A stretch of DNA of 64,000 nt from Flavobacteriaceae bacterium (GTDB lineage Bacteria; Bacteroidota; Bacteroidia; Flavobacteriales; Flavobacteriaceae). Positions 1-64,000 of the stretch are shown here, piece by piece. Both the position numbers and the translations under genes were made by a program. A model generated the notes under the pieces. The model saw nothing but the letters and a program-made list of their open reading frames with translations. It was not told where the DNA came from and ran no database searches. Each line of letters starts with the position of its first letter. Within the stretch, counting starts at the first letter, position 1. The stretch is taken from positions 1 to 64,000 of the forward strand of contig JALSVQ010000011.1 in assembly GCA_027073495.1 (NCBI GenBank), in the 5' to 3' direction.

Positions 1-2318
1 TATGGAAACTTAAATATTTTAAAGATGTAAACCTTTATGTTACCAAAGTAGATGGAGATTTAATAGATTTAGAACTTTATGTAGCCGAACTTCCAAAACT
101 GACAGAAGCAAAAATCAAAGGCTTAAAAAAACAGAAATCAAAAGATTTACTTAAAGAAGCTGGAGTAAAAAAAGGAAAAATGCTTACCGAAAATCTTTTG
201 GTAACCACACAAAACTATATCGAAAAGAAATATATTGAAAAAGGCTTCTTAAAAGCCAATGTTACTACTAAAGTTATTGCTGATGCTGATTCTGTAGTAA
301 AAAATGGTGCTAAAATAATAGTAAATCTTGATAAAGGGAAACGTATTAAAATAAAGAATATAAATATTCACGGTGTTGAAAAAATGCCACTTAAAAAAAT
401 ACGCAAAGCATTTAAAAACACCAAAGAAAAAAAATTCTATCATTTGAAATCATCGAAGTATGTTAAAGATAAATACAAAGAAGATCTAGCCAAAATGATA
501 GATAAATTTAAAGAAAATGGTTTTAGAGATGCACGTGTATTAAATGATTCTATTACTTATAATGATGACAATACCATTAACGTAGATTTATTTCTTGAAG
601 AAGGACGTAAATATTATTTTGGTGATGTAAAATTCACAGGAAATGGTGTGTATTCAGACAATCAGTTAAACCGTATTCTGCACATTAAACGTGGTGATGT
701 TTACAACGGTGTACTTTTAGAAAAAAGAATAAGCGACAATACAAGTCCAGATGCTAATGACGTTACCAATTTATACCAAAACTCGGGATATCTATTTTCT
801 CAAGTTAATACCATAGAAACAGGTGTAAAGAAAGATACCATAGATTTTGAAATACGTATTCACGAAGGAGAACCAGCACGATTTGACCGTGTAACCGTAA
901 AAGGAAATACGCAAACCAATGACCATGTAATCTATAGAAATATACGTACAAGACCTAATGCGTTATACAAAAAATCAGATATTATCCGTACCATTCGTGA
1001 GCTTGGACAAGTAGGATTCTTTGATGCAGAGCACATCAAACCAAATATAAAAAATGCCAATCCAGCAACAGGAACAGTAGATGTAGAATATGAAGTTGCT
1101 GAAAAAGGTTCAAGTCAAGTGGAACTCTCAGGAGGTTATGGCGGAACAGGCTTTATTGGGACACTTGCTTTATCATTCAATAATTTTTCGCTTAAAAATA
1201 TCTTTAATAAAAAAGCATATCATCCTGTACCGTTAGGAGATGGGCAACGTATTTCACTGCGTTTGCAAGCAAGTACAAACTACAGTGTATCTAGTTTTTC
1301 GTTTTCAGAACCTTGGTTAGGTGGTAAAAAACCAATTAATTTTTCTGTATCATACTCACATACAGCACAGTTTAGGTATGATGGAGTAACAAAAACCAAA
1401 TTTAAAGATCAAAAATTTGCTGTAGATGCAGTAAGTGTTGGTATAGCAAAACGTTTAAAATGGCCAGATGATTATTTTACTATTTCGCACAGTTTAACAT
1501 TTCAAAAATATAATCTAAAAAATTATAATATAGGACTATTTACCTTTGGAGATGGGTATTCAAACAATTTTAACTATACCTTAGGAATATCTCGTGATGA
1601 TACGTATACAAATCCTGTTTATCCAATGGGAGGTTCTAAATTTGGTTTTAGCCTAAAACTGACACCACCGCATACCGCATTAGGGAAAACAGATTTCAGC
1701 ACGATACGTACAGACCCAGAATATACAACTGCCAATGGAGACCCAATAATAGCAAAAATAGACCAAAAAAGATTTGCTTGGTTAGAGTATTATAAGCTGA
1801 AACTAAATGGCGAATGGTACACCAATGTGTTTGATAAATTTGTAATCAAATCTTCTTTTGATTTTGGTTTCTTAGGTGCGTACAACAAAGATAGAGGTGT
1901 GATACCATTTGAACGTTTTCAACTTGGAGGAAGCGGACTTAACGGTGGCTACAATCTAGCAAGTGCAGAAAATATAGCGATGAGAGGTTACCCAGACCAA
2001 TCATTATCTTCAAACACTGGAGGTACGGTTTACAATAAATTTTCTATGGAAATGCGTTATCCATTAACTTTGAAACCACAATCTAGTATTTATGCCTTAG
2101 CCTTTATGGAAGGAGGAGCAGCTTATAATGATTTTAATTCTTATAATCCGTTTCAACTGTATCGTTCTGCAGGAGCAGGAGTACGCATATTTATGCCAAT
2201 GTTTGGACTCTTAGGTATTGATTTTGGTTATGGTTTAGATCCTCTTGCTACAGACAAAGCACAAGGTAAAACATCTCATGGATGGGAGACCCATTTTATA
2301 CTAGGAAAACAATTTTAA
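1..2318 (+). CDS. bamA: BamA, outer membrane protein assembly factor (5' end outside window)
   Basis: The gene is cut by the window start: the frame is open from base 3, upstream of the first ATG at 180, and reads as POTRA sequence there, so the ATG at 180 is not the true start. About 771 residues are visible. They comprise several periplasmic POTRA repeats (roughly the first 380 residues) and then a 16-strand-type beta-barrel. The barrel carries an MRGYPD motif, the usual variant of the BamA VRGF loop-6 motif, and ends in a C-terminal Phe as outer membrane barrels do. BamA is the core of the machine that folds and inserts outer membrane proteins. The two genes downstream encode Skp/OmpH-type periplasmic chaperones that feed it, a standard flavobacterial order. 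Identification is confident. Confidence 0.95.
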   Translation, partial: WKLKYFKDVNLYVTKVDGDLIDLELYVAELPKLTEAKIKGLKKQKSKDLLKEAGVKKGKMLTENLLVTTQNYIEKKYIEKGFLKANVTTKVIADADSVVKNGAKIIVNLDKGKRIKIKNINIHGVEKMPLKKIRKAFKNTKEKKFYHLKSSKYVKDKYKEDLAKMIDKFKENGFRDARVLNDSITYNDDNTINVDLFLEEGRKYYFGDVKFTGNGVYSDNQLNRILHIKRGDVYNGVLLEKRISDNTSPDANDVTNLYQNSGYLFSQVNTIETGVKKDTIDFEIRIHEGEPARFDRVTVKGNTQTNDHVIYRNIRTRPNALYKKSDIIRTIRELGQVGFFDAEHIKPNIKNANPATGTVDVEYEVAEKGSSQVELSGGYGGTGFIGTLALSFNNFSLKNIFNKKAYHPVPLGDGQRISLRLQASTNYSVSSFSFSEPWLGGKKPINFSVSYSHTAQFRYDGVTKTKFKDQKFAVDAVSVGIAKRLKWPDDYFTISHSLTFQKYNLKNYNIGLFTFGDGYSNNFNYTLGISRDDTYTNPVYPMGGSKFGFSLKLTPPHTALGKTDFSTIRTDPEYTTANGDPIIAKIDQKRFAWLEYYKLKLNGEWYTNVFDKFVIKSSFDFGFLGAYNKDRGVIPFERFQLGGSGLNGGYNLASAENIAMRGYPDQSLSSNTGGTVYNKFSMEMRYPLTLKPQSSIYALAFMEGGAAYNDFNSYNPFQLYRSAGAGVRIFMPMFGLLGIDFGYGLDPLATDKAQGKTSHGWETHFILGKQF

Positions 2319-2324
2319 AATTTT

Positions 2325-2339
2325 TGGCACGATATTTTC
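2325..2339 (+). promoter_or_regulatory. sigma-54-type (-24/-12) promoter candidate before ompH
   Basis: TGGCAC, five bases, then TTTC, close to the RpoN consensus TGGCAC-N5-TTGC. It sits between bamA and the first ompH, about 25 bases before the ATG at 2365, a suitable distance for a short leader. Inferred from pattern only. Confidence 0.5.
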
Positions 2340-2364
2340 TATTAACTAAACACAAGCAACAATT

Positions 2365-3135
2365 ATGAAAAAAGTTCTTTTACTTACAGTATTATTAAGC
2401 TTGTCAATACTGACTCAAGCACAGAAAAGCACACGTATAGCTTATATAGATATGGAGTACATTTTAGAAAATGTTTCTGAATATCAAAAAGCACAAGCAC
2501 AACTTGAAGCTACGGTTTCTAAATGGATAGCTACAGCTCAAGAAAAACAAGTTGCTATAGATGCTTTGAAATCTAATTTGGATAAAGAACGTATTTTGCT
2601 TACGCCTGAATTAATTGCAGATCGTGAAGCAGATATAAAAGTACTCGAAGATGAATTATACCAATTTCAACAAGAAAAATTTGGCGCAGAAGGATTGATG
2701 ATAAAACGCAAGCAAGAATTGATAAAGCCCATACAAGATCAAGTTTTTGATGTGGTACAATTGATACGTAAAGCTAAGAAATATGATTATGTTTTTGATA
2801 AATCTAGTAAAGAGATAATGATGATATCTGCTAATGATAAATTAGATATCAGTGATCAAGTATTACGAAGATTGAAAAGTGACGAAAAGCGCGCAGATAT
2901 AAAGCGTAAACGTAAGAAGAAATCAAAAAAAAGTAAAGCAAATAAAGCGCCAACAGAAGCACAACAAAAAAATATAGAAGCGCGTAATAAAACATTAGAA
3001 ACTCGAAAAAAAGCATTAGAAGCTAAAAAAGCAGCAGCTTTAAAAGCGCGTGAAGCGCGCATACAAAAAGCAAAAGAAGCGCGAGAGAAAAAAATAAAAG
3101 AACGTGAAGAACGTCTTAAAAAGAATAAAAAATAA
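2365..3135 (+). CDS. OmpH/Skp family periplasmic chaperone with long basic tail
   Basis: 256 residues. A signal peptide (MKKVLLLTVLLSL...TQAQ) is followed by the Skp/OmpH opening (RIAYIDMEYILENV) and a long coiled coil, as expected for a jellyfish-shaped chaperone that holds unfolded outer membrane proteins in the periplasm for BamA. The last 85 or so residues (about 170-256) are an unusual, extremely Lys/Arg/Ala/Glu-rich helical tail, which makes it longer than the roughly 165-residue family norm; its paralogue next door lacks this tail. It lies 46 bp after bamA with a candidate sigma-54 promoter between, and 36 bp before the second ompH. The family call is firm; the role of the tail is unknown. 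Confidence 0.9.
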   Translation: MKKVLLLTVLLSLSILTQAQKSTRIAYIDMEYILENVSEYQKAQAQLEATVSKWIATAQEKQVAIDALKSNLDKERILLTPELIADREADIKVLEDELYQFQQEKFGAEGLMIKRKQELIKPIQDQVFDVVQLIRKAKKYDYVFDKSSKEIMMISANDKLDISDQVLRRLKSDEKRADIKRKRKKKSKKSKANKAPTEAQQKNIEARNKTLETRKKALEAKKAAALKAREARIQKAKEAREKKIKEREERLKKNKK

Positions 3136-3171
3136 ACAAGAATAGAAATTATTAATTAAACAAGTAAGAAA

Positions 3172-3675
3172 ATGAAACAAATTAAATTATTAGTAGTAGC
3201 GGTAGCATTATTTTTCACAGCAGGATATGCTCAAGCACAAGAAATAGCTCATATTAATGTATCAGAATTGGTACAAGCTATGCCAGCAATGAAATCAGCA
3301 CAAGCTGAATTGAAAAAACTGGGTGAAACTTATGATGCAGACTTCAAAAGAAGAATGACAGCATTGCAAACAAAAGTAGCAAGATACAATAAAGAATCTA
3401 CTACAGTATCTGCAGAAGTGAACGCTACAAGACGTCAAGAAGTAGAAAGTGAGCAAGCAAGTATTCAACAGTCTGCTCAAACTGCTCAAGCAGAAATGGG
3501 TAAGAAACAACAAGCATTACTTGCTGCCATAGAAGCAGATGTAAAAAAAGCTATAGAAGCTGTTGCAGCAGAAAAAGGCTACAAATATGTTTTGGACGCA
3601 TCAGTTGGAGGAAGCGTACTAGTAGCAAAAGGTAAAGATATAATGAGCGAAGTAAAAGCAAAATTAGGAATCTAA
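3172..3675 (+). CDS. OmpH/Skp family periplasmic chaperone
   Basis: 167 residues, the usual size for the family. A signal peptide ends near AQAQE, followed by IAHINVSELVQAMPAMK, the conserved Skp/OmpH start, then a charged coiled-coil hairpin and a C-terminal YKYVLDAS...V strand that completes the trimerisation body. It should chaperone outer membrane proteins to BamA. It is the third gene of the bamA-ompH-ompH cluster and ends just before a strong bidirectional terminator. In many flavobacteria murI follows this pair; here it does not. Confidence 0.92.
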   Translation: MKQIKLLVVAVALFFTAGYAQAQEIAHINVSELVQAMPAMKSAQAELKKLGETYDADFKRRMTALQTKVARYNKESTTVSAEVNATRRQEVESEQASIQQSAQTAQAEMGKKQQALLAAIEADVKKAIEAVAAEKGYKYVLDASVGGSVLVAKGKDIMSEVKAKLGI

Positions 3676-3695
3676 ACCAAATTAGATAATTTTAT

Positions 3696-3729
3696 AAAAA
3701 GGATTGATAATTAATTATCAATCCTTTTT
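3696..3729. terminator. Bidirectional intrinsic terminator, perfect 34-bp palindrome
   Basis: Bases 3696-3712 are exactly complementary in reverse to 3713-3729 (AAAAAGGATTGATAATT and its inverse), with A and T runs at the ends, so it can terminate transcription from both sides. It separates ompH from the convergent gene at 3718-4056, whose stop codon lies inside the right arm. Confidence 0.9.
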
Positions 3730-4056
3730 TGTTTTCAAATAACTTAAAAAACTATAGTGTTTTCTGTTTTTTAGATAGTTTAGATTACGTTCATTACTAT
3801 AGGCTTCGCGTTCAAAAGAAATGTTTTGATACGCAATAAAACGATTTTTGTATTGTATAAAACGTAATAAATATTCTAAACCATACCAAATAAAAAAGAA
3901 GATGACGAGTAATTCTTTTTGCTGTTTGAGGTGAATACGCTCATGATTGATAAGAGCTTCATTGCCCAAATGTTTTTTGTGACGTAAAAAAATAAATGGC
4001 CAAATAGCCAAACCTACAAAACGTTTAGGTATAATAAATTTAGAAATTCGAATCAT
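3718..4056 (-). CDS. Small HEXXH-containing membrane-associated protein
   Basis: 112 residues starting at an ATG. It has HERIH at residues 38-42 (a HEXXH zinc-protease signature) in the setting NHERIHLKQQKEL, a hydrophobic helix at about 50-68 (LLVIFFFIWYGLEYLL), and a downstream FEREAYSNE (about 81-89) that could give a third, glutamate zinc ligand as in M48/M56-type gluzincins. It looks like a stripped-down M56/BlaR1-type zincin core. A real gene is supported by the composition, the terminator at its end and conservation-like motifs. Proteolytic activity is inference; it could be an inactive relative. Confidence 0.7.
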   Translation of the reverse strand: MIRISKFIIPKRFVGLAIWPFIFLRHKKHLGNEALINHERIHLKQQKELLVIFFFIWYGLEYLLRFIQYKNRFIAYQNISFEREAYSNERNLNYLKNRKHYSFLSYLKTKKD

Positions 4057-4124
4057 CTATTTGATATATTTAATAAAATTAACACTTATTATGGCAATAA
4101 GTATTATTTAATTAGTTTTTTTAC

Positions 4125-4132
4125 TAAATTTG
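4125..4132 (+). promoter_or_regulatory. -7 promoter element (TAAATTTG)
   Basis: Exact match to the Bacteroidota -7 pattern TAnnTTTG, 55 bases before the ATG of the large surface protein. No clear -33 TTG is visible. Confidence 0.5.
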
Positions 4133-4187
4133 CATAAACAAACCGACTCAAACCAACACACTTTTTTAATTAATAAAACAGTATGAT

Positions 4188-7100
4188 ATGAAATATGGTT
4201 TTTTATTTTTAGGTTTGCTTTTAGCCACTTCACTCCAGGCACAAACATTAACAATTGATAATCAAAATTATACTAATCAACAACTTGTTGATGAAGTTTT
4301 AGTTGTTTCTTGCACACCAATCACTAATGTGAATGCTACAGGAGATGCTACTATAAAGAGTTATGGCTATTTTCATCGAAATACAGGCTCTACCTTTCCT
4401 TTTGAGGAAGGAGTATATCTTACCACAGGTAGTTCAGAGCAAATTGTAGATCCAAATTATAGTTCTGGCATAAATGCTCCCACTATGTCGTATGGTACAA
4501 CTGCCTGGGGAACTGATGCAGATATTGAAGCCGAATTGGGGAACAGTAATATGATTAATGCTACAGTGCTAGAATTTGATTTTATACCAACGGTCAGTAG
4601 TATTAGTTTTGATTATTTAATGCTTTCTGAAGAATACCATGGAGAATATCCTTGTAGCTATGCCGATGGTTTTGCATTTTTGATTAAACCAGTAGGTGCT
4701 GCAGCTTACCAAAATATTGCCGTAATACCAGCTTCTACAACGCCCGTAGCAGTTACAACTGTACATCCTACTCAAGCTGATAATGGAAATCCTTTGTCAT
4801 GTGGAGCTTCAAACGCAGGTTATTTTGATAGTTATTATCCTCTAGACACCAATTTTAACGGACGAACTACAGTGTTGACTGCAACTACCGCAGTAACCCC
4901 AAACCAACAATATCATATCAAACTCGTGGTAGCAGATGCTACAGGAAATGGAAATCCAGACACATCATTTGATACTGCAATTTTTTTAAAAGCAAGAGGT
5001 TTAAATCTTGGAGCTGTAATGGTTGATTTAGGAGCTGATATTAGCATCTGCCAAGGTGAACCAAACCCTATTTTAGACGCAACAGTACCCAGTGCAACAG
5101 CACAATATCAATGGCAAGTTTTTGATACACTATCAAATAGTTATGTTGATATAGCAGGAGCTACAAACCCTACTTATGAAGTCACCAGTACCGGGTTGTA
5201 TCAAATATTATTAGATGTAGATGGCTGTTTATCTGATGACCGTGCACTTGTTACTATTAGTGAGGTTCCTGTTGCTACGCAACCACAAAATTTAGAACTC
5301 TGTGACAATGATGATGATGGTTTTATGACCATAAATTTACATAATCAAGATGCTGAGATATTAAATGGTCAAGACGCTACTGTTTTTGCGGTTAATTATT
5401 TCGAAGATGCAGCACTTACTATTCCTATAGTAAATGCAAATACCTATAATAATACGACAGCCTACCAACAAACCATTTATGCTCAAGTGGTAAATAACAC
5501 CAATAACACTTGTGCATCTAACATAGTAAATTTTGATTTAATTATTTATGATGCACCAAACCCTTTACCTATTTCAGATTTATTGATTTGTGATAATAAT
5601 GGTAATGGCATTGAAATTTTTGATTTGACTGTTCAAAATACAAATTTATTGAATGGTTTAAATGCTGCTGATTTTACAATTACATATTACGAAGATGCGG
5701 CACTTACAATTCCAATTGTAAACCCAACCAATCATACCAATACAAATTCACCATACAATCAAACTATTTATGCTACGATAGAAAACAATATACATAGCGC
5801 CTGTACGATTACAGTACCTTTTGATTTAATTGTATCTAATAATCTACCTATAGTACAGCCACCAGATTTGAGAATATGTGATGATGATGGTGATGGATTT
5901 TGGATATTTGACCTTACGGTTCAAGATAGTTTTATTTTGGCAGGATTAGATCCAAATCTATATACTATTACATATTACGAAGATGCAGCTTTAACCATTC
6001 AAATAGCTGATCCTACTGCACACCAAAACAACCCTGTAGATATACAAACAATTTATACTCAAGTTGTTAATAATGCAAGCCCAAACTGTAATACTGTTAT
6101 TCAGTTTGATATTATTGTTTATATAACACCAGCTGCAACTACTCCTCCAGATATTTCAGCTTGTGATACAGATAATGATGGCTATGCTGTTTTTGACTTA
6201 ACTGTAAATGATAACATAGTGCTCAATGGTCAGGATCCTGCAACTCATACGGTATACTATTACGAAGATGTAGCTCTGACGCAACAAATAACAACACCTA
6301 CTGCTTATACCAATACAATAGCATATACACAAACTATTTATGTGACGGTAGCAAATACAGAATTAAACACCTGTCAATCTGTTGGCGTTAGTTTTGATTT
6401 AAATGTCTATGATTCACCATTACCAATACCAGCTTTATCAGATTTGCGTGCGTGTGATTTTGCAGCCAATGGTATCGCTACATTTGATTTGACAGTCCAA
6501 GACACTACAATCCTCAACGGTCAAGATCCAGCTGTTTATTCGGTAAATTATTTTGAAGACGCGGCATTAACAACACAAATAGCTATTCCTACAAACTATG
6601 GTAATACAACTCCAAATCTACAGACTATTTATGTAGGAGTTATGAACATGAGCAACCCAGAATGTGTAGCCTCCGCTCAATTTGATTTAATAGTTAATAA
6701 TACACCTCTTATTGTACAACCAGATCCACTATTAGTGTGTGATGATGATAATGATGGAATTTGGACATTTGACCTAACTACTCAAGAAGCTATTATATTA
6801 AATAATCTTTCAAACGCAGATTATAGCGTTTCATATTATGAAGATGCTGCATTAACAAATCAAATAGTAACACCTACAAATTACACTAATACTACTGCAT
6901 ATAATCAAACAATCTATATTCAAGTAGTCAATAACACATTTGCTGCTTGTCAAAACACGACTACGCTTACCTTGCAAGTTTCTGATACTCCTACAGCAAC
7001 TCAACCACAAGATATGGTAGTTTGTGATACTGATAATCAATTAGGTGTAGGAGTTGGTTTTTTTGATTTAACAAGTCAAGATTCAGCAATATTAAATGGA

Positions 7101-8822
7101 CAAAATCCAGTGGTTTTTTCTGTTAATTATTATACAAACCCAGGACATACGGCATTAATAAATACTCCAACTGCATATATCAATACCACAGGAGGAGCCT
7201 CGCAAACTATATATGCACAGGTTTCAAATAATACATGTATTGCCGAGACTATATTCACAATCCAAACTTTTGATTCCCCTGCCCCACCTGCTGTTACCCC
7301 TGATTTCAAAAATTGTGATACAGATAATGATGGCTTACAAACGGTAGATTTAACGCTTTTTACACCTCAATTATTAAACGGTCAAGATCCAGCTATTTTC
7401 CAAGTAGACTATTATACAGACACAGCCTTAACTAATTTAGTTGCTACATCTAATGCATTCACAAACACGACTGCATATTCACAAACATTGTATGCTGTTA
7501 TTTATAACATAAACAATGTAACTTGTAGTCTTACAGTACCGTTTGACATCAAAATATATGATACACCGCAAGCTTTTCAAGCTAATGATATTTATTTATG
7601 CGATGATGGACGATCTGTAAGTTTTGATACGAGTATACAGATTCCTGATATTCTAAATGGACAAGAAAATATGTTGGTTAGCTTCTATGGCTCTCAAGCT
7701 GATGCTGATTCTGGTATAAACCAATTAGCAAACCCTTTTATAGCGACTGTCAATGCAGGGCCATTTACAGTGTTTGTACGTGTTGAAAACCAAGGTTTTG
7801 CTTCTTGTTCAGATACCTCAATGACATTTACAATAGAAGCATTTGAAGCGCCATTACCCCCTGTAATACTTACTCCAGTAAATATTTGTGATGATAATAA
7901 TGATGGTTTCTTTACTTTTGATTTACCTACATTAAAAGATATTGAACTACTTAATGGTCAAAATACTGCTGATTTTACAATTAGGTATTATACGGACGCT
8001 GCTTTGACCAATGAAATAGTCGCTCCTAATACTTTTACAAATACATTAATTCATACTCAACGTATCTGGGCGAAAATTTCTAATAATAATTACAATGGCT
8101 GTGATGAAACACGCTTTTTTGATTTAATTATCCATGATTTTGCCGCGGCTACACAACCTCAAAACTTACAACAATGTGATGGGGATACTACTATAGGAGT
8201 TGGCAATGCTATTTTTGACCTTACAACTCAAAATACAGCTATTCTCAATGGACAAGATGCGAGTACATTTGAAGTGCATTATTATACCGATGCCGCTTTG
8301 ACTTCTGAAATAATAAACCCAAATGCATACAACAATACCACAGGAACTGTAGCAGAAACTATTTATGTTGCTGTATTTAACACTAATTATACCGTTTGTA
8401 GCGCTACAACTTCATTTACTATTCAAATATTTGACACACCAAATATACCTACTGTCATTACCCTAATAGCATATTGTGATGATAATACAGATGGCTTACA
8501 TCAAACCGATTTAACCCAAAAAACAGTTGAAATACTAAACGGTTACCCTGCTGCTGATTTTGAAATTCATTATTATACAGATACTGCATTGACTAATGAA
8601 ATTTTAACACCAGCTACGTATTTGAATACTACACCATTTACAGAAACAATTTATGTTAAAGTGATTAATATAAATAATATTTCTTGTGAATCTCTAGGTA
8701 GTTTTATATTAAATATTAACCCAATTCCAACAGTAAATTCATTTAGTACAATGCTTTGTGATGAAGATGGAGTTTATGACAACTATACAACCATTGATTT
8801 AACACCTATCAAACAGAATTAA
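4188..8822 (+). CDS. Giant repeat surface protein (choice-of-anchor L), N-terminal part before a frameshift
   Basis: 1,544 residues to a premature TAA. A signal peptide (MKYGFLFLGLLLATSLQAQ) is followed by a choice-of-anchor L domain (about residues 30-275, with the LSEEYHGEYPCSYADGFAF core), an Ig-like segment (about 285-360), then near-identical modules of about 95 residues. Each module has CD-D-n-DG-FDLT, ILNGQDP, YYEDAALT and QTIY landmarks. The module at 8750-8822 is cut in mid-domain, and its continuation is found in another frame immediately downstream (8813-10006), ending in a T9SS type B sorting domain. Joined, the gene spans 4188-10006, about 1,939 residues. It is probably a surface adhesin exported by T9SS. 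The break is either a sequencing error, decay or a switchable frame. Confidence 0.88.
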   Translation: MKYGFLFLGLLLATSLQAQTLTIDNQNYTNQQLVDEVLVVSCTPITNVNATGDATIKSYGYFHRNTGSTFPFEEGVYLTTGSSEQIVDPNYSSGINAPTMSYGTTAWGTDADIEAELGNSNMINATVLEFDFIPTVSSISFDYLMLSEEYHGEYPCSYADGFAFLIKPVGAAAYQNIAVIPASTTPVAVTTVHPTQADNGNPLSCGASNAGYFDSYYPLDTNFNGRTTVLTATTAVTPNQQYHIKLVVADATGNGNPDTSFDTAIFLKARGLNLGAVMVDLGADISICQGEPNPILDATVPSATAQYQWQVFDTLSNSYVDIAGATNPTYEVTSTGLYQILLDVDGCLSDDRALVTISEVPVATQPQNLELCDNDDDGFMTINLHNQDAEILNGQDATVFAVNYFEDAALTIPIVNANTYNNTTAYQQTIYAQVVNNTNNTCASNIVNFDLIIYDAPNPLPISDLLICDNNGNGIEIFDLTVQNTNLLNGLNAADFTITYYEDAALTIPIVNPTNHTNTNSPYNQTIYATIENNIHSACTITVPFDLIVSNNLPIVQPPDLRICDDDGDGFWIFDLTVQDSFILAGLDPNLYTITYYEDAALTIQIADPTAHQNNPVDIQTIYTQVVNNASPNCNTVIQFDIIVYITPAATTPPDISACDTDNDGYAVFDLTVNDNIVLNGQDPATHTVYYYEDVALTQQITTPTAYTNTIAYTQTIYVTVANTELNTCQSVGVSFDLNVYDSPLPIPALSDLRACDFAANGIATFDLTVQDTTILNGQDPAVYSVNYFEDAALTTQIAIPTNYGNTTPNLQTIYVGVMNMSNPECVASAQFDLIVNNTPLIVQPDPLLVCDDDNDGIWTFDLTTQEAIILNNLSNADYSVSYYEDAALTNQIVTPTNYTNTTAYNQTIYIQVVNNTFAACQNTTTLTLQVSDTPTATQPQDMVVCDTDNQLGVGVGFFDLTSQDSAILNGQNPVVFSVNYYTNPGHTALINTPTAYINTTGGASQTIYAQVSNNTCIAETIFTIQTFDSPAPPAVTPDFKNCDTDNDGLQTVDLTLFTPQLLNGQDPAIFQVDYYTDTALTNLVATSNAFTNTTAYSQTLYAVIYNINNVTCSLTVPFDIKIYDTPQAFQANDIYLCDDGRSVSFDTSIQIPDILNGQENMLVSFYGSQADADSGINQLANPFIATVNAGPFTVFVRVENQGFASCSDTSMTFTIEAFEAPLPPVILTPVNICDDNNDGFFTFDLPTLKDIELLNGQNTADFTIRYYTDAALTNEIVAPNTFTNTLIHTQRIWAKISNNNYNGCDETRFFDLIIHDFAAATQPQNLQQCDGDTTIGVGNAIFDLTTQNTAILNGQDASTFEVHYYTDAALTSEIINPNAYNNTTGTVAETIYVAVFNTNYTVCSATTSFTIQIFDTPNIPTVITLIAYCDDNTDGLHQTDLTQKTVEILNGYPAADFEIHYYTDTALTNEILTPATYLNTTPFTETIYVKVININNISCESLGSFILNINPIPTVNSFSTMLCDEDGVYDNYTTIDLTPIKQN

Positions 8823-9290
8823 CAGATAATATTATAGGTAGAAATTTTTATTATTATACTGACAATGCTTATAGCAATTTAATTGCAGACCCTACACAGT
8901 TTATCAATACAAGTTACAATCAAACCATTTATGTAATAGTAGAAAACACAAATACACTATGTACCGCAAGAACTACATTATCACTAGTTGTATCATCTGC
9001 TAATGCTGTTGATTCAACATTAAGTACTTGCGATGATTTTCTTGAAGATGGATTCACAAGCTTTAACTTGACAGATGCTGATAGTTCTATACTCGTAAAT
9101 ATGACTCCTGGAATTGCTACTCTAAAACGTTATTTAACCTATAATGATGCTTTAAATCAAACCAATGAATATACAGCTGCTGCATATACCAACATTACAA
9201 ACCCACAGAATATTTATGTGCGTGTCACTAGTAATGTAAACCCTGATTGTTATAGTATTGCATCAATGCAATTAGTGGTTTATAGTTTGC
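5280..9290 (+). repeat. 14 tandem ~95-residue modules inside the surface protein
   Basis: Units of about 285-288 bp recur from about 5290. I count 14 openings of the form CD-[DTN]-[DN]-x-DG (the last two crossing the frameshift). Aspartate-rich DxDxDG-like openings suggest calcium-binding loops, and ILNGQ, YYxDAALT and NTTxYxQTIY recur. Units 7, 9, 11, 13 and 14 are the most diverged. The first repeats (1-6) are the most alike, suggesting recent expansion there. Confidence 0.85.
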
Positions 9291-10006
9291 CTGAAGTAGT
9301 TATGGATTCTACTTATTTCTTGTGTCTGGATACTGGATCGGTAGAAGTTTCTGCCAATGCTGTTTCTGCTACTTATGGTTGGTTTGATGAAAATGATATA
9401 ATTTTAGGTAATGCTAGCTCATATACATTTACAAATGCAGGTAATTATTATTTGCAAGTTTCTAATGCCAATGGTTGTTTAAAACGCGCCTATTTTACAG
9501 TAGAAATTTCTGAAAGTCCAGAAATTACGGCTATTGCTGTAGTAGATTTAAGTATTGACAACACACTAACAGTTACTGCTGTGGGAGCCATATCAGGAGA
9601 CCCTTTGGCTGCAAATCATTTTGAATATGCACTCGATAATGGTCCTTACCAATCAAGTAATGTTTTTCATAATGTTCATGGCGGTTGGCGTCTATTGCGT
9701 GTAAGAGATATTAATGGATGTGGAGAAGTGACACAACGTATAATGGTTTTGGATTATCCAAAATTCTTTACCCCAAATAATGATGGCTATAATGATACTT
9801 GGCACTTATTCGGTCATGAACATGTTGATGGGATAACAGTTTATATCTACGATAGATTTGGAAAATTACTCAAAATAATCTATCAATATGATTTGGGTTG
9901 GGATGGTCAGTACAATGGTAATCCGCTACCTGCTACAGACTATTGGTTTAAGTTAAAACTGAGAGACGGTAGAACATTTAGGAATCACTTTTCTTTAATA
10001 AGATAG
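8813..10006 (+). CDS. C-terminal part of the giant surface protein after the frameshift (T9SS type B sorting domain)
   Basis: In this frame the sequence continues the interrupted module without a gap (TELTDNIIGRNFYYYTD..., then YNQTIYVIVENTNTLC), followed by the fourteenth module (LSTCDDFLEDGFTSFNLTDAD), an Ig-like stretch and a C-terminal gliding-motility/T9SS type B sorting domain: FFTPNNDGYNDTW, VYIYDRFGKLL, GWDGQYNG, PATDYWFKL. The first possible start codon in this frame is a TTG at 9068, with no ribosome site, so independent translation is unlikely. One extra A in the AAA at 8811-8813 would fuse it to the upstream part. Type B sorting domains direct proteins through the type IX pore to the cell surface, often with a PorP/SprF partner. 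Confidence 0.85.
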   Translation, partial: TELTDNIIGRNFYYYTDNAYSNLIADPTQFINTSYNQTIYVIVENTNTLCTARTTLSLVVSSANAVDSTLSTCDDFLEDGFTSFNLTDADSSILVNMTPGIATLKRYLTYNDALNQTNEYTAAAYTNITNPQNIYVRVTSNVNPDCYSIASMQLVVYSLPEVVMDSTYFLCLDTGSVEVSANAVSATYGWFDENDIILGNASSYTFTNAGNYYLQVSNANGCLKRAYFTVEISESPEITAIAVVDLSIDNTLTVTAVGAISGDPLAANHFEYALDNGPYQSSNVFHNVHGGWRLLRVRDINGCGEVTQRIMVLDYPKFFTPNNDGYNDTWHLFGHEHVDGITVYIYDRFGKLLKIIYQYDLGWDGQYNGNPLPATDYWFKLKLRDGRTFRNHFSLIR

Positions 10007-10011
10007 AAAAA

Positions 10012-10262
10012 TTACCAATAGAGCCTCAAAGAAATATTAGGCAGTAATCCTGCACTATATTTTGTAGTTTTATGTATTGTGTATAAAGGAATATCAGTTA
10101 CGCTATAAATTGTGTTATAATAGTTTTTGGTATTAAGTATATTCTTTAATGCAAAACTACATCGTCCTTTTATTGTTTTGTTAAACTTAAATTTATAAGT
10201 AGCAGAAAAGTCAAAGCGTTTATAAAATGAATGTGTTTCTGTATTAATACCATCAAAATAAG
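10012..10262 (-). pseudogene. Remnant: C-terminal end of a TonB-dependent receptor
   Basis: The minus strand reads FYKRFDFSATYKFKFNK, FALKNILNTKNYYNT and a terminal SAGLLPNISLRLYW. This is the pattern of the last four or so strands of a TonB-dependent receptor barrel (conserved NILNTKN and aromatic final residue). Only about 80 of the expected 700-1,000 residues are present. The open frame runs on to 10329, but its first 20 residues (His-rich) are the antisense of an Asp-codon-rich fragment. It lacks a signal peptide, plug domain and start, so it is gene debris. Confidence 0.6.
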
Positions 10263-10414
10263 CACCTCCAGAATGATGGCGATGGCGTACTAACAGCAAA
10301 TGAAGATTATGGTGATGGTAATGTAGCAAATGGTGAACTCCAGACTATCTAGATACTGACTCTGATAACGATGGTACAGGTGACAATGATGACGGAGGAA
10401 GAATAAGAGGATAG
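10263..10414 (+). pseudogene. Remnant: Asp-rich (thrombospondin-3-like) C-terminal fragment
   Basis: One frame reads NDGDGVLTANEDYGDGNVANGE, and after a one-base shift the next reads TPDYLDTDSDNDGTGDNDDGG followed by a stop. The DxDxDG and TPDYLDTDSDNDG pattern belongs to calcium-binding repeats at the ends of flavobacterial secreted proteins and some FKBP-type lipoproteins. The shift and the missing upstream part mark it as a decayed fragment lying head-on to the receptor remnant. Confidence 0.5.
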
Positions 10415-10683
10415 TATAAGAAAAATTAGGATGTTTTTAGATAGCAATTACCAGAATATGATAGCTGTTGTTTTTTTTATAATATGCTATATTTAATTAC
10501 ACTATCATAATATAACATTGCCATAAAAATTAAAATTAAATTAAACTTTAGGTAGGGTGTTTCTTCTCCTAATCGTTTTAATAATGAAAGTTAATATGAT
10601 AAAATATTAAATTTTGGTTTGGTTTGTTTTTGTAAATAGCAGCTATCACATAATGATAGCTGCTATTTTTTTATTAATAAATA
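10415..10683. other. AT-rich gap with one strong hairpin
   Basis: No gene seen. It holds the + strand terminator at 10634-10672 and, near 10457-10480, a look-alike half (ATGATAGCTGTTG then a T run) with no good partner arm, perhaps a decayed copy. The rest has no structure I can recognise. Confidence 0.5.
10634..10672 (+). terminator. Intrinsic terminator
   Basis: AAATAGCAGCTATCA, a CATAA loop, then TGATAGCTGCTATTT and a run of T on the + strand: a 15-bp perfect stem. It lies more than 600 bp past the surface protein, so it may have served one of the decayed genes. Confidence 0.8.
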
Positions 10684-11844
10684 TTATCCTTTCAAAACCG
10701 CTAAAGGCTGTAAACGAACTACAATATCAACTAAATCGGTTTGGTTTCTCATCACTTGGTCTATATCTTTATAAGCAGATGTTGCTTCATCCAAATCATT
10801 TTTAGTTTTAATAGCATGTACAATATTTTGCGCGTCTAGCAATTGTATTTCAGCTGCTAAATTCAATTCTCTTTGGGCTTGTTTTCTTCCTAATTTTCTT
10901 CCTGCACCATGAGAGCAAGACTTAAAACTTTGAATATTACCTTTGCCTTTTACTATATATGATTTTGTTCCTTGAGAACCCGGAATCATACCAAACTCGC
11001 CTTCAAATGCTCTTGTAGCTCCTTTACGATGTACCAAAACATTAGTCCCAAAATGATTTTCCCAAGCAGCAAAATTATGCGATTTGTTAATTAACTTACC
11101 AATATTAAAGCCTCCTTTTATTTTTTTAAGTGATTGCATCATACGTTGCATCATCAATTTTCTATTTGCCAAAGCAAAATCAACACAGTAATTCATCTCT
11201 TTGATATAATCTTTGGCTAATTGATCTTCTAAAGGTAGAAAAGCTAATTCTTGTTTTTTAGCAATCATAGAATGATACTTTTCATTTAGCTTAATAGCTT
11301 CTCTATTGTAATATTTAGCTACCTTATAACCTAAATTTCTGCTACCAGAATGTATCATTATCCAAATAAAACCATCTGAACCCTTCTGAATTTCAATAAA
11401 ATGGTTTCCGCCACCTAAAGAACCTATTTGTTTTAGTGCTTTGTCATAACCTTCTGAAACAATTAATAAATCCTCATAGTTTTTAGGCATTAAATCTTCA
11501 TCTTGTGACGCTTCGTGCCAATTAAAACCTAAAGGAATTACTTTTCTTGCCTCGCTTAAAACTTGTTCAAGTTCATCTTTAGTAATGGTTTTTAAACTGG
11601 TTTTTTGGGCACACATTCCGCAGCCAATATCTACACCAACCGCATTGGGTACAACCACACCTTGTGTAGCCAAAACACTACCGATAGGCATTCCATAACC
11701 TGGATGACTATCTGGCATAATTGGTATATGTTTAAAGGCAAAAGGTAAATTTGCTAAATTTTTTGCTTGCTTAATAGCTCCTTCTTCCAAATCATCTAAC
11801 CACATTTTTATAGGGATTCGCTCTGTTGAAATTACTTTTTTCAT
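10684..11844 (-). CDS. rtcB: RtcB family RNA ligase
   Basis: 386 residues from an ATG. All RtcB landmarks are present: MPDSHPGYGMPIGSV (about 43-57), the manganese-binding cysteine in VGVDIGCGM (C75), GSLGGGNHF (N147/H148), IHSGSRNLG (H165), the HRKGATRAFEGEFGMIPGSQG loop (about 272-291) and the SCSHGAGR motif whose histidine (H312) would be guanylylated. RtcB joins 2',3'-cyclic phosphate and 5'-OH RNA ends using GTP and Mn2+, in tRNA repair or splicing. It is shorter than the E. coli enzyme (about 408). It has no archease or rtcA neighbour. It is transcribed away from a WYL-domain regulator, which probably controls it. Confidence 0.93.
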   Translation of the reverse strand: MKKVISTERIPIKMWLDDLEEGAIKQAKNLANLPFAFKHIPIMPDSHPGYGMPIGSVLATQGVVVPNAVGVDIGCGMCAQKTSLKTITKDELEQVLSEARKVIPLGFNWHEASQDEDLMPKNYEDLLIVSEGYDKALKQIGSLGGGNHFIEIQKGSDGFIWIMIHSGSRNLGYKVAKYYNREAIKLNEKYHSMIAKKQELAFLPLEDQLAKDYIKEMNYCVDFALANRKLMMQRMMQSLKKIKGGFNIGKLINKSHNFAAWENHFGTNVLVHRKGATRAFEGEFGMIPGSQGTKSYIVKGKGNIQSFKSCSHGAGRKLGRKQAQRELNLAAEIQLLDAQNIVHAIKTKNDLDEATSAYKDIDQVMRNQTDLVDIVVRLQPLAVLKG

Positions 11845-11881
11845 TGTTTTTATATTTTATACTGCAAATAAACAATGATAC

Positions 11882-11900
11882 TACGCAATCTTTTTGCGTA
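11882..11900. promoter_or_regulatory. Inverted repeat between rtcB and its divergent regulator
   Basis: TACGCAA, five bases, TTGCGTA: perfect 7-bp arms, placed about 40 bp upstream of the rtcB ATG and just upstream of the regulator's -7 box. A plausible operator for the WYL protein. Confidence 0.5.
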
Positions 11901-11916
11901 CTTAAATATTTAGTAT

Positions 11917-11924
11917 TACTTTTG
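11917..11924 (+). promoter_or_regulatory. -7 promoter element (TACTTTTG) for the WYL regulator
   Basis: Matches TAnnTTTG, with the ATG 53 bases downstream. Its last G is also the first base of an 8-bp inverted repeat (GTTGAATA 11924-11931 and TATTCAAC 11950-11957), which could be an autoregulatory site. Confidence 0.5.
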
Positions 11925-11977
11925 TTGAATAATGTTTTTATCGTATTGATATTCAACGAGATAAATAGTAAAAAATA

Positions 11978-13561
11978 ATGGCAGTAAACAAAAATGCTTT
12001 AATCAGATACAAAACCATAGATAAATATCTTCAAAATAGGCTTCGAAAATGGACATTAAATGCTTTGATTGAAAAATGTTCCGACGCACTATATGAATAC
12101 GAAGGAAAAGATACCTCTATTAGCAAACGAACCATACAATTGGATATTCAGAATATGCGAAGTGACAAATTAGGCTATAATGCACCTATTATTGTAGTAG
12201 ACAAGAAGTATTATACCTATGAGAATGAAAATTATAGCATTACCAATTTACCAATAAGTGCCAATGATTTAGAAAAATTATCCGAATCTGTGGCTTTTCT
12301 AAAACAGTTTAATGGTTTTTCGCATTTTAATGAGCTCAATGGTATTATTCAAAAATTAGAAGATCACATCTACACCAAACAAACCAATAATAATCCAATA
12401 ATAGATTTTGAAAAAAACGAAAATTTAAAAGGACTGCAGTTTTTAGATATTATCTACAAAATGATTTTGAACCACAACGTTATTAAAATAACATATAAAT
12501 CTTTTAAAGCAAGACAAGAGCATTCATTTCTTTTTAATGCATATTTACTAAAAGAGTTTCGTAACCGTTGGTTTGTTATAGGGAGCAAACAAGGTCAAAA
12601 TGACATAATGAATCTAGCATTAGATCGAATTATTGCCATCTCAGAAAGTGACATCCCTTATCATTACAATACCAGATTTAATCTGAACGAATATTTTAAC
12701 AAAGCTATTGGCGTCTCTATAAATCCAAATTTAGAGACTGAAAAAATATTGTTATTTATCTATAAAAATCACGCACCCTATGTGATTACAAAACCACTAC
12801 ACGCTTCACAAAAAGTTATTGAAAAGACTCTTTTTGGCATTATCATTTCGTTAGATATTCAGCACAATTACGAATTGGAAAAAGAAATATTAAGTTTAGG
12901 AGAAGGGGTAAAAGTAATTGCCCCAGAACGTTTAAAACGCAATGTGAAAGATAGATTACGTTATGCTTTCAATTCGTATCAAACAGAATTAACAACCGAA
13001 AATCTAACAAATACTATCAAACAGTTTCGTCAGAAAGGGGCTGCTACTGTAAATCAACTCTATAGTTTGCGTGAAATCAAGAAAATACATCAAGCGCTAC
13101 GTTTTTATGAACGGACTAATAATTTATCAATTCACACACTCACCGATCTTTTTACTGCAATTCCGCTGACAAAAGAACTTGTTTTTAATAAAAATTTACA
13201 AAAGGTAATTGCTCAAATAGATAAAACAGCAACACTTGTTTCAAGCGTTTATCACAGAAAATATTCAAAATCAATCCTTCAAAAAGGATGGTTTCAAAGT
13301 AAAACAAAACATCAGTTCAAAATTATAATTTATTTAAAAAATAATATCGAATATGACTTGGCTGTAATTTTAGGCTCTCACAAAACTATCCTTAAGCCTA
13401 AAGAAATTGATTTGTTGGTTAAAAACAGTATAGCTTATACCTCGCAGATACAAAAGGGAGATATTCAATTGATACAAGACAACCTTTTAAGAAAATGGGA
13501 TGTCAGTCAAAAACAATTTTTTGATAGTATTGAACTGACTTTTAAAATTGAATTATATTAA
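11978..13561 (+). CDS. WYL-domain regulator with a PhyH-like C-terminal domain
   Basis: 527 residues. Residues 1-85 form a DeoR/YafY-type winged helix (ISKRTIQLDIQNMR recognition region). About 150-330 is a WYL domain and its C-terminal extension (LKEFRNRWFVIG, LALDRI, ILSLGEGVKVIAPERLKRNVKDRL). Ordinary WYL regulators stop here at about 330 residues; this one continues for about 190. That tail (345-527) resembles a phytanoyl-CoA dioxygenase (PhyH) fold: LFTAIPLTKELVFNKNLQKVI, then VILGSHKTILKPKEI, IQKGDIQLI and a closing FDSIELTFKIEL. The HxD iron site is missing and the late metal histidine is replaced, so it would be non-catalytic, possibly a ligand sensor. It is divergent from rtcB and likely regulates it. 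The helix-turn-helix and WYL parts are firm; the PhyH likeness is inferred from memory of the family. Confidence 0.8.
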   Translation: MAVNKNALIRYKTIDKYLQNRLRKWTLNALIEKCSDALYEYEGKDTSISKRTIQLDIQNMRSDKLGYNAPIIVVDKKYYTYENENYSITNLPISANDLEKLSESVAFLKQFNGFSHFNELNGIIQKLEDHIYTKQTNNNPIIDFEKNENLKGLQFLDIIYKMILNHNVIKITYKSFKARQEHSFLFNAYLLKEFRNRWFVIGSKQGQNDIMNLALDRIIAISESDIPYHYNTRFNLNEYFNKAIGVSINPNLETEKILLFIYKNHAPYVITKPLHASQKVIEKTLFGIIISLDIQHNYELEKEILSLGEGVKVIAPERLKRNVKDRLRYAFNSYQTELTTENLTNTIKQFRQKGAATVNQLYSLREIKKIHQALRFYERTNNLSIHTLTDLFTAIPLTKELVFNKNLQKVIAQIDKTATLVSSVYHRKYSKSILQKGWFQSKTKHQFKIIIYLKNNIEYDLAVILGSHKTILKPKEIDLLVKNSIAYTSQIQKGDIQLIQDNLLRKWDVSQKQFFDSIELTFKIELY

Positions 13562-13595
13562 AAAAAGCGGTTTCTAAAATTAGAAACCGCTTTTT
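13562..13595. terminator. Bidirectional intrinsic terminator
   Basis: AAAAAGCGGTTTCTAA, two bases, then the exact inverse complement: a 16-bp GC-containing stem flanked by A and T runs. It lies directly after the stop of the WYL regulator and also suits the convergent gene that ends at 13650. Confidence 0.9.
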
Positions 13596-13649
13596 AACTA
13601 GGTTTGTTTTGTTGAATTGTTATTTACATTTACAATTAATGAAAATTGT

Positions 13650-14033
13650 TTAAAATATGTTTAAAATGTCTAAAATACCCAAAACAACCAATATAACTCC
13701 AGCAGGAACTTGGTATTTTACCAATTTAGCTCTTAACTCTTGTCCTTTTTCTTTGGCGGTTTCATTTTTTTCTAATACATACTTAGATAACAAAGCGTAT
13801 GACAATAAGAATCCTACTACAAACATAACAATTGATTCTAGCAATCCAACAATGTAAAAAACGCTTATTGAACCTAATATCCCTCGGATACCCCAAATTA
13901 ATAATACAACACCTATCCAACCTTGGTAAGGCGTTAGTTTGTCTAATAACTCTTGTGCGTCTGGCTTTTTAGCAACTAGCAATGATGAAGCTGCAATAAG
14001 GCCTCCTAAAATAGCAATAATACTTGATAACAT
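13650..14033 (-). CDS. Small integral membrane protein, function unknown
   Basis: 127 residues. There are four hydrophobic helices (about 2-20, 38-57, 58-85 and 108-126) with a short charged loop (KYVLEKNETAKEKGQELRAK) before the last. The two halves look like a repeat: both contain an LxKLxxYQ-type element (DKLTPYQGWIGVVLLIWGI and AKLVKYQVPAGVILVVLGI) leading into a Gly-rich helix, which suggests an internal duplication. I do not recognise the family. It has its own promoter box at 14061 and no operon partner. Confidence 0.8.
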   Translation of the reverse strand: MLSSIIAILGGLIAASSLLVAKKPDAQELLDKLTPYQGWIGVVLLIWGIRGILGSISVFYIVGLLESIVMFVVGFLLSYALLSKYVLEKNETAKEKGQELRAKLVKYQVPAGVILVVLGILDILNIF

Positions 14034-14060
14034 AAATTTATTTTTTAATGATTAATGATG

Positions 14061-14068
14061 CAAACATA
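14061..14068 (-). promoter_or_regulatory. -7 promoter element (TATGTTTG)
   Basis: TAnnTTTG on the minus strand, 27 bases before the ATG of the small membrane protein. Confidence 0.5.
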
Positions 14069-14201
14069 TACTAAATAATTATATTTTCAACAATTTGTTT
14101 GATATTCGTATTAAAACAATTGATAAGCGTATTTTTTATTTAATTATTAATTAGTCTATAATTTGTATCACAATACTGCTTTAATTAATCAAGATATGTT
14201 G

Positions 14202-14209
14202 TATATTTG
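14202..14209 (+). promoter_or_regulatory. -7 promoter element (TATATTTG) for apbC-nifU
   Basis: TAnnTTTG, with the apbC ATG 26 bases beyond it. Confidence 0.5.
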
Positions 14210-14235
14210 TGTTTTATTTAGAATCAATATAAACA

Positions 14236-15360
14236 ATGAAAATACAAAAAGAAGCGGTTTTAAAAGCATTAGAAAACGTAATTGTTTCTGGCGAAAAACA
14301 CAATATAATAGAAGACGGAAGTGTTTACAATATCAATATCTTTGGTGATGAGGTTATTGTAGATATCAAAATACCTAATCCATCGCTACAAGCGAAGAAA
14401 AAAGTAGAGGTTGACATCCTCAAAACAATACACGACCTTGTATTTGAAAAAGCAAAAGTAAAAGTAAACCTAACCGTTGAAGTACCTGATAAACCTAAAA
14501 TAGTAACAGACAAAACAATTCCTGGTATCAAAAATATCATTGCTATTGCTTCTGGAAAAGGCGGTGTAGGAAAATCTACTGTTACAGCCAATATTGCAGT
14601 AACACTTACCAAAATGGGTTTTAAAGTAGGTGTTTTAGATGCCGATATTTATGGACCTTCTATTCCTATAATGTTTGATGTTGCTACAGAACGCCCGCTT
14701 TCTGTCACTGTAGATGGAAAAGCAAAGATGAAACCAGTAGAAAATTACGATACCAAAATACTTTCAATAGGTTTCTTTACCAATCCTGATGAAGCGGTGA
14801 TTTGGAGAGGTCCTATGGCTTCAAATGCTTTAAAACAAATGGTTTTTGATGCACATTGGGGTGAACTTGATTTTATGCTTGTAGATCTACCTCCTGGAAC
14901 AGGAGACATACACCTTTCTATAATGCAAACCATGCCAATAACTGGCGCTGTGATAGTAAGCACTCCTCAAAACATTGCTTTGGCAGATGCAAAACGTGGT
15001 GTAGCGATGTTTCAACAAGAAAACATCAATGTTCCTGTGCTTGGTATGATAGAAAACATGGCTTATTTTGTACCTACAGAATGCAACAACCAAAAATATT
15101 ATATCTTTGGTAAAGATGGTGCAAAACAACTAGCAGAAGACATCAAAGTGCCAATGCTAGGCGAAATACCAATAGAACAAAGTATTCGTGAAGCAGGAGA
15201 CGTAGGAAGACCAGCAGCTATGCAAAATGAATCCACAATTGCTAATGCCTTTGAAACATTAACTAAAAATATGATTACCGAATTGGTAAAACGTAATGAA
15301 GCTTTGCCTCCAACAGAAATTATCAAAATAACAACTATGGCAGGTTGTTCTACTAAATAA
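14236..15360 (+). CDS. apbC: Mrp/ApbC-family iron-sulfur carrier ATPase
   Basis: 374 residues. Residues 1-85 are a DUF59/MIP18-like domain; about 97-360 is a MinD/Mrp P-loop ATPase with Walker A GKGGVGKST (107-115), DADIYGPSIP and LVDLPPGTGD. Mrp proteins bind a 4Fe-4S cluster and pass it to apo-enzymes in the cytosol. The classic CPHC cluster ligands after the ENM(A/S)YF motif are absent here (ENMAYFVPTECNNQKYYIFG). I believe this is common in the Bacteroidota. One cysteine lies in that loop and another near the C-terminus (AGCSTK). A NifU-type scaffold gene follows 5 bp later, supporting a role in Fe-S assembly. Confidence 0.9.
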   Translation: MKIQKEAVLKALENVIVSGEKHNIIEDGSVYNINIFGDEVIVDIKIPNPSLQAKKKVEVDILKTIHDLVFEKAKVKVNLTVEVPDKPKIVTDKTIPGIKNIIAIASGKGGVGKSTVTANIAVTLTKMGFKVGVLDADIYGPSIPIMFDVATERPLSVTVDGKAKMKPVENYDTKILSIGFFTNPDEAVIWRGPMASNALKQMVFDAHWGELDFMLVDLPPGTGDIHLSIMQTMPITGAVIVSTPQNIALADAKRGVAMFQQENINVPVLGMIENMAYFVPTECNNQKYYIFGKDGAKQLAEDIKVPMLGEIPIEQSIREAGDVGRPAAMQNESTIANAFETLTKNMITELVKRNEALPPTEIIKITTMAGCSTK

Positions 15361-15365
15361 TTATA

Positions 15366-15611
15366 ATGAAAAAAGCAGCTATAGAAAAAAAAGTGCTTGA
15401 TGCCCTTGCAGAAATACGTCCATACCTTGTTAATGATGGCGGTGATGTCTCGCTTGTTAGCATTACAGACGATATTGTTCATATCAAATTTGAAGGCGCC
15501 TGTACTGCTTGCTCTGTAAGTAGAATGACACTAAAATCAGGCATAGAAATGACCGTAAAAAAATATGCACCCAGTATAAAAGAAGTAATAGACGTTGGTG
15601 CTTCCAAATAA
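15366..15611 (+). CDS. NifU-like C-terminal domain (Nfu-type) Fe-S scaffold
   Basis: 81 residues, consisting only of the Nfu domain: an N-terminal LDALAEIRPYLVNDGGDVSLV and the cluster-binding CxxC in GACTACSVS (C46 and C49). Two subunits share a 4Fe-4S cluster and deliver it to targets. It lies 5 bp after the Mrp/ApbC ATPase, so the two probably work as a delivery pair. Size and motifs are typical. Confidence 0.92.
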   Translation: MKKAAIEKKVLDALAEIRPYLVNDGGDVSLVSITDDIVHIKFEGACTACSVSRMTLKSGIEMTVKKYAPSIKEVIDVGASK

Positions 15612-15629
15612 TTAATAAAAATAGACAAA

Positions 15630-16229
15630 ATGAAAAGAATTTTAACAGTACTTATTGTAGTTTTAACACTACCAGCAATGGGGCAAGACCTAAAAATAGG
15701 ACTGAGCTTTGCTCCTACATTTAACTTTAACAAATTAAGTGTAAAAGATGCTAATAATAATTACCAAACTCTTGGCGTAGCCAAAGGTATGGGATGGAAA
15801 GGTGGCGTAGTTGCAGATTTCCCTTTTGCAACTAATTATTATTTACATTCAGGTTTATTAATTCACCAAAAATCTACAACTTTTGAAGATATTAAACGTA
15901 AAAACACAACTATAGAAATACCTGTTTCAGTAAAGTTAATAAGCAATGAAATTTCAAGTGGAATGTCAATAACAGGAACCTTTGGAGGTACAATAGACCT
16001 TAATGTTGCTGCAAAAACTATAGTAAATAATATTGAAACAGATGCAGCAGATGATCTTAATAAATTTGGTTTTTCTTTTGTTTCTGGACTTGGTCTAACT
16101 ACCGATTTAGGTTTTGGAACTTTAGATGCAGGGCTTTCGTATCACCTTGGTTTGGTAGATATTTCAAAAGGAGCAATGACCAAAGAAATACAAAAACATT
16201 TAGCTATAGATTTTAAATTTTATTTCTAA
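15630..16229 (+). CDS. Outer membrane beta-barrel (PorT-like) protein
   Basis: 199 residues. A signal peptide (MKRILTVLIVVLTLPAMGQ) is followed by alternating-hydrophobicity strands with GxxxG patterns (WKGGVVADFPF, GFSFVSGLGLTTDLGFGTLDAGLSYHLGL) and a terminal aromatic (FKFYF), as in small 8-strand outer membrane barrels of the PorT/OmpW-like Bacteroidota group. The substrate or role is unknown. It starts 18 bp after the nifU gene and is likely co-transcribed with it, although no functional link is obvious. A terminator follows. Confidence 0.8.
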   Translation: MKRILTVLIVVLTLPAMGQDLKIGLSFAPTFNFNKLSVKDANNNYQTLGVAKGMGWKGGVVADFPFATNYYLHSGLLIHQKSTTFEDIKRKNTTIEIPVSVKLISNEISSGMSITGTFGGTIDLNVAAKTIVNNIETDAADDLNKFGFSFVSGLGLTTDLGFGTLDAGLSYHLGLVDISKGAMTKEIQKHLAIDFKFYF

Positions 16230-16252
16230 AGCTACCGAAAATAACTTAACAG

Positions 16253-16280
16253 AAAGGGTGTCTTTATGATGCCCTTTTTT
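16253..16280 (+). terminator. Intrinsic terminator after the apbC-nifU-barrel operon
   Basis: AAAGGGTGTC, a TTTAT loop, then GATGCCCTTT running into T residues. It is a 10-bp stem with two G-T pairs. Confidence 0.7.
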
Positions 16281-16323
16281 TGTTTCATAAAAAGTACTAC
16301 CTTAGTGGTGTAAAACCAAAACT

Positions 16324-17043
16324 ATGATAAGCAAAATCAAACTCCCGCAAATTCTATTTCTAGACATCGAAACCGTACCGCTTTATAGTGACTTTACGCA
16401 ATTGACTAAAACGGAACAAGAATTATTTGAAACCAAGACTAAGTACCAACGTCGTGATGAAATAACAGTAGCAGATTTTTATGAACGGGCAGGTATTTGG
16501 GCAGAATTCGGTAAAATAATCTGTGTTTCTGTAGGTTATTTTGTTTTTGAAGGCAAGCAACGTAGTTTTAGAGTGAAATCTTTTTTTGACACCGATGAAA
16601 AAGAATTACTGATTGATTTTTCTGAATTGTTAAATAGTCATTTTAATAAAGCAGCCCATCTATTATGCGCACATAATGGTAAAGAATTTGATTTTCCATT
16701 TTTAGCAAGACGTATGCTTATTAACGGTTTACCATTGCCTAAAAAACTCAATTTATTTGGCAAAAAACCTTGGGATATTCCACATTTAGACACCTTAGAA
16801 CTATGGAAATTTGGAGATTACAAACATTATACTTCATTAAAACTACTCACACACATTTTGGGAATTCCTTCACCAAAAGATGATATTGATGGAAGCCAAG
16901 TCGCTCGAGTGTATTATCAAGATAATGACCTAAAGCGTATTGTAGATTATTGCCAAAAAGACACCATAGCTGTTGCGCAAGTTTTGCTGCGTTTGCGCAA
17001 TGAAAATCTATTAGATGCTAATGAAATTATTTTTATTAATTAA
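16324..17043 (+). CDS. Predicted 3'-5' exonuclease, PolB-like DEDDy family
   Basis: 239 residues, a ribonuclease-H-fold exonuclease domain. The four metal-binding acidic residues can be placed: FLDIETV (D and E), AHNGKEFDFPFLARRM (D) and YCQKDTIAV (Y and D, the DEDDy form). It matches the stand-alone family annotated as predicted 3'-5' exonuclease related to the proofreading domain of family B DNA polymerases. It probably acts in the cytosol on DNA or RNA ends; the real substrate cannot be read from the sequence. It is a single-gene unit convergent with the alcohol dehydrogenase, 17 bp apart. Confidence 0.88.
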   Translation: MISKIKLPQILFLDIETVPLYSDFTQLTKTEQELFETKTKYQRRDEITVADFYERAGIWAEFGKIICVSVGYFVFEGKQRSFRVKSFFDTDEKELLIDFSELLNSHFNKAAHLLCAHNGKEFDFPFLARRMLINGLPLPKKLNLFGKKPWDIPHLDTLELWKFGDYKHYTSLKLLTHILGIPSPKDDIDGSQVARVYYQDNDLKRIVDYCQKDTIAVAQVLLRLRNENLLDANEIIFIN

Positions 17044-17060
17044 TCCACTTTCATTAATTA

Positions 17061-18212
17061 TTATAAACACAGTTCTAATATTTGCTTTGTTTCAGCTTGA
17101 CTCACTATTCCATTCTCACCAAAAGGAAATGCATTTCTATCTGATAAATTAGCTATTACGCGTTCTGGCATTGTCTTGTCATTACTATATGTTGAAAATG
17201 TAGTAGGAATTCCTAATTCTTGAAAAAATTCACTTGTTTTAGTAATAGCATTTTGAGCACGTTCATCTTTAGAACCTGTAAGTTTCCAAACTCGCTCACC
17301 ATATTGTGCTAATTTATCTTTTTTAGCTTCAAATAATACTGTGTATAAATTTGGGGCAACAAGCGCCAAACTTTGTGCATGGTCAATACCATATAGTGCA
17401 GTAAGCTCGTGACCAATAGTATGTGTTGCCCAATCCGTTGGAACACCATTTGATAAGAGCCCATTAAGCGCCATAGTACAAGACCACATCAAATTGGCAG
17501 CTAACTTTTCATCATTAGGATTATCTATAACAGACTTACCTATAGCAATTAATGTTTGTAAAATACCTTCTGCAAAACGATCTTGAAGCAAAGCTCCATG
17601 ATCATACGTAAGATATTGTTCCATAACATGAACAAAGGCATCTACAATGCTATTTTGCAACTGTCGTTTAGGCAAGCTTTTAATAACACTCGGGTTATTA
17701 ATAGTAAATTGAGCATAAAGCCTTGGGTTTCCAAAAGCTAATTTTAGATTCAGACTTCTTCTACTTATCACGGCATAAGGATTCATTTCTGAACCTGTTG
17801 CTGGCAACGTCAATACAGCACCGTAAGGAATCACTTGATCTATTTTTGCATTTTTAGCTACGATATCCCAAGGATTGCCTTCAAAATGTACTGCGGCAGC
17901 TATAAATTTTACACCATCTATAACAGAACCTCCTCCAATGGCTAATATATAATCTATTTTATTGCTACGAATAAACGATACTGCCTCCATCAAAATATCA
18001 AATTCAGGATTAGGCATTATACCAGAAAACTCAAATGTAGTGTACGCTTTTAATACTTCTTTAACCGAGTTGAGAATACCATTTTTTTGAACACTTCCTC
18101 CTCCGTAAACAAGTAAAACCTTTTTGTCTAAAGGTATTTCTTGAGCAATTTTATCAAAAGTATCGGTTCCAAAAATATATTTTACAGGGTTTTGATAATT
18201 AAAATTTTGCAT
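17061..18212 (-). CDS. Iron-containing (YqhD-like) alcohol/aldehyde dehydrogenase
   Basis: 383 residues. The group III alcohol dehydrogenase pattern is complete: the NAD(P)-binding YGGGSVQKNGILNSV and AIGGGSVIDGVKFIA, LPATGSEMN, and the metal-binding DAFVHVMEQ (Asp and His) with TIGHELTALYGIDHAQSLA (two His). The start FNYQNPVKYIFG is like E. coli YqhD, an NADPH-dependent reductase that detoxifies aldehydes from lipid peroxidation. Residues after GGGS favour an NADP-type YqhD assignment over a fermentative NAD enzyme, but the real substrate is inference. It is alone in its transcription unit. Confidence 0.9.
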   Translation of the reverse strand: MQNFNYQNPVKYIFGTDTFDKIAQEIPLDKKVLLVYGGGSVQKNGILNSVKEVLKAYTTFEFSGIMPNPEFDILMEAVSFIRSNKIDYILAIGGGSVIDGVKFIAAAVHFEGNPWDIVAKNAKIDQVIPYGAVLTLPATGSEMNPYAVISRRSLNLKLAFGNPRLYAQFTINNPSVIKSLPKRQLQNSIVDAFVHVMEQYLTYDHGALLQDRFAEGILQTLIAIGKSVIDNPNDEKLAANLMWSCTMALNGLLSNGVPTDWATHTIGHELTALYGIDHAQSLALVAPNLYTVLFEAKKDKLAQYGERVWKLTGSKDERAQNAITKTSEFFQELGIPTTFSTYSNDKTMPERVIANLSDRNAFPFGENGIVSQAETKQILELCL

Positions 18213-18264
18213 AATTATTTTTTATAATTACTGCAAGATAATACTATCTCTTAGAAACAAAAAA

Positions 18265-20631
18265 TTATTCTTCTACTATTAAACTTTGTTTCAATTCATT
18301 ACCAAAAGTATCAACTACAGTAATATAATGTTTACCTGGTTTAGGTGTTATTTGCATCGTGTGAATAGTTGTTGTGCTTCCTAAATAGTGTTCATCAAGA
18401 TACCAAAAAACGGTGCTTTCTGTTTGAGAAACACTCAATTCCATAACAAGAGGCTGTAGTTTCCCATCAAAATCTTTTGCTAAGAAAACACGGGCATTAG
18501 CTTTGGGATAAACAAAATCCATGGTGTTGTGCTCTCCTGTACTACAGTCCAAACGAAAAGGAGGCATGACCTTATAATCAATGTGTTTTTTCTTATAGTA
18601 ATACGCCATTAATGGGGGTAATACAAACCACGATTTTTGTTGCATATTCGCCACAGACTCACAAGATGAATTGACGCGAAATGTACCTGAATTATTTAAA
18701 TGAATTAATTGATGATACGGGCATTTTTTAGTGCGCGTTCCAACAAGTGGTATCCATTGTTTTGCCGTTTTGTCACAATATTCTGAAGCTTTATAACCAC
18801 TTTTGCTACACACTGCTATCTCTTGCATGGCATCAAAAGGTTGTTCAAACCACTGACTTTGATGCAAGGTTTTAAATACATCAAAAAGCACAGGAGCAGC
18901 ACTACGCACGCCTACAAGACCTGGTCTTCCTTCGCCATCTGCATTTCCTGCCCAAACACCAACAACATAATCTTTGGTCGTACCAATAGCCCAAGCATCA
19001 CGATTACCGAAACTTGTACCTGTCTTCCAAGCAATACGTTGTGAAGAATCAAAGTATTTCCAGTTCATATCTTCAAGTGGTCTGTTAACTTGTGTCAACG
19101 CTTCATAAGTCAACCATAAAGAACCAGCGTCTAGCAGTGTTTTATCTGTTGTTTCTTTTCCATAATCTATTGTTTTATCTGCAAAAAATGTAGGTTCACA
19201 AAACTCATTAGCATAATACTTTCCATTAGTTTCATTATAATGATTAATCGTACTAGAAAATGCAGCATAGGTTTTACATAAATCCCAAAGATTACTCTCC
19301 GCTCCTCCCAATATAACCGAAAGCCCATAATGATTGGCTCCGTATTTTATATCTTTGAGCTTACAAGCATTTAAATAATGATAAAACCGATCTAAACCAA
19401 ACCGTCGTAACAATAAAACCGCAGGGATATTCAATGAACGTGATAATGCTAAAGATGCTGGTGTTGCACCACTATACATTTTGTCATAGTTTTTGGGCTG
19501 ATAGGTTCCAAATTGTACAGGAATATCTGGAACTAAAGTATTGGAAAGCAATTCACCATTATCAAGTAATGCTGCATACAAAATAGGTTTTAAAACACTA
19601 CCTGTACTCCTTGGTTTATCAATAATATCAACATCTTTTTGATGCTTGGCATCTGTTGGCGCATTCCCTACATAAGCAAGCACTTTTCGCGTATGTACAT
19701 CGAGCACCAAAACTGCCATATTATATACTTTGTTCTGTTTTAACTGTAAATAATGGCGTTTTACTAAAGTATTAACCTGTTTTTGTAAGCCTAAGTCTAT
19801 AGTTGTTTTTAATTGTGTACCTCTATAATTTGTATTTATTTTTTCTAATAAATGCGGTGCTAACTGTGGCAATGGATAAGGTTTTTCAGGTACTACTTCT
19901 GCTAAAGCCAATTGATAGGTTGTACTATCAATTAGTTTTTTAGTATATAGTTTTTTTAATAAAAAATTGCGCTTAGCTAATAATCGTTTTCTGTTTTTTC
20001 CTGGAAATATAAGACTTGGCGCATTGGGCAAGACTGCCAAAGTAGCACTTTCTGCCCAAGTAAGTGCATCGGCTTGCTTGTGGAAATAACGCCACGAAGC
20101 CATGTCTAAACCCACAACATTGCCTCCAAAAGGTGCATACGAAGCATACAAACTCAATATTTTAGCTTTAGAATAACGAAACTCTAAGCGTGTAGCAAGG
20201 AGTATTTCTTTTGCTTTTTCGATATAACTCCGTGAATTTCCTTGGCGTGACAAGCGGATAACTTGTTGTGTAATGGTACTTCCTCCACGTTTTACACGCC
20301 CTACTTTCCAGTTGGTTTGAAAAGCCTTGGCTATGGCTATAGGATTGAAACCAAAATGCTTATCAAAATATTCGTCTTCAAATAAAACAATACATTTTTT
20401 AAATTTTTCGGGCACTGTATCACGTGCTGGAAAACGCCACTGCCCATCTGTAGCAATCTTTGCACCCAAAAGTTCTCCATTATTAGCTGTGATAACAGTT
20501 GATAATGGCGCGTTAAAAAGTACTTTTGGTAATGAAAAATAATACCAAATAAGCATGATAAATAGCAATATTGACTTTACCTTATGATGTAATACATACT
20601 TTTTTATACTATGATAGCTACGTGCGAACAA
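18265..20631 (-). CDS. pbpC: Penicillin-binding protein 1C
   Basis: 788 residues. A cytoplasmic stub and one membrane helix (SILLFIMLIWYYFSLP) are followed by a glycosyltransferase-51 domain (EDEYFDKHFGFNPIAI, RGGSTITQQVIR), a transpeptidase domain (PRSTGSVLKP with the SxxK serine, and KTGTSFGNRDAWA) and a C-terminal BiPBP-C/Ig-like domain, the PBP1C architecture. It polymerises and may cross-link peptidoglycan in the periplasm. The start is a TTG placed directly after the TAA of asd; the first in-frame ATG (about residue 26) would cut into the membrane helix, so TTG is preferred. No alpha-2-macroglobulin gene, the frequent partner, is seen nearby. Confidence 0.92.
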   Translation of the reverse strand: MFARSYHSIKKYVLHHKVKSILLFIMLIWYYFSLPKVLFNAPLSTVITANNGELLGAKIATDGQWRFPARDTVPEKFKKCIVLFEDEYFDKHFGFNPIAIAKAFQTNWKVGRVKRGGSTITQQVIRLSRQGNSRSYIEKAKEILLATRLEFRYSKAKILSLYASYAPFGGNVVGLDMASWRYFHKQADALTWAESATLAVLPNAPSLIFPGKNRKRLLAKRNFLLKKLYTKKLIDSTTYQLALAEVVPEKPYPLPQLAPHLLEKINTNYRGTQLKTTIDLGLQKQVNTLVKRHYLQLKQNKVYNMAVLVLDVHTRKVLAYVGNAPTDAKHQKDVDIIDKPRSTGSVLKPILYAALLDNGELLSNTLVPDIPVQFGTYQPKNYDKMYSGATPASLALSRSLNIPAVLLLRRFGLDRFYHYLNACKLKDIKYGANHYGLSVILGGAESNLWDLCKTYAAFSSTINHYNETNGKYYANEFCEPTFFADKTIDYGKETTDKTLLDAGSLWLTYEALTQVNRPLEDMNWKYFDSSQRIAWKTGTSFGNRDAWAIGTTKDYVVGVWAGNADGEGRPGLVGVRSAAPVLFDVFKTLHQSQWFEQPFDAMQEIAVCSKSGYKASEYCDKTAKQWIPLVGTRTKKCPYHQLIHLNNSGTFRVNSSCESVANMQQKSWFVLPPLMAYYYKKKHIDYKVMPPFRLDCSTGEHNTMDFVYPKANARVFLAKDFDGKLQPLVMELSVSQTESTVFWYLDEHYLGSTTTIHTMQITPKPGKHYITVVDTFGNELKQSLIVEE

Positions 20632-21627
20632 TTAGAGTAATTTAGTTTTTAACAAATATTCTGCTATTTGAACAGTGTTTGTAGCAGCTCCTTTACGAAT
20701 ATTATCAGCAACAATCCACATATTCAGTGTGTTTTCTTGCGATAAATCTCTACGAATACGCCCTACAAAAACAGCATCTTTCCCTTGCGCATAAATGGGC
20801 ATTGGATAGGTGTTAGTATCTGGATTATCTTTGAGTACTATACCTTCCGTTTGATACAATAGCTGTCGAACCTTAGCCAATTCAAATGGTTTTTCAAAAG
20901 CTACATTGACACTTTCAGAATGACCACCAACGGTAGGGATACGAACTGCCGTAGCAGTGACAGCTATAGTGTTATCTAGTATTTTTTGTGTTTCACGAAC
21001 CAGTTTCCACTCTTCTTTGGTATAATCTTCATCTTGAAAAACATCGCAGTGTGGAATGGCATTACGGTGGATAGGATAAGGATAAACCATATCTCCTTTG
21101 ATGCCTTGCTCTTCATTTTCGAGCTGCTGAACTGCTTTTACTCCTGTACCAGTAATAGATTGATAGGTAGACACAACCACACGTTTAATATTGAAAACTT
21201 TATGCAATGGTGCTAAAGCCATAACCAATTGAATAGTAGAGCAGTTTGGATTGGCTATAATCTTATCTTCTTTGGTCAATAATGCTGCATTAATCTCTGG
21301 AACAATGAGTTTTTTGCTAGCATCCATACGCCAAGCCGAAGAGTTATCAATAACAGTGCAACCAACTGCTGCAAATTTGGGTGCCCAAGTCAAAGCTGTT
21401 TCACCTCCAGCAGAGAATAAAGCTAGATTTGGTTCTTGTCCTACTGCTTCTTCCAAACTAATAATAGTGTATTGTTTTCCTTTAAAGGAAATGGTTTTTC
21501 CTACTGATTTTTCTGATGCAACTGGTAGCAATGTTTCTATCGGGAAATTGCGTTCTTCTAGAACTTGCAACATCACTTGACCAACCATACCTGTAACGCC
21601 TACTACTGCTATTTTCATTATGCTCAT
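20632..21627 (-). CDS. asd: Aspartate-semialdehyde dehydrogenase
   Basis: 331 residues. It has an N-terminal Rossmann motif (KIAVVGVTGMVGQVML), the catalytic cysteine in ANPNCST (C129) and STYQSITGTGVKAV, and HCDVFQDEDYTKEE plus RIPTVGGHSESVN later. It reduces aspartyl phosphate to aspartate semialdehyde for lysine, diaminopimelate, threonine and methionine. An ATG three codons in (21618, giving MKIAVVG) is an equally possible start and is closer to the family norm. pbpC follows with no spacer, so diaminopimelate supply and cell-wall synthesis are probably co-transcribed. Confidence 0.94.
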   Translation of the reverse strand: MSIMKIAVVGVTGMVGQVMLQVLEERNFPIETLLPVASEKSVGKTISFKGKQYTIISLEEAVGQEPNLALFSAGGETALTWAPKFAAVGCTVIDNSSAWRMDASKKLIVPEINAALLTKEDKIIANPNCSTIQLVMALAPLHKVFNIKRVVVSTYQSITGTGVKAVQQLENEEQGIKGDMVYPYPIHRNAIPHCDVFQDEDYTKEEWKLVRETQKILDNTIAVTATAVRIPTVGGHSESVNVAFEKPFELAKVRQLLYQTEGIVLKDNPDTNTYPMPIYAQGKDAVFVGRIRRDLSQENTLNMWIVADNIRKGAATNTVQIAEYLLKTKLL

Positions 21628-21642
21628 GTATTAGATTAAAAA

Positions 21643-21650
21643 CAAATGTA
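21643..21650 (-). promoter_or_regulatory. -7 promoter element (TACATTTG) for asd-pbpC
   Basis: TAnnTTTG on the minus strand, 15 bases before the asd ATG at 21627. Confidence 0.5.
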
Positions 21651-21704
21651 ATGAAAATAGTCGTGCGAATAAAAACACATTTAAGTTTTATCTAAAACAA
21701 TAAA

Positions 21705-22181
21705 TCAACGTTGCGGTTTTGCTACTGCATAAGCCATTAATGGTTTTTTGGTAAACTTTGAAATTTCATAGTATGTTGTGCCTTTTTTTGTAATAAAACT
21801 CAACACTATTTTACCATTTTTAGCAATAGAATCGGTGTCAATAGGACTGGAAACGCCGCCACTTATTGCTGTTTCTTTTAGGTTGAAACTTCTTAGGTTT
21901 GTCTCCAATTCTAGTTGCGTTTTATTACTTAAAACCTGTATTTTATCTTTTTGACCATTATAAAAAACAGAATCAGGTTTTATTTGAGTATTGTTTAAAG
22001 CTGAAATATGAACGATAGTTCCATGACCACTTCCAAGTCTTCCTCCTGCCCAAGGTTGTATCCAAGCAGTCATATTTTTGTATGGACTAGTAGTTGTAAA
22101 TTTTTGCTGTGTTTTGCACGAAAAAAAAGCCATTAAGAATCCTAGAATTCCTAATAGCTTTATGATGTTATTTGTTTTCAT
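21705..22181 (-). CDS. Uncharacterised lipoprotein downstream of infB
   Basis: 158 residues. A lipoprotein signal (IIKLLGILGFLMAFFSC) puts the lipid-bearing Cys near residue 22. The mature part is a single beta-rich domain (YKNMTAWIQPWAGGRLGSGHG, VFYNGQKDKIQVL, KIVLSFITKKGTTYYEISKF). I do not recognise the family. It begins 5 bp after infB, so it is probably the last gene of the rimP-nusA-infB operon, though this may be transcription without functional linkage. The frame, signal and position support a real gene. Confidence 0.78.
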   Translation of the reverse strand: MKTNNIIKLLGILGFLMAFFSCKTQQKFTTTSPYKNMTAWIQPWAGGRLGSGHGTIVHISALNNTQIKPDSVFYNGQKDKIQVLSNKTQLELETNLRSFNLKETAISGGVSSPIDTDSIAKNGKIVLSFITKKGTTYYEISKFTKKPLMAYAVAKPQR

Positions 22182-22186
22182 TACTT

Positions 22187-24946
22187 TTATTTTAATACTT
22201 TTTTCACTTCTACTTCATGGTAAGCTTCAATGACATCCATTTGTTGTAAATCATTATAGTTTTTGATTTGCATACCACAATCGTAACCTTTAGAAACTTC
22301 TTTTGCATCATCTTTAAAACGTTTTAATGCTGCCAATTCACCAGAATAAACTACAATACCTTCGCGTATTAAGCGTATTTTAGATTTACTGAATATTTTT
22401 CCATTGGTAACCATACAACCTGCAATAGTACCAATTTTAGATATTTTGAACAGCTCACGTACTTCTGCTGTACCAGTTACTTCTTCTTTAATATCTGGAG
22501 AAAGCATGCCTTCCATAGCATCTTTTACATCATTAATAGCATCATATACTATTGAGTACGAACGAATATCTATTTCTTCGGTATCGGCAAGTTGTTTTGC
22601 TTTTACAGAAGGTCTTACATTAAACCCTATAATAATAGCATCTGAAGCTGAGGCTAATAATACATCAGATTCTGATATTTGACCTACACCTTTAAGAATG
22701 ATATTAACTTGTATTTCATCAGTAGAGAGTTTTAATAAAGCATCTGTTAATGCTTCTACAGAACCTGACACATCTCCTTTAAGTATAATATTTAGTTCTT
22801 TAAAGTCTCCAAGAGCAATACGTCTTCCTATTTCGTCAAGTGTAAGATGTTTTTGTGTTCGAACTGACTGTTCACGCATCAATTGTGCACGTGTAGATGC
22901 TATTTTTTTAGCTTCTCTTTCGTCTTTAAGCACGTGGAATCTATCTCCTGCTGCTGCTGCACCATCAAGTCCTAAAATAGAAACTGGCGTAGAAGGTATT
23001 GCTACTTTCACTTTGTTTCCACGTTCATCAAACATGGCTTTAATTTTACCGTGATGTTTTCCTGCTAATACATAATCACCTATATTCAGTGTTCCTTTTT
23101 GTACAATAACAGTTGATACATATCCACGACCTTTATCCAATTGTGCTTCTACTACAGTACCAATAGCAATTCTATTTGGATTTGCTTTTAGGTCAAGCAT
23201 TTCGGCTTCAAGAAGTACTTTTTCCATTAAGTCTTCAATACCTTGTCCTGTTTTTGCAGAAATTTCTTGCGATTGAATTTTTCCTCCCCAATCTTCAACA
23301 AGCAGATCCATTGCTGCAAGTTGTGTTTTAATATTATCGGGGTTTGCTGTTGGTTTATCTACCTTATTAATAGCAAACACAATAGGCACGCCTGCTGCTT
23401 GTGCATGGCTAATGGCTTCTTTAGTTTGTGGCATTACATCATCATCTGCAGCTATTACAATAATAGCAATATCTGTAACTTGTGCACCACGAGCACGCAT
23501 TGCCGTAAAGGCTTCGTGACCTGGTGTGTCTAAGAATGTAACTCGTTTTCCGTTTTTCAACATTACTGAATAGGCTCCAATATGCTGTGTAATACCTCCT
23601 GATTCTCCTGCTATTACATTTGTTTCACGCACATAATCTAGTAATGATGTTTTCCCGTGATCAACATGTCCCATTACAGTTACAATCGGCATACGTGGTT
23701 GCAATTGGTCTTCTGTATCTTCTATATCTTCAAGCGTTTCTTCTACATCTTCGGTTACAAACTCAACTTCAAACCCAAATTCTTCTGCTACTATAGCTAG
23801 TGTTTCTGCATCCAAGCGTTGGTTCATCGTTACAATCATACCGAGAGACATACAAGCAGAGATGATTTGTACTACAGGAACATCCATCATAGTGGCAACT
23901 TCCGAAACGGTAACAAACTCCGTTACTTTTAATATTTTTTCTGCTGCTGATTGTTCTTGTAACTCTTGATCTACTTTTTGTTTGTGAAGTTCTCTTTTAT
24001 CTCTTCTGTGTTTTGCTCCTTTTTTATTCTTTTTACCTTTTCCTTGAAGTTTTTCTAATGTTTCGCGTACTTGTTTTTTTATTTCTTCTTCGGTAGGTTC
24101 TACACGTTGAACTGGAGCCGGTCTACGTTTGTTAAATTTGCCTTTTGCACCACCTCTGTTATTTGCAGCGTTGCCTTTTGTAGCAGGAGCTCCATTTTTT
24201 CGAATACGTTTTCTGCGTTTTTTATTGGCATCTGTTTTATCTGCAGGTTTCTTTTTCGGTTTTTCAAATTTTGATAAATCTATAGTTTGACCTGTTTTAG
24301 AAATACCTGCTATTTTTTTGTATGCTGTTTTATGTTCTTCTGGTTCTTTGCGTACTTCTTCTTTCTCCTCCTCTTTCTTTGGAGCTGTCTTTTTTAACGT
24401 TTGTTTCTTAGCCGTTTGTTTTTGAGGCTTAGGAGCATCTTTTTTCTTTTCAGCTTTCTTTTTTGATTTTTCAACATCAATCTTACCTATTATTTTAGGC
24501 TTATTAGCTTCTTTTTTTGCAGCTTCAGCAGCCTTTGCTTCTTCTGCCTCCAAACGTTTCGCTTCTACAGCTTTCGCTTTTTCTTCTTCTAGACGTTTCG
24601 CTTCTGCGACTGCTTTTTCAGCTGTGGCTATACGCGCAGCTTCTTCTGCGGCTGCTTTAGCACTTTCTTCTTCTAGACGTTTGGCCGCTGTAGCTTCTTC
24701 TGCGGCTTTAGCTACAGCTTCCTCTTTACGCTGTCTTCCTATATGGACTTCTCTTGATGCTTCTTTTCTACTTCTGTCCGCATCAAATTCATCTAAAAGT
24801 AAATTATGATCATCTTGTGAAATTTTAGTTGTAGGGCGCTTTTCAACTTCAACACCTTTAGTTCCTAAAAAGTCTACAGCACGATCTAAACTTATGTTTA
24901 GTTCTTTTAGCACTTTGTTTAGCCTTATATTTTTGTTATCAGCCAT
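22187..24946 (-). CDS. infB: Translation initiation factor IF-2
   Basis: 919 residues. The first 330 or so are low-complexity and species-variable (Ala/Glu/Lys repeats, then basic Lys/Arg/Gly), preceded by the short IF2-N motif ([21 protein letters not shown]). A second IF2-N (about 340-400) is followed by the GTPase domain: [14 protein letters not shown] (G1), [16 protein letters not shown] (G3) and AINKVDKP (G4). After it come domains II, III and IV ([37 protein letters not shown]-type C-terminus). IF-2 brings fMet-tRNA to the ribosome. It is third in the rimP-nusA-infB order, 51 bp after nusA. The long N-terminus is typical of the phylum. Confidence 0.97.
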
Positions 24947-24997
24947 AAATTTTTTTTATTATAATCTTTTTAAAATCTTAATTGAATGTTTTGATAA

Positions 24998-26233
24998 TTA
25001 CTCAAATTCCGATCTCAATATGTTTTGTACTTCTTGAATGGTTTCTTCTTCCAAATCTGTTTGTTTAGACAAGTAGTCTAATGAGTGATCTAAAACACTT
25101 TTGGCAGAGTCTAATCCTATTTTTTTGAATTCATCAATAATCCAACTATCTATTTCATCAGAAAACTCTGATAAATCCACATCATCTATCTCTACTGCTC
25201 CTTCACGTATCACTTCGATTTCATAACCTGTAATTTGTGACGCAAGCCTTATGTTTGTACCGTTTCTACCAATTGCTTTTGATATTTCTTCTGGTTTTAA
25301 AAACACTTCTGCTTTTAGATTTTCTTCATCCAAATTAACAGACGATACTTTAGCAGGACTCAATGCGCGTGTAATGTAAAGTTGCATATTGTTGGTGTAG
25401 TTCATAACATCAATATTTTCATTTCCCAATTCGCGTACAATGCCATGAATACGCGAACCTTTCATACCCACACAAGCGCCAACAGGGTCTATTCTATCAT
25501 CATAAGAATCTACAGCTACTTTTGCTTTTTCACCAGGAATACGTGCTACTGCTTTTATTTGTATTAATCCATCAAATACTTCTGGAATCTCTTGTTCAAA
25601 TAGTTTTTCCAAAAATTTTGGTGACGTACGTGATAATATAATTGTTGGTTTATTACCTCGTAACTCAACATCTTCTATCACTCCTTTTACATTATCTCCT
25701 TTTCTAAAAAAGTCAGAACGTATTTTATGACTCTCCGGTATAATAATTTCATTACCTTCTTCATCAAGGAGAATAATTACTTTTCTTCTGATATGGTGTA
25801 CTTCCGCAGTATATAACTCCCCTACTAAATCTTGAAAATATTTATAAGTAAGGTTAGCGTCATACTCCATGATTTTTTGTTTCAGATTTTGTCGAATTGA
25901 TAAAACTGTTCTACGTCCTAAATCTATTATTTTAAGTTCTTCGGGAACTTCTTCACCGATTTCAAAATCGGCTTCAATTTTTTGTGCCGCAGACAATTCG
26001 ATTTCTTCATTATCATCTTCTACTCCACCATCTGCAACTACAACACGGTTACGCCATATTTCTAAATCTCCTTTGTCTGCGTTTATAATAATATCAAAAT
26101 TATCATCAGATCCAAACTTCTTTCTTAAAGCAGCTCTAAACACTTCTTCAAGAATTGCCATAAGTGTAACTCTGTCTATTTGTTTTTCATTTTTAAATTC
26201 TGAAAACGAATCTATTAATGCTATATTTTCCAT
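24998..26233 (-). CDS. nusA: Transcription termination/antitermination factor NusA
   Basis: 411 residues: an N-terminal RNA-polymerase-binding domain (1-125), an S1 domain (about 130-200, LVGELYTAEVHHIRRKVIIL), then KH1 and KH2 (VGACVGMKGSRIHGIVRELGNENIDV and EISKAIGRNGTNIRLASQITGYEIEV). It lacks the C-terminal acidic repeats of E. coli NusA (495 residues), which is normal outside proteobacteria. NusA modulates pausing and termination and, in E. coli, feeds back on its own operon; here a terminator-like hairpin lies in the operon leader. It lies 20 bp after rimP. Confidence 0.96.
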   Translation of the reverse strand: MENIALIDSFSEFKNEKQIDRVTLMAILEEVFRAALRKKFGSDDNFDIIINADKGDLEIWRNRVVVADGGVEDDNEEIELSAAQKIEADFEIGEEVPEELKIIDLGRRTVLSIRQNLKQKIMEYDANLTYKYFQDLVGELYTAEVHHIRRKVIILLDEEGNEIIIPESHKIRSDFFRKGDNVKGVIEDVELRGNKPTIILSRTSPKFLEKLFEQEIPEVFDGLIQIKAVARIPGEKAKVAVDSYDDRIDPVGACVGMKGSRIHGIVRELGNENIDVMNYTNNMQLYITRALSPAKVSSVNLDEENLKAEVFLKPEEISKAIGRNGTNIRLASQITGYEIEVIREGAVEIDDVDLSEFSDEIDSWIIDEFKKIGLDSAKSVLDHSLDYLSKQTDLEEETIQEVQNILRSEFE

Positions 26234-26253
26234 TCTAAATAATTTATCAAATT

Positions 26254-26715
26254 TTAAAAAACTAGTACAACGCTAGCATTTTTTATGTTTTTAAATTCTA
26301 TTTTTTCTTCTTTTTCTACCGTATGTTTTCCTTTTCCAATAGGCTTTGGTTCTCTTGTTTTCCAAGTTAAGGTAACTCCCTCATCATCTACCAAAACACT
26401 TTTCCCTTCAACTACTTTGTCATCATTAGTTGTTATTTTTAATTTCCTGCCAAGATTTTTTTTATATTGACGTAACAACTGTAACGGTTCTCCTAAACCA
26501 AAAGACAACACTTCTAAAGAAAAATCTAAATCTTCATCTAAATTATGCTCTATAGCTCTGCTTAAACGCACACATTCAGAAATAGGCACACCTTCATCAC
26601 CATCCACAATTACTCGAATATGATTAGCACTTGAAATACTTAAGTCTATCAAAAATAAACTGGTGTTTTCTTCCAATGCTCCTTCCAAAAGATTTTTTAC
26701 TAATTCTTTATCCAT
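26254..26715 (-). CDS. rimP: Ribosome maturation factor RimP
   Basis: 153 residues, the usual size. The N-terminal alpha/beta domain (VKNLLEGALEENTSLFLIDLSISSANHIRVIVDGDEGVPISECVRLSRAIEH pattern) is followed by the Sm-like C-terminal barrel (LEVLSFGLGEPLQLLRQYKKNLGR, then KITTNDDKVVEG). It assists 30S subunit assembly. The start at 26715 is the only ATG possible: the frame closes at a TGA about 40 bases upstream. The ATG lies directly after an A-run and overlaps the stop of a 15-codon leader frame, so translation may be coupled. First gene of the operon. Confidence 0.95.
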   Translation of the reverse strand: MDKELVKNLLEGALEENTSLFLIDLSISSANHIRVIVDGDEGVPISECVRLSRAIEHNLDEDLDFSLEVLSFGLGEPLQLLRQYKKNLGRKLKITTNDDKVVEGKSVLVDDEGVTLTWKTREPKPIGKGKHTVEKEEKIEFKNIKNASVVLVF

Positions 26716-26755
26716 TTTTTTTACACAAAAAAAGAGAACTTTTTGTTCTCCTCAT
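26708..26755 (-). CDS. Possible 15-residue leader peptide overlapping the rimP start
   Basis: The minus strand encodes MRRTKSSLFLCKKNG and a TAA that overlaps the first codons of rimP in another frame. An unusually good Shine-Dalgarno for this organism (AAAGGAG, 26765-26771) stands 9 bases before the ATG. The coding run covers both arms of the hairpin at 26734-26750, the arrangement expected if ribosome movement affects folding. Very short, so speculative. Confidence 0.4.
   Translation of the reverse strand: MRRTKSSLFLCKKNG
26727..26750 (-). terminator. Attenuator-like intrinsic terminator in the rimP-nusA-infB leader
   Basis: On the minus strand GAGAAC, five A, GTTCTC and then seven T. The stem extends to 8 bp with one G-T pair. 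It lies only 11 bases upstream of the rimP ATG and downstream of the operon promoter box, so it would cut transcription before the first gene unless bypassed. Confidence 0.6.
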
Positions 26756-26780
26756 CAGCTCTTACTCCTTTAATTCGGTG

Positions 26781-26788
26781 CAAATATA
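26781..26788 (-). promoter_or_regulatory. -7 promoter element (TATATTTG) for rimP-nusA-infB
   Basis: TAnnTTTG on the minus strand. Transcription would start near 26775, giving a leader of about 60 bases that contains the Shine-Dalgarno, the leader peptide and the hairpin. Confidence 0.55.
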
Positions 26789-26919
26789 GTTCATTTTTTT
26801 TTAGAAATTAATAAATTTTGAAAAAAGGTTGATTCTAATTGAAAAAATAATTAAAATTAATGGGTTGTTTTAAGCAAAAATACTATTTTAGCAGTATTAA
26901 TGTAGAAATCTATTTCAAA

Positions 26920-27753
26920 ATGAAAAAAATACTCGTACCAACAGATTTTTCAAAGCAAGCAGACTATGCTTTGGAAGCCGCAGCGCAATTAGCGAAAAAA
27001 AATAATAGCGAAATTATTTTGCTTAATTTATTAGAATTCCCTGAAGACATGGTTGACCCTGTAACTGGATCTGCTACTGCCGCTGGACCTGCTGCCATCA
27101 TGATGATGAAAAATGCTCGGAAAAGATTTTTAACACTCCGTAAAAAAGATTTTTTACAAGGTCTTAATGTCACTGAAACTGTTCTAGGTCATAAAGCCTT
27201 TGAAGGAATAATGGAAGTGAGTAAAAAGGAAAATGTTGATGTCATCGTAATGGGGTCTCGAGGAACTTCTGGTATTAATGAAATAATGGTAGGTTCTAAT
27301 ACTGAAAAAGTAGTTCGTACTTCTGAGATTCCTGTACTTGTTGTAAAAGGAGAAACCGATATTTATGCTGCAAAAGATTTTGTTTTTGCTTCTAATTTTG
27401 ATGAAGAATGTAAAGAAACATTTAAAAATGCTTTAGAATTTGCTGAAAAATTAAAAGTTACCATACATTTAGTAATTATTAATACGCCTCAAAAATTCAA
27501 CGACACCGCTTCTTCAAATGCTAAAATGGAAAGTTTTATTAACGATTTTAATATTGATGATTACACCCTAAATGTATATAATGATTTTAGTATTGATAAA
27601 GGAATTATCAATTTTGCTAAGTTTATAGATGCAGATCTTATTGGTATGGGAACTCATGGTAGAAAAGGTGTTTCGCACTTTTTTAACGGAAGCCGTGGAG
27701 AAGACGTTGTAAATCACGCAACACTTCCTGTAGTTACTTTCAAAATTAATTAG
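26920..27753 (+). CDS. Universal stress protein, tandem UspA domains
   Basis: 277 residues from the ATG at 26920. The frame is open to 26860, but the extra 20 residues (GCFKQKYYFS...) do not fit the family, whereas MKKILVPTDFSKQADYAL is the exact UspA opening. There are two Usp domains: residues 1-145 with VMGSRGTSGINEIMVGSNTEKV (the G-2x-G-9x-G[ST] ATP-binding pattern), and 150-277 with GMGTHGRKGVSHFFNGSRGED. It is cytosolic, likely ATP-binding, and induced by stress. A single-gene unit with a terminator behind it. The adjacent polyphosphate kinases may belong to the same stress response (inference). Confidence 0.92.
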   Translation: MKKILVPTDFSKQADYALEAAAQLAKKNNSEIILLNLLEFPEDMVDPVTGSATAAGPAAIMMMKNARKRFLTLRKKDFLQGLNVTETVLGHKAFEGIMEVSKKENVDVIVMGSRGTSGINEIMVGSNTEKVVRTSEIPVLVVKGETDIYAAKDFVFASNFDEECKETFKNALEFAEKLKVTIHLVIINTPQKFNDTASSNAKMESFINDFNIDDYTLNVYNDFSIDKGIINFAKFIDADLIGMGTHGRKGVSHFFNGSRGEDVVNHATLPVVTFKIN

Positions 27754-27774
27754 ATAATTAATCTAATAGTAAAC

Positions 27775-27808
27775 AAAAAAGGTGCAATCAAATGATTGCA
27801 CCTTTTTT
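27775..27808. terminator. Bidirectional intrinsic terminator
   Basis: AAAAAAGGTGCAATCA, two bases, then its exact inverse complement ending in six T: a 16-bp stem between the convergent universal stress gene and the second ppk2. Confidence 0.9.
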
Positions 27809-27825
27809 GTTTTTCTTAATACATT

Positions 27826-28593
27826 TTATTTATAAGGAATGACTTCCAATACATGCTTAATAGCTGCCAAACGCGCTTTCATTTTTTTGTCAGCGTCGAT
27901 AATAGTCCAAGGAGCATTTGAGGTATTTGTTTTTTCAAACATAGCTTCTTTATATTTTGTATAATCTTCCCACAGATCAATAGCTTTGGCATCTACCTTG
28001 CTAAATTTCCATTTTTTTAATGGGCTTTTTTTGATATCTTCAAAACGTTTTTGCTGTTCTTCTTTTGATATTGAAAAATAAAATTTAATCAAGATAATAT
28101 CATCTTCAACCATCATACGCTCAAAATCATTAACCTGATTCATAAAACGCTTGTATTCTGCTTCGGTACAAAAACCATTAACAGGCTCTACTATTGCTCT
28201 ATTGTACCAACTCCTATCAAAAAACACCATTTCTCCTTTTTTTGGAAGTCTATTTACATAACGTTGAAAATACCATTGCCCGCGCTCCTCCTCAGTAGGT
28301 TTGGGTAATGCCACAACACGAAATTCACGCGGATTGATATGTTCTGTGGTTCTACGTATAGCTCCACCTTTCCCGGCAGCATCGCGTCCTTCATAGATAA
28401 TAACTACCTTTTTCTCTTGACTTGTCACCCATTTTTGGAGCTTAATCAATTCTAGTTGTAGTTTTTTGAGTTCTTTTTCGTATCCAACAAAACGCAGTGC
28501 TTTACTGACATTAAAACGCTTAGAGGTCAATAATGATTTAATAGCTTTCTTACTATTTAATAATTTTATATCGTTTTCATTTAAATTTTGCAT
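27826..28593 (-). CDS. Polyphosphate kinase 2 family protein
   Basis: 255 residues, a single PPK2 domain. It has Walker A EGRDAAGKGGAIRR followed by HINPREFRVVALPKPTEEERGQWYFQRYVNRLP, Walker B FFDRSWYNRAIVEPVNGFC, and the lid motif FYFSISKEEQQKRFEDIKKSPLKKWKFS. PPK2 enzymes use polyphosphate to make ATP or GTP from NDPs (or the reverse). It lies 3 bp after a paralogue of 284 residues. Their strong likeness suggests tandem duplication; nucleotide preference cannot be read from the sequence. Confidence 0.93.
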   Translation of the reverse strand: MQNLNENDIKLLNSKKAIKSLLTSKRFNVSKALRFVGYEKELKKLQLELIKLQKWVTSQEKKVVIIYEGRDAAGKGGAIRRTTEHINPREFRVVALPKPTEEERGQWYFQRYVNRLPKKGEMVFFDRSWYNRAIVEPVNGFCTEAEYKRFMNQVNDFERMMVEDDIILIKFYFSISKEEQQKRFEDIKKSPLKKWKFSKVDAKAIDLWEDYTKYKEAMFEKTNTSNAPWTIIDADKKMKARLAAIKHVLEVIPYK

Positions 28594-28596
28594 AGC

Positions 28597-29451
28597 TTAG
28601 TCTATTTGATTGGTGTTTCTATAAAAGCGCTGAATAATGTTTGGGTCTGGAAGTAGTTTTGTTTCGGTATCTTTTTTTCCTTCATAATGAAATTGTGACA
28701 AAACGTAACGAATACTTTCTAGACGTGCTGTTAATTTATCATTGGTCTTTACTATAATCCAAGGGCTAAATGATGTATGCGTACGTGCAAACATTTGCTC
28801 TTTATAATACGTGTAATCATCCCATTTCTTTTGTCCTTCTTTATCCACTGGGCTAAATTTCCATCGTTTTAAAGGGTTTTCCATTCGTGAATCAAAACGG
28901 CGTACTTGCTCATCTTTTGAAATAGAAAACCAAAATTTAATCACTTTTACACCATCTTCATAAAGCATATGTTCAAATTCAGGAACTTGAACCATAAACT
29001 TATCATATTGCTCTTGATTACAAAACCCCATAACAGGCTCTACTACAGCCCTGTTATACCAACTTCTATCAAAAAAAACTAACTCACCAGGATTGGGTAA
29101 TTCTTTGATATAGCGCCTAAAATACCATTGTCCTTGCTCTACTGCTGTAGGTTTATTTAATGCCACTACACGCATAGAACGTGGATTTAAATGCTCTGTA
29201 AAACGTTTAATTGCGCCACCTTTTCCAGAAGAATCACGTCCTTCAAAAATAATAGCAACACGCATATTGTTGTCTAAAACCCAACGCTGAAGATTAACTA
29301 ACTCTGTTTGTAGTTTACGTAATTCTTTTTCGTATCGAATCTCCTTATGAATAGTCTTTAGCTTAGATTTTTTAATGCTTTCTTTCAAAATTTTTAAAAA
29401 ATCTTTCTTAGTCGTAGTCTCTTGAAATTGTTTTTTTAGTATCATAATCAT
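28597..29451 (-). CDS. Polyphosphate kinase 2 family protein (paralogue)
   Basis: 284 residues from the ATG at 29451; the frame is open to a TTG at 29469, but ATG starts at 29451 (or 29445) are preferred. PPK2 landmarks are present: FEGRDSSGKGGAIKR, NPRSMRVVALNKPTAVEQGQWYFRRY, FFDRSWYNRAVVEPVMGFC and FWFSISKDEQVRRFDSRMENPLKRWKFS. It is about 30 residues longer than its neighbour, with an extra C-terminal tail (YEGKKDTETKLLPDPN...FYRNTNQID). The two lie in one operon 3 bp apart, so they may form heteromers or differ in substrate (inference). Confidence 0.92.
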   Translation of the reverse strand: MIMILKKQFQETTTKKDFLKILKESIKKSKLKTIHKEIRYEKELRKLQTELVNLQRWVLDNNMRVAIIFEGRDSSGKGGAIKRFTEHLNPRSMRVVALNKPTAVEQGQWYFRRYIKELPNPGELVFFDRSWYNRAVVEPVMGFCNQEQYDKFMVQVPEFEHMLYEDGVKVIKFWFSISKDEQVRRFDSRMENPLKRWKFSPVDKEGQKKWDDYTYYKEQMFARTHTSFSPWIIVKTNDKLTARLESIRYVLSQFHYEGKKDTETKLLPDPNIIQRFYRNTNQID

Positions 29452-29510
29452 TTTTGGTATAAGATACAAATATCCGAATAATAAATGGAAATAATTATGA
29501 TATTAGTCAG

Positions 29511-30146
29511 TTAAATATATTTAGATAATAATACTGAAAAATCTGAACGATGTATTTCTCGAGCACCTAAGCTAGCAAGATGATCGGTATACATTTGGCA
29601 ATCAATTAGTTTGTAATCTAATGATGCTAAGTGAATAAAGGCTAGTTTAGAAGCATTACTAACTTTAGAAAACATACTTTCTCCACAGAATACATCTCCA
29701 AAAGCCACACCATACAATCCACCTACTAATTCACCATTTTTCCAAACTTCAATAGATTTAGCATAACCTAAGTGATGTAAATTAATATAAGCTTGATGCA
29801 TTTCATCAGTAATCCAAGTGTCGTCTTGGTCTTTTCGAACAATTGTCCTACAGTTTGCTATCACTGCTTCAAAAGCCTTGTTTATCGTTATTTGAAAATG
29901 ATTTTTTTTAATAATACTACGCATTGACTTACTGATTCGTATTTCTTCTGGAAATAAAACCATACGTTTTGGTGGTGCATACCAAACTATAGGCTCTCCT
30001 TGATTATACCAAGGAAAAATACCGTTCCTATAAGCCAATATCAAACGTTCAGAAGACAAATCGCCTCCTATAGCCAATACACCTTCCGGTGTTGCTAAAG
30101 AAACATCTGGAAATACTAATTCTTTAGATAAGATAATATAATTCAT
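29511..30146 (-). CDS. aat: Leucyl/phenylalanyl-tRNA--protein transferase
   Basis: 211 residues from the ATG at 30146; a TTG two codons upstream (30152) is the only alternative and falls in the T-run of the preceding terminator. It has the whole Aat core: LLAIGGDL-like GVLAIGGDLSSERLILAYRNGIFPWY, PIVWYAPPKRMVLFP, TWITDEMHQAYINLHHLGYAKSIEVW, GELVGGLYGVAFGDVFCGESMFS and LIDCQMYTDHLASLGAREI. It adds Leu or Phe to proteins with N-terminal Arg or Lys so that ClpS/ClpAP can degrade them (N-end rule). It sits between the PPK2 pair and a T9SS unit. Confidence 0.95.
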   Translation of the reverse strand: MNYIILSKELVFPDVSLATPEGVLAIGGDLSSERLILAYRNGIFPWYNQGEPIVWYAPPKRMVLFPEEIRISKSMRSIIKKNHFQITINKAFEAVIANCRTIVRKDQDDTWITDEMHQAYINLHHLGYAKSIEVWKNGELVGGLYGVAFGDVFCGESMFSKVSNASKLAFIHLASLDYKLIDCQMYTDHLASLGAREIHRSDFSVLLSKYI

Positions 30147-30150
30147 AAAC

Positions 30151-30189
30151 AAAAAAAAGCTGACTTAGCAAAGATACTAAGTCAGCTTT
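30151..30189 (-). terminator. Intrinsic terminator behind the PorP/SprF gene
   Basis: Stem AAAGCTGACTTAG / CTAAGTCAGCTTT with an 8-base loop, and on the minus strand a run of eight T, which reaches almost to the aat start codon. Confidence 0.85.
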
Positions 30190-30208
30190 ATATTATAACA
30201 ATGTATTT

Positions 30209-31096
30209 TTATTTTTTATTCAAATCAAAAACGAGCATCACTTCATGTGTTCCTCTTGAATAATTTTGAATATCAGAACTTGTTGATTCATAAGCATATC
30301 CTATTTTCATCCAATTAGAAGCTCGAATCATAGATACAAACCCTATAGATTCATTTAATCTGTAGCTTATCCCTGCTTCAAATTTATTATAAAATTTAGC
30401 TGTAGCAGACAAGTCTAAAGACATTGGTACTGCATCGGTATAACGCGCCATAAATGATGGTGTGAAATCAATATTTTTACCTAATGGATACGTGTAACCT
30501 GCTCCAAAATAAACATGCATTTTATCAGTACCTGATAGACTTAATGTATTATTATTTAGATCATATCTTGTATCGCTTAATAATCTAGGAATTGATAACG
30601 TTACAAAATACTTATCAGCTTTATAATATGCACCAATACCAACATTAGGGTTAAATTTATTTACATTTTCTGCTAAAAGCGCATCATTATAAATACCCAA
30701 AGCATTAACATCAATATTCAAAAACGATCCTCCTGCTTTTATACCTAAATACAAGTTTTTATTATCTGCAAAAGGTAATTTGTATGAATAATCTGCATAC
30801 ACCTGCGTTTCATTAATGATATGAACTCTATCATTTACTACTGAAAAACCTAATCCCATTTTATCATTCATCGTTGTTCCAAAAGAAAAACTCTGAACTT
30901 CTGGTGCGCCATTCATTCCTACCCATTGACTTCTAAAGTTTGAAGTCAAAATAGTACCATCTACACCTGCATGTGCAGGATTTACCACATTCAAATTGTA
31001 TTTATACAATGAGTAATGTGCTTCTTGCTGTGCAAAGGCTGCAGTTGTAACTAAAAGTACAACTGCAACAAATGCTATATTTATTATTTTTTTCAT
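30209..31096 (-). CDS. PorP/SprF family type IX secretion membrane protein
   Basis: 295 residues from the ATG at 31096 (MKKIINIAFVAVVLLVTTAAFAQ signal peptide); the frame is open upstream to 31150 but overlaps the preceding gene. It has the family opening QQEAHYSLYKYNLNVVNPAHAGV and GTILTSNFRSQWVGMNGAP, then strand after strand of a small outer membrane barrel ending in HEVMLVFDLNKK. PorP/SprF proteins help type B T9SS cargo become anchored to, or exported across, the outer membrane. It begins 13 bp behind the stop of a large type B cargo protein, which is almost certainly its partner. Confidence 0.93.
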   Translation of the reverse strand: MKKIINIAFVAVVLLVTTAAFAQQEAHYSLYKYNLNVVNPAHAGVDGTILTSNFRSQWVGMNGAPEVQSFSFGTTMNDKMGLGFSVVNDRVHIINETQVYADYSYKLPFADNKNLYLGIKAGGSFLNIDVNALGIYNDALLAENVNKFNPNVGIGAYYKADKYFVTLSIPRLLSDTRYDLNNNTLSLSGTDKMHVYFGAGYTYPLGKNIDFTPSFMARYTDAVPMSLDLSATAKFYNKFEAGISYRLNESIGFVSMIRASNWMKIGYAYESTSSDIQNYSRGTHEVMLVFDLNKK

Positions 31097-31109
31097 TTTT
31101 ATATTTTTA

Positions 31110-34100
31110 TTAATAGTTAATGTATACCCAACCTTCTTTATGTCCTCCATCAGGACTAAAAGTATCTACTACATAATAATATGAACCTGCAGGTAATAAT
31201 TTACCGTTCTTACCAGTTCCATCCCAATCATTATTGTATCCATGTTTAGAGAACACTTCATTACCCCAACGGTTATACACTGTAGTTTGATTGTCTGGGA
31301 ATTGATTTAAATGAGCAATAACCCAAGTGTCATTAGTACCGTCTCCATTTGGAGTAAATCCTTCTGGTACTACTATCAATAAGTCAATAAAATCATCACA
31401 TACATCTCCTATTCCATCTTCATCAAGATCAATTTGATTTGGATTGTATGTACTTACACAGTTGTCTTCTGAATCTACAATTCCATCAAAATCTTGATCT
31501 GGTACAGCAACACAAATATCTAATGACCAAGAGTTTAATTGCCCTCCATCACCTGCATAATTATCAACAACAGTTAATGTCCAAGTTCCTAATGCTGACT
31601 CTGCATTGATAGCACTTAAAGAATTTTCAGGAATAAAAGTTCCTGTAAAAGGTACTGACCCTGATGTGATAGGTGTTACAGCTTGATCATCAAATGTAGT
31701 ATTGGTATAATTTGCACCAAAACCAAAAACATTATGATGAACTAACTCAACAGAAGTACCAGCAGGAGAAGTTAAGATTATATCTAAATCTCCATGGTAT
31801 GAGTGGTCTATATTAACAGTAACATTAACATCTATCACACCCATTGCTGGATCATCATAAGGCGCACCAGTTATGTCTATTGTAGATGTTGTAGTCGTTT
31901 CTGCATCTGGACCTACAGATATTGGAAGCGTAGCTGAGTCTGCATCAAAAGAACCACAAGTAGGGTCGTTCGTATCAAATTCGAATACTGTCCCACTAGT
32001 AGCAGTCCCGCATCCATTTGAAGGCAAAACTCTCCAGTAGTAATGTGAGTTCATAGCTACTGCTGTTGTAGTATAATCTGTTGTAGTTGCAGGTAATGTT
32101 ACTGTATCTACAATATTTGAAAAATCGGCTGTGTCTGATAATTCAAAAATATAATTATCAGCATTACCACTTGCGTCTGCTTCCCAAGAGAAGTCTACTG
32201 TTCCAAGTAGATTTACAGCTCCATTTGGAGGTGTATTCAAAACAATATCAGTAAATGTTGTACTATTCCATTTTAAATGCAAGTCTTGATTAAACACCAT
32301 TCCACCCGTAGCTGTTCCTGTAGCTGTGATTGTATGTGTACCTATATTATCAGTAGACAATCCTGAAAGTGTCATTGTTACTGCTGTCCCTGTAGCTGTA
32401 GCTGTAGCTGGATTAAAAGAAACACTAGTTCCTGCTGGCAAATCTGTTGCTGAGAATGTTACTTCTTCATTAAACTCTCCAAAAGTTTCGTAGTCAAATG
32501 TATAATCTACACTTGCATCATCACAAACTGCTATACTTGTATCTGTAAAATTCATTTCAAATGCTGGAGCACGCACACCACATACATTTAGTGACCAAGA
32601 TAATAAATTTCCACCGTCACCACCCAAATCATCGGTAATTTCTAATGTCCACGTACCCGTTGAATTCTCTCCATTGAAATCAGAAAGCATTCCTTCTGGT
32701 TGATAACTATCTGTAAATGGATAAGCTCCTGTAGTAATTGCAGTTGCTGCTTCATCATCAAATGTTGTATCTATATATCCATCACTTGATCCACCATTAT
32801 CAGTTGTTAATTCTACACGTGTTCCAGAAGGTGCTATTAAAAAGATATCTAAATCTGACATCCAAGTGTGTGTTACATTTATAGTAACATTAACATCTGT
32901 TATTACTGCATCAAAAAGTTCTAAAGTACTTGTTGTCACTGCTCCACTATCTGGTCCTACAGGCATATCTCCTGCATTATAAGATACTGAACGCGTACCA
33001 CATTCTATAGTATTAGTAGTAAATGACCAAACAGCAGATGCTGCACCAGTTGCACAAGCATTAACTGGAGAAACACGCCAATAATAGGTCGTATCATCAA
33101 CAGTTCCTGCTGGGTCATAAGATGTAGTAGTAACCGTTGCCGTATCTATAATAGTTCCAAAAGCAGCATCAGTAGCTACTTCTACAAGATAATTATCTGC
33201 ATTTGCATCTGCATTCCAAGACAATGTATAAGGCGGCAAAGCTCCTATCAATCCATCTGTTGGGCTGACTAGTGTTAGTGCTGCAAAAGTTGGGCTATTC
33301 ACTTTAAGTGTTAAATCTTGTGTTTTAGTCATTCCTCCTGCTGCTGTACCTGTAGCAACAATGGTAAAGTTTCCTACATTAGCATTCGTCAAACCAGAAA
33401 CGGTCATTGTAACTGCTGTTCCATCTGCTGTGGCTGTAGCTGGGCTAAACGTTACTGTTGCAGGTGCTCCTGTAGCTGTAAACGTAGTTACTTCATTAAA
33501 GCCTGCATAGGTATTATATGTAAAATTGTAAACAGCATCATCTGGCTCACAGACTTCCATTGCATTATCTGCAACAGAAAGAGCAAAACCTGGTATTGGT
33601 GCCCCGCATATGTCGATACTCCAAGAATTGATAGCTCCACCATCTCCAAGAGCACCATCAACAACTGTAAGTATCCAATCACCTAATAGTGTTTCTCCAT
33701 TAAAAGTCGCTAAAGAACCTTCCGGCTGAAAAGAACCTGTAAATGGAGCTGATCCTGCAGTAATTGCAGTAGCTGCCGCATCATCAAATACGGTATTTGT
33801 ATAATTAAGAGCTCCATTAGCTCCATTTCTATCAGAAAGTACAACTGTAGTTCCTGCTGGAGAAGTAAGTGAAATTGTTAAATCACTATCCCAAGAGTGA
33901 CTAATATCTAAAGAAACATTTACGTCTGTAATATTAAAATCGCCTCCTGCAACTGTCAGTGTAGAAGTGTATGTTGCTCCTGCTCCAGTATCTATCGTAA
34001 CAGGTACATCTGCAGCATTATATGTATTACCACAAACAATATTTGCTGTTTTAAATGTCCAAACTGCTGAAGTAGCTCCTGTAGCACAATCATTAGATGG

Positions 34101-35741
34101 TGTAACACGCCACCAATAATCGGTAATAGAATTCAAAGTAGTTGCTTCATAAGTAGCAGTTGTAACTGTACTAGACTCTACTATAGTTGTAAATGCAGCA
34201 TCAGATGCTATTTCAATTAAATAGTTTGCAGCATTAGCATCTGCAACCCAAGTAAATACATGAGGATTAACATCTGTTGCATTATCTGCTGGTGCACTCA
34301 ATGTCATTGCAGCAAATGCACTTTCATATTTATGCAGTGTTACATCACTCGTTTTTGTTGTTCCTCCATAATCACCTGTAATAGTAATAGTATAATCACC
34401 TACTGCTAGCGCTCCTGTTCCAGAAACTACTAAAGCGATAGGCGTTGAGTTTGTATTTGCAGTATTTGGTGTAAAAGCATACGTTAAACCTGCTGGACCT
34501 GCCGCAGTAAATGAAACTACATCTACAAAACCAGCTGCTGGTTCAAATGTAAAATTATATGTTGCGTCTGCAGCTCCACATACATTTGCTTCTGTAGTTG
34601 CAAAATTCATACTATAATCTAAGCTACACACTGTAGAAGTAGCTAAATTAACACGACGTGGTGAATTGGCCATTACAGTAAGTATTCTGTCTTTTTGATT
34701 TTGCGTAAATATATTCATACAAGAATCATCCGTATAATCCATGTAATTTTCTACTTGATCATTAGGGTCTGTAGCCGCTCCGTAATCTGTGTCATCACAA
34801 GTATTTACTGTAGGGCAACCAAAGTTTGAACCTGATGATCTTGGTGTATCAGCACAATAATCATCTACTGTACAATCTCCATCTCCCCAAGTATGTCTTA
34901 ATCCTAAAAAGTGACCAACTTCGTGTGTCATAGTACGCCCTTTATCATACGGAGCGTTCAACACAAAAGAACCATCATCTTGACTAATATCTCCAAATGT
35001 AGAGAATACTGCTACAACTCCATCTGTGGTAGCTGTTCCTTCATTAGCCGCAGGAATACCGTCTAAAGTAGATGCACTAGGAAAAGTAGCGTATCCAAGT
35101 AAACTAGCATCTGTAAAACGTACAGACCACATATTCATATACTGTTCTGGATCCCATATAGTTTGTGGTTTCACTGTTCCGTCAACATCTGCAGTACTCC
35201 AAGAAGCCTGTCCTAAATTCACACGATCAATACCGTTAGTTGGATTACCATTTGGATCAACTTGGGCTAAACAAAATTCAACCTCAACATCTACTCCTGC
35301 ACCATCTCCCGGTGTGCCTGTAAGTTTTCTGTAATCTTGATTCATAACTGTGATTTGTGAAATCACCTGAGCATCAGAGATGTTTTCATTCCCATCTCCA
35401 ACAGCATCTCCATCATGTATAACATGCACTACAACTGGTATTGAAATAACAATTGTTGGTGAAGAAACAGATGAACTGGCTTGTGCAGCACGCATTTCTT
35501 GAATTTTTGGTGCTAGCCAAGATTCAAAGTCATCCTTTGAAGGTAAATTTGGATATTTAGCACGTAACGCTGCGTTATATTCTTCGCTCGAACAACGTAT
35601 CACTCCACGTTGCTGAATAGAATTCCTTGCATTGTCAGAATTTGAAAAATCCCATGCTTGTTTGTTTCCATTTTGAGCATTGACAGTAAGTCCAAATGCC
35701 ATAATAAAAACAAAAAGCAAAAGTTTGGTAATTTTTTGCAT
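31110..35741 (-). CDS. T9SS type B-sorted M43 metalloprotease with P-domain-like modules
   Basis: 1,543 residues. After a signal peptide (to VNAQ) and a propeptide comes an M43/pappalysin-type catalytic domain (about 95-365) with HEVGHFLGLRH (273-283) and the Met-turn region NYMDYTDDSCM. Then there are three cycles of a bacterial Ig-like stretch, a fibronectin-III-like module (YYWRVxPxNxCxT) and a proprotein-convertase P-domain-like module (LTSPAGT, TTFDDxA, GDGG-LxSWSLDIC). A thrombospondin-3 repeat (DQDFDGIVDSEDNC, DLDEDGIGDVCDD) and a type B sorting domain (GFTPNGDGTNDTW, VYNRWGNEVF, PAGSYYYVVDT) close the protein. It is a secreted or surface protease, paired with the PorP/SprF gene behind it. 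Confidence 0.92.
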   Translation of the reverse strand: MQKITKLLLFVFIMAFGLTVNAQNGNKQAWDFSNSDNARNSIQQRGVIRCSSEEYNAALRAKYPNLPSKDDFESWLAPKIQEMRAAQASSSVSSPTIVISIPVVVHVIHDGDAVGDGNENISDAQVISQITVMNQDYRKLTGTPGDGAGVDVEVEFCLAQVDPNGNPTNGIDRVNLGQASWSTADVDGTVKPQTIWDPEQYMNMWSVRFTDASLLGYATFPSASTLDGIPAANEGTATTDGVVAVFSTFGDISQDDGSFVLNAPYDKGRTMTHEVGHFLGLRHTWGDGDCTVDDYCADTPRSSGSNFGCPTVNTCDDTDYGAATDPNDQVENYMDYTDDSCMNIFTQNQKDRILTVMANSPRRVNLATSTVCSLDYSMNFATTEANVCGAADATYNFTFEPAAGFVDVVSFTAAGPAGLTYAFTPNTANTNSTPIALVVSGTGALAVGDYTITITGDYGGTTKTSDVTLHKYESAFAAMTLSAPADNATDVNPHVFTWVADANAANYLIEIASDAAFTTIVESSTVTTATYEATTLNSITDYWWRVTPSNDCATGATSAVWTFKTANIVCGNTYNAADVPVTIDTGAGATYTSTLTVAGGDFNITDVNVSLDISHSWDSDLTISLTSPAGTTVVLSDRNGANGALNYTNTVFDDAAATAITAGSAPFTGSFQPEGSLATFNGETLLGDWILTVVDGALGDGGAINSWSIDICGAPIPGFALSVADNAMEVCEPDDAVYNFTYNTYAGFNEVTTFTATGAPATVTFSPATATADGTAVTMTVSGLTNANVGNFTIVATGTAAGGMTKTQDLTLKVNSPTFAALTLVSPTDGLIGALPPYTLSWNADANADNYLVEVATDAAFGTIIDTATVTTTSYDPAGTVDDTTYYWRVSPVNACATGAASAVWSFTTNTIECGTRSVSYNAGDMPVGPDSGAVTTSTLELFDAVITDVNVTINVTHTWMSDLDIFLIAPSGTRVELTTDNGGSSDGYIDTTFDDEAATAITTGAYPFTDSYQPEGMLSDFNGENSTGTWTLEITDDLGGDGGNLLSWSLNVCGVRAPAFEMNFTDTSIAVCDDASVDYTFDYETFGEFNEEVTFSATDLPAGTSVSFNPATATATGTAVTMTLSGLSTDNIGTHTITATGTATGGMVFNQDLHLKWNSTTFTDIVLNTPPNGAVNLLGTVDFSWEADASGNADNYIFELSDTADFSNIVDTVTLPATTTDYTTTAVAMNSHYYWRVLPSNGCGTATSGTVFEFDTNDPTCGSFDADSATLPISVGPDAETTTTSTIDITGAPYDDPAMGVIDVNVTVNIDHSYHGDLDIILTSPAGTSVELVHHNVFGFGANYTNTTFDDQAVTPITSGSVPFTGTFIPENSLSAINAESALGTWTLTVVDNYAGDGGQLNSWSLDICVAVPDQDFDGIVDSEDNCVSTYNPNQIDLDEDGIGDVCDDFIDLLIVVPEGFTPNGDGTNDTWVIAHLNQFPDNQTTVYNRWGNEVFSKHGYNNDWDGTGKNGKLLPAGSYYYVVDTFSPDGGHKEGWVYINY

Positions 35742-35846
35742 AATTTTGAGTTTTAAATTAATTTATATTATTATAATTCGCTAATTTATAAAAAATTTAA
35801 CAATTTATTTAATTTTTATTTAATTTTTATTCAATATTTTATTTAG

Positions 35847-38800
35847 CTATTCAAAACGCACCCTTGGACGGTCTTTCCAAAGCACACGTTCTGTAGCGTC
35901 ATTCAATTGTTTTTCTAATGTTTCTGTTTCTTTTATTTCAATATCGTTTTTTGAAAAATACACATTGGTTGCAATTGAATCTCCTGCTTCTTCTTCTAAT
36001 GCTATTAGGTGTAGTTTCCATACCTTTTTATAGTTATTTTGATTGCGCTTGGTCTTAAAATAATAAACTTTATAAGCTTTATTTTTAATAGTAATTGTTC
36101 TGTTTTCAATATATTCTAAACTGTCTTTTTTCGCATCATAATTACTAGACTCAAACAAAAGACTTTTTGCGATATGTTTTTGAGTCGCATATTGTTTTGG
36201 AAACTGATCGGTTTTATGAATATCTTGCAACGCTACATAAAGTTTCCAAGCACTTTTATAATTAGAAGCAACAGTATCTAACAGTTTTGTGTTTATTGGC
36301 GCTCCATTTGCTATTGCAAGTGTCAAAATATTAACTTGCACATCCTCATCTTCTACTTTTTCTATTTTGTTTAAAAAGTCTTTTACTAACTTCTCTTTTC
36401 GAAATGGATATAGCAGTTTGGTGTACTGTACCAATTCATCTGCACCATTATTATAAGAATAGCCATCATCTTGTGTGTATTTGGCACTTAATTGTCGTTT
36501 TAATTCTATTTTGGCTTTGGTTAAAATTTGTTTTCTAAAGTTCTTATATATTTTATTTTTTACATAAGCACTGTCTTTTAACTGTGTCAGTAAATCATAA
36601 ATTGGTAAACTATATTCTTGCACTGTAGTGTAATTCAACAAATCTGGATAGAGCTTTTTAGCAAGTACTAATGAATCACTAAAATAAGAAAATAGATAAT
36701 TAATATCACTAGATTCCGTGGTCAATGGAATGTCTTCTTCAAGTAGTTTTTTTATTTTAGCTATAAAACGGGTATCTTTTCTTAAAGCATAAGCCTCCAA
36801 AACAGCTTGTTGCGCAAAGGAATTGTCATACGAATTTAAATACAAACTATCTAAAAACACTGTCACACGCTCATCTTCTATGGCTCCCATTTCTCCAATT
36901 AAATAGGTGCGAATATCTTGCTTGTCTTTTGGAAATTCAAAATTAGAAATTACATCTTTTAAAACAGGAATATGTTTTTTGGTAAATTTAAGTAATTGAT
37001 ATGAATCAAAAACTAAACTGTCATTGGCACGTAAGGCTTTCATAAAAGCAGGTACTTTGTCTTCAAATAGTGGTTTCCCAAAAACAGTATCTTTAGGCTT
37101 AAATGAATCGTAAAATTCTGTAACATAATTACTTGGAGGAATTAAGGTGTCAAGTAATGTTTTGAGGTTGTATGTCACACCATTGGCTACTATTTTTTTG
37201 ACTTTCACCAAACGATTGGTATTGGTGTCAATAAGCGTTATATTAAGTTCGGGATTCCCAAATTTATCTTTTCCTGTATGGCGTTTTTTAATAATATAAG
37301 TACGTGTGTTTTTATAGTAATCATAAGAATCTTGCCATAAAGAATCGATGTTTGGATAAGAATCAAAATCATTATATTTATAGATACTCACATTTATAGT
37401 TTCATTGGCTGGTGATGTGTATTGATTTTCACGGCTAAAAGATTTGTATAATTTTTTATCTGATCCATTATCTTCATAGCTTTGATAGTATTTTTGATAA
37501 ACATTTGGTGGTTTAACAAATGTTTTAGTCGAAAAATACATTGTTGTATCTTTCACTGTTTCAAACTTCTCTTTGTAACTTGGTGCAGCTGTTTGAAAAG
37601 AGTCAAAATAGTTATTTGCTTGTTTGAAATTTTTTCCTACATAACCAAGTAAGTAGTAGCGACCGGCTTGCAATGTGGTTTTTAAATACAAGGAGTCGTG
37701 TTTTATACTATCAAAAACTTGATGTGATACATAAATCGGATTCGGATTAGCAGTATATTTTCCTTCGGGAATGGCTAGTTTTAATGTTTTATAAAAACGC
37801 CGTTGAATCTGTTTTACCTCAAAAGCATCTTCTTCTATATAGTCAACGTCATTATACTCTTGCTCTTCCATAAAATAATACGAATCAGTCAATTTATCAT
37901 AGGCTTGTATCAAACGTTTTCCTTGTCTGTTTTTGTTATCAAAAGTATAAAAATCAGGAACTTGAAGTTTAAATTCATTATGCAAAGCAGTAACTGGAAC
38001 CAGTTTATCTTTTACAGCTTTTAGTTTTAACGAATCAAAAACCTCATCACCATATTGGAGTACAAAATCTTTTTTTCCGCCCATTTTGACTACAATTATC
38101 TCTAATGGTGTCAAGAAAATAGCGTAGCGTTGATAGTCTCCATTTTTAGTTTTATTAACAATAGCAACACCCTCAAAACCATTATTTGTAATGGGTTTTT
38201 GACTAATTATTTTACCTGGAATACTCTCATAAAGTATTTTTTCTATTGATTTAAAATCAAAGGTTTTATCTTTATTTAAAACATCAAAGGTATTGATACG
38301 CGTTACAATAACAAAAGCACCATTAGTCAAATCTGGGCTCATATAAATACGATTGCCTTGAATACCGAGTTCTGTAAACTCAAAAGGCGCTTTGAGACTA
38401 ACAAAACCATCTGGAGTAACAACTGGTTTATAAGGCTCTTTTTTAAATTTTGTCTCAAACTTTTCTTTCATTGTTTTGGCATATGCTGTCTCTTCAGATT
38501 TATAAGGTTTTACAGTATATCCTTTGCTTCGCAACAAAGCGATAGCGCCATTTTCTGCAGGGAGATGTGCCGCGCCAATAGCAGCAAAAACCGTTTTGCC
38601 TTTTTGCATAACACTATCAAGCGTGTGCATCATTTTTTTATTGCGTTCCCAAAGCATGTATTTATTATGCCAATCAGTATAACCTCCTCTATTTAATGAA
38701 TCTATTACATCCAAATCACGATCACGATAAGCATCTTCTAGCAAGGTGTTATAATTTTTTTTTTCTAATTTTTTTTGCAACCAAACCGAAGGCTTGTTTT

Positions 38801-39380
38801 TTATAGAAGTGATACTTGCTCGTTCTGTCAAATACATGGATTCTCTTACATCTTCTAACGATATAGCTTGTTTTCCAAAACGTTTTCCTGTTTGATAAAT
38901 AAACATGTCTAAATAGGTTTCTTCTTCAAAATCTGCTCGCCTGCGTTCGGAACGATAGAGTAAACCATTCATCAACTGTGTATCGTAAGACAAAAACTGG
39001 CTGATCATAAACATTTTTGGGCTTTCCATTTTAAAACCATCGGTATAAAAGCTGTTATTATAGCCTCCAAAACGATTAAGCATAGCTGTCAAACTTGAAG
39101 ATTGATACAAATATTTAATCCACGTATCTGGTGTAGATTCTACCGCAACAGCGTCTACAGAAGCTAAGGCTTTATAAAAAACATCATCCAAATGAAAGGC
39201 TATTTTTTTGCTAACATGCATCGTGCCGTACAAGTAAGACGGTTTGGTTAAACCATTACCCGTTATTTTCCAAAGTAAATTTTGGTATTGTTTTTGAGGA
39301 ATACTGTTTGTTGCTTCTTGCGCTTGAAAAGTAGTATACATTACTAGAAAAAGTAGTGTAAGAAAGTATTGTTTTTTCAT
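35847..39380 (-). CDS. TraB/GumN family protein with a giant C-terminal extension
   Basis: 1,177 residues. A signal peptide (to FQAQ) is followed by a TraB/GumN domain at about 35-300, shown by LWKITGNGLTKPSYLYGTMHVS (the GTxH motif), VAVESTPD and FAAIGAAHLPAENGAIALLRSKGYTV (the second GxxH motif). TraB proteins resemble Tiki-type metalloproteases. Most relatives end here, near 290 residues; this one carries about 880 more: beta-rich repeats (about 300-760), then helical segments that look HEAT-like (about 780-1,050, e.g. VFLDSLYLNSYDN, QQAVLEAYALRKDTRF). I do not recognise the extension. It is an exported, probably periplasmic, single-gene unit. Whether it is an active protease is inference. 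Confidence 0.82.
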   Translation of the reverse strand: MKKQYFLTLLFLVMYTTFQAQEATNSIPQKQYQNLLWKITGNGLTKPSYLYGTMHVSKKIAFHLDDVFYKALASVDAVAVESTPDTWIKYLYQSSSLTAMLNRFGGYNNSFYTDGFKMESPKMFMISQFLSYDTQLMNGLLYRSERRRADFEEETYLDMFIYQTGKRFGKQAISLEDVRESMYLTERASITSIKNKPSVWLQKKLEKKNYNTLLEDAYRDRDLDVIDSLNRGGYTDWHNKYMLWERNKKMMHTLDSVMQKGKTVFAAIGAAHLPAENGAIALLRSKGYTVKPYKSEETAYAKTMKEKFETKFKKEPYKPVVTPDGFVSLKAPFEFTELGIQGNRIYMSPDLTNGAFVIVTRINTFDVLNKDKTFDFKSIEKILYESIPGKIISQKPITNNGFEGVAIVNKTKNGDYQRYAIFLTPLEIIVVKMGGKKDFVLQYGDEVFDSLKLKAVKDKLVPVTALHNEFKLQVPDFYTFDNKNRQGKRLIQAYDKLTDSYYFMEEQEYNDVDYIEEDAFEVKQIQRRFYKTLKLAIPEGKYTANPNPIYVSHQVFDSIKHDSLYLKTTLQAGRYYLLGYVGKNFKQANNYFDSFQTAAPSYKEKFETVKDTTMYFSTKTFVKPPNVYQKYYQSYEDNGSDKKLYKSFSRENQYTSPANETINVSIYKYNDFDSYPNIDSLWQDSYDYYKNTRTYIIKKRHTGKDKFGNPELNITLIDTNTNRLVKVKKIVANGVTYNLKTLLDTLIPPSNYVTEFYDSFKPKDTVFGKPLFEDKVPAFMKALRANDSLVFDSYQLLKFTKKHIPVLKDVISNFEFPKDKQDIRTYLIGEMGAIEDERVTVFLDSLYLNSYDNSFAQQAVLEAYALRKDTRFIAKIKKLLEEDIPLTTESSDINYLFSYFSDSLVLAKKLYPDLLNYTTVQEYSLPIYDLLTQLKDSAYVKNKIYKNFRKQILTKAKIELKRQLSAKYTQDDGYSYNNGADELVQYTKLLYPFRKEKLVKDFLNKIEKVEDEDVQVNILTLAIANGAPINTKLLDTVASNYKSAWKLYVALQDIHKTDQFPKQYATQKHIAKSLLFESSNYDAKKDSLEYIENRTITIKNKAYKVYYFKTKRNQNNYKKVWKLHLIALEEEAGDSIATNVYFSKNDIEIKETETLEKQLNDATERVLWKDRPRVRFE

Positions 39381-39447
39381 ATGTGAAATTTAGAACTTTA
39401 AAGTTAACATTTAAATACAAATAAACAAGTATCTCTTGATTTTTTAT

Positions 39448-39455
39448 TAAGTTTG
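39448..39455 (+). promoter_or_regulatory. -7 promoter element (TAAGTTTG) for the histidine kinase
   Basis: TAnnTTTG, 17 bases before the ATG at 39473, giving a very short leader. Confidence 0.5.
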
Positions 39456-39472
39456 CTAGAAATACATAATAT

Positions 39473-40924
39473 ATGCACTTTAAAAATTTATCCTTACGTA
39501 CCAGATTATTTTTAGCTATGATTTTCTTGGTAATAATTGCTTCTATTTTGATTGTAATAGTTACCATTACACAATACAAAGAGCAAGGAAAAGATTATAA
39601 TGAAGGGCGTTTGAATCGTAAAGGGAATGCTATTAAAAAAAATGTAGATTATGTATTGAGTAAAACTACATTTGAGGTAAAGCCCGAAAAGCTTGCTGCT
39701 ATTTTCAAAGACAAAATCAATGAACTCTCTGAAATTCATAGTTTACCACTCAATATCTATGACCTCAGCGGGAATATTTTAATAAGTTCTAAAGGGTATT
39801 TTTCTAAAAAAAACAAACCCTTGAAACTTGCCGATTCTATACTGGCTAAACTCGAGAATAGTACAAATAAACAAGTGGTCTATAAGCTTTATTTTAATGA
39901 CCACACAAGGCATGTCGTTTACACATATCTCAATGATGAAAAATTTAAACCCATAGCCATCTTAAATGTTCCATATATAGAAGACAATTCTTTTAACAAT
40001 AAAGAACTCAATGAATTTTTGAACAAACTTACCATTGCTTATATTTTTGTATTGCTAATTGGGATAACATTAGCCTATTTTCTAGCACAATACATTACTC
40101 AAAAGATAAAAGAAGTCAGCGATAAAATACAACAGACCCAACTGCATAAAAAAAATCAGCGTATAGAAGTCAATAATGCATCAGAAGAAATAGCAATACT
40201 AGTTAATGCCTACAACAGTATGATTGATGAGTTGGAAGAAAGTGCACAAAAATTAGCGCAAACAGAACGCGAACATGCGTGGCGAGAAATGGCAAAACAA
40301 GTTGCCCATGAGATAAAAAACCCACTGACTCCAATGCGTCTTACAATACAGAGTTTTCAGCGAAAATTTGACGCAAACAAGCCAACTGCCAAGGCAGAAC
40401 TCAATGAGTTTAGCAATATGTTAATCACACAAATAGATACAATGAGTAGTATAGCATCTGCTTTTTCAGATTTTGCCAAAATGCCAACTCAACATAAAGA
40501 ATTTCTAAATATTACAGAAACCATAAAACATAGTATCGACTTGTTTGGAAAGCCCTATATTTCGTATTTTCACGAAACAAAAGCCACCTATGCCAATGCT
40601 GATAAAACACAACTCACACGTATTGTAACCAATTTGATAAAAAACGCCAATCAAGCATTAGAAGATCAAGAAAACCCTAAAATAGAAGTCAATCTATTGG
40701 ATAATGGAACCGCCTTTAGTATTAAGGTCGCAGACAATGGTGTCGGCATACCCGAAGCATTAAAAGATAAGATTTTTGAACCCAAATTCACAACAAAATC
40801 TAGTGGAATGGGATTAGGACTTCCGATGATAAAAAAAATAATAGAATCGTATAAAGGAAGTATTCATTTTAGCTCTACGGTAAATAAAGGAACTGTCTTT
40901 ACGGTTACAATTCCTAAAAAATAA
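39473..40924 (+). CDS. NtrY-like sensor histidine kinase
   Basis: 483 residues: a membrane helix (about 12-33), an extracytoplasmic sensor (34-185), a second helix (187-208), a HAMP domain (205-258), a dimerisation/H box EMAKQVAHEIKNPLTPM (H279), N box NLIKNANQAL, G1 VADNGVGIP and G2 SSGMGLGLPM. The H box and the KNPLTP context are typical of NtrY/sigma-54-linked kinases. No response regulator gene is adjacent, so its partner is elsewhere. It is followed 40 bp later by an enoyl-CoA hydratase gene, with no clear functional link. Confidence 0.93.
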   Translation: MHFKNLSLRTRLFLAMIFLVIIASILIVIVTITQYKEQGKDYNEGRLNRKGNAIKKNVDYVLSKTTFEVKPEKLAAIFKDKINELSEIHSLPLNIYDLSGNILISSKGYFSKKNKPLKLADSILAKLENSTNKQVVYKLYFNDHTRHVVYTYLNDEKFKPIAILNVPYIEDNSFNNKELNEFLNKLTIAYIFVLLIGITLAYFLAQYITQKIKEVSDKIQQTQLHKKNQRIEVNNASEEIAILVNAYNSMIDELEESAQKLAQTEREHAWREMAKQVAHEIKNPLTPMRLTIQSFQRKFDANKPTAKAELNEFSNMLITQIDTMSSIASAFSDFAKMPTQHKEFLNITETIKHSIDLFGKPYISYFHETKATYANADKTQLTRIVTNLIKNANQALEDQENPKIEVNLLDNGTAFSIKVADNGVGIPEALKDKIFEPKFTTKSSGMGLGLPMIKKIIESYKGSIHFSSTVNKGTVFTVTIPKK

Positions 40925-40964
40925 TATTACCTTTACTGCATCATAAAAAAATTAGAAAAAAACA

Positions 40965-41738
40965 ATGGAATTAGAAAATATAATACGCAAACAAGAAAAT
41001 GGCATTGCTACACTAACTATCAATAGACCAAAAGTACTCAATGCACTAAACAAAAAGACAATATTAGAACTCAGTCAAGCACTGGATAGCATACAAAATG
41101 ACAACAACACCAAAGTGGTTATCATAACAGGAAGTGGTAGCAAGGCGTTTGTTGCTGGTGCAGATATTTCAGAATTTGCTAGCTTTGACACTACGCAAGG
41201 AGCAGCATTAGCGCGCGAAGGACAAGCATTATTATTTGATAAAATAGCAAATTTTAGCAAACCCGTGATTGCAGCTGTAAATGGTTACGCCCTTGGTGGT
41301 GGACTTGAACTAGCCATGGCATCGCACATTCGTATTGTTGCTGACAATGCTATAATGGGACTCCCTGAAGTTTCTTTGGGTGTTATTCCTGGTTATGGTG
41401 GAACACAGCGTTTGGCACAACTTGTAGGCAAAGGTAAAGCTATGGAGCTCATCATAACAGCAGGAAAAATGGATGCTAACACCGCATTGCAATACGGCTT
41501 GGCAAATCACGTAGTTGCTCAAGAAGAACTGCTTGTCTTTACAGAAAAAATAGCAGGAAAGATAATGCGCAATTCACCGCAAGCAGTAGCTGTAGCCATA
41601 CAAGCCATAAATGCTAACTACAACCATGCTGTGAATGGTTTTGAAGAAGAAATAGCTTTGTTTGGCTCATGTTTTGGTACATCAGACTTTAAGGAAGGTA
41701 CAAGTGCTTTCTTAGAAAAAAGAAAGCCAAAGTTTTAA
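40965..41738 (+). CDS. Enoyl-CoA hydratase/isomerase family protein
   Basis: 257 residues, crotonase fold. The oxyanion-hole segments are AFVAGADISEF and AAVNGYALGGGLELAMASH. The two catalytic glutamates of true hydratases are visible: the E of GGGLELA and the E of GLPEVSLGVIPGYGGTQRL. It most likely hydrates 3-hydroxyacyl/crotonyl-CoA substrates in fatty-acid or amino-acid breakdown, but exact chain-length specificity is not readable. It starts 40 bp after the histidine kinase and 9 bp before a pentapeptide-repeat gene. Confidence 0.92.
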   Translation: MELENIIRKQENGIATLTINRPKVLNALNKKTILELSQALDSIQNDNNTKVVIITGSGSKAFVAGADISEFASFDTTQGAALAREGQALLFDKIANFSKPVIAAVNGYALGGGLELAMASHIRIVADNAIMGLPEVSLGVIPGYGGTQRLAQLVGKGKAMELIITAGKMDANTALQYGLANHVVAQEELLVFTEKIAGKIMRNSPQAVAVAIQAINANYNHAVNGFEEEIALFGSCFGTSDFKEGTSAFLEKRKPKF

Positions 41739-41747
41739 TGAATAAAA

Positions 41748-42308
41748 ATGCAACTACACTACGATAAAACAATAGAAAATACCGATTTCAGCACCTTCAA
41801 AAAAGGGGAATATGACAACTGTACTTTTAGCAATTGTACTTTTGTTGAAGCCGATTTATCTCATAGTGTTTTTACAGATTGCAGTTTTGAAAACTGTGAT
41901 TTGAGCAATGCTCAAATACAAAAAACACAGTTTAACGATGTGCAATTTTCAGCTTGCAAAATGCTTGGTTTAGCGTTTGAAAAAGTAGAAAAACTCCTTT
42001 TAGCATTTAATTTTGATAATTGTCAACTTGATTTTTCCTCATTTTATGAACTCAAAATCAAAAAGACCAAGTTTATCAATTGTAGTTTGAAAGCTGTAGA
42101 TTTTGGTGCTGCGATACTCACGACTAGTGATTTTTCTAACAGCAATCTCGATGGTGCTGTCTTTGAATCTGCAAATTTGGAACAAGTTGATTTTAGAACG
42201 GCTACAAATTTCAGTATTATACCCAATCAAGTGAAACTCAAAGGTGCTCGCTTTTCCAAATGCAATTGTGCAGGACTGCTTAGTGATTTGAATTTAAAAA
42301 TAGATTGA
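41748..42308 (+). CDS. Pentapeptide-repeat protein
   Basis: 186 residues built of A(D/N)Lxx-type five-residue repeats (YDNCTFSNCTFVEADLSHSVF at the start, then SNLDGAVFESANLEQVDFRTA). They should fold as a right-handed quadrilateral beta helix with a cysteine-rich inner face. It has an interruption in the middle (KMLGLAFEKVEKLLLAFNFD) that divides the helix into two coils, as in the Qnr/McbG-like group, which can bind DNA gyrase. The role here is inference. It lies 9 bp after the enoyl-CoA hydratase gene and faces the SUF genes. Confidence 0.85.
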   Translation: MQLHYDKTIENTDFSTFKKGEYDNCTFSNCTFVEADLSHSVFTDCSFENCDLSNAQIQKTQFNDVQFSACKMLGLAFEKVEKLLLAFNFDNCQLDFSSFYELKIKKTKFINCSLKAVDFGAAILTTSDFSNSNLDGAVFESANLEQVDFRTATNFSIIPNQVKLKGARFSKCNCAGLLSDLNLKID

Positions 42309-42322
42309 GTTTGAGTTTTGAT

Positions 42323-42658
42323 TTACAAAAAACCCAATTCTAATTTAGCTTCTTCACTCATCATATCTTTATCCCAAGGCGGATCAAAAGTAATCTCAAC
42401 TTCAGCTCCGTTTACACCATCCATTTGACGTATTTTTTCTTCTACTTCTTGGGGTAATGACTCGGCAACAGGGCAGTTTGGTGTTGTCAAAGTCATCAAC
42501 ACTTTTACTTTCAAGTCTTCATTAACTAAAACATCATATATCAAACCCAATTCGTAGATATCAACAGGAATTTCTGGATCGTAAATAGTTTTAATAACCT
42601 CAACTATAGCTTCGCCAAGCGCATCTGTATCAATAGTTTCTTCTTTTTTTGTACTCAT
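42323..42658 (-). CDS. DUF59/MIP18-family Fe-S assembly protein (SufT-like)
   Basis: 111 residues from the ATG at 42658; a GTG at 42676 would overlap sufE and is less likely. It is a single MIP18 domain: IKTIYDPEIPVDIYELGLIYDV, then TLTTPNCPVAESLP with the conserved cysteine, and EITFDPPWDKDMMSEEAKLELGFL. Proteins of this type (SufT, PaaD-like) aid maturation of Fe-S proteins. It lies 7 bp after sufE, as in many flavobacterial SUF loci. The remaining suf genes are not in this window. Confidence 0.9.
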   Translation of the reverse strand: MSTKKEETIDTDALGEAIVEVIKTIYDPEIPVDIYELGLIYDVLVNEDLKVKVLMTLTTPNCPVAESLPQEVEEKIRQMDGVNGAEVEITFDPPWDKDMMSEEAKLELGFL

Positions 42659-42665
42659 CAGTTCT

Positions 42666-43082
42666 TTATTTTGCACTATATGCTAATGCATAAAATTTTA
42701 ATTGTTTTATCATCGCTACCAAACCATTGGCACGCGTTGGTGACAAATGCTCTTTTAAGCCTATTTTGTCTACAAAATATAAATCTACATCAACTATTTC
42801 TTGTGGAGAAAAACCGGATAATGCACGTACAAAAAGTGCAATAATACCTTTGGTTATTATGGCATCACTATCTGCTGTGAAGTTTATTTTGTTTGCTGTA
42901 AAATCAGCATGCAACCACACTTTGGACTGACAACCTTTAATCAAATTATCATCCGTTTTGTAGCTTTCATCTATTAGTGGCAAATCGCGTCCAAGTTCAA
43001 TAATGTACTCATAGCGATCCATCCAATCATCAAACATGTCGAATTCTGCTATGATTTCATCTTGAATTTCGTTGCTAGTCAT
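42666..43082 (-). CDS. sufE: SufE, cysteine desulfurase activator
   Basis: 138 residues. SufE accepts sulfur from SufS and hands it to the SufBCD scaffold. Visible features are WMDRYEYIIELGRDLPLIDE, the persulfide cysteine in IKGCQSKVWLHA, and GIIALFVRALSGFSPQEIVDVDLYFVDKIGLKEHLSPTR-type sequence for the partner surface. It is the first gene of a two-gene unit with the SufT-like protein. A 7-1-7 palindrome overlaps its promoter. Confidence 0.95.
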   Translation of the reverse strand: MTSNEIQDEIIAEFDMFDDWMDRYEYIIELGRDLPLIDESYKTDDNLIKGCQSKVWLHADFTANKINFTADSDAIITKGIIALFVRALSGFSPQEIVDVDLYFVDKIGLKEHLSPTRANGLVAMIKQLKFYALAYSAK

Positions 43083-43090
43083 TTTTTGTT

Positions 43091-43109
43091 ATTTAGAATA
43101 ATTCTAAAT
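43091..43109. promoter_or_regulatory. Perfect palindrome on the sufE promoter (Fur-family-like box)
   Basis: ATTTAGAAT, one base, ATTCTAAAT. Its core has the nnnnAATnATTnnnn (7-1-7) layout used by Fur-family metalloregulators such as Fur, PerR and Zur. It lies directly downstream of the -7 box, over the expected start of transcription, where a bound protein would block transcription. An iron-responsive site would fit an Fe-S assembly gene; the regulator's identity is inference. Confidence 0.55.
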
Positions 43110-43110
43110 A

Positions 43111-43118
43111 CAAAAGTA
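43111..43118 (-). promoter_or_regulatory. -7 promoter element (TACTTTTG) for sufE
   Basis: TAnnTTTG on the minus strand, 28 bases before the sufE ATG and one base from the palindrome. Confidence 0.55.
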
Positions 43119-43163
43119 CACAATAATCATTAGCTAATAAAAAAAAGTTTGTGAATTTTTATT

Positions 43164-43191
43164 AGCGCTTAGAATAAAGATATAAAGCGCT
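43164..43191. repeat. Small inverted repeat between sufE and the peptidase gene
   Basis: AGCGCTT, 14 bases, AAGCGCT (7-bp arms). No T run follows, so it is not a typical terminator; it may be an operator or a weak transcription-end structure for the peptidase. Confidence 0.35.
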
Positions 43192-43245
43192 TAGTTAAAA
43201 CAAAAAAGTTTATTCTAACTTATTGAATTTTAGAGTTTAATTCCC

Positions 43246-45426
43246 CTACAAATTCTCTTTAATAAACGCTGTCATTCTTTCATAAAGTTGTCTTCGTGTA
43301 CCGCGTCCTTCATAGATGCCGTGAGTACGATCTGGATAGAACTCGCTATCAAATTGTTTTCCTGCTTTAATAAGCGCATTAACCAATCTAAAACTATTCT
43401 GTACATGTACATTATCATCACCTGTACCGTGTATTAGTAAAAATTTACCTTGCAATTGGTCTGCAAAAAACAAAGGCGAATTATCATCATATCCCGCTGG
43501 ATTTTCTTGTGGCGTTTGCATATAGCGCTCGGTATAAACACTATCATAAAAACGCCAAGAGGTTACTGGTGCTACTGCTATAGCCATTTTGAATGTGTCG
43601 CCTCCTTTAAATAGGCAATTAGAGCTCATAAAACCTCCATAAGACCAACCCCAAATACCAATTCGAGATGCATCAATATAAGGCAAATTACCCAATGTTT
43701 TGGCTGCACTTATTTGATCTTGCACTTCGTATTTCCCGAGTTGTTTATAGGTTACTTTTTTAAATTTAGCTCCTTTCCCTCCCGTTCCTCGAGGATCTAT
43801 ACAAGCAACAATATAGCCTTGATCAGCGAGCATTTGATACCAGTAGTCATTACTACTCATAAAACGATCCATTACTTGTTGATTTCCTGGTCCTGAGTAT
43901 TGATACATCAATAGTGGATATTTTTTATTTGCATCAAAATTAAGTGGTTTTATCATCCACATATTCAGGTTTTGACCGTTTTCGGTATGCAAAACTTGAA
44001 ATTCTTTTGGCGCTATTTTATAGTTTTTTAAAGTAGCTAACAGTGCTTTGTTATTTTTGATTTCACGCAATACTTTTCCCATTTTTCCATCATTTAATGT
44101 GTACGTATTTGGCGTGTTTTTGTCATTAAAAGTATTGATAAAATACTTGTACGTAGCAGCAAAAGCTGCTTTATTGTTTCCTGAATATTTTGTTAATAAT
44201 CTTTTATCGGAACCGTCTAGTTTAATACTATAGATGCTACGAGAGATGCTTCCGTTTTCTGTAGATTGATAAAAAAGTCGTTGTGTTGCCGCATCATAAC
44301 CATAAAAATTGGTCACTTCCCAATTGCCTTTGGTTATTTGTTTAATGAGTTTTCCTTTTTCAGAATAATGATAAATATGATTGTAGCCATCTTGCTCACT
44401 TGTCCAAAGAAAGCTATTGTCTTCTAAAAATGTAAGATTGTCTGTAATATCAATATAAGTATTGTTTTTTTCATTTAAAACAATCTTAGCAAAATTATGT
44501 TCTTTACCATCAATGATATGTAGTTTTAAATCATTTTGATGACGATTTAAAGTAATCACACTTAGTTTATATGGGTCGCTCGTCCATTGTATTCTTGGTA
44601 TATATTCATAATCTCCCAAATCTATATTAAAATCACAAATGTGTTTTTCTCTAAAATTATAAGCTTGAACGGTTACTTTTGAGTTTTTCTCTCCTGCTTT
44701 TGGATATTTAAACGTAACGACTTCTGGATATAAGTTTTCATCATATTTCATCATAGAAAACTCAGGTACTTCGCTCTCATCAAAACGCAAAAAAGCAAGC
44801 ATATCACTGTTTTTATTCCAAGAGAAAGCACGTACAAATGCAAACTCTTCTTCATAAACCCAATCTGTTACACCGTTAATTATCGCATTTTTTCTGCCAT
44901 CAAATGTGATTTGTTTGGTTGTGTTTCGCAATAAATCTTTAACATAAATATTATTATCAAAAACATAAGCTATTTTACTACCATCTGGGGAAAAAAGGGG
45001 TTCTTGAACCTTGTTTTCTGAGAGTAATGTAGCCTTTTTAGTCTTTCTATCGTAAACATAATATGTGCCAAACGTTGAGTAGCGGTAACCACGATCTGCT
45101 GCTGTAAGTAAGAGCAGTTTTTGTTCATCATCAGAAAATGTATAGGATTGAAAAAATGGAATATTTTCTATAGCTGCACTATTGACAATAGTTTGTGTTT
45201 GCTCCGAGTCGGTATAACTACGTGCTACAACTTTTGTAACATTTGTTTCTTGGTCATAAACAAACTCACTATAATGCTCACCATCTTTCATTGGGTGAAG
45301 TTCATTGATATAACTTTGACGGAATGTTCCAGAATAAATAGCATCAAGAGATACAGTTTTTTGCTGTGCTGTAATAGTGATTGTAGCAATAAAAAATGCT
45401 ACAAAAAGTAGATATTGATTTTTCAT
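43246..45426 (-). CDS. S9 family (dipeptidyl peptidase IV-type) serine peptidase
   Basis: 726 residues. A signal peptide (MKNQYLLFVAFFIATITITAQ) and a beta-propeller DPP IV N-terminal domain (about 90-450, with the WVYEEEFAF motif that binds the substrate amino terminus) precede an alpha/beta-hydrolase domain. The catalytic triad is visible: S in GIWGWSYGGFMS, D in GTGDDNVH and H in RTHGIYEG. It should remove N-terminal Xaa-Pro or Xaa-Ala dipeptides from peptides in the periplasm. A single-gene unit with its own promoter box. Confidence 0.94.
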   Translation of the reverse strand: MKNQYLLFVAFFIATITITAQQKTVSLDAIYSGTFRQSYINELHPMKDGEHYSEFVYDQETNVTKVVARSYTDSEQTQTIVNSAAIENIPFFQSYTFSDDEQKLLLLTAADRGYRYSTFGTYYVYDRKTKKATLLSENKVQEPLFSPDGSKIAYVFDNNIYVKDLLRNTTKQITFDGRKNAIINGVTDWVYEEEFAFVRAFSWNKNSDMLAFLRFDESEVPEFSMMKYDENLYPEVVTFKYPKAGEKNSKVTVQAYNFREKHICDFNIDLGDYEYIPRIQWTSDPYKLSVITLNRHQNDLKLHIIDGKEHNFAKIVLNEKNNTYIDITDNLTFLEDNSFLWTSEQDGYNHIYHYSEKGKLIKQITKGNWEVTNFYGYDAATQRLFYQSTENGSISRSIYSIKLDGSDKRLLTKYSGNNKAAFAATYKYFINTFNDKNTPNTYTLNDGKMGKVLREIKNNKALLATLKNYKIAPKEFQVLHTENGQNLNMWMIKPLNFDANKKYPLLMYQYSGPGNQQVMDRFMSSNDYWYQMLADQGYIVACIDPRGTGGKGAKFKKVTYKQLGKYEVQDQISAAKTLGNLPYIDASRIGIWGWSYGGFMSSNCLFKGGDTFKMAIAVAPVTSWRFYDSVYTERYMQTPQENPAGYDDNSPLFFADQLQGKFLLIHGTGDDNVHVQNSFRLVNALIKAGKQFDSEFYPDRTHGIYEGRGTRRQLYERMTAFIKENL

Positions 45427-45451
45427 TATTAGGTTTTTATAAATTTAACTT

Positions 45452-45459
45452 CAAATTTA
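45452..45459 (-). promoter_or_regulatory. -7 promoter element (TAAATTTG) for the S9 peptidase
   Basis: TAnnTTTG on the minus strand, 25 bases before the ATG at 45426. Confidence 0.5.
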
Positions 45460-45527
45460 CTGTTTTTAAAATATTTTAAGCAAGAATTAACATTTTTTTA
45501 ATTACTGTTTATTAAACAAATAAAAAG

Positions 45528-45535
45528 TACATTTG
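45528..45535 (+). promoter_or_regulatory. -7 promoter element (TACATTTG), only 4 nt from an ATG
   Basis: TAnnTTTG immediately in front of the substrate-binding-protein ATG at 45540. If used, transcription would begin at or next to the start codon (leaderless). Confidence 0.55.
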
Positions 45536-45539
45536 TACT

Positions 45540-46676
45540 ATGAAATTACAGTTTATAAAACACCTTTTTAGTGCCTTTTTACTTTTAATTGTAGTAATAT
45601 CTTGCAAGAAGGAACAAAACATTCCAAAGCCTTCTAATAATGATTTAGTACAATACGCTCGTGTTTTTAATATAGAAAATTATACTAATTTTACTTTACT
45701 TACCATTAAAAATCCGTTTCAAAAAACAGCCAAAACTTATCGTTACGTATTAGCTAAAAAAGAAGTTCAAATTCCCGACTCTTTAAACAGTTATGAACGT
45801 GTTGCAATACCGATAAAGCGCATTATTGTAACCTCAACAACACATATTCCGGCTTTAGAACTCTTAAACAAAGAGCAGACTTTGGTAGGTTTTCCAAGTA
45901 CTAATTATATTTCATCGCCAAAAACAAGAGCTTTGATTGATACTAGAAAAATCAAAGAACTCAATACAAATCAAGCACTTAATGTAGAACGCATTTTGCT
46001 ACTTCATCCAGATGCTGTTGTTGCATTTGGTATCAATGGCTTATCAAAACCACTGCAAACAGTAGCAAAAATGAAAATTCCTGTCATTGTTAATGGAGAT
46101 TGGATGGAAGAAACTGCTTTAGGAAAAGCAGAATGGATTAAGTTTTTTGGTGCTTTATACGACAAACAAAAAGAAGCTAATAAAATATTTAAGACCATTG
46201 AAACATCCTACAACAATGCAAAACTATTGGCAGAAAAAGAAAGCAAGCAACCAATTGTATTTTCTGGAGCTTTGCAAGGGGATAAATGGACACTTCCCGG
46301 GGGAAAAAGCTGGGTAGCACAATTTCTGAAAGATGCTAATAGTCAGTATCTTTGGAAAACGAACACATCCAAAGGAAGTGTGAAAATAAGTTTAGAATCG
46401 GTACTTATGAAAGCAAAAAATGCTGATTTTTGGATTGCGCCAGGTTTTTATGAACATAAAGAACAACTAGAAAAAAATAAGCATTACCAAGAGTTTAAAG
46501 CCTACAAAACAGATCAAATTTATAGTTTTACCAATAAAAAAGGAAAAACAGGTGGTTTGCTCTATTTTGAGCTTGCTCCACAGCGCCCTGATTTAGTTTT
46601 AAAAGATTTAATTCATATCTTTCACCCAGAATTATTACCAAATTATCAAAACACTTTTTTTGAAAAACTAAACTAA
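45540..46676 (+). CDS. ABC transporter substrate-binding lipoprotein (iron-complex type)
   Basis: 378 residues. Lipoprotein signal LFSAFLLLIVVISC puts the lipid-bearing Cys near residue 22. Then comes a Type III periplasmic-binding fold (BtuF/FecB family): VAIPIKRIIVTSTTHIPALELL, GFPSTNYISSPKT, RILLLHPDAVVAFG, KMKIPVIVNGDWME and AEWIKFFGALYDKQKEA, with a long linker helix between lobes. It should capture a siderophore, haem or corrinoid for the permease and ATPase next door. The ligand is unknown; no B12 riboswitch fits the 113-bp upstream gap, so iron-type cargo is my preference. Confidence 0.88.
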   Translation: MKLQFIKHLFSAFLLLIVVISCKKEQNIPKPSNNDLVQYARVFNIENYTNFTLLTIKNPFQKTAKTYRYVLAKKEVQIPDSLNSYERVAIPIKRIIVTSTTHIPALELLNKEQTLVGFPSTNYISSPKTRALIDTRKIKELNTNQALNVERILLLHPDAVVAFGINGLSKPLQTVAKMKIPVIVNGDWMEETALGKAEWIKFFGALYDKQKEANKIFKTIETSYNNAKLLAEKESKQPIVFSGALQGDKWTLPGGKSWVAQFLKDANSQYLWKTNTSKGSVKISLESVLMKAKNADFWIAPGFYEHKEQLEKNKHYQEFKAYKTDQIYSFTNKKGKTGGLLYFELAPQRPDLVLKDLIHIFHPELLPNYQNTFFEKLN

Positions 46677-47704
46677 TGCCAAAGCAAGCAATAAAACATA
46701 AAAGTTATTTTTTAGCATTACTACTACTCGTATTTGTAGGTTTCATAATGAATATCAGTTTAGGATCTGAACACATCACCTTTAAGCAACTCCTAGCGGT
46801 CATAACAAATAATAAACTTGCAGACCAAACGTGGCGCTACATTATATTAAATTATCGTATTCCAAAAGCGATAACAGCCATATTAGCAGGCGCAGGGCTC
46901 AGTATAAGTGGTTTGTTGATGCAAACATTATTTCGTAATCCGTTAGCAGGTCCTTATGTATTAGGTATTAGTTCTGGGGCGAGTTTGGGCGTGGCTTTGC
47001 TTGTTTTAGGCGCTTCATTTTTTGGTTTTCAAAGCACCGTGAGCAACTCTTTTTCCATAATAATAGCTGCTAGTTTAGGCTCTTTTTTGGTACTACTTGC
47101 TGTAGTGCTTATCGCTCATAAAATGCAAAATACCATGGCAATACTTATTGTTGGTTTGATGTTTGGAAGCTTAACAAGCGCTATTGTAAGTATTTTGGCA
47201 TATTTTAGTAGTGCAGAGCAACTCCAGCAGTTTATTTTTTGGAGTTTTGGAAGTATTGGCAATCTCTCTTGGCAAGAACTTGGTCTTTTGTCGCTATTTA
47301 TTAGTATCAGCTTTGGTTTGGTTTTAGTGAATATAAAAAATTTAAATAGCCTCTTATTAGGAGAAAATTATGCACAAAGTTTAGGTGTCAACATAAAAAA
47401 AACACGTATTATCATTATATTAGCTACAAGTTTATTAGCAGGAAGCATCACTGCTTTTGTAGGACCTATTGCATTTGTAGGACTTGCAGTACCACACATT
47501 AGCAGGTTATTATTTAAGCGTTCAAGTCATCAAATTATTAGTGTGGCATCTTTATTAATTGGAGCTATTGTGATGCTGTTTGCAGATACTGTAGCACAGC
47601 TCCCTACAAGCGAATACACCTTGCCAATCAACGCCGTGACAACACTTTTTGGCGCTCCTTTGGTTGTTTTTTTATTAGTTAAATATAAAAAAATTAGTAT
47701 TTAG
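46676..47704 (+). CDS. FecCD-family ABC transporter permease
   Basis: 342 residues, ten hydrophobic helices. It carries FecCD/BtuC landmarks: WRYIILNYRIPKAITAILAGAGLSISGLLMQTLFRNPLAGPYVLGISSGASLGVAL and, near the C-terminus, GPIAFVGLAVPHISRLL and LPTSEYTLPINAVTTLFGAPLVVFLL. It forms the channel of an importer for iron-siderophore, haem or cobalamin. Its ATG overlaps the TAA of the substrate-binding gene (TAATG), and the ATPase gene begins directly behind its stop, so all three are translationally coupled. Confidence 0.94.
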   Translation: MPKQAIKHKSYFLALLLLVFVGFIMNISLGSEHITFKQLLAVITNNKLADQTWRYIILNYRIPKAITAILAGAGLSISGLLMQTLFRNPLAGPYVLGISSGASLGVALLVLGASFFGFQSTVSNSFSIIIAASLGSFLVLLAVVLIAHKMQNTMAILIVGLMFGSLTSAIVSILAYFSSAEQLQQFIFWSFGSIGNLSWQELGLLSLFISISFGLVLVNIKNLNSLLLGENYAQSLGVNIKKTRIIIILATSLLAGSITAFVGPIAFVGLAVPHISRLLFKRSSHQIISVASLLIGAIVMLFADTVAQLPTSEYTLPINAVTTLFGAPLVVFLLVKYKKISI

Positions 47705-48502
47705 ATGAAAAAGCACCGCATTAAAACAAGCAATCTCACTGTTGGGTATCATAACAATAATGAAGAACTGAAAATTCTTTCAGCTATTAATTTTGAACTA
47801 AAAAACAATGGTTTATATGCGCTAATTGGTAAAAATGGAACTGGAAAATCAACTTTACTGAGAACGCTTTGTGGATTGCAAACAGCGCTATCAGGAACAA
47901 TTGTTATTGATGATAAAACAGCTACATCTTATAATGCATTAGCATTAGCAAAAAAAATAAGTTATGTAAGTACCGAGCGAATTCCTGCTAGTAATCTCTC
48001 TGTTTTTGAACTGGTAGCACTAGGACGTCAGCCTTATAGCAATTGGTTTGGAAAATACAAAAAAGAAGATATTAGTATAATTAATACGGCTTTAGAGCAA
48101 ACAAATACGTTGCACTTGAGTAATCATAAAATACAAACGTTAAGTGACGGACAGTTACAAAAAGTAATGCTAGCACGTGCTTTGGCACAAGATACACCCA
48201 TTATAATTCTTGATGAACCAACAACACATTTAGACATGGAAAATAGTGTTGCTATATTGCTACTTCTCAAAACGTTGTCTCAACATAAAATTATATTACT
48301 TTCTACACACAAAATTAATGAGATAATACCATTGGCAACTGTATTATTACTTGTGAAAAATAATACACTAATCAGTGGTAAATTATCCGATTTAGGTATT
48401 CAAAACGCGTTAAAAACACTTTTTTTAGATGAAATTTTAAATTTTGATACTAAAACACAGTTATTTTACGTTAAAAATAATAAATTGCGACCTCAAAAAT
48501 AA
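47705..48502 (+). CDS. ABC transporter ATP-binding protein (FecE/BtuD type)
   Basis: 265 residues: Walker A GKNGTGKSTLL, signature LSDGQLQKVMLARAL (the usual LSGGQ with Asp for the first Gly), Walker B IIILDEPTTHLDME and the H-loop STHKINE. It powers the importer formed with the FecCD permease and the substrate-binding lipoprotein. The gene starts directly after the permease stop. The signature variant is within the range known for working transporters. A lipoprotein gene follows 6 bp later and may belong to the same unit. Confidence 0.94.
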   Translation: MKKHRIKTSNLTVGYHNNNEELKILSAINFELKNNGLYALIGKNGTGKSTLLRTLCGLQTALSGTIVIDDKTATSYNALALAKKISYVSTERIPASNLSVFELVALGRQPYSNWFGKYKKEDISIINTALEQTNTLHLSNHKIQTLSDGQLQKVMLARALAQDTPIIILDEPTTHLDMENSVAILLLLKTLSQHKIILLSTHKINEIIPLATVLLLVKNNTLISGKLSDLGIQNALKTLFLDEILNFDTKTQLFYVKNNKLRPQK

Positions 48503-48508
48503 CGACTT

Positions 48509-49324
48509 ATGATTAAAAGAATATTTTTACTACTACTTATTGGTTTTAGTTTCTATGCTTGCAACGAAGAAACCTTGCCTGTACCTAATGCTTTTCAAGC
48601 AAGTTTAGATAATGAATTTTGGGCAACAAACACATATGATGCTACTGTCGGTACTAACCTAACAATTATTACTGTCCAAAAAGAGAATCAAGAAATAAAA
48701 TTTACCATCAATGATGATAATAATGGTATCTATTCCTTAGACGGCATTAATCATGCTGTAACTTATATTGAAGATACTATTGCTGGAACAGAACCGTATG
48801 TAAGCACTTCTGGTGAAATAGAAATAACTGATTTTGATTTTGTAAACAAAACCATAACTGCACATTTTAACTTTAGAGCAAGACGTGCTTCAGATGGCGA
48901 TGTTAAGTCTTTTGAACGTGGTGAAATATATAAAGTAAGTTTTATTACTGACAGCTCTTTATACAATAATATCTTTGGTGCATATCTTGATGGCACACAA
49001 CTTCCTCTTGGTGCAGTAGCTCCTTTAGAATCTGCTGGAATTGTATCAATTACTGTTACCTATAATGATGGATCACAAATAATTATTAAAGTACCAAACA
49101 ATATAGCTCCTGGAACGTACAATTTATTGAGCACTGGTGCAACAACAGCACAATACATTGATGCTGGTGGTACTGTTTTTGATGCTTGTGGTACTGGTAA
49201 TGCTATTGTCATTACTTCACACGATACAACTGCTCAGACTATTGTTGCTAATTTCCATTTTGATGCTTGTGCTGGTGCAGCATCACATGCAATTACATCA
49301 GGAAATTTTAGTATAGTTTATTAA
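48509..49324 (+). CDS. Lipoprotein, DUF6252-like
   Basis: 271 residues. Lipoprotein signal IKRIFLLLLIGFSFYAC (lipid-bearing Cys near 18), then two beta-rich halves. The first half (FQASLDNEFWATNTYDATVG, ITDFDFVNKTITAHFNFRARR, GEIYKVSF) resembles the DUF6252 family of Bacteroidota lipoproteins. The second half (VSITVTYNDGSQIIIKVPNNIAPGTYNL ... TIVANFHFDACAG...ITSGNFSIVY) looks like a related copy, so an internal duplication is likely. It lies 6 bp after the ABC ATPase gene and is perhaps co-transcribed; function unknown. Confidence 0.8.
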   Translation: MIKRIFLLLLIGFSFYACNEETLPVPNAFQASLDNEFWATNTYDATVGTNLTIITVQKENQEIKFTINDDNNGIYSLDGINHAVTYIEDTIAGTEPYVSTSGEIEITDFDFVNKTITAHFNFRARRASDGDVKSFERGEIYKVSFITDSSLYNNIFGAYLDGTQLPLGAVAPLESAGIVSITVTYNDGSQIIIKVPNNIAPGTYNLLSTGATTAQYIDAGGTVFDACGTGNAIVITSHDTTAQTIVANFHFDACAGAASHAITSGNFSIVY

Positions 49325-49335
49325 TAAGCTGAATT

Positions 49336-49932
49336 TTATTTGTAAAAATTCATTTCATCAATATAACGCCATACTACTGCTGGAACTAAAGGCTTGATGT
49401 TCTTTTTTTCTTGAATAGCCTTACGGATTGCAGTTGCAGAGAGCTCTACAATTGGTGCTGAAACATACTGTATTTTAGGATGGTTTTTAAATAAATCAGG
49501 AATATCAAACGCACTTATTCTAGGGTAAACAAAAATGTTGTAATACGCTAATATTGTTTCATAGTTTTTCCATTTATGAAAACTTTTTAAATTGTCTTCT
49601 CCCATAATAAGCGCAAAAGAATAATCAGGATGTTTTTCTGAAATATGTGCTAAAGTATTGACGGTATATGACGGCTGTGTTAGATCAAATTCTAAATTGC
49701 TTGCCTTTAGCTTTGGATACGCTTCAACTGCGAGACGCACCATTTGCAAGCGTTGTATATCATCCAAAAGAGTTTTCTTTTTCTTATGTGGATTATGTGG
49801 TGTAACTACAAACCAAACTTCATCCAGTGATGAATTTTCTACCATGTGATTAGCTATAATCATATGTCCAACATGGATGGGATTAAAACTCCCAAAAAAC
49901 AATCCTATTTGCTTACTCTTCTTCTTCTTCAC
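49336..49932 (-). CDS. nadD: Nicotinate-nucleotide adenylyltransferase
   Basis: 198 residues. The nucleotidyl-transferase motif GLFFGSFNPIHVGHMIIA (HxGH) is at the N-terminus, with DEVWFVVTPHNPHKKK and SATAIRKAI (the SxTxxR motif) at the end. It makes deamido-NAD from nicotinate mononucleotide. The start is a GTG inside the end of gmk (20-bp overlap); no upstream ATG is available, and a later start would remove the nucleotide-binding strand. Last gene of the yicC-gmk-nadD operon. Confidence 0.95.
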   Translation of the reverse strand: MKKKKSKQIGLFFGSFNPIHVGHMIIANHMVENSSLDEVWFVVTPHNPHKKKKTLLDDIQRLQMVRLAVEAYPKLKASNLEFDLTQPSYTVNTLAHISEKHPDYSFALIMGEDNLKSFHKWKNYETILAYYNIFVYPRISAFDIPDLFKNHPKIQYVSAPIVELSATAIRKAIQEKKNIKPLVPAVVWRYIDEMNFYK

Positions 49933-50497
49933 TAGTTAAAAAACCTTTTACAAGATATTGTGCTACTTTTTTAGCTTTATCTAAATCATCATTAATAAGA
50001 ATTACATCAAAATCTTTGGTGTACGCCAATTCTTCCTTTGCTTTATTCAATCGCATTTCTATTTTTTCTGGAGTCTCTGTACCACGTGCTTCAAGACGTT
50101 TTTTTAAATCTGATATCGCTGGTGGCTGTACAAATATGGCCAATGTTTCATCTGGAAATTGTTTTTTGATATTCAGCCCTCCTACAACATCAATATCAAA
50201 AATAACATTCTTCCCTGCTTTCCACAAACGTTCTATCTCTTTGGTAAGTGTGCCATATTTTGTGTCTTTATATACTTCTTCCCATTCTACAAAACTATCT
50301 TTGGCTATCAAATCATCAAAAGCTTCATTGCTTATAAAATAATAATCTTTTCCGTCAACTTCGTTACCGCGTAATTCTCGCGAAGTAGCCGAAACAGAAA
50401 AAGCTAAGTTTAATGATGAAACACTTAATAAGTGATGTACTAAGGTGGTTTTTCCGGATCCACTAGGCGCAGAAAACACGATTAACTTGCCATTCAT
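49913..50497 (-). CDS. gmk: Guanylate kinase
   Basis: 194 residues. P-loop APSGSGKTTLVHHLL, GMP-binding SATSRELRGNEVDGKDYYFIS and YGTL, lid FVQPPAISDLKKRLEARGTETPEKIEMRLNKA. It phosphorylates GMP to GDP. Its ATG overlaps the stop of yicC (TAATG) and its tail overlaps nadD, so the three are translationally coupled. The tail of consecutive Glu codons (SEEEEE) lies in the nadD overlap. Confidence 0.96.
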   Translation of the reverse strand: MNGKLIVFSAPSGSGKTTLVHHLLSVSSLNLAFSVSATSRELRGNEVDGKDYYFISNEAFDDLIAKDSFVEWEEVYKDTKYGTLTKEIERLWKAGKNVIFDIDVVGGLNIKKQFPDETLAIFVQPPAISDLKKRLEARGTETPEKIEMRLNKAKEELAYTKDFDVILINDDLDKAKKVAQYLVKGFLTSEEEEE

Positions 50498-51357
50498 TAG
50501 AGTATATTTAGACTTTGTTCTTTTATTTTTTCTAATTCATCTTTCATTTGAATGACTATCTTTTGTAAAGGAGCGTAGTTTGCTTTAGAACCCATAGTAT
50601 TAATCTCTCTTCCTATTTCTTGAGAGATAAAAGCTAACTTTTTACCATTAGACAAATCGCCATTCATTGCTTTGGTAAAATACACCAAATGATTACGAAG
50701 TCTTACTATTTCTTCTGTAATATCTAGTTTTTCAAGATAATAAATTAGCTCTTGCTCAAAACGGTTATCGTCAACTTGAACTTTCAATTCACTTATTGCT
50801 TTATGAAGTCGCTCTTTAACTGCAGCTATACGATCTCCGTCTAATTGCTCTACTTCAAGCAATAAAGAACTTATATTGCTAATACGCATAGCTATATCTT
50901 TTTCTAAAGCTTTACCTTCGGCTAATCGAAAAGATTGAAAATCTGCTACAGCAGTATTAACACCTTCAAGTATTGCCTGCCATTCCGATTCATCCAGCGC
51001 TTCTTTGCTTGATTGCATAACATCAGGAAACTGCATAGCGAGCTGCAATAACGTAGCTTGATCTGCTTTTGGCGCAAATTTTTGTAAGGTTGCTATATGC
51101 TGATTCAATACGTCTTCGTTAAGAAACGTTTGACATTGATTTGTATCATTATCAACTTGAATGGTAAAATCTACTTTACCTCGCAAGAGCTGTTTGGCTA
51201 ATACACTGCGCAAAGCCATCTCTTTCTCGCGGTACAAAGACGGAATTCTAATGTTTAAATCTAAGTTTTTACTATTAAGTGATTTAATTATTATAGTTAT
51301 TTTTTTATAATTATAATGTATTTCACACTTACCGAAACCAGTCATTGACTGTATCAT
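50497..51357 (-). CDS. YicC/YloC family endoribonuclease
   Basis: 286 residues from the ATG at 51357 (MIQSMTGFGK, the conserved family opening); an upstream frame extension of eight residues is not needed. It has the YicC N-terminal domain (FGKCEIHYNYKKITIIIKSLNSKNLDLNIRIPSLYREKE) and the C-terminal DUF1732 part (VRLRNHLVYF, GKKLAFISQEIGREINTMGSKANYA). Proteins of this family have been shown to be endoribonucleases, acting on sRNAs such as RyhB in E. coli (YicC). First gene of the yicC-gmk-nadD operon, the usual bacterial pairing with gmk. Confidence 0.94.
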   Translation of the reverse strand: MIQSMTGFGKCEIHYNYKKITIIIKSLNSKNLDLNIRIPSLYREKEMALRSVLAKQLLRGKVDFTIQVDNDTNQCQTFLNEDVLNQHIATLQKFAPKADQATLLQLAMQFPDVMQSSKEALDESEWQAILEGVNTAVADFQSFRLAEGKALEKDIAMRISNISSLLLEVEQLDGDRIAAVKERLHKAISELKVQVDDNRFEQELIYYLEKLDITEEIVRLRNHLVYFTKAMNGDLSNGKKLAFISQEIGREINTMGSKANYAPLQKIVIQMKDELEKIKEQSLNIL

Positions 51358-51378
51358 AACAATGTTTTTATGTTTCTG

Positions 51379-51386
51379 CAAATTTA
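51379..51386 (-). promoter_or_regulatory. -7 promoter element (TAAATTTG) for yicC-gmk-nadD
   Basis: TAnnTTTG on the minus strand, 21 bases before the yicC ATG. Confidence 0.5.
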
Positions 51387-51684
51387 GTAATTATAAAGAC
51401 TTAATTCTTATTTTAAGTTAAATTTTATTACTTTTAAAAAAAACAGCTATCATATAGCTTTCTTTAAACAATCTTTGTTATTTATTTTAAGTGGCTTCTT
51501 TAATTATCTCATGTTCATCTTTTCGTAAGAAATATTTTGATTATGCTAAAAAATTACACATATAAGTGGTTTTAATGAAAATAAATTGTGTGCCTTGTTA
51601 TCATCAATTATTAAGTCTTGAGCTTACATTCTAAGCATCAGATAAAAAAAACACTTTTTTATATCCGTTTTCCACTTATTTAGC
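51387..51684. other. AT-rich intergenic stretch, no gene seen
   Basis: Nearly 300 bp between two divergent promoter boxes. It holds one weak 6-bp hairpin (AGCTAT/ATAGCT, 51445-51459) with a poor T run, and a 19-codon open frame near 51575 that has no supporting features. I see no RNA gene. Confidence 0.4.
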
Positions 51685-51692
51685 TAACTTTG
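51685..51692 (+). promoter_or_regulatory. -7 promoter element (TAACTTTG) for the cytochrome lipoprotein
   Basis: TAnnTTTG, 38 bases before the ATG at 51731. Confidence 0.55.
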
Positions 51693-51730
51693 CCCTGTTT
51701 GAACAATTTATTAACGAAATAAAATTAAAA

Positions 51731-52204
51731 ATGAAAAAAGTATTATTAGCTGTACTAACAGTTGGAATGTTAAGTCTTACATCATGTGGTGGTGAAGCAA
51801 AAAAAGGAACAGATGCAGCAGAAGATGCAACTGACAAAACTGTTGATGCAGCAGAAGATGCAGCTGACAAAACTGTTGATGCAGCTGACGCTGTAAAAGA
51901 TGCGGCTGACAAAACTGCTGACGCTGTAAGCCCTAAAGTAGCAAAAGGAAAAGAATTATTTGCTGCAAAAGGTTGTGTAGCTTGTCACAAAGAACAAGAC
52001 AAATTAGTTGGACCTGCTCTTAAAGACATTGCAAAAGTTTATGCTGAGAAAAAAGGAAACATGGTGAAATTCTTAAAAGAAGAAGCTGATGCTATTGTTG
52101 ATCCAGCTCAATTTGCAATAATGAAAGCAAATCTTGCTGCAACTAAAGTACTTCCTGGTGAAGATTTAGATGCAATTACTTCTTACATAAGAAGTATTAA
52201 ATAA
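51731..52204 (+). CDS. c-type cytochrome lipoprotein with a helical repeat linker
   Basis: 157 residues. Lipoprotein signal VLLAVLTVGMLSLTSC (C19). Residues 26-68 are an 11-residue-periodic Ala/Asp/Lys repeat (ADKTVDAAEDA) that would form an amphipathic helix stalk. Then comes a small class I cytochrome c domain: CVACH (C82/C85/H86) binds haem, and M121 in PAQFAIM is the likely sixth ligand. It is anchored in a membrane and carries electrons in the periplasm. The stalk would hold the haem domain away from the membrane. Near-identical 33-bp units encode the stalk (51812-51877). A terminator follows at once. Confidence 0.9.
   Translation: MKKVLLAVLTVGMLSLTSCGGEAKKGTDAAEDATDKTVDAAEDAADKTVDAADAVKDAADKTADAVSPKVAKGKELFAAKGCVACHKEQDKLVGPALKDIAKVYAEKKGNMVKFLKEEADAIVDPAQFAIMKANLAATKVLPGEDLDAITSYIRSIK
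51812..51919 (+). repeat. Tandem 33-bp repeats in the cytochrome stalk
   Basis: Units 51812-51844 and 51845-51877 differ by a single base (codons for DAAEDA[T/A]DKTV). A diverged third unit of about 42 bp follows. In-frame units like these can change stalk length by slippage. Confidence 0.8.
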
Positions 52205-52227
52205 GCATTACACTTTTATAAAAAGTA

Positions 52228-52260
52228 AAAAAATGCGGTCTCAGAGAGACCGCATTTTTT
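52228..52260. terminator. Bidirectional intrinsic terminator
   Basis: AAAAAATGCGGTCTC, an AGA loop, then GAGACCGCATTTTTT: a 15-bp stem flanked by A and T runs, between the cytochrome gene and the convergent comEC. Confidence 0.92.
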
Positions 52261-52305
52261 ATTTAGGATATAGTGATAATTTTAGCATTAAAGATAACGT
52301 AATTA

Positions 52306-54315
52306 TCATTCTTCGAAAGTAAAAGCGCCTTGTTCTCGTGTATTCCAAAAGAGAATATTAGCTTCTTCACACGTTTTTTTCCAATGTTTGACTACATTTT
52401 TATAATTACTCCCATCTGCTAGTATCATTTTTGGATGATGCCAAGTAATCAAACGGTTTAAGTTAATTTTTGGACTGTTACGGAGTAAAATATAAGTTGC
52501 TTTTGTTGCTGTTTTATAAACACCTAAATTATCCACAATCAATAATTTTTTATCAGCTATTAAATGCCAATTTTTCAAAGGTCTCGATACCATTTTATTT
52601 ATACCTTGCTCGCGCTTAAAATTTATTATAAACTGTAAATTTTGAAAAGCTATTGAGTCTGTATAAAGCTGTAAATTTCTTCCAGTTGTTCTTGCTAAAA
52701 GAGTTGTTCTACTTTTGTGAAATAGTAAAGCCTTGTTTGTTATTTCAAAATTGTATTTTTTATAAAAATCATAAGCCTGAAACACCGCGATACTCATTAG
52801 TAAATATATTAAGTGTTTATTTTGTTTTTTATATAATAAACGTAACAGTAACATTAAAATAAAGAAACTCAATACCATTTGCACCGTATCAAAAGCTATG
52901 TTTTGAAAAACAAATGCTTCTTTGACAGCAACCCAATGTGTATAAGCATTCATTTGTACAAACAAAAAATTATATGCTTGTATTAATGGTTCAATTACAA
53001 TATTCAAACTTGCTAAAATAAGAATCAGTATTCCTACAGAAATAATAAAAGTAAGTGCTGGTATAATAACTAAGTTACTCAATAGAAACAAACCCGGAAA
53101 CTGATGAAAATAATACAAAGACAAGGGTAAAACACTGATTTGTGCAGCCAATGAAACCGTAAGAAGTTGCCAAATATACCGTAAAACACGATGCTCAATG
53201 ACTAGTAATCGTGCCAAAATGGGCTGAAATAGTACAATACCAAAAACAGCAACAAAACTTAACTGAAAACCGATATTATAAATGTAAAAAGGGTTAAAAA
53301 GCAGAAGAATAAACAAAGCAGCAAATAATGTGTTGAAAATATACGTTCCCCTTTTTAAATGTATACCAATAGTCACAAAACTAAACATCGTTACTGCACG
53401 AACTACTGATGGCGACAAACCTGTAAGCAAAGCATAAAACCATAATATAGAAAGTATCAATACACTTTTGATAATTACTCCATACTTAACTTGTTCCATA
53501 CCTTTGAAAACAATATTAAGCAACCATAATAAAATACCAATATGCAAACCTGAAATAGCAAGTATATGCATCACTCCAGCTCGTCCATAATCTTGACGAA
53601 GTGACTTGTCAATGCCTTGCTTATCTCCAAGTAGTAAGCCTTTAAAAACAGCAAAAGACTGTGGTTTAAATCCTTTGTTTTTTAAACGATTGATCACTTT
53701 TTTACGCCAATCTAACGCCCATTTTTGTATACTTGCTTCTTGCCCTAAAACTATATAATCATTACAATACAATTGTTTATACACTTGTTGATGCTTCATA
53801 AAAGCATTATAATTAAAACCATAAGGGTTTTTAGGAGAAGCAATCGTTTTGAAAACTGATCGAACAACTAGTTGATCACCCAATTGAAGTGGCTTTAAAC
53901 TATCTGAGACTAATACTAGTGTTTTTCCTGTAACAGGTTTATTCGCTATTTGAGAAACAGCAGCTATATATTTGTGCGTATATTTATCCGGTTTTAAAAC
54001 AGATGTTATTTGAAGAACACTAGTTACATTATCAGATTTAATATAGTGTAGATAATGATTTGCTTTATTTTTATCTTGATGTAAATATACCGTAACTACT
54101 CCCAATAACAAAAATGTAAAATAACTGATAATACTAAAGACTACAGTACTCGAAAAACGTTTTTTATTACGGTAATACTGCCCAATGAGTCCTAAAAAAG
54201 AAAGTCCTAAGAGGGTAACGACAGGCACTATTGGCATTTCATAATTAAAACCCAATACTATTCCTAACAAAAAAAATAGTGTAAGACGTATTAAGATATA
54301 GTGCAACCATTTCAT
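52306..54315 (-). CDS. ComEC/Rec2 family competence protein
   Basis: 669 residues. A membrane helix pair at the N-terminus, a DUF4131 segment with an OB-like fold (about 90-190), then the Competence domain with many membrane helices (about 210-520), including the conserved RQDYGRAGVMHILAISGLHIGILL and YALLTGLSPSVVRAVTMFSFV. ComEC forms the inner-membrane channel for DNA uptake. The usual C-terminal metallo-beta-lactamase domain is missing; only about 140 residues without HxHxDH follow the membrane part, a form I believe is common in this phylum. It has its own unit; no other competence genes are nearby. Confidence 0.9.
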   Translation of the reverse strand: MKWLHYILIRLTLFFLLGIVLGFNYEMPIVPVVTLLGLSFLGLIGQYYRNKKRFSSTVVFSIISYFTFLLLGVVTVYLHQDKNKANHYLHYIKSDNVTSVLQITSVLKPDKYTHKYIAAVSQIANKPVTGKTLVLVSDSLKPLQLGDQLVVRSVFKTIASPKNPYGFNYNAFMKHQQVYKQLYCNDYIVLGQEASIQKWALDWRKKVINRLKNKGFKPQSFAVFKGLLLGDKQGIDKSLRQDYGRAGVMHILAISGLHIGILLWLLNIVFKGMEQVKYGVIIKSVLILSILWFYALLTGLSPSVVRAVTMFSFVTIGIHLKRGTYIFNTLFAALFILLLFNPFYIYNIGFQLSFVAVFGIVLFQPILARLLVIEHRVLRYIWQLLTVSLAAQISVLPLSLYYFHQFPGLFLLSNLVIIPALTFIISVGILILILASLNIVIEPLIQAYNFLFVQMNAYTHWVAVKEAFVFQNIAFDTVQMVLSFFILMLLLRLLYKKQNKHLIYLLMSIAVFQAYDFYKKYNFEITNKALLFHKSRTTLLARTTGRNLQLYTDSIAFQNLQFIINFKREQGINKMVSRPLKNWHLIADKKLLIVDNLGVYKTATKATYILLRNSPKINLNRLITWHHPKMILADGSNYKNVVKHWKKTCEEANILFWNTREQGAFTFEE

Positions 54316-54356
54316 AGGCTTAGCGGTTTGGTGCTAGCAAGTTACTAAATATAATG

Positions 54357-54364
54357 TATATTTG
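54357..54364 (+). promoter_or_regulatory. -7 promoter element (TATATTTG), only 4 nt from an ATG
   Basis: TAnnTTTG followed by CGCT and the ATG at 54369. It predicts a leaderless mRNA. Confidence 0.55.
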
Positions 54365-54368
54365 CGCT

Positions 54369-54539
54369 ATGCAATACGAAAAAAAACAAGAACAAACCAA
54401 CAAAGACTATTATATAAACGAAGAAGGGTATCGCGTTTTTACCGAGGCATTCCATCTAAAACGTGGCTATTGCTGCAAAAATGGGTGTAAGCACTGCCCT
54501 TATGGATTTGATGCAAAAACAAGACGTTTTAAAAAATAA
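54369..54539 (+). CDS. Small DUF5522-like cysteine-rich protein
   Basis: 56 residues from the ATG at 54369; the frame is open further upstream, but the promoter box lies in that part. The sequence YYINEEGYRVFTEAFHLKRGYCCKNGCKHCPYGFD is the DUF5522 pattern, with five cysteines and a histidine suited to binding zinc or an iron-sulfur cluster. The function is unknown. The gene ends one base from the convergent membrane protein, and both stops share the same short gap. Confidence 0.82.
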   Translation: MQYEKKQEQTNKDYYINEEGYRVFTEAFHLKRGYCCKNGCKHCPYGFDAKTRRFKK

Positions 54540-54540
54540 G

Positions 54541-55044
54541 TTACTTATTCTTACGAAATTGAATCAACAACAATCCTGAAAGACTAATAACTGTAGTAAT
54601 AACTGGCAGCATTCGCGTGCGTACTCTATCTAATGCATCGTTACTAAAATACCATATAGCAACACTTACTATTGCTATTAGTACAAAGAGAATACTGAAA
54701 ACGGTTAAATGATTGTTTTTTTGTGATAGCTTTACTATCATTTCGTAGAGTAAGACAATCGTTGCTAAAACAAAAAAAGTTATTAAACCTAAGTACAAAG
54801 CGTAAAGTACTGGATTCTCAAGTGAATTGATGCAGTAATCTGCTGTAAAACAAGTGTCAACACGCGTTTCTGTAGGTAGAATCAAAAAACCAAAAGCTAA
54901 TGAAAACAACAAACCAACAAGTAAGTAGGATAGTGTTTTATGACGCTCTGAAAAAGATTTTTTAACAGGTACTGTATTTATTTGTAAGGGTTTTTGTGTA
55001 TTGTCTTTATTGAGAGACCAAACTATTTTTTCATCTTTATTCAT
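54541..55044 (-). CDS. Small membrane protein of unknown function
   Basis: 167 residues from the ATG at 55044 (MNKDEKIVWSLN). A cytoplasmic N-terminus of about 37 residues is followed by four membrane helices (near 42-58, 82-104, 116-136 and 146-162), with a short loop bearing two Cys (CFTADYC) between the first two. I do not recognise a family. It has its own promoter box at 55061. It is convergent with the DUF5522-like gene and followed by no partner. Confidence 0.8.
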   Translation of the reverse strand: MNKDEKIVWSLNKDNTQKPLQINTVPVKKSFSERHKTLSYLLVGLLFSLAFGFLILPTETRVDTCFTADYCINSLENPVLYALYLGLITFFVLATIVLLYEMIVKLSQKNNHLTVFSILFVLIAIVSVAIWYFSNDALDRVRTRMLPVITTVISLSGLLLIQFRKNK

Positions 55045-55060
55045 CGTAATTAGTTTTTTA

Positions 55061-55068
55061 CAAAAATA
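55061..55068 (-). promoter_or_regulatory. -7 promoter element (TATTTTTG)
   Basis: TAnnTTTG on the minus strand, 16 bases before the ATG at 55044. Confidence 0.45.
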
Positions 55069-55115
55069 CACCCATTATCCTTAGAGAAGTGTAATATTTG
55101 TTACCTGTTTTTTTG

Positions 55116-56615
55116 CTAATCAATTAGAAATAATTGTAAGGCATCAGCTATTTTTCTGTTGTCTGATAATCGTGGTATTTTATTTTGCCCACCCAATTTA
55201 CCAATTGACTTCATGTACTTATTAAACCCTCCTTTTTGTACTTTTCGTATATGCAATGGTTGCAAAATGGAACCTTCAATCAAATCTTTGTAATATACAT
55301 TTTGAGCTTGCATTTCAGTATCAATTAACCTAGCAAAAACTTCCATATCTTTGGGTTCATTTTCAAATTCAATAAACCATTCGTGATAAGGCAATCCTTC
55401 TGATGAATTCACCTGTGGAGCTACTGTAAATTCAGAAATTCGTATATCTGTTGATTTCGAAATAGCTTTTTCTATCGCCTCGTCCACTTCTTTCCCAATG
55501 ACGTGCTCACCAAATGCAGATATAAAATGTTTTATACGTCCTGTTACTTTTATACGATAAGGTTTTAAGGAAGTAAATTGTACTGTATCGCCAATATTAT
55601 AAGCCCAAAGGCCAGCATCTGTATTGAGTATAATAACATAGTTCACTCCTAATTGAACATCTTTAAGGCTTAACCTTTCGGGGTTTTCATCAAAATAAGT
55701 AGCTGCAGGCATAAACTCATAAAAAATACCACTATTAAGTAATAATAACATGCCTTCAGCATCTTGCGAGTCTTGGTATGCTATAAATCCTTCTGAAGCT
55801 GGATAGAGTTCTACATAATCTATTTTTTTTCCTATTAATTGTTCGAACTTTTGTTTGTAAGGTGAAAAATTGACGCCACCATAAATAAAGAAATTAAAAT
55901 TAGGAAATAGTGTACTAATTGACTTTCCAGATTTAGCTATTAAACGCTCAAAATACATTTGTACCCAAGAAGGAATACCGCTAATGACCGTCATATCCTC
56001 AGTAATAGTTTCTGATACAATCTTATCTACCTTAGTTTCCCAATCTTCAATACAATTGGTTTCCCAAGATGGTAATCTGTTTTTTTGAAGGTAATTTGGC
56101 ACATAATGTGCCACAATACCGCTTAATCTTCCGAGTTGAATACCACCAACTTGTTCCAAAACAGGGCTTCCTTGAAGAAAAATCATTTTACCATCAACCC
56201 AAGAAGCATCACCGGTTTCATAAATATACAGTAGCAATGCTTGTTTTGCTGCCTCAATATGATGCGGCATCGATGTTTTGCTTATCGGAATATATTTTGC
56301 ACCAGAAGTAGTCCCAGATGTTTTAGCAAAATAAATGGGTTTACCCTTCCAAAGCACGTCACTAGCTCCGCTAATAATCTGATCTACATAAGGTTTTAAG
56401 CCTTCATAATCCCGGATTGGCACATTTTTTTTGAATGTTTCATAGTCTGTGATGCTTTCAAAATGATGATCTTTACCAAATTGTGTTTCTTTTGCAGTTT
56501 GCATTAAAAAATCAAATACTTTTTGTTGCGTTTCAATAGGGTTTTTTGCCCATTTTTGTACTTTATGATATGTTAAACGAGCTAATTGTTTTGCTATAAA
56601 AGATTTAATACGCAT
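55116..56615 (-). CDS. GH3-family (acyl-adenylating) protein
   Basis: 499 residues, full GH3 length. The ATP-binding loop is YFAKTSGTTSGAKYIPIS; other landmarks are IYGGVNFSPYKQKFE, YPASEGFIAYQD, TDAGLWAYNIGDTVQFTSLKPYRIKVTGRIKHFISAFGEHVIGKEVDEAI. Plant GH3 enzymes conjugate amino acids to hormones via acyl-AMP. Bacterial members are common in the Bacteroidota, with no proven substrate. Its ATG overlaps the stop of the M23 peptidase gene (TAATG), so they are coupled. Confidence 0.9.
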   Translation of the reverse strand: MRIKSFIAKQLARLTYHKVQKWAKNPIETQQKVFDFLMQTAKETQFGKDHHFESITDYETFKKNVPIRDYEGLKPYVDQIISGASDVLWKGKPIYFAKTSGTTSGAKYIPISKTSMPHHIEAAKQALLLYIYETGDASWVDGKMIFLQGSPVLEQVGGIQLGRLSGIVAHYVPNYLQKNRLPSWETNCIEDWETKVDKIVSETITEDMTVISGIPSWVQMYFERLIAKSGKSISTLFPNFNFFIYGGVNFSPYKQKFEQLIGKKIDYVELYPASEGFIAYQDSQDAEGMLLLLNSGIFYEFMPAATYFDENPERLSLKDVQLGVNYVIILNTDAGLWAYNIGDTVQFTSLKPYRIKVTGRIKHFISAFGEHVIGKEVDEAIEKAISKSTDIRISEFTVAPQVNSSEGLPYHEWFIEFENEPKDMEVFARLIDTEMQAQNVYYKDLIEGSILQPLHIRKVQKGGFNKYMKSIGKLGGQNKIPRLSDNRKIADALQLFLID

Positions 56616-57484
56616 TATTTTGAAAAATCAATAAAATTAGTAGGGTTTACAGGTTTTCCATTCATCCAAAGTTCGAAGTGCAAATGCGGGCCCGTGGTCA
56701 ATTCGCCTGTATTACCAGATTCAGCAATTACTTCTCCACTTTTTACATACTCGCCTTGTTTTTTGAGTAATGCCGAATTGTGTTTGTACACCGAGATAAG
56801 ATTATGTGGATGTTTCAAAATAATAACATACCCCGTTTCTGCTGTCCAAGATGCAAAAATCACAGTGCCTTCTGTTATTGCTTTAATAGGTGTGTTTTTT
56901 GCAACAACAATATCTACTGCATAATGCTCTTTTTCCATACTAAAACCCGAAGATATTTTTCCTTTTACAGGTGTAAATAGCGCATATTTTGTTTTAAAAT
57001 CGGTTGTTTTACCTATATTGTGTCTAATTTCTTGATCTACAGCATCGCGTAGGGCAATTTCATCTTTACTTGGTTTTAAATTTAAAGAATCTTTGTTTTT
57101 ATTAATAATCGCTATTATTGAATCTTTATTTAATGAAGTAACAGGAATATCTCCAACAAGTGCTTTTTGGGTGTTTTTTAACAAAAATTGTGTCTGAGAA
57201 GTCATTTCTACTAAAGAATCAAGCTCTTCTTGCATCTCCAAAGCGTCTTTACGTACTTGAATAGATGAATAACCGGGTATATATTCTCTAAATGGAGTAT
57301 AAGCAATTACAGCAAAAGTAATTCCAACAACAAACAAGGTCAAAAGCATTAATGCTATAAAGACATTAAGTCTATTGAGTTTAAAAGAGGCATGCTCTTG
57401 AAAAGTATCTTCATTCATTACCACAAAACGGTATTTTAGAGATAGTTTATGAAGAAATTTTTTATATTTACTCTTTTTATTCAT
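56615..57484 (-). CDS. M23 family peptidoglycan metallopeptidase
   Basis: 289 residues. A short basic cytoplasmic segment, a single membrane helix (about 37-58), a coiled-coil/linker and a C-terminal LytM/M23 domain: HYAVDIVV (HxxxD zinc ligands), then GPHLHFELWMNG (HxH) and PVNPTNFIDF. It should cut peptidoglycan cross-bridges or activate other hydrolases in the periplasm. The -7 promoter box lies 4 nt from its ATG. Co-transcribed with the GH3-family gene; divergent from tatA. Confidence 0.92.
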   Translation of the reverse strand: MNKKSKYKKFLHKLSLKYRFVVMNEDTFQEHASFKLNRLNVFIALMLLTLFVVGITFAVIAYTPFREYIPGYSSIQVRKDALEMQEELDSLVEMTSQTQFLLKNTQKALVGDIPVTSLNKDSIIAIINKNKDSLNLKPSKDEIALRDAVDQEIRHNIGKTTDFKTKYALFTPVKGKISSGFSMEKEHYAVDIVVAKNTPIKAITEGTVIFASWTAETGYVIILKHPHNLISVYKHNSALLKKQGEYVKSGEVIAESGNTGELTTGPHLHFELWMNGKPVNPTNFIDFSK

Positions 57485-57488
57485 CTTA

Positions 57489-57496
57489 CAAAGATA
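57489..57496 (-). promoter_or_regulatory. -7 promoter element (TATCTTTG), only 4 nt from an ATG
   Basis: Minus-strand TAnnTTTG followed by TAAG and the ATG of the M23 peptidase at 57484, predicting a leaderless mRNA. Confidence 0.55.
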
Positions 57497-57568
57497 TAAA
57501 ACAGAATATTAAAATGAATATATCTGAAAAAACATTTAACAATTTACCATACTTTTAAGAAAAGGTAC

Positions 57569-57576
57569 TACATTTG
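57569..57576 (+). promoter_or_regulatory. -7 promoter element (TACATTTG) for tatA
   Basis: TAnnTTTG, 28 bases before the tatA ATG. Confidence 0.55.
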
Positions 57577-57604
57577 TGGTGTGTAATTAAAAAATTAAAA
57601 AATT

Positions 57605-57781
57605 ATGAATATATATTTAATAACAGGTCCTTACCAAATTGTTTTAGTAGTTGTTTTAGCTGTTTTACTTTTCGGAGGTAAAAAAATACCAGAATTAATG
57701 CGCGGTCTAGGAACGGGTATAAAAGAATTCAAAGATGCTACCAAAGCTGAAGATTCTGATAAAATAGAAAACGAAGACTAA
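57605..57781 (+). CDS. tatA: Twin-arginine translocase subunit TatA/TatE
   Basis: 58 residues, below common ORF length cut-offs. A short periplasmic start (MNIYLITGPYQ), one membrane helix (IVLVVVLAVLLF), the conserved FGGKKIPELMRGLGTGIKEFKDA hinge and amphipathic helix, then an acidic tail (EDSDKIENED). TatA oligomers form the pore for exporting folded proteins. tatC is not in the window. The gene is preceded by its own promoter box and lies between the divergent M23 peptidase gene and an unknown secreted protein. Confidence 0.95.
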   Translation: MNIYLITGPYQIVLVVVLAVLLFGGKKIPELMRGLGTGIKEFKDATKAEDSDKIENED

Positions 57782-57804
57782 TTTTAACATCTTCTTAACG
57801 CTTG

Positions 57805-57819
57805 TGGCATAGTTATTGA
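57805..57819 (+). promoter_or_regulatory. sigma-54-type (-24/-12) promoter candidate
   Basis: TGGCAT, five bases, TTGA: the right layout for RpoN with a mismatch in the -12 GC. It lies 35 bases before the ATG at 57854, just downstream of tatA. Confidence 0.4.
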
Positions 57820-57853
57820 GACTTAAATTACAATAATTATAAATTTACTTATT

Positions 57854-59032
57854 ATGAAAAAATTTAAGACTTTGTTGTTTTTCTTAGCATTAACAAGCGT
57901 AACTTTTGCGCAGACAGATTTAAAAAAAGGATCGCATCCAATTACTCCTTCTTCTGACAATGCATATTTGTATGCAGAGTGGCTTCCTGCTGTTATTCAT
58001 TTAACAGATAACACATCTCAAAAGGTAAATGCAAGGTATAATGTAGCGCTCCAAGAAATGGAAATACAAGACCAAGCTAATGAGTTTTCATTAGACCAAA
58101 CACTTAGTAAAAAAGTAGTCATCAACAACGTCTCTTTTGTTCCTAAATTTGAAGGAAAAGGGTTTTATCAAGAGCTTGAAAGCACACCACTATTTACTTT
58201 CTACAAACAGTTTATTAAAAAACCAGGGCAAAAACTGCAAGTACAACTTTATAAAAAGAACATCAAAACAGGAAAAATGATGCGCTTTAAAAAAGAAGGC
58301 ATTCAAAAAAACCCATTTATCATAGATAACACCGCTATAGAAAAATTAAGTAGCGTTAAAGAAGTTAAAGAAAACAATGTGCAACGCACAATAATAAATG
58401 GTGCTTACCAAGGAAAAAACGGATTAGGGAAAACATCAGAAAGAGAAGGTGTTATTTCTACAGGAATTACCACTTTTGATAATCGTGAAAAAACAGTTAC
58501 AGGTTCTGTATTTCTTAACGATAAAGCTGCAATGGCAAGTGTTTATCTTAAAAATGAAAATAAAAAAATAATTGCTCCTGTTCGTTTTAATGTTGAAACA
58601 AACGAATTTATTCTTTACTTTAATAATAAAACAATCACATTAGATCCTCTACAAATTAAAAAAGTGATTTTTAATAAAAAAATATTTATCCCTTATTCAG
58701 ATTTACAATTAAATGTTAATTTTTATCAATATCTCGGTAAACTTAATGGTAAAGAACTTTTAAAAAAATACTATATAGAAAAAATTGATGAAACGTATAT
58801 CCCAGGGAAATCTACAGGAGACCTAAAACAAAGAAGAAAAATAAAAAGTAAATTTTTAGTGAGCAATACACGTACTGGAAGTATCAAGCCAATCAAAAAG
58901 AATAAAAAAACACTACTTGCATTGTTTGGTAAAAAGCAAAAGCAAATTGAAAAATATGTTAAACAAAATAAAATTAACATCAAAAACAGTGAGCAATTAG
59001 CACGTCTAATTAAGTACTATCACACGCTATAA
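57854..59032 (+). CDS. Secreted protein of unknown function with an internal duplication
   Basis: 392 residues. Signal peptide to TFAQ. Two similar parts can be seen. Residues about 55-130 read ARYNVALQEMEI, TLSKKVVINNVSFVP, FYKQF. Residues about 245-320 read VRFNVETNEFILY, LQIKKVIFNKKIFIPY, FYQYLGK...YYIEKI. Both alternate short beta strands. A basic tail (about 325-392) follows. I do not recognise the family. It is periplasmic or surface-located, in its own unit with a sigma-54-like promoter and a terminator behind it. No sorting domain is evident. Confidence 0.8.
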   Translation: MKKFKTLLFFLALTSVTFAQTDLKKGSHPITPSSDNAYLYAEWLPAVIHLTDNTSQKVNARYNVALQEMEIQDQANEFSLDQTLSKKVVINNVSFVPKFEGKGFYQELESTPLFTFYKQFIKKPGQKLQVQLYKKNIKTGKMMRFKKEGIQKNPFIIDNTAIEKLSSVKEVKENNVQRTIINGAYQGKNGLGKTSEREGVISTGITTFDNREKTVTGSVFLNDKAAMASVYLKNENKKIIAPVRFNVETNEFILYFNNKTITLDPLQIKKVIFNKKIFIPYSDLQLNVNFYQYLGKLNGKELLKKYYIEKIDETYIPGKSTGDLKQRRKIKSKFLVSNTRTGSIKPIKKNKKTLLALFGKKQKQIEKYVKQNKINIKNSEQLARLIKYYHTL

Positions 59033-59053
59033 AGATAGAGACAAATACAATTT

Positions 59054-59079
59054 AAAAGCTACCAAATAAGGTAGCTTTT
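59054..59079 (+). terminator. Intrinsic terminator
   Basis: AAAAGCTACC, AAATAA loop, GGTAGCTTTT: a 10-bp stem 21 bases after the stop of the unknown secreted protein. Confidence 0.8.
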
Positions 59080-59120
59080 ATTATTTAAAACTATTATTCA
59101 GATAATAGTTATTATTAGCA

Positions 59121-59128
59121 TATCTTTG
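59121..59128 (+). promoter_or_regulatory. -7 promoter element (TATCTTTG), only 5 nt from an ATG
   Basis: TAnnTTTG then CCCCT and the ATG at 59134, predicting a leaderless or near-leaderless mRNA for the methyltransferase. Confidence 0.55.
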
Positions 59129-59133
59129 CCCCT

Positions 59134-60366
59134 ATGAATACAAAAAGTAAAGAAAATAAACCATTGCGTTTTCACAACAATCTTGTCAATGCCACTGTAG
59201 ATGCATTAAACTATATTTTTAATGATGGCGTATATGCTGATAAAGCAGTACAAACAGCCTTAAAAAGAGATGCACGATTTGGTGCTCGCGATAGAAAATT
59301 TATAGCTGAAACAATTTATGAAATTGTACGTTGGAAACGCTTATATAATGAAATAGCAGAAACAAAAAACCACTTCAACAAGAAAAATCTATGGAAGCTT
59401 GTTGCTGTTTGGGCTGTAGTCAACGGACACAATCTCCCTGATTGGAAAGAGTTCGCTAAAACACCTGTTAGACGTATTAAAGGACGGTTTAAAGAACTTC
59501 AAAAAATACGCAAATTCAAAGAATCTATCCCTGATTGGTTAGATGCTTTAGGCGAAAAAGAATTAGGTAGTTTTTGGGATGAAGAAATTCACGCTTTAAA
59601 CCAACAAGCTCAAGTTGTATTGCGTACAAACACGCTCAAAACCACAGCACACCGCTTACAACAACTTCTAGAAAAAGAAGATATAGCAACTGAAACACTG
59701 CGTTTTTATCCTGATGCTTTGGTATTAACAGAACGTAAAAATGTATTTCAAACCAAACTATTCAAAGACGGACTTTTTGAAGTACAAGACGCATCCTCTC
59801 AAAAAGTAGCTGAGTTTTGTAATGTAAAACCAGGGCAACGTGTTATTGATGCTTGCGCAGGCGCAGGAGGAAAAACACTACATCTTGCTGCTCAAATGGA
59901 AAATAAAGGTCAGCTTATAGCTATGGATATTTATGCTAATAAGTTAACCGAACTAAAACGTAGAGCCAAACGAAACAACGCACACAATATACAAACCAAA
60001 GTAATAGACTCTACCAAGGTCATCAAAAAAATGAAAAATTCTGCTGATGTGGTACTGATAGACTCACCTTGCTCTGGATTAGGTGTGTTAAAACGAAATC
60101 CTGATGCCAAGTGGAAACTTCAACCTGAATTTTTAGATAAAATAAAAGCAACACAAGCCGAAATTTTAAATAATTATGCCCAAATGGTAAAAGATGGCGG
60201 AACACTAGTATATGCTACTTGCTCAATTTTGCCTTCTGAAAATGAAGAACAAGTAAAAAAATTCTTATCTTTACACAACGAATTTGAATTAGTTGATTCA
60301 AAAAGCATTTCTGTTGCAAAATCTGGTTTTGACGGATTTTTTATGGCAAAAATGAAAAAGAAATAA
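59134..60366 (+). CDS. RsmB/NOP-family rRNA (cytosine-C5) methyltransferase
   Basis: 410 residues. An N-terminal helical NusB-like domain (about 10-140: ATVDALNYIFNDGVYADKAVQTALKRDARFGARDRKF) is followed by a RsmB-type methyltransferase with FEVQDASSQKVAEF, the SAM-binding VIDACAGAGGKTLHLAA, and the two catalytic cysteines in DSPCSGLGVLKRNPDAKW and YATCSILPSENE. It methylates C5 of a cytosine in 16S rRNA (position not readable). It is followed 3 bp later by the endonuclease gene. Confidence 0.93.
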   Translation: MNTKSKENKPLRFHNNLVNATVDALNYIFNDGVYADKAVQTALKRDARFGARDRKFIAETIYEIVRWKRLYNEIAETKNHFNKKNLWKLVAVWAVVNGHNLPDWKEFAKTPVRRIKGRFKELQKIRKFKESIPDWLDALGEKELGSFWDEEIHALNQQAQVVLRTNTLKTTAHRLQQLLEKEDIATETLRFYPDALVLTERKNVFQTKLFKDGLFEVQDASSQKVAEFCNVKPGQRVIDACAGAGGKTLHLAAQMENKGQLIAMDIYANKLTELKRRAKRNNAHNIQTKVIDSTKVIKKMKNSADVVLIDSPCSGLGVLKRNPDAKWKLQPEFLDKIKATQAEILNNYAQMVKDGGTLVYATCSILPSENEEQVKKFLSLHNEFELVDSKSISVAKSGFDGFFMAKMKKK

Positions 60367-60369
60367 ATT

Positions 60370-62109
60370 ATGAAAAAACAATTTACTTTATTATTTAGTT
60401 TATTAACCATCCTAGTATTTGGTCAAATACCTGCTGGTTACTACGACTCAGCTTCTGGCCTTACTGGAGCTCCATTGAAAGCCGAACTCAATAACATTAT
60501 TGATGGTCATACCGAATTTTCTTATTCTCAAGTATGGGATCAACTCAAATATACCGATGAAGACCCTAACAATTCAAATAATGTGCTATTGCTCTACACC
60601 GGTTGGTCATATCCAAAAAATGATAATGGTGGAGCTGTAACCGAATGGAATAGAGAACATACTTGGGCAAAATCACATGGTGGTTTTGGTACAACTATGC
60701 CTACAGGAACAGATTTACACCATTTACGTCCTACAGATGTTACGGTAAATTCTGCTAGAGGAAACCTCTATTTTGATAATGGAGGAAGCCAATACAGTGA
60801 CCCTTCTCGATATGGACAATCAGGAACTTTTCCTACAGGATGTTACCGTGATGGTGATTCTTGGGAACCACGTGATGAAGTAAAAGGTGATGTAGCACGT
60901 ATGATTTTTTATATGGCAACACGCTATGAAGGTGAAAATGGTGAAGTTGACCTTGAAGTTTATGATGGCATTCCATCTAATGGTTCTGACCCTTTACACG
61001 GTGTACTCTCTACATTATTAGCTTGGCACAATAGCGATCCTGTTTCTGCTTGGGAAGTACGACGTAATAACAGAATCTACGAGCGTCAAGGCAATAGAAA
61101 TCCATATATTGATCATCCAGAATATGTGCAAGCTGTTTGGGGTGGAACAGTAGATAATACAGCACCGACAGATCCTGCAAATTTAGTAACTTCTAATGCT
61201 ACAAGTAACAGTTTAACACTTACTTGGACACCATCTACTGATGATGTAGGCGTTGATCATTATGATGTATATGTTGACAATGTAAATACCTATACTGCTA
61301 CAAACACCCCATTTGTTGCAACAGGATTAAGTGCAAACACCAACTACTGCTTTACAGTGGTAGCAGTAGATGCTGCAGGAAATAGCTCTAATGACAGTAA
61401 TCAAGCGTGTGGAACTACACTTGATAGTGCTAGCCCAGGCTCAGATTGTGCCAATGAAACTTTTGAAAACACACCAGCATCTGGTTCATATAATCCTTTT
61501 TCTTGGACAGGAGATAATGGTGCAATATGGAATACTACAAATTCAAGAACTGACCAAACTATAAATAATAAAGCACTTGTCCTAAAGAATGGTGTTTTAA
61601 CAAGCCCTAGCATTGTTGGCGGTATTGGGTCTTTAACCGTAAAAACAAAACGATTTTTTAGTGGAGGGTCTGGTTCTTATGATGTAGCTGTAAATGGCAC
61701 AACTGTAGGAACCGTAGCTTATGATGCTACCGAACAAACCGTTACTATTCCTAATATTAATACAACAGGAAGTATAGTAGTGACATTGAGTAAAACAGCT
61801 TCTAGTAGTTCTAGTGATCGTGTTGGTTTTGACGATTTATCATGGACATGTTATGCTACAGCTTCCGTAGACGAAGAAAGTTTAGATACCTTAAAAATCT
61901 ATCCTAACCCTATTAAAAACGGACTGTTTTATATTAATTATTCAAAACCTATACATCTGATTATTTTCAATATTCTTGGTAAAAAAGTCTATGAGAAACA
62001 ACATGTTGCTAATGATGTAATTGACATATCAAATCTTAAAGCGGGTATTTATTTGGTTAAAATAATAGGTGAATTTGCTACAACTTATAAAAAAATAAAG
62101 ATTCAGTAA
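60370..62109 (+). CDS. T9SS-exported endonuclease I (EndA type) with a fibronectin-III-like domain
   Basis: 579 residues. Signal peptide to VFGQ, then the endonuclease I domain (about 25-255) with the catalytic EWNREHTWAKSHGG and DLHHLRPTDVTVNSARGNLYFDNGG (His-Cys-type metal site). A fibronectin-III-like module (DPANLVTSNATSNSLTLTWTPSTDDVGVDHYDVYVD) follows, then a beta-rich carbohydrate-binding-like region (about 355-500), and a C-terminal type A sorting domain: LKIYPNPIKNGLFYI, KVYEKQ, GIYLVKI. It is a secreted or surface nuclease, perhaps used to obtain phosphate or nucleosides from DNA, exported by T9SS. It follows the methyltransferase by 3 bp, so both are co-transcribed. Confidence 0.92.
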   Translation: MKKQFTLLFSLLTILVFGQIPAGYYDSASGLTGAPLKAELNNIIDGHTEFSYSQVWDQLKYTDEDPNNSNNVLLLYTGWSYPKNDNGGAVTEWNREHTWAKSHGGFGTTMPTGTDLHHLRPTDVTVNSARGNLYFDNGGSQYSDPSRYGQSGTFPTGCYRDGDSWEPRDEVKGDVARMIFYMATRYEGENGEVDLEVYDGIPSNGSDPLHGVLSTLLAWHNSDPVSAWEVRRNNRIYERQGNRNPYIDHPEYVQAVWGGTVDNTAPTDPANLVTSNATSNSLTLTWTPSTDDVGVDHYDVYVDNVNTYTATNTPFVATGLSANTNYCFTVVAVDAAGNSSNDSNQACGTTLDSASPGSDCANETFENTPASGSYNPFSWTGDNGAIWNTTNSRTDQTINNKALVLKNGVLTSPSIVGGIGSLTVKTKRFFSGGSGSYDVAVNGTTVGTVAYDATEQTVTIPNINTTGSIVVTLSKTASSSSSDRVGFDDLSWTCYATASVDEESLDTLKIYPNPIKNGLFYINYSKPIHLIIFNILGKKVYEKQHVANDVIDISNLKAGIYLVKIIGEFATTYKKIKIQ

Positions 62110-62117
62110 ATATCATC

Positions 62118-62170
62118 ATATCTAGTCTTAAAAAACATCCTATATAGGATGTTTTTTTAAGACTAGATAT
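62118..62170. terminator. Very long near-perfect palindrome (bidirectional terminator)
   Basis: ATATCTAGTCTT + six A + CATCC, a TATATA centre, GGATG + seven T + AAGACTAGATAT: about 23 bp of stem with one bulged T. It lies between the endonuclease gene and the convergent DUF420 operon. Its stem is longer than needed for termination. Confidence 0.85.
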
Positions 62171-62217
62171 ATTGTAAAATAATAACATCTTAAATACAGC
62201 AGGTAAAACAGTTTAAC

Positions 62218-62442
62218 TTATTCTTCTGTTAAAGCATTTGATTTTTTAACCAATCGGTATACAAAAAAACCTAAAAATATAAGTATTAAATAAGGAAATA
62301 CCATCAAGTATTGAATACCATTATTTACACCTTCAGCTAAATCTTTATTTCCTTCACTTTCTAATGTAGCACGACACATAGCACATTGTGCTTCTAGAAA
62401 ATAAGAGCCTATCAGCATTAAAAATAATAAAAAATGTTTCAT
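62218..62442 (-). CDS. Small membrane protein with CAMC motif, end of cytochrome oxidase assembly locus
   Basis: 74 residues from the ATG at 62442 (MKHFLLFLMLIGSYFLEAQ); the frame is open upstream to 62511, but that part overlaps the DUF420 gene. After the signal or first helix comes CAMCRATLESEGNKDLAEGVNNGIQYLMVFPYLILIFLGFFVYRL: a CxxC-type pair just outside the membrane and a second helix. It lies 5 bp behind the DUF420 gene, which suggests that it is part of the terminal-oxidase assembly group. The motif could bind copper or a thiol partner (inference). The family is unnamed to me. Confidence 0.75.
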   Translation of the reverse strand: MKHFLLFLMLIGSYFLEAQCAMCRATLESEGNKDLAEGVNNGIQYLMVFPYLILIFLGFFVYRLVKKSNALTEE

Positions 62443-62447
62443 AAGAT

Positions 62448-62963
62448 TTAAGTATAATAAGGTGAAATCATAAGGTAAACCACAACTCCTGAAATAGCAA
62501 CATACAACCAAATTGGAAATGCAATACGCGCTATTTTTTTATGTTTATCAAAATCAGTATTCAAAGCACGTACAAAAGTAATCAAGACCAAAGGCACAAC
62601 TGTTATGGATAAAATAATATGCGATATCAATATAAAGAAATAAATGTATCTTAGCGTACCTTCGCCGCCATAATGTGTGCTTGTACTAGTCATATGGTAA
62701 GCTACATAAAGTACTAAAAAAATAGCCGAGCAAAGCATAGCTGTTTTAATCAAACGCTCGTGGAGTGTTCTTTTTTTATTTTTGATAGCCCACAAAGCAG
62801 CTATTAAAAGAACTGCTGTAAAAGCATTAATACTAGCATATATTGGTGGTAAAAAAGTAAGTGGTGTTGCGTTGGGTATTTTATAGCCAAATAGTATCGC
62901 TACAGCAAGTGGTATTGTTATAGAAAGTATGGTAATAAGCTTGTTGTATTTGTATTTACTCAT
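62448..62963 (-). CDS. DUF420 family membrane protein
   Basis: 171 residues with five membrane helices, starting MSKYKYNKLITILSITIPLAVAILFGYKI. It contains the DUF420 pattern: LPPIYASINAFTAVLLIAALWAIKNKKRTLHERLIKTAM and SHIILSITVVPLVLITFVRAL, with conserved histidines in YHMTSTSTHYGG. The family is linked to cytochrome oxidase assembly (CtaM-like in some firmicutes) and here sits among SCO genes. It overlaps the SCO gene by 8 bp. Confidence 0.9.
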   Translation of the reverse strand: MSKYKYNKLITILSITIPLAVAILFGYKIPNATPLTFLPPIYASINAFTAVLLIAALWAIKNKKRTLHERLIKTAMLCSAIFLVLYVAYHMTSTSTHYGGEGTLRYIYFFILISHIILSITVVPLVLITFVRALNTDFDKHKKIARIAFPIWLYVAISGVVVYLMISPYYT

Positions 62964-63597
62964 CTAATAGTTTCTTTATATCTTCTTTAATCATACGCAT
63001 CGTCTTAGGGTCTAAAGCATCGTAATATACCAATGGATTCTCAAAACCGCCTTGCTTTATCTCTCTAGAGCGTATATTGCCCTCTTTATCTATTAATGCA
63101 AATAAACCAGAGTGTTCAAATTTATCTTCTAGTTTTGGGTTTTCTCCTGCAAAGAGATTAAACCCTTTATTAGCAAGATTATAAATATAGTCTTTGTCTC
63201 CAGTAAGCATATTCCAATTTTTCATACTCACACCTAGCTCTTGCATATGTTGCTTTAGTTTTTCTACCGTATCACGTTCTGGATCTATAGAGATAGAGAC
63301 AATGGCAAACTCTCGGTTGAGTCCAAATTTGTCTTGAAGTTGTAACATGCTTTTATTCATCTTAGGGCAAATACCTCCACAACTCGTAAAGAAAAACTCC
63401 AAAACATAGACCTTACCTTTTAGGTCGGTATTAGTAAATGGTTTGTTCTCTTGATTAGTTAATGTAAATACAGGTGCTTTTCCAATAGTTACCAAATCAT
63501 TATGAGACATTCTTGCCACTATTTTAGGGATAGCATAAATACCAAATAATAAAATAATAAACGATATGCCTATATAAGAATAGTTTTTTTTCTCCAT
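62956..63597 (-). CDS. SCO1/SenC family copper chaperone
   Basis: 213 residues. An N-terminal membrane anchor (YSYIGISFIILLFGIYAI) is followed by a thioredoxin fold with the copper-binding SCGGICPKM (CxxxC) and the distal His in KFEHSGLFALID. SCO proteins load copper into the CuA site of cytochrome c oxidase. It is the central gene of this group, overlapping the DUF420 gene by 8 bp and starting 2 bp after the upstream gene's stop, so all are co-translated. Confidence 0.93.
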   Translation of the reverse strand: MEKKNYSYIGISFIILLFGIYAIPKIVARMSHNDLVTIGKAPVFTLTNQENKPFTNTDLKGKVYVLEFFFTSCGGICPKMNKSMLQLQDKFGLNREFAIVSISIDPERDTVEKLKQHMQELGVSMKNWNMLTGDKDYIYNLANKGFNLFAGENPKLEDKFEHSGLFALIDKEGNIRSREIKQGGFENPLVYYDALDPKTMRMIKEDIKKLLDE

Positions 63598-63599
63598 AA

Positions 63600-64000
63600 T
63601 TACTCTTGTTTTTCTCTATATTGATCTAGCATTTTATCTTCGCGTAATGCATTATTCTTTTTTAATGCCAATCGGTATTCTGCCAATATTATTTTTACAT
63701 CATCTATCATATAGTTATTCAAATCTGCAACCACACGTGCATTATAACCGTAGCGCTGATCTTTCTTACGTCCGCGCAATCCATTTTCTCTACCAATAAT
63801 AAATACCAAATCAATACCAAGCTTTTCATCTAAATTATAAGGCGTTTCTAAATCTGAGAAGAAATTTACTAAGGTTTCATCATCTAAAAACACAAAGTTC
63901 CATTTTTGGGTATCGCTATAACTCGCTAACTTTTTTTTGATTGCCGCCGCTTCAGTTTCCATACCTTTGGGCATCGCCATTACAAACTGTAAACTGTTGT
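63600..64000 (-). CDS. Thioredoxin-like/SCO-type protein (start outside window)
   Basis: At least 133 residues; the frame is open to the window end, so the ATG at 63980 is not the start (NSLQFVM... precedes it). The visible C-terminal part, FVFLDDETLVNFFSDLETPYNLDEKLGIDLVFIIGRENGLRGRKKDQ, has the lay-out of the last half of a thioredoxin-like SCO fold, with the LRGR strand, but the region that would hold CxxxC is off the window. It is upstream of and nearly touching the SCO gene, in the order expected for flavobacterial cytochrome oxidase loci. The family is inferred. Confidence 0.7.
   Translation of the reverse strand, partial: NSLQFVMAMPKGMETEAAAIKKKLASYSDTQKWNFVFLDDETLVNFFSDLETPYNLDEKLGIDLVFIIGRENGLRGRKKDQRYGYNARVVADLNNYMIDDVKIILAEYRLALKKNNALREDKMLDQYREKQE

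Follow-up and report, generated by a model that had tools for sequence, protein, structure and literature searches.

A gene in the genome of a Flavobacteriaceae bacterium (GenBank assembly GCA_027073495.1, contig JALSVQ010000011.1; positions 1 to 64,000, the 64,000-nucleotide stretch analysed here and referred to as the window) was found to encode a WYL transcriptional regulator fused to a degenerate PhyH-type domain of the 2-oxoglutarate (2OG)/Fe(II) oxygenases, and the gene diverges from rtcB. We consider it rather probable that the product regulates RNA repair as a WYL protein of the DriD/PafBC kind, dedicated to rtcB, and that its oxygenase has been turned into a module without catalytic activity that serves structure, docking or ligand binding. 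The features of the regulator gene are as follows:

11978 to 13561, plus strand: WYL-WCX-pseudoPhyH regulator gene, an uninterrupted open reading frame of 527 aa for which homologues were found
11978 to 12439, plus strand: N-terminal winged helix and linker, residues ~1–154 (weak HTH_11 matches in relatives; model match to DriD)
12440 to 12637, plus strand: WYL domain, residues 155–220 (Pfam PF13280, E value 2.2e-8)
12740 to 12961, plus strand: WCX domain, residues 255–328 (Pfam PF25583, E value 4.4e-7)
12995 to 13552, plus strand: degenerate PhyH-type double-stranded beta-helix domain, residues ~340–525 (from homology, fold and active-site columns)
13289 to 13300, plus strand: mutated HxD motif WFQS, residues 438–441, aligned with WHQD in intact relatives
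13566 to 13595, plus strand: hairpin AGCGGTTTCTAA-AA-TTAGAAACCGCT with a T run, directly after the regulator stop codon (read from the sequence by eye) and, on that reading, the likely intrinsic terminator of the gene

The WYL and WCX domains were both identified by Pfam in the window protein, which places it among the WYL transcription factors, and a Pfam scan of the whole protein found neither a CARF domain nor an AAA+ sigma54 activator domain. No Pfam HTH domain was detected in the window protein, while relatives give weak matches to HTH_11. However, the full-length AlphaFold model (pLDDT 82; pTM 0.59, a value that leaves the packing of the domains uncertain) was nearest to the structure of DriD with ssDNA and operator DNA (E value 3.2e-13) and also resembled PafBC on RNA polymerase, with a fold match over ~350 columns, winged helix included, to DriD and PafBC in their DNA-bound structures. 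The original prediction was of ~190 residues continuing beyond a winged helix, WYL domain and C-terminal extension, and a tail of this size does follow the WCX domain in the 527-aa frame. The tail region was correctly placed, though the position given for its start, 12978, misses the frame by one base, as the codon for residue 334 begins at 12977.

Direct searches of the window tail against Pfam, NCBIfam and PDB sequences returned only chance matches, and none to PF05721. A scan of 84,980 genomes for homologues of the regulator returned 80 relatives, distributed across Bacteroidota and of two lengths, the long ones carrying a tail of ~240 residues and the short ones ending at ~335. The tail is thus present in other Bacteroidota genomes and is not peculiar to the window genome, in which no further copy was found. 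The tails of the long relatives include WHQD, GSHNKRLSDEEI, LLLHASS and RRVLHLEF, and matched PhyH (PF05721) clearly above the curated cut-off in L025 (E value 1.8e-9), L047 (2e-15), L061 (6.6e-14) and L069 (2.6e-13). The corresponding motifs of the window tail, IPLTKELVFNKNLQ, GSHKTILKPKEI, IQKGDIQLI and IELTFKIEL, correspond, column for column, to MPELKEVLFNKNF, GSHNKRLSDDEI, SSGGVQLLKP and RRVLHLEF in the intact PhyH tails, and are therefore not chance resemblances. Two non-circular profiles, one of intact tails alone (with the window excluded) and one of non-fused PhyH proteins alone, found the window tail with E values, calculated for 1e6 sequences, of 1.5e-23 and 4.5e-10, respectively, which bears out the earlier observation of PhyH-like blocks in the same order.

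A structure prediction, which had been suggested as a check, gave a confident model of the tail (pLDDT 87.8, pTM 0.85) with the PhyH-type double-stranded beta-helix fold. Its matches among solved structures were GriE, SnoK, EctD and FtmOx1 (Foldseek; best E value 2.6e-10), with Z scores of 17–19 against 2OG oxygenases and 17.1 against human PHYHD1. As the AlphaFold alignment included intact homologues, which pull the model toward the PhyH fold, the model is support for the assignment and not independent proof. Together with the sequence homology established via the intact relatives, it identifies the tail as a degenerate domain of the PhyH-type 2OG/Fe(II) oxygenases.

The active site of the window tail has been lost. 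The His/Asp/His metal ligands are replaced by F439, S441 and R505, and the column of the 2OG-anchoring Arg, after the distal His, holds Asp, so that the active-site columns read FSRD in the window and HDHR in intact tails. The HxD part had been described as cut short; the strand itself is present, though mutated from WHQD to WFQS, and it is the ~31 residues behind it that are missing, with 8 residues standing for 39 before the following strand begins. The last ~14 residues of intact tails are also absent. Given the loss of the metal ligands and the Arg and the ~31-residue deletion, catalysis and canonical binding or sensing of 2OG/Fe by the window tail are unlikely, judging by its sequence. 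Homology, fold and the lost catalytic residues thus uphold the proposal that the WYL regulator carries an inactive fold of PhyH type. The suggestion that the tail senses 2-oxoglutarate is not supported, since the metal ligands and the 2OG-anchoring Arg are absent. It is doubtful, too, that the tail binds a small ligand other than 2OG/Fe in the old pocket and so forms a true second sensor, the more general form of the original proposal. The confidently modelled fold and the retained columns Y334, G354, N404, N406, Q440, L453, G466 and G494 would be consistent with such a role, but most of these columns look structural, the metal ligands, 2OG Arg and lid are all gone, and no new pocket motif is common to the degenerate lineages, whose tails are only 0.21–0.28 identical to each other, as against 0.29 between the window tail and intact tails.

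Among 70 distinct tail-bearing members, all from Bacteroidota, 54 keep the H/D/H residues and 16 are degenerate. On a tree built from the WYL part alone, the degenerate state required 10–11 changes by parsimony, at least 3 of them forced by well-supported branches, and the hypothesis of a single degenerate clade was rejected, though only modestly (p-AU 0.03). It looks, therefore, as if the oxygenase part has been lost, and retained as a non-catalytic part, several times. The low identity among degenerate tails, lying below that between the window tail and the intact ones, is as expected under separate decay.

A further reading is that the tail is merely decaying, its chemistry no longer needed, and is drifting toward loss with the tail-less regulators as the endpoint. 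Tail-less relatives are common, and the window tail is 29% identical to intact tails whereas the remainder of the protein is 60% identical, a tail value lower than in any of the 524 intact pairs whose bodies have diverged to a similar extent (lowest 0.36). Nevertheless, the reading frame is intact in the 15 other degenerate members, the fold model is confident, and the tree shows no descent of tail-less members from degenerate ones, with a possible exception around L202, which sits on a long branch. In the degenerate clade L065/L046/L011, dN/dS (Nei-Gojobori) was 0.10–0.19 for the tail and 0.04–0.07 for the body, indicating a weaker but real constraint on the tail, at least in this sister lineage. 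Simple decay is thus improbable; no sequence close to the window tail was among those compared, the dN/dS values being those of the sister clade, and this particular copy may be on its way out.

Most WYL relatives in two genome samples had no tail. In an order-level sample of 395 genomes, a WYL relative (E value ≤ 1e-50) was present in 110 and the tail, scored in both samples as an open frame above 500 aa, in about 9; in a class-level sample of 395 genomes, the figures were 71 and about 14. The PhyH subfamily of the tail also occurs as free, non-fused proteins of ~245 aa in Bacteroidota (L136–L155), and no rtcB or other RNA-repair gene was found as a neighbour in the 20 such loci examined. In one locus, L140 (coordinates 6291–7643), the free PhyH carries a second C-terminal domain (450 aa).

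The gene context of the regulator was compared across the relatives. The divergent neighbour in the window is:

10684 to 11844, minus strand: rtcB, encoding a 386-aa RNA ligase, divergent from the regulator (Pfam PF01139, E value 1.4e-106), a conserved neighbour

On the opposite strand, the relatives carry genes for RtcB, SPFH/Band-7, RlaP, TROVE/Ro60, PNKP or a T4-type RNA ligase, all of them RNA-repair components, so the location beside rtcB that was to be looked for is part of a conserved linkage of the regulator to rtcB or other RNA-repair genes. Behind rtcB in the window, a 105-aa open reading frame (coordinates 10012–10329, minus strand) gives the impression, from its sequence, of the C-terminal remnant of an outer-membrane receptor, and two successive open reading frames of 1544 and 312 aa (coordinates 4188–10006) resemble one large repetitive secreted protein broken near 8822–9068.

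Three types of RtcB stand behind the same regulator, one of 386 aa, one of ~465–510 aa and a third weakly like both (examples are L067, coordinates 1443–2840, and L038, coordinates 1406–2887), and the ligase seems to have been exchanged under one operator. The pseudo-oxygenase could be imagined as a platform on which RtcB or a different repair protein docks, the operon product binding its own regulator and the tail co-evolving with RtcB. There is a precedent in E. coli, where RtcA and RtcB bind the CARF domain of RtcR (PMC9650030), and degenerate tails do tend to stand beside the 386-aa RtcB, with divergent and for the most part longer types next to the intact ones (7/11 versus 3/34 tree rows; Fisher's exact test, 6e-4). 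However, correction for the tree leaves 2 independent pairs, so that the association of tail with RtcB type is not established and the coupling of degenerate tails to short RtcB was set aside despite its raw significance; intact tails also occur with short RtcB (L054, L108 and L113). Docking of this kind appears unlikely as the specific role of the tail.

As many as 12 tRNA genes with differing anticodons lie clustered between SPFH/rtcB and the WYL gene, within the region of the RNA-repair operon, in L039 and L073 (coordinates 2792–4133), L102 (1749–3126), L074 (3545–4096), L031 (4401–4815), L035 (2555–4075) and L217. At least one tRNA gene was present in 21 of 48 intact-tail loci, and every one of the 59 tRNAs is encoded on the operon strand; they might serve as spares that are co-induced with repair. 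Sub-threshold matches to YrlA, a Y RNA-like, tRNA-like RNA, were found in many loci in the interval from the WYL gene to SPFH, with E values down to 1e-8 (L025, 3465–3532; L032, 3046–3156; L049, 3921–3986; L051, 4689–4751; L056, 4649–4756; L076, 1832–1942; L214, 8102–8208; L215, 7562–7663), and no YrlA-like RNA was found in the window. A coupling of intact tails to operon tRNAs (21/48 versus 0/14) was considered and rejected, as the loci are not independent of the tree, and it is further weakened because degenerate SPFH loci carry Y-RNA/tRNA-like RNAs too.

The intergenic region between the two divergent genes includes a conserved palindrome:

11882 to 11900, no strand assigned: predicted operator TACGCAATCTTTTTGCGTA, at a distance of 37 bp to the start of rtcB and of 77 bp to that of the WYL gene

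This palindrome, TACGCAA-N5-TTGCGTA, is the sole match in the 2.35-Mb genome. The consensus TRCGCAR-N5-TTGCGYA was found upstream in 78 of 101 relatives at a threshold of at least 11 of 14 core matches, irrespective of the tail (degenerate, 15/16; intact, 39/52; tail-less, 24/33), and random pieces of the same loci reached this score in 0–9% of draws, mostly in none. In most members the site ends ~39 bp before the regulator start, whatever gene lies opposite, and the core elements TNCGCA and TTGCG are invariant across 20 distinct sites. The palindrome is therefore taken as the predicted operator of the regulator. Its occurrence with tail-less relatives indicates that the tail is unnecessary for DNA recognition.

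In the preferred reading, a dimer of the regulator would bind the palindrome between the divergent genes via its winged helices, and the WYL-WCX part would sense a product of nucleic-acid damage, probably a single-stranded or cyclic-phosphate RNA end, and would switch rtcB and the regulator's own gene. An RNA damage product would be the most likely ligand of the WYL part, by analogy with DriD and PafBC and in view of the sensing of broken tRNA by RtcR, which serves the same operon type. The C-terminal domain would derive from a 2OG/Fe(II) PhyH oxygenase that became fused to a WYL regulator in Bacteroidota; in the window lineage it would have lost the metal, 2-oxoglutarate and lid elements, and what remains, a non-catalytic structural, docking or ligand module, may tune the switch, whether allosterically or by docking. 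As for the intact family, one tentative idea, to which we give little weight, is that O2, iron and 2-oxoglutarate gate repair through the fused oxygenase, whose target of oxidation would be the end of an RNA or tRNA, a nucleotide signal or the regulator protein. The window copy would then be a pseudoenzyme that kept a regulatory contact after loss of the chemistry, as would have happened several times in parallel.

RNA-repair operons are widespread, and to our knowledge few of their regulators or signals are known, RtcR being the worked-out case. A WYL regulator with an oxygenase tail looks like a little-known mode of RNA-repair control. No description of a WYL-PhyH fusion was found in the literature searched. 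A 2016 survey of RNA-repair operons by Burroughs and Aravind reportedly covers operons with SPFH, RlaP and tRNA-like RNAs and may mention this regulator. WYL regulators and RNA-repair operons are already known, but the fusion, the predicted operator and the repeated conversion to a pseudoenzyme appear to be undescribed. A second regulator type, unrelated to RtcR, whose predicted operator is precise and occurs in many Bacteroidota and which carries a fused oxygenase, makes testable both the signal that switches on RNA repair outside Proteobacteria and the role of a 2OG oxygenase there, and the repeated pseudoenzyme change provides natural experiments in which intact, dead and absent tails are carried by the same switch.

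The PhyH 2OG oxygenases PHYHD1, EctD, GriE and SnoK, and the free proteins L136–L155, share the fold and sequence family of the window tail, which differs in having lost the whole metal triad together with the Arg and the lid. CapW and BrxR are WYL regulators governing an adjacent operon, as is predicted here, but in the titles and abstracts of PMC9122588, PMC9122601 and PMC9122589 they are linked to CBASS, BREX and other phage defence, with no PhyH domain mentioned there, whereas the window regulator is found at RNA-repair genes. RtcR, a CARF-sigma54 activator of rtcBA that senses broken tRNA with cyclic-phosphate ends (PMC7790460), is similar in its target rtcB, the predicted target here too, and in the kind of signal, as the window regulator probably responds to an RNA product; however, RtcR combines CARF with an AAA+ sigma54 activator, and the window regulator is a WYL protein that has neither. 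DriD of Caulobacter and PafBC of mycobacteria, both activated by ssDNA in the WYL domain (PMC11804915, PMC12340889), have the same wHTH-WYL-WCX build and are the best solved-structure match to the full-length model, but they answer DNA damage and do so without an oxygenase tail, whereas the window regulator is tied to RNA-repair genes and to a single local operator.
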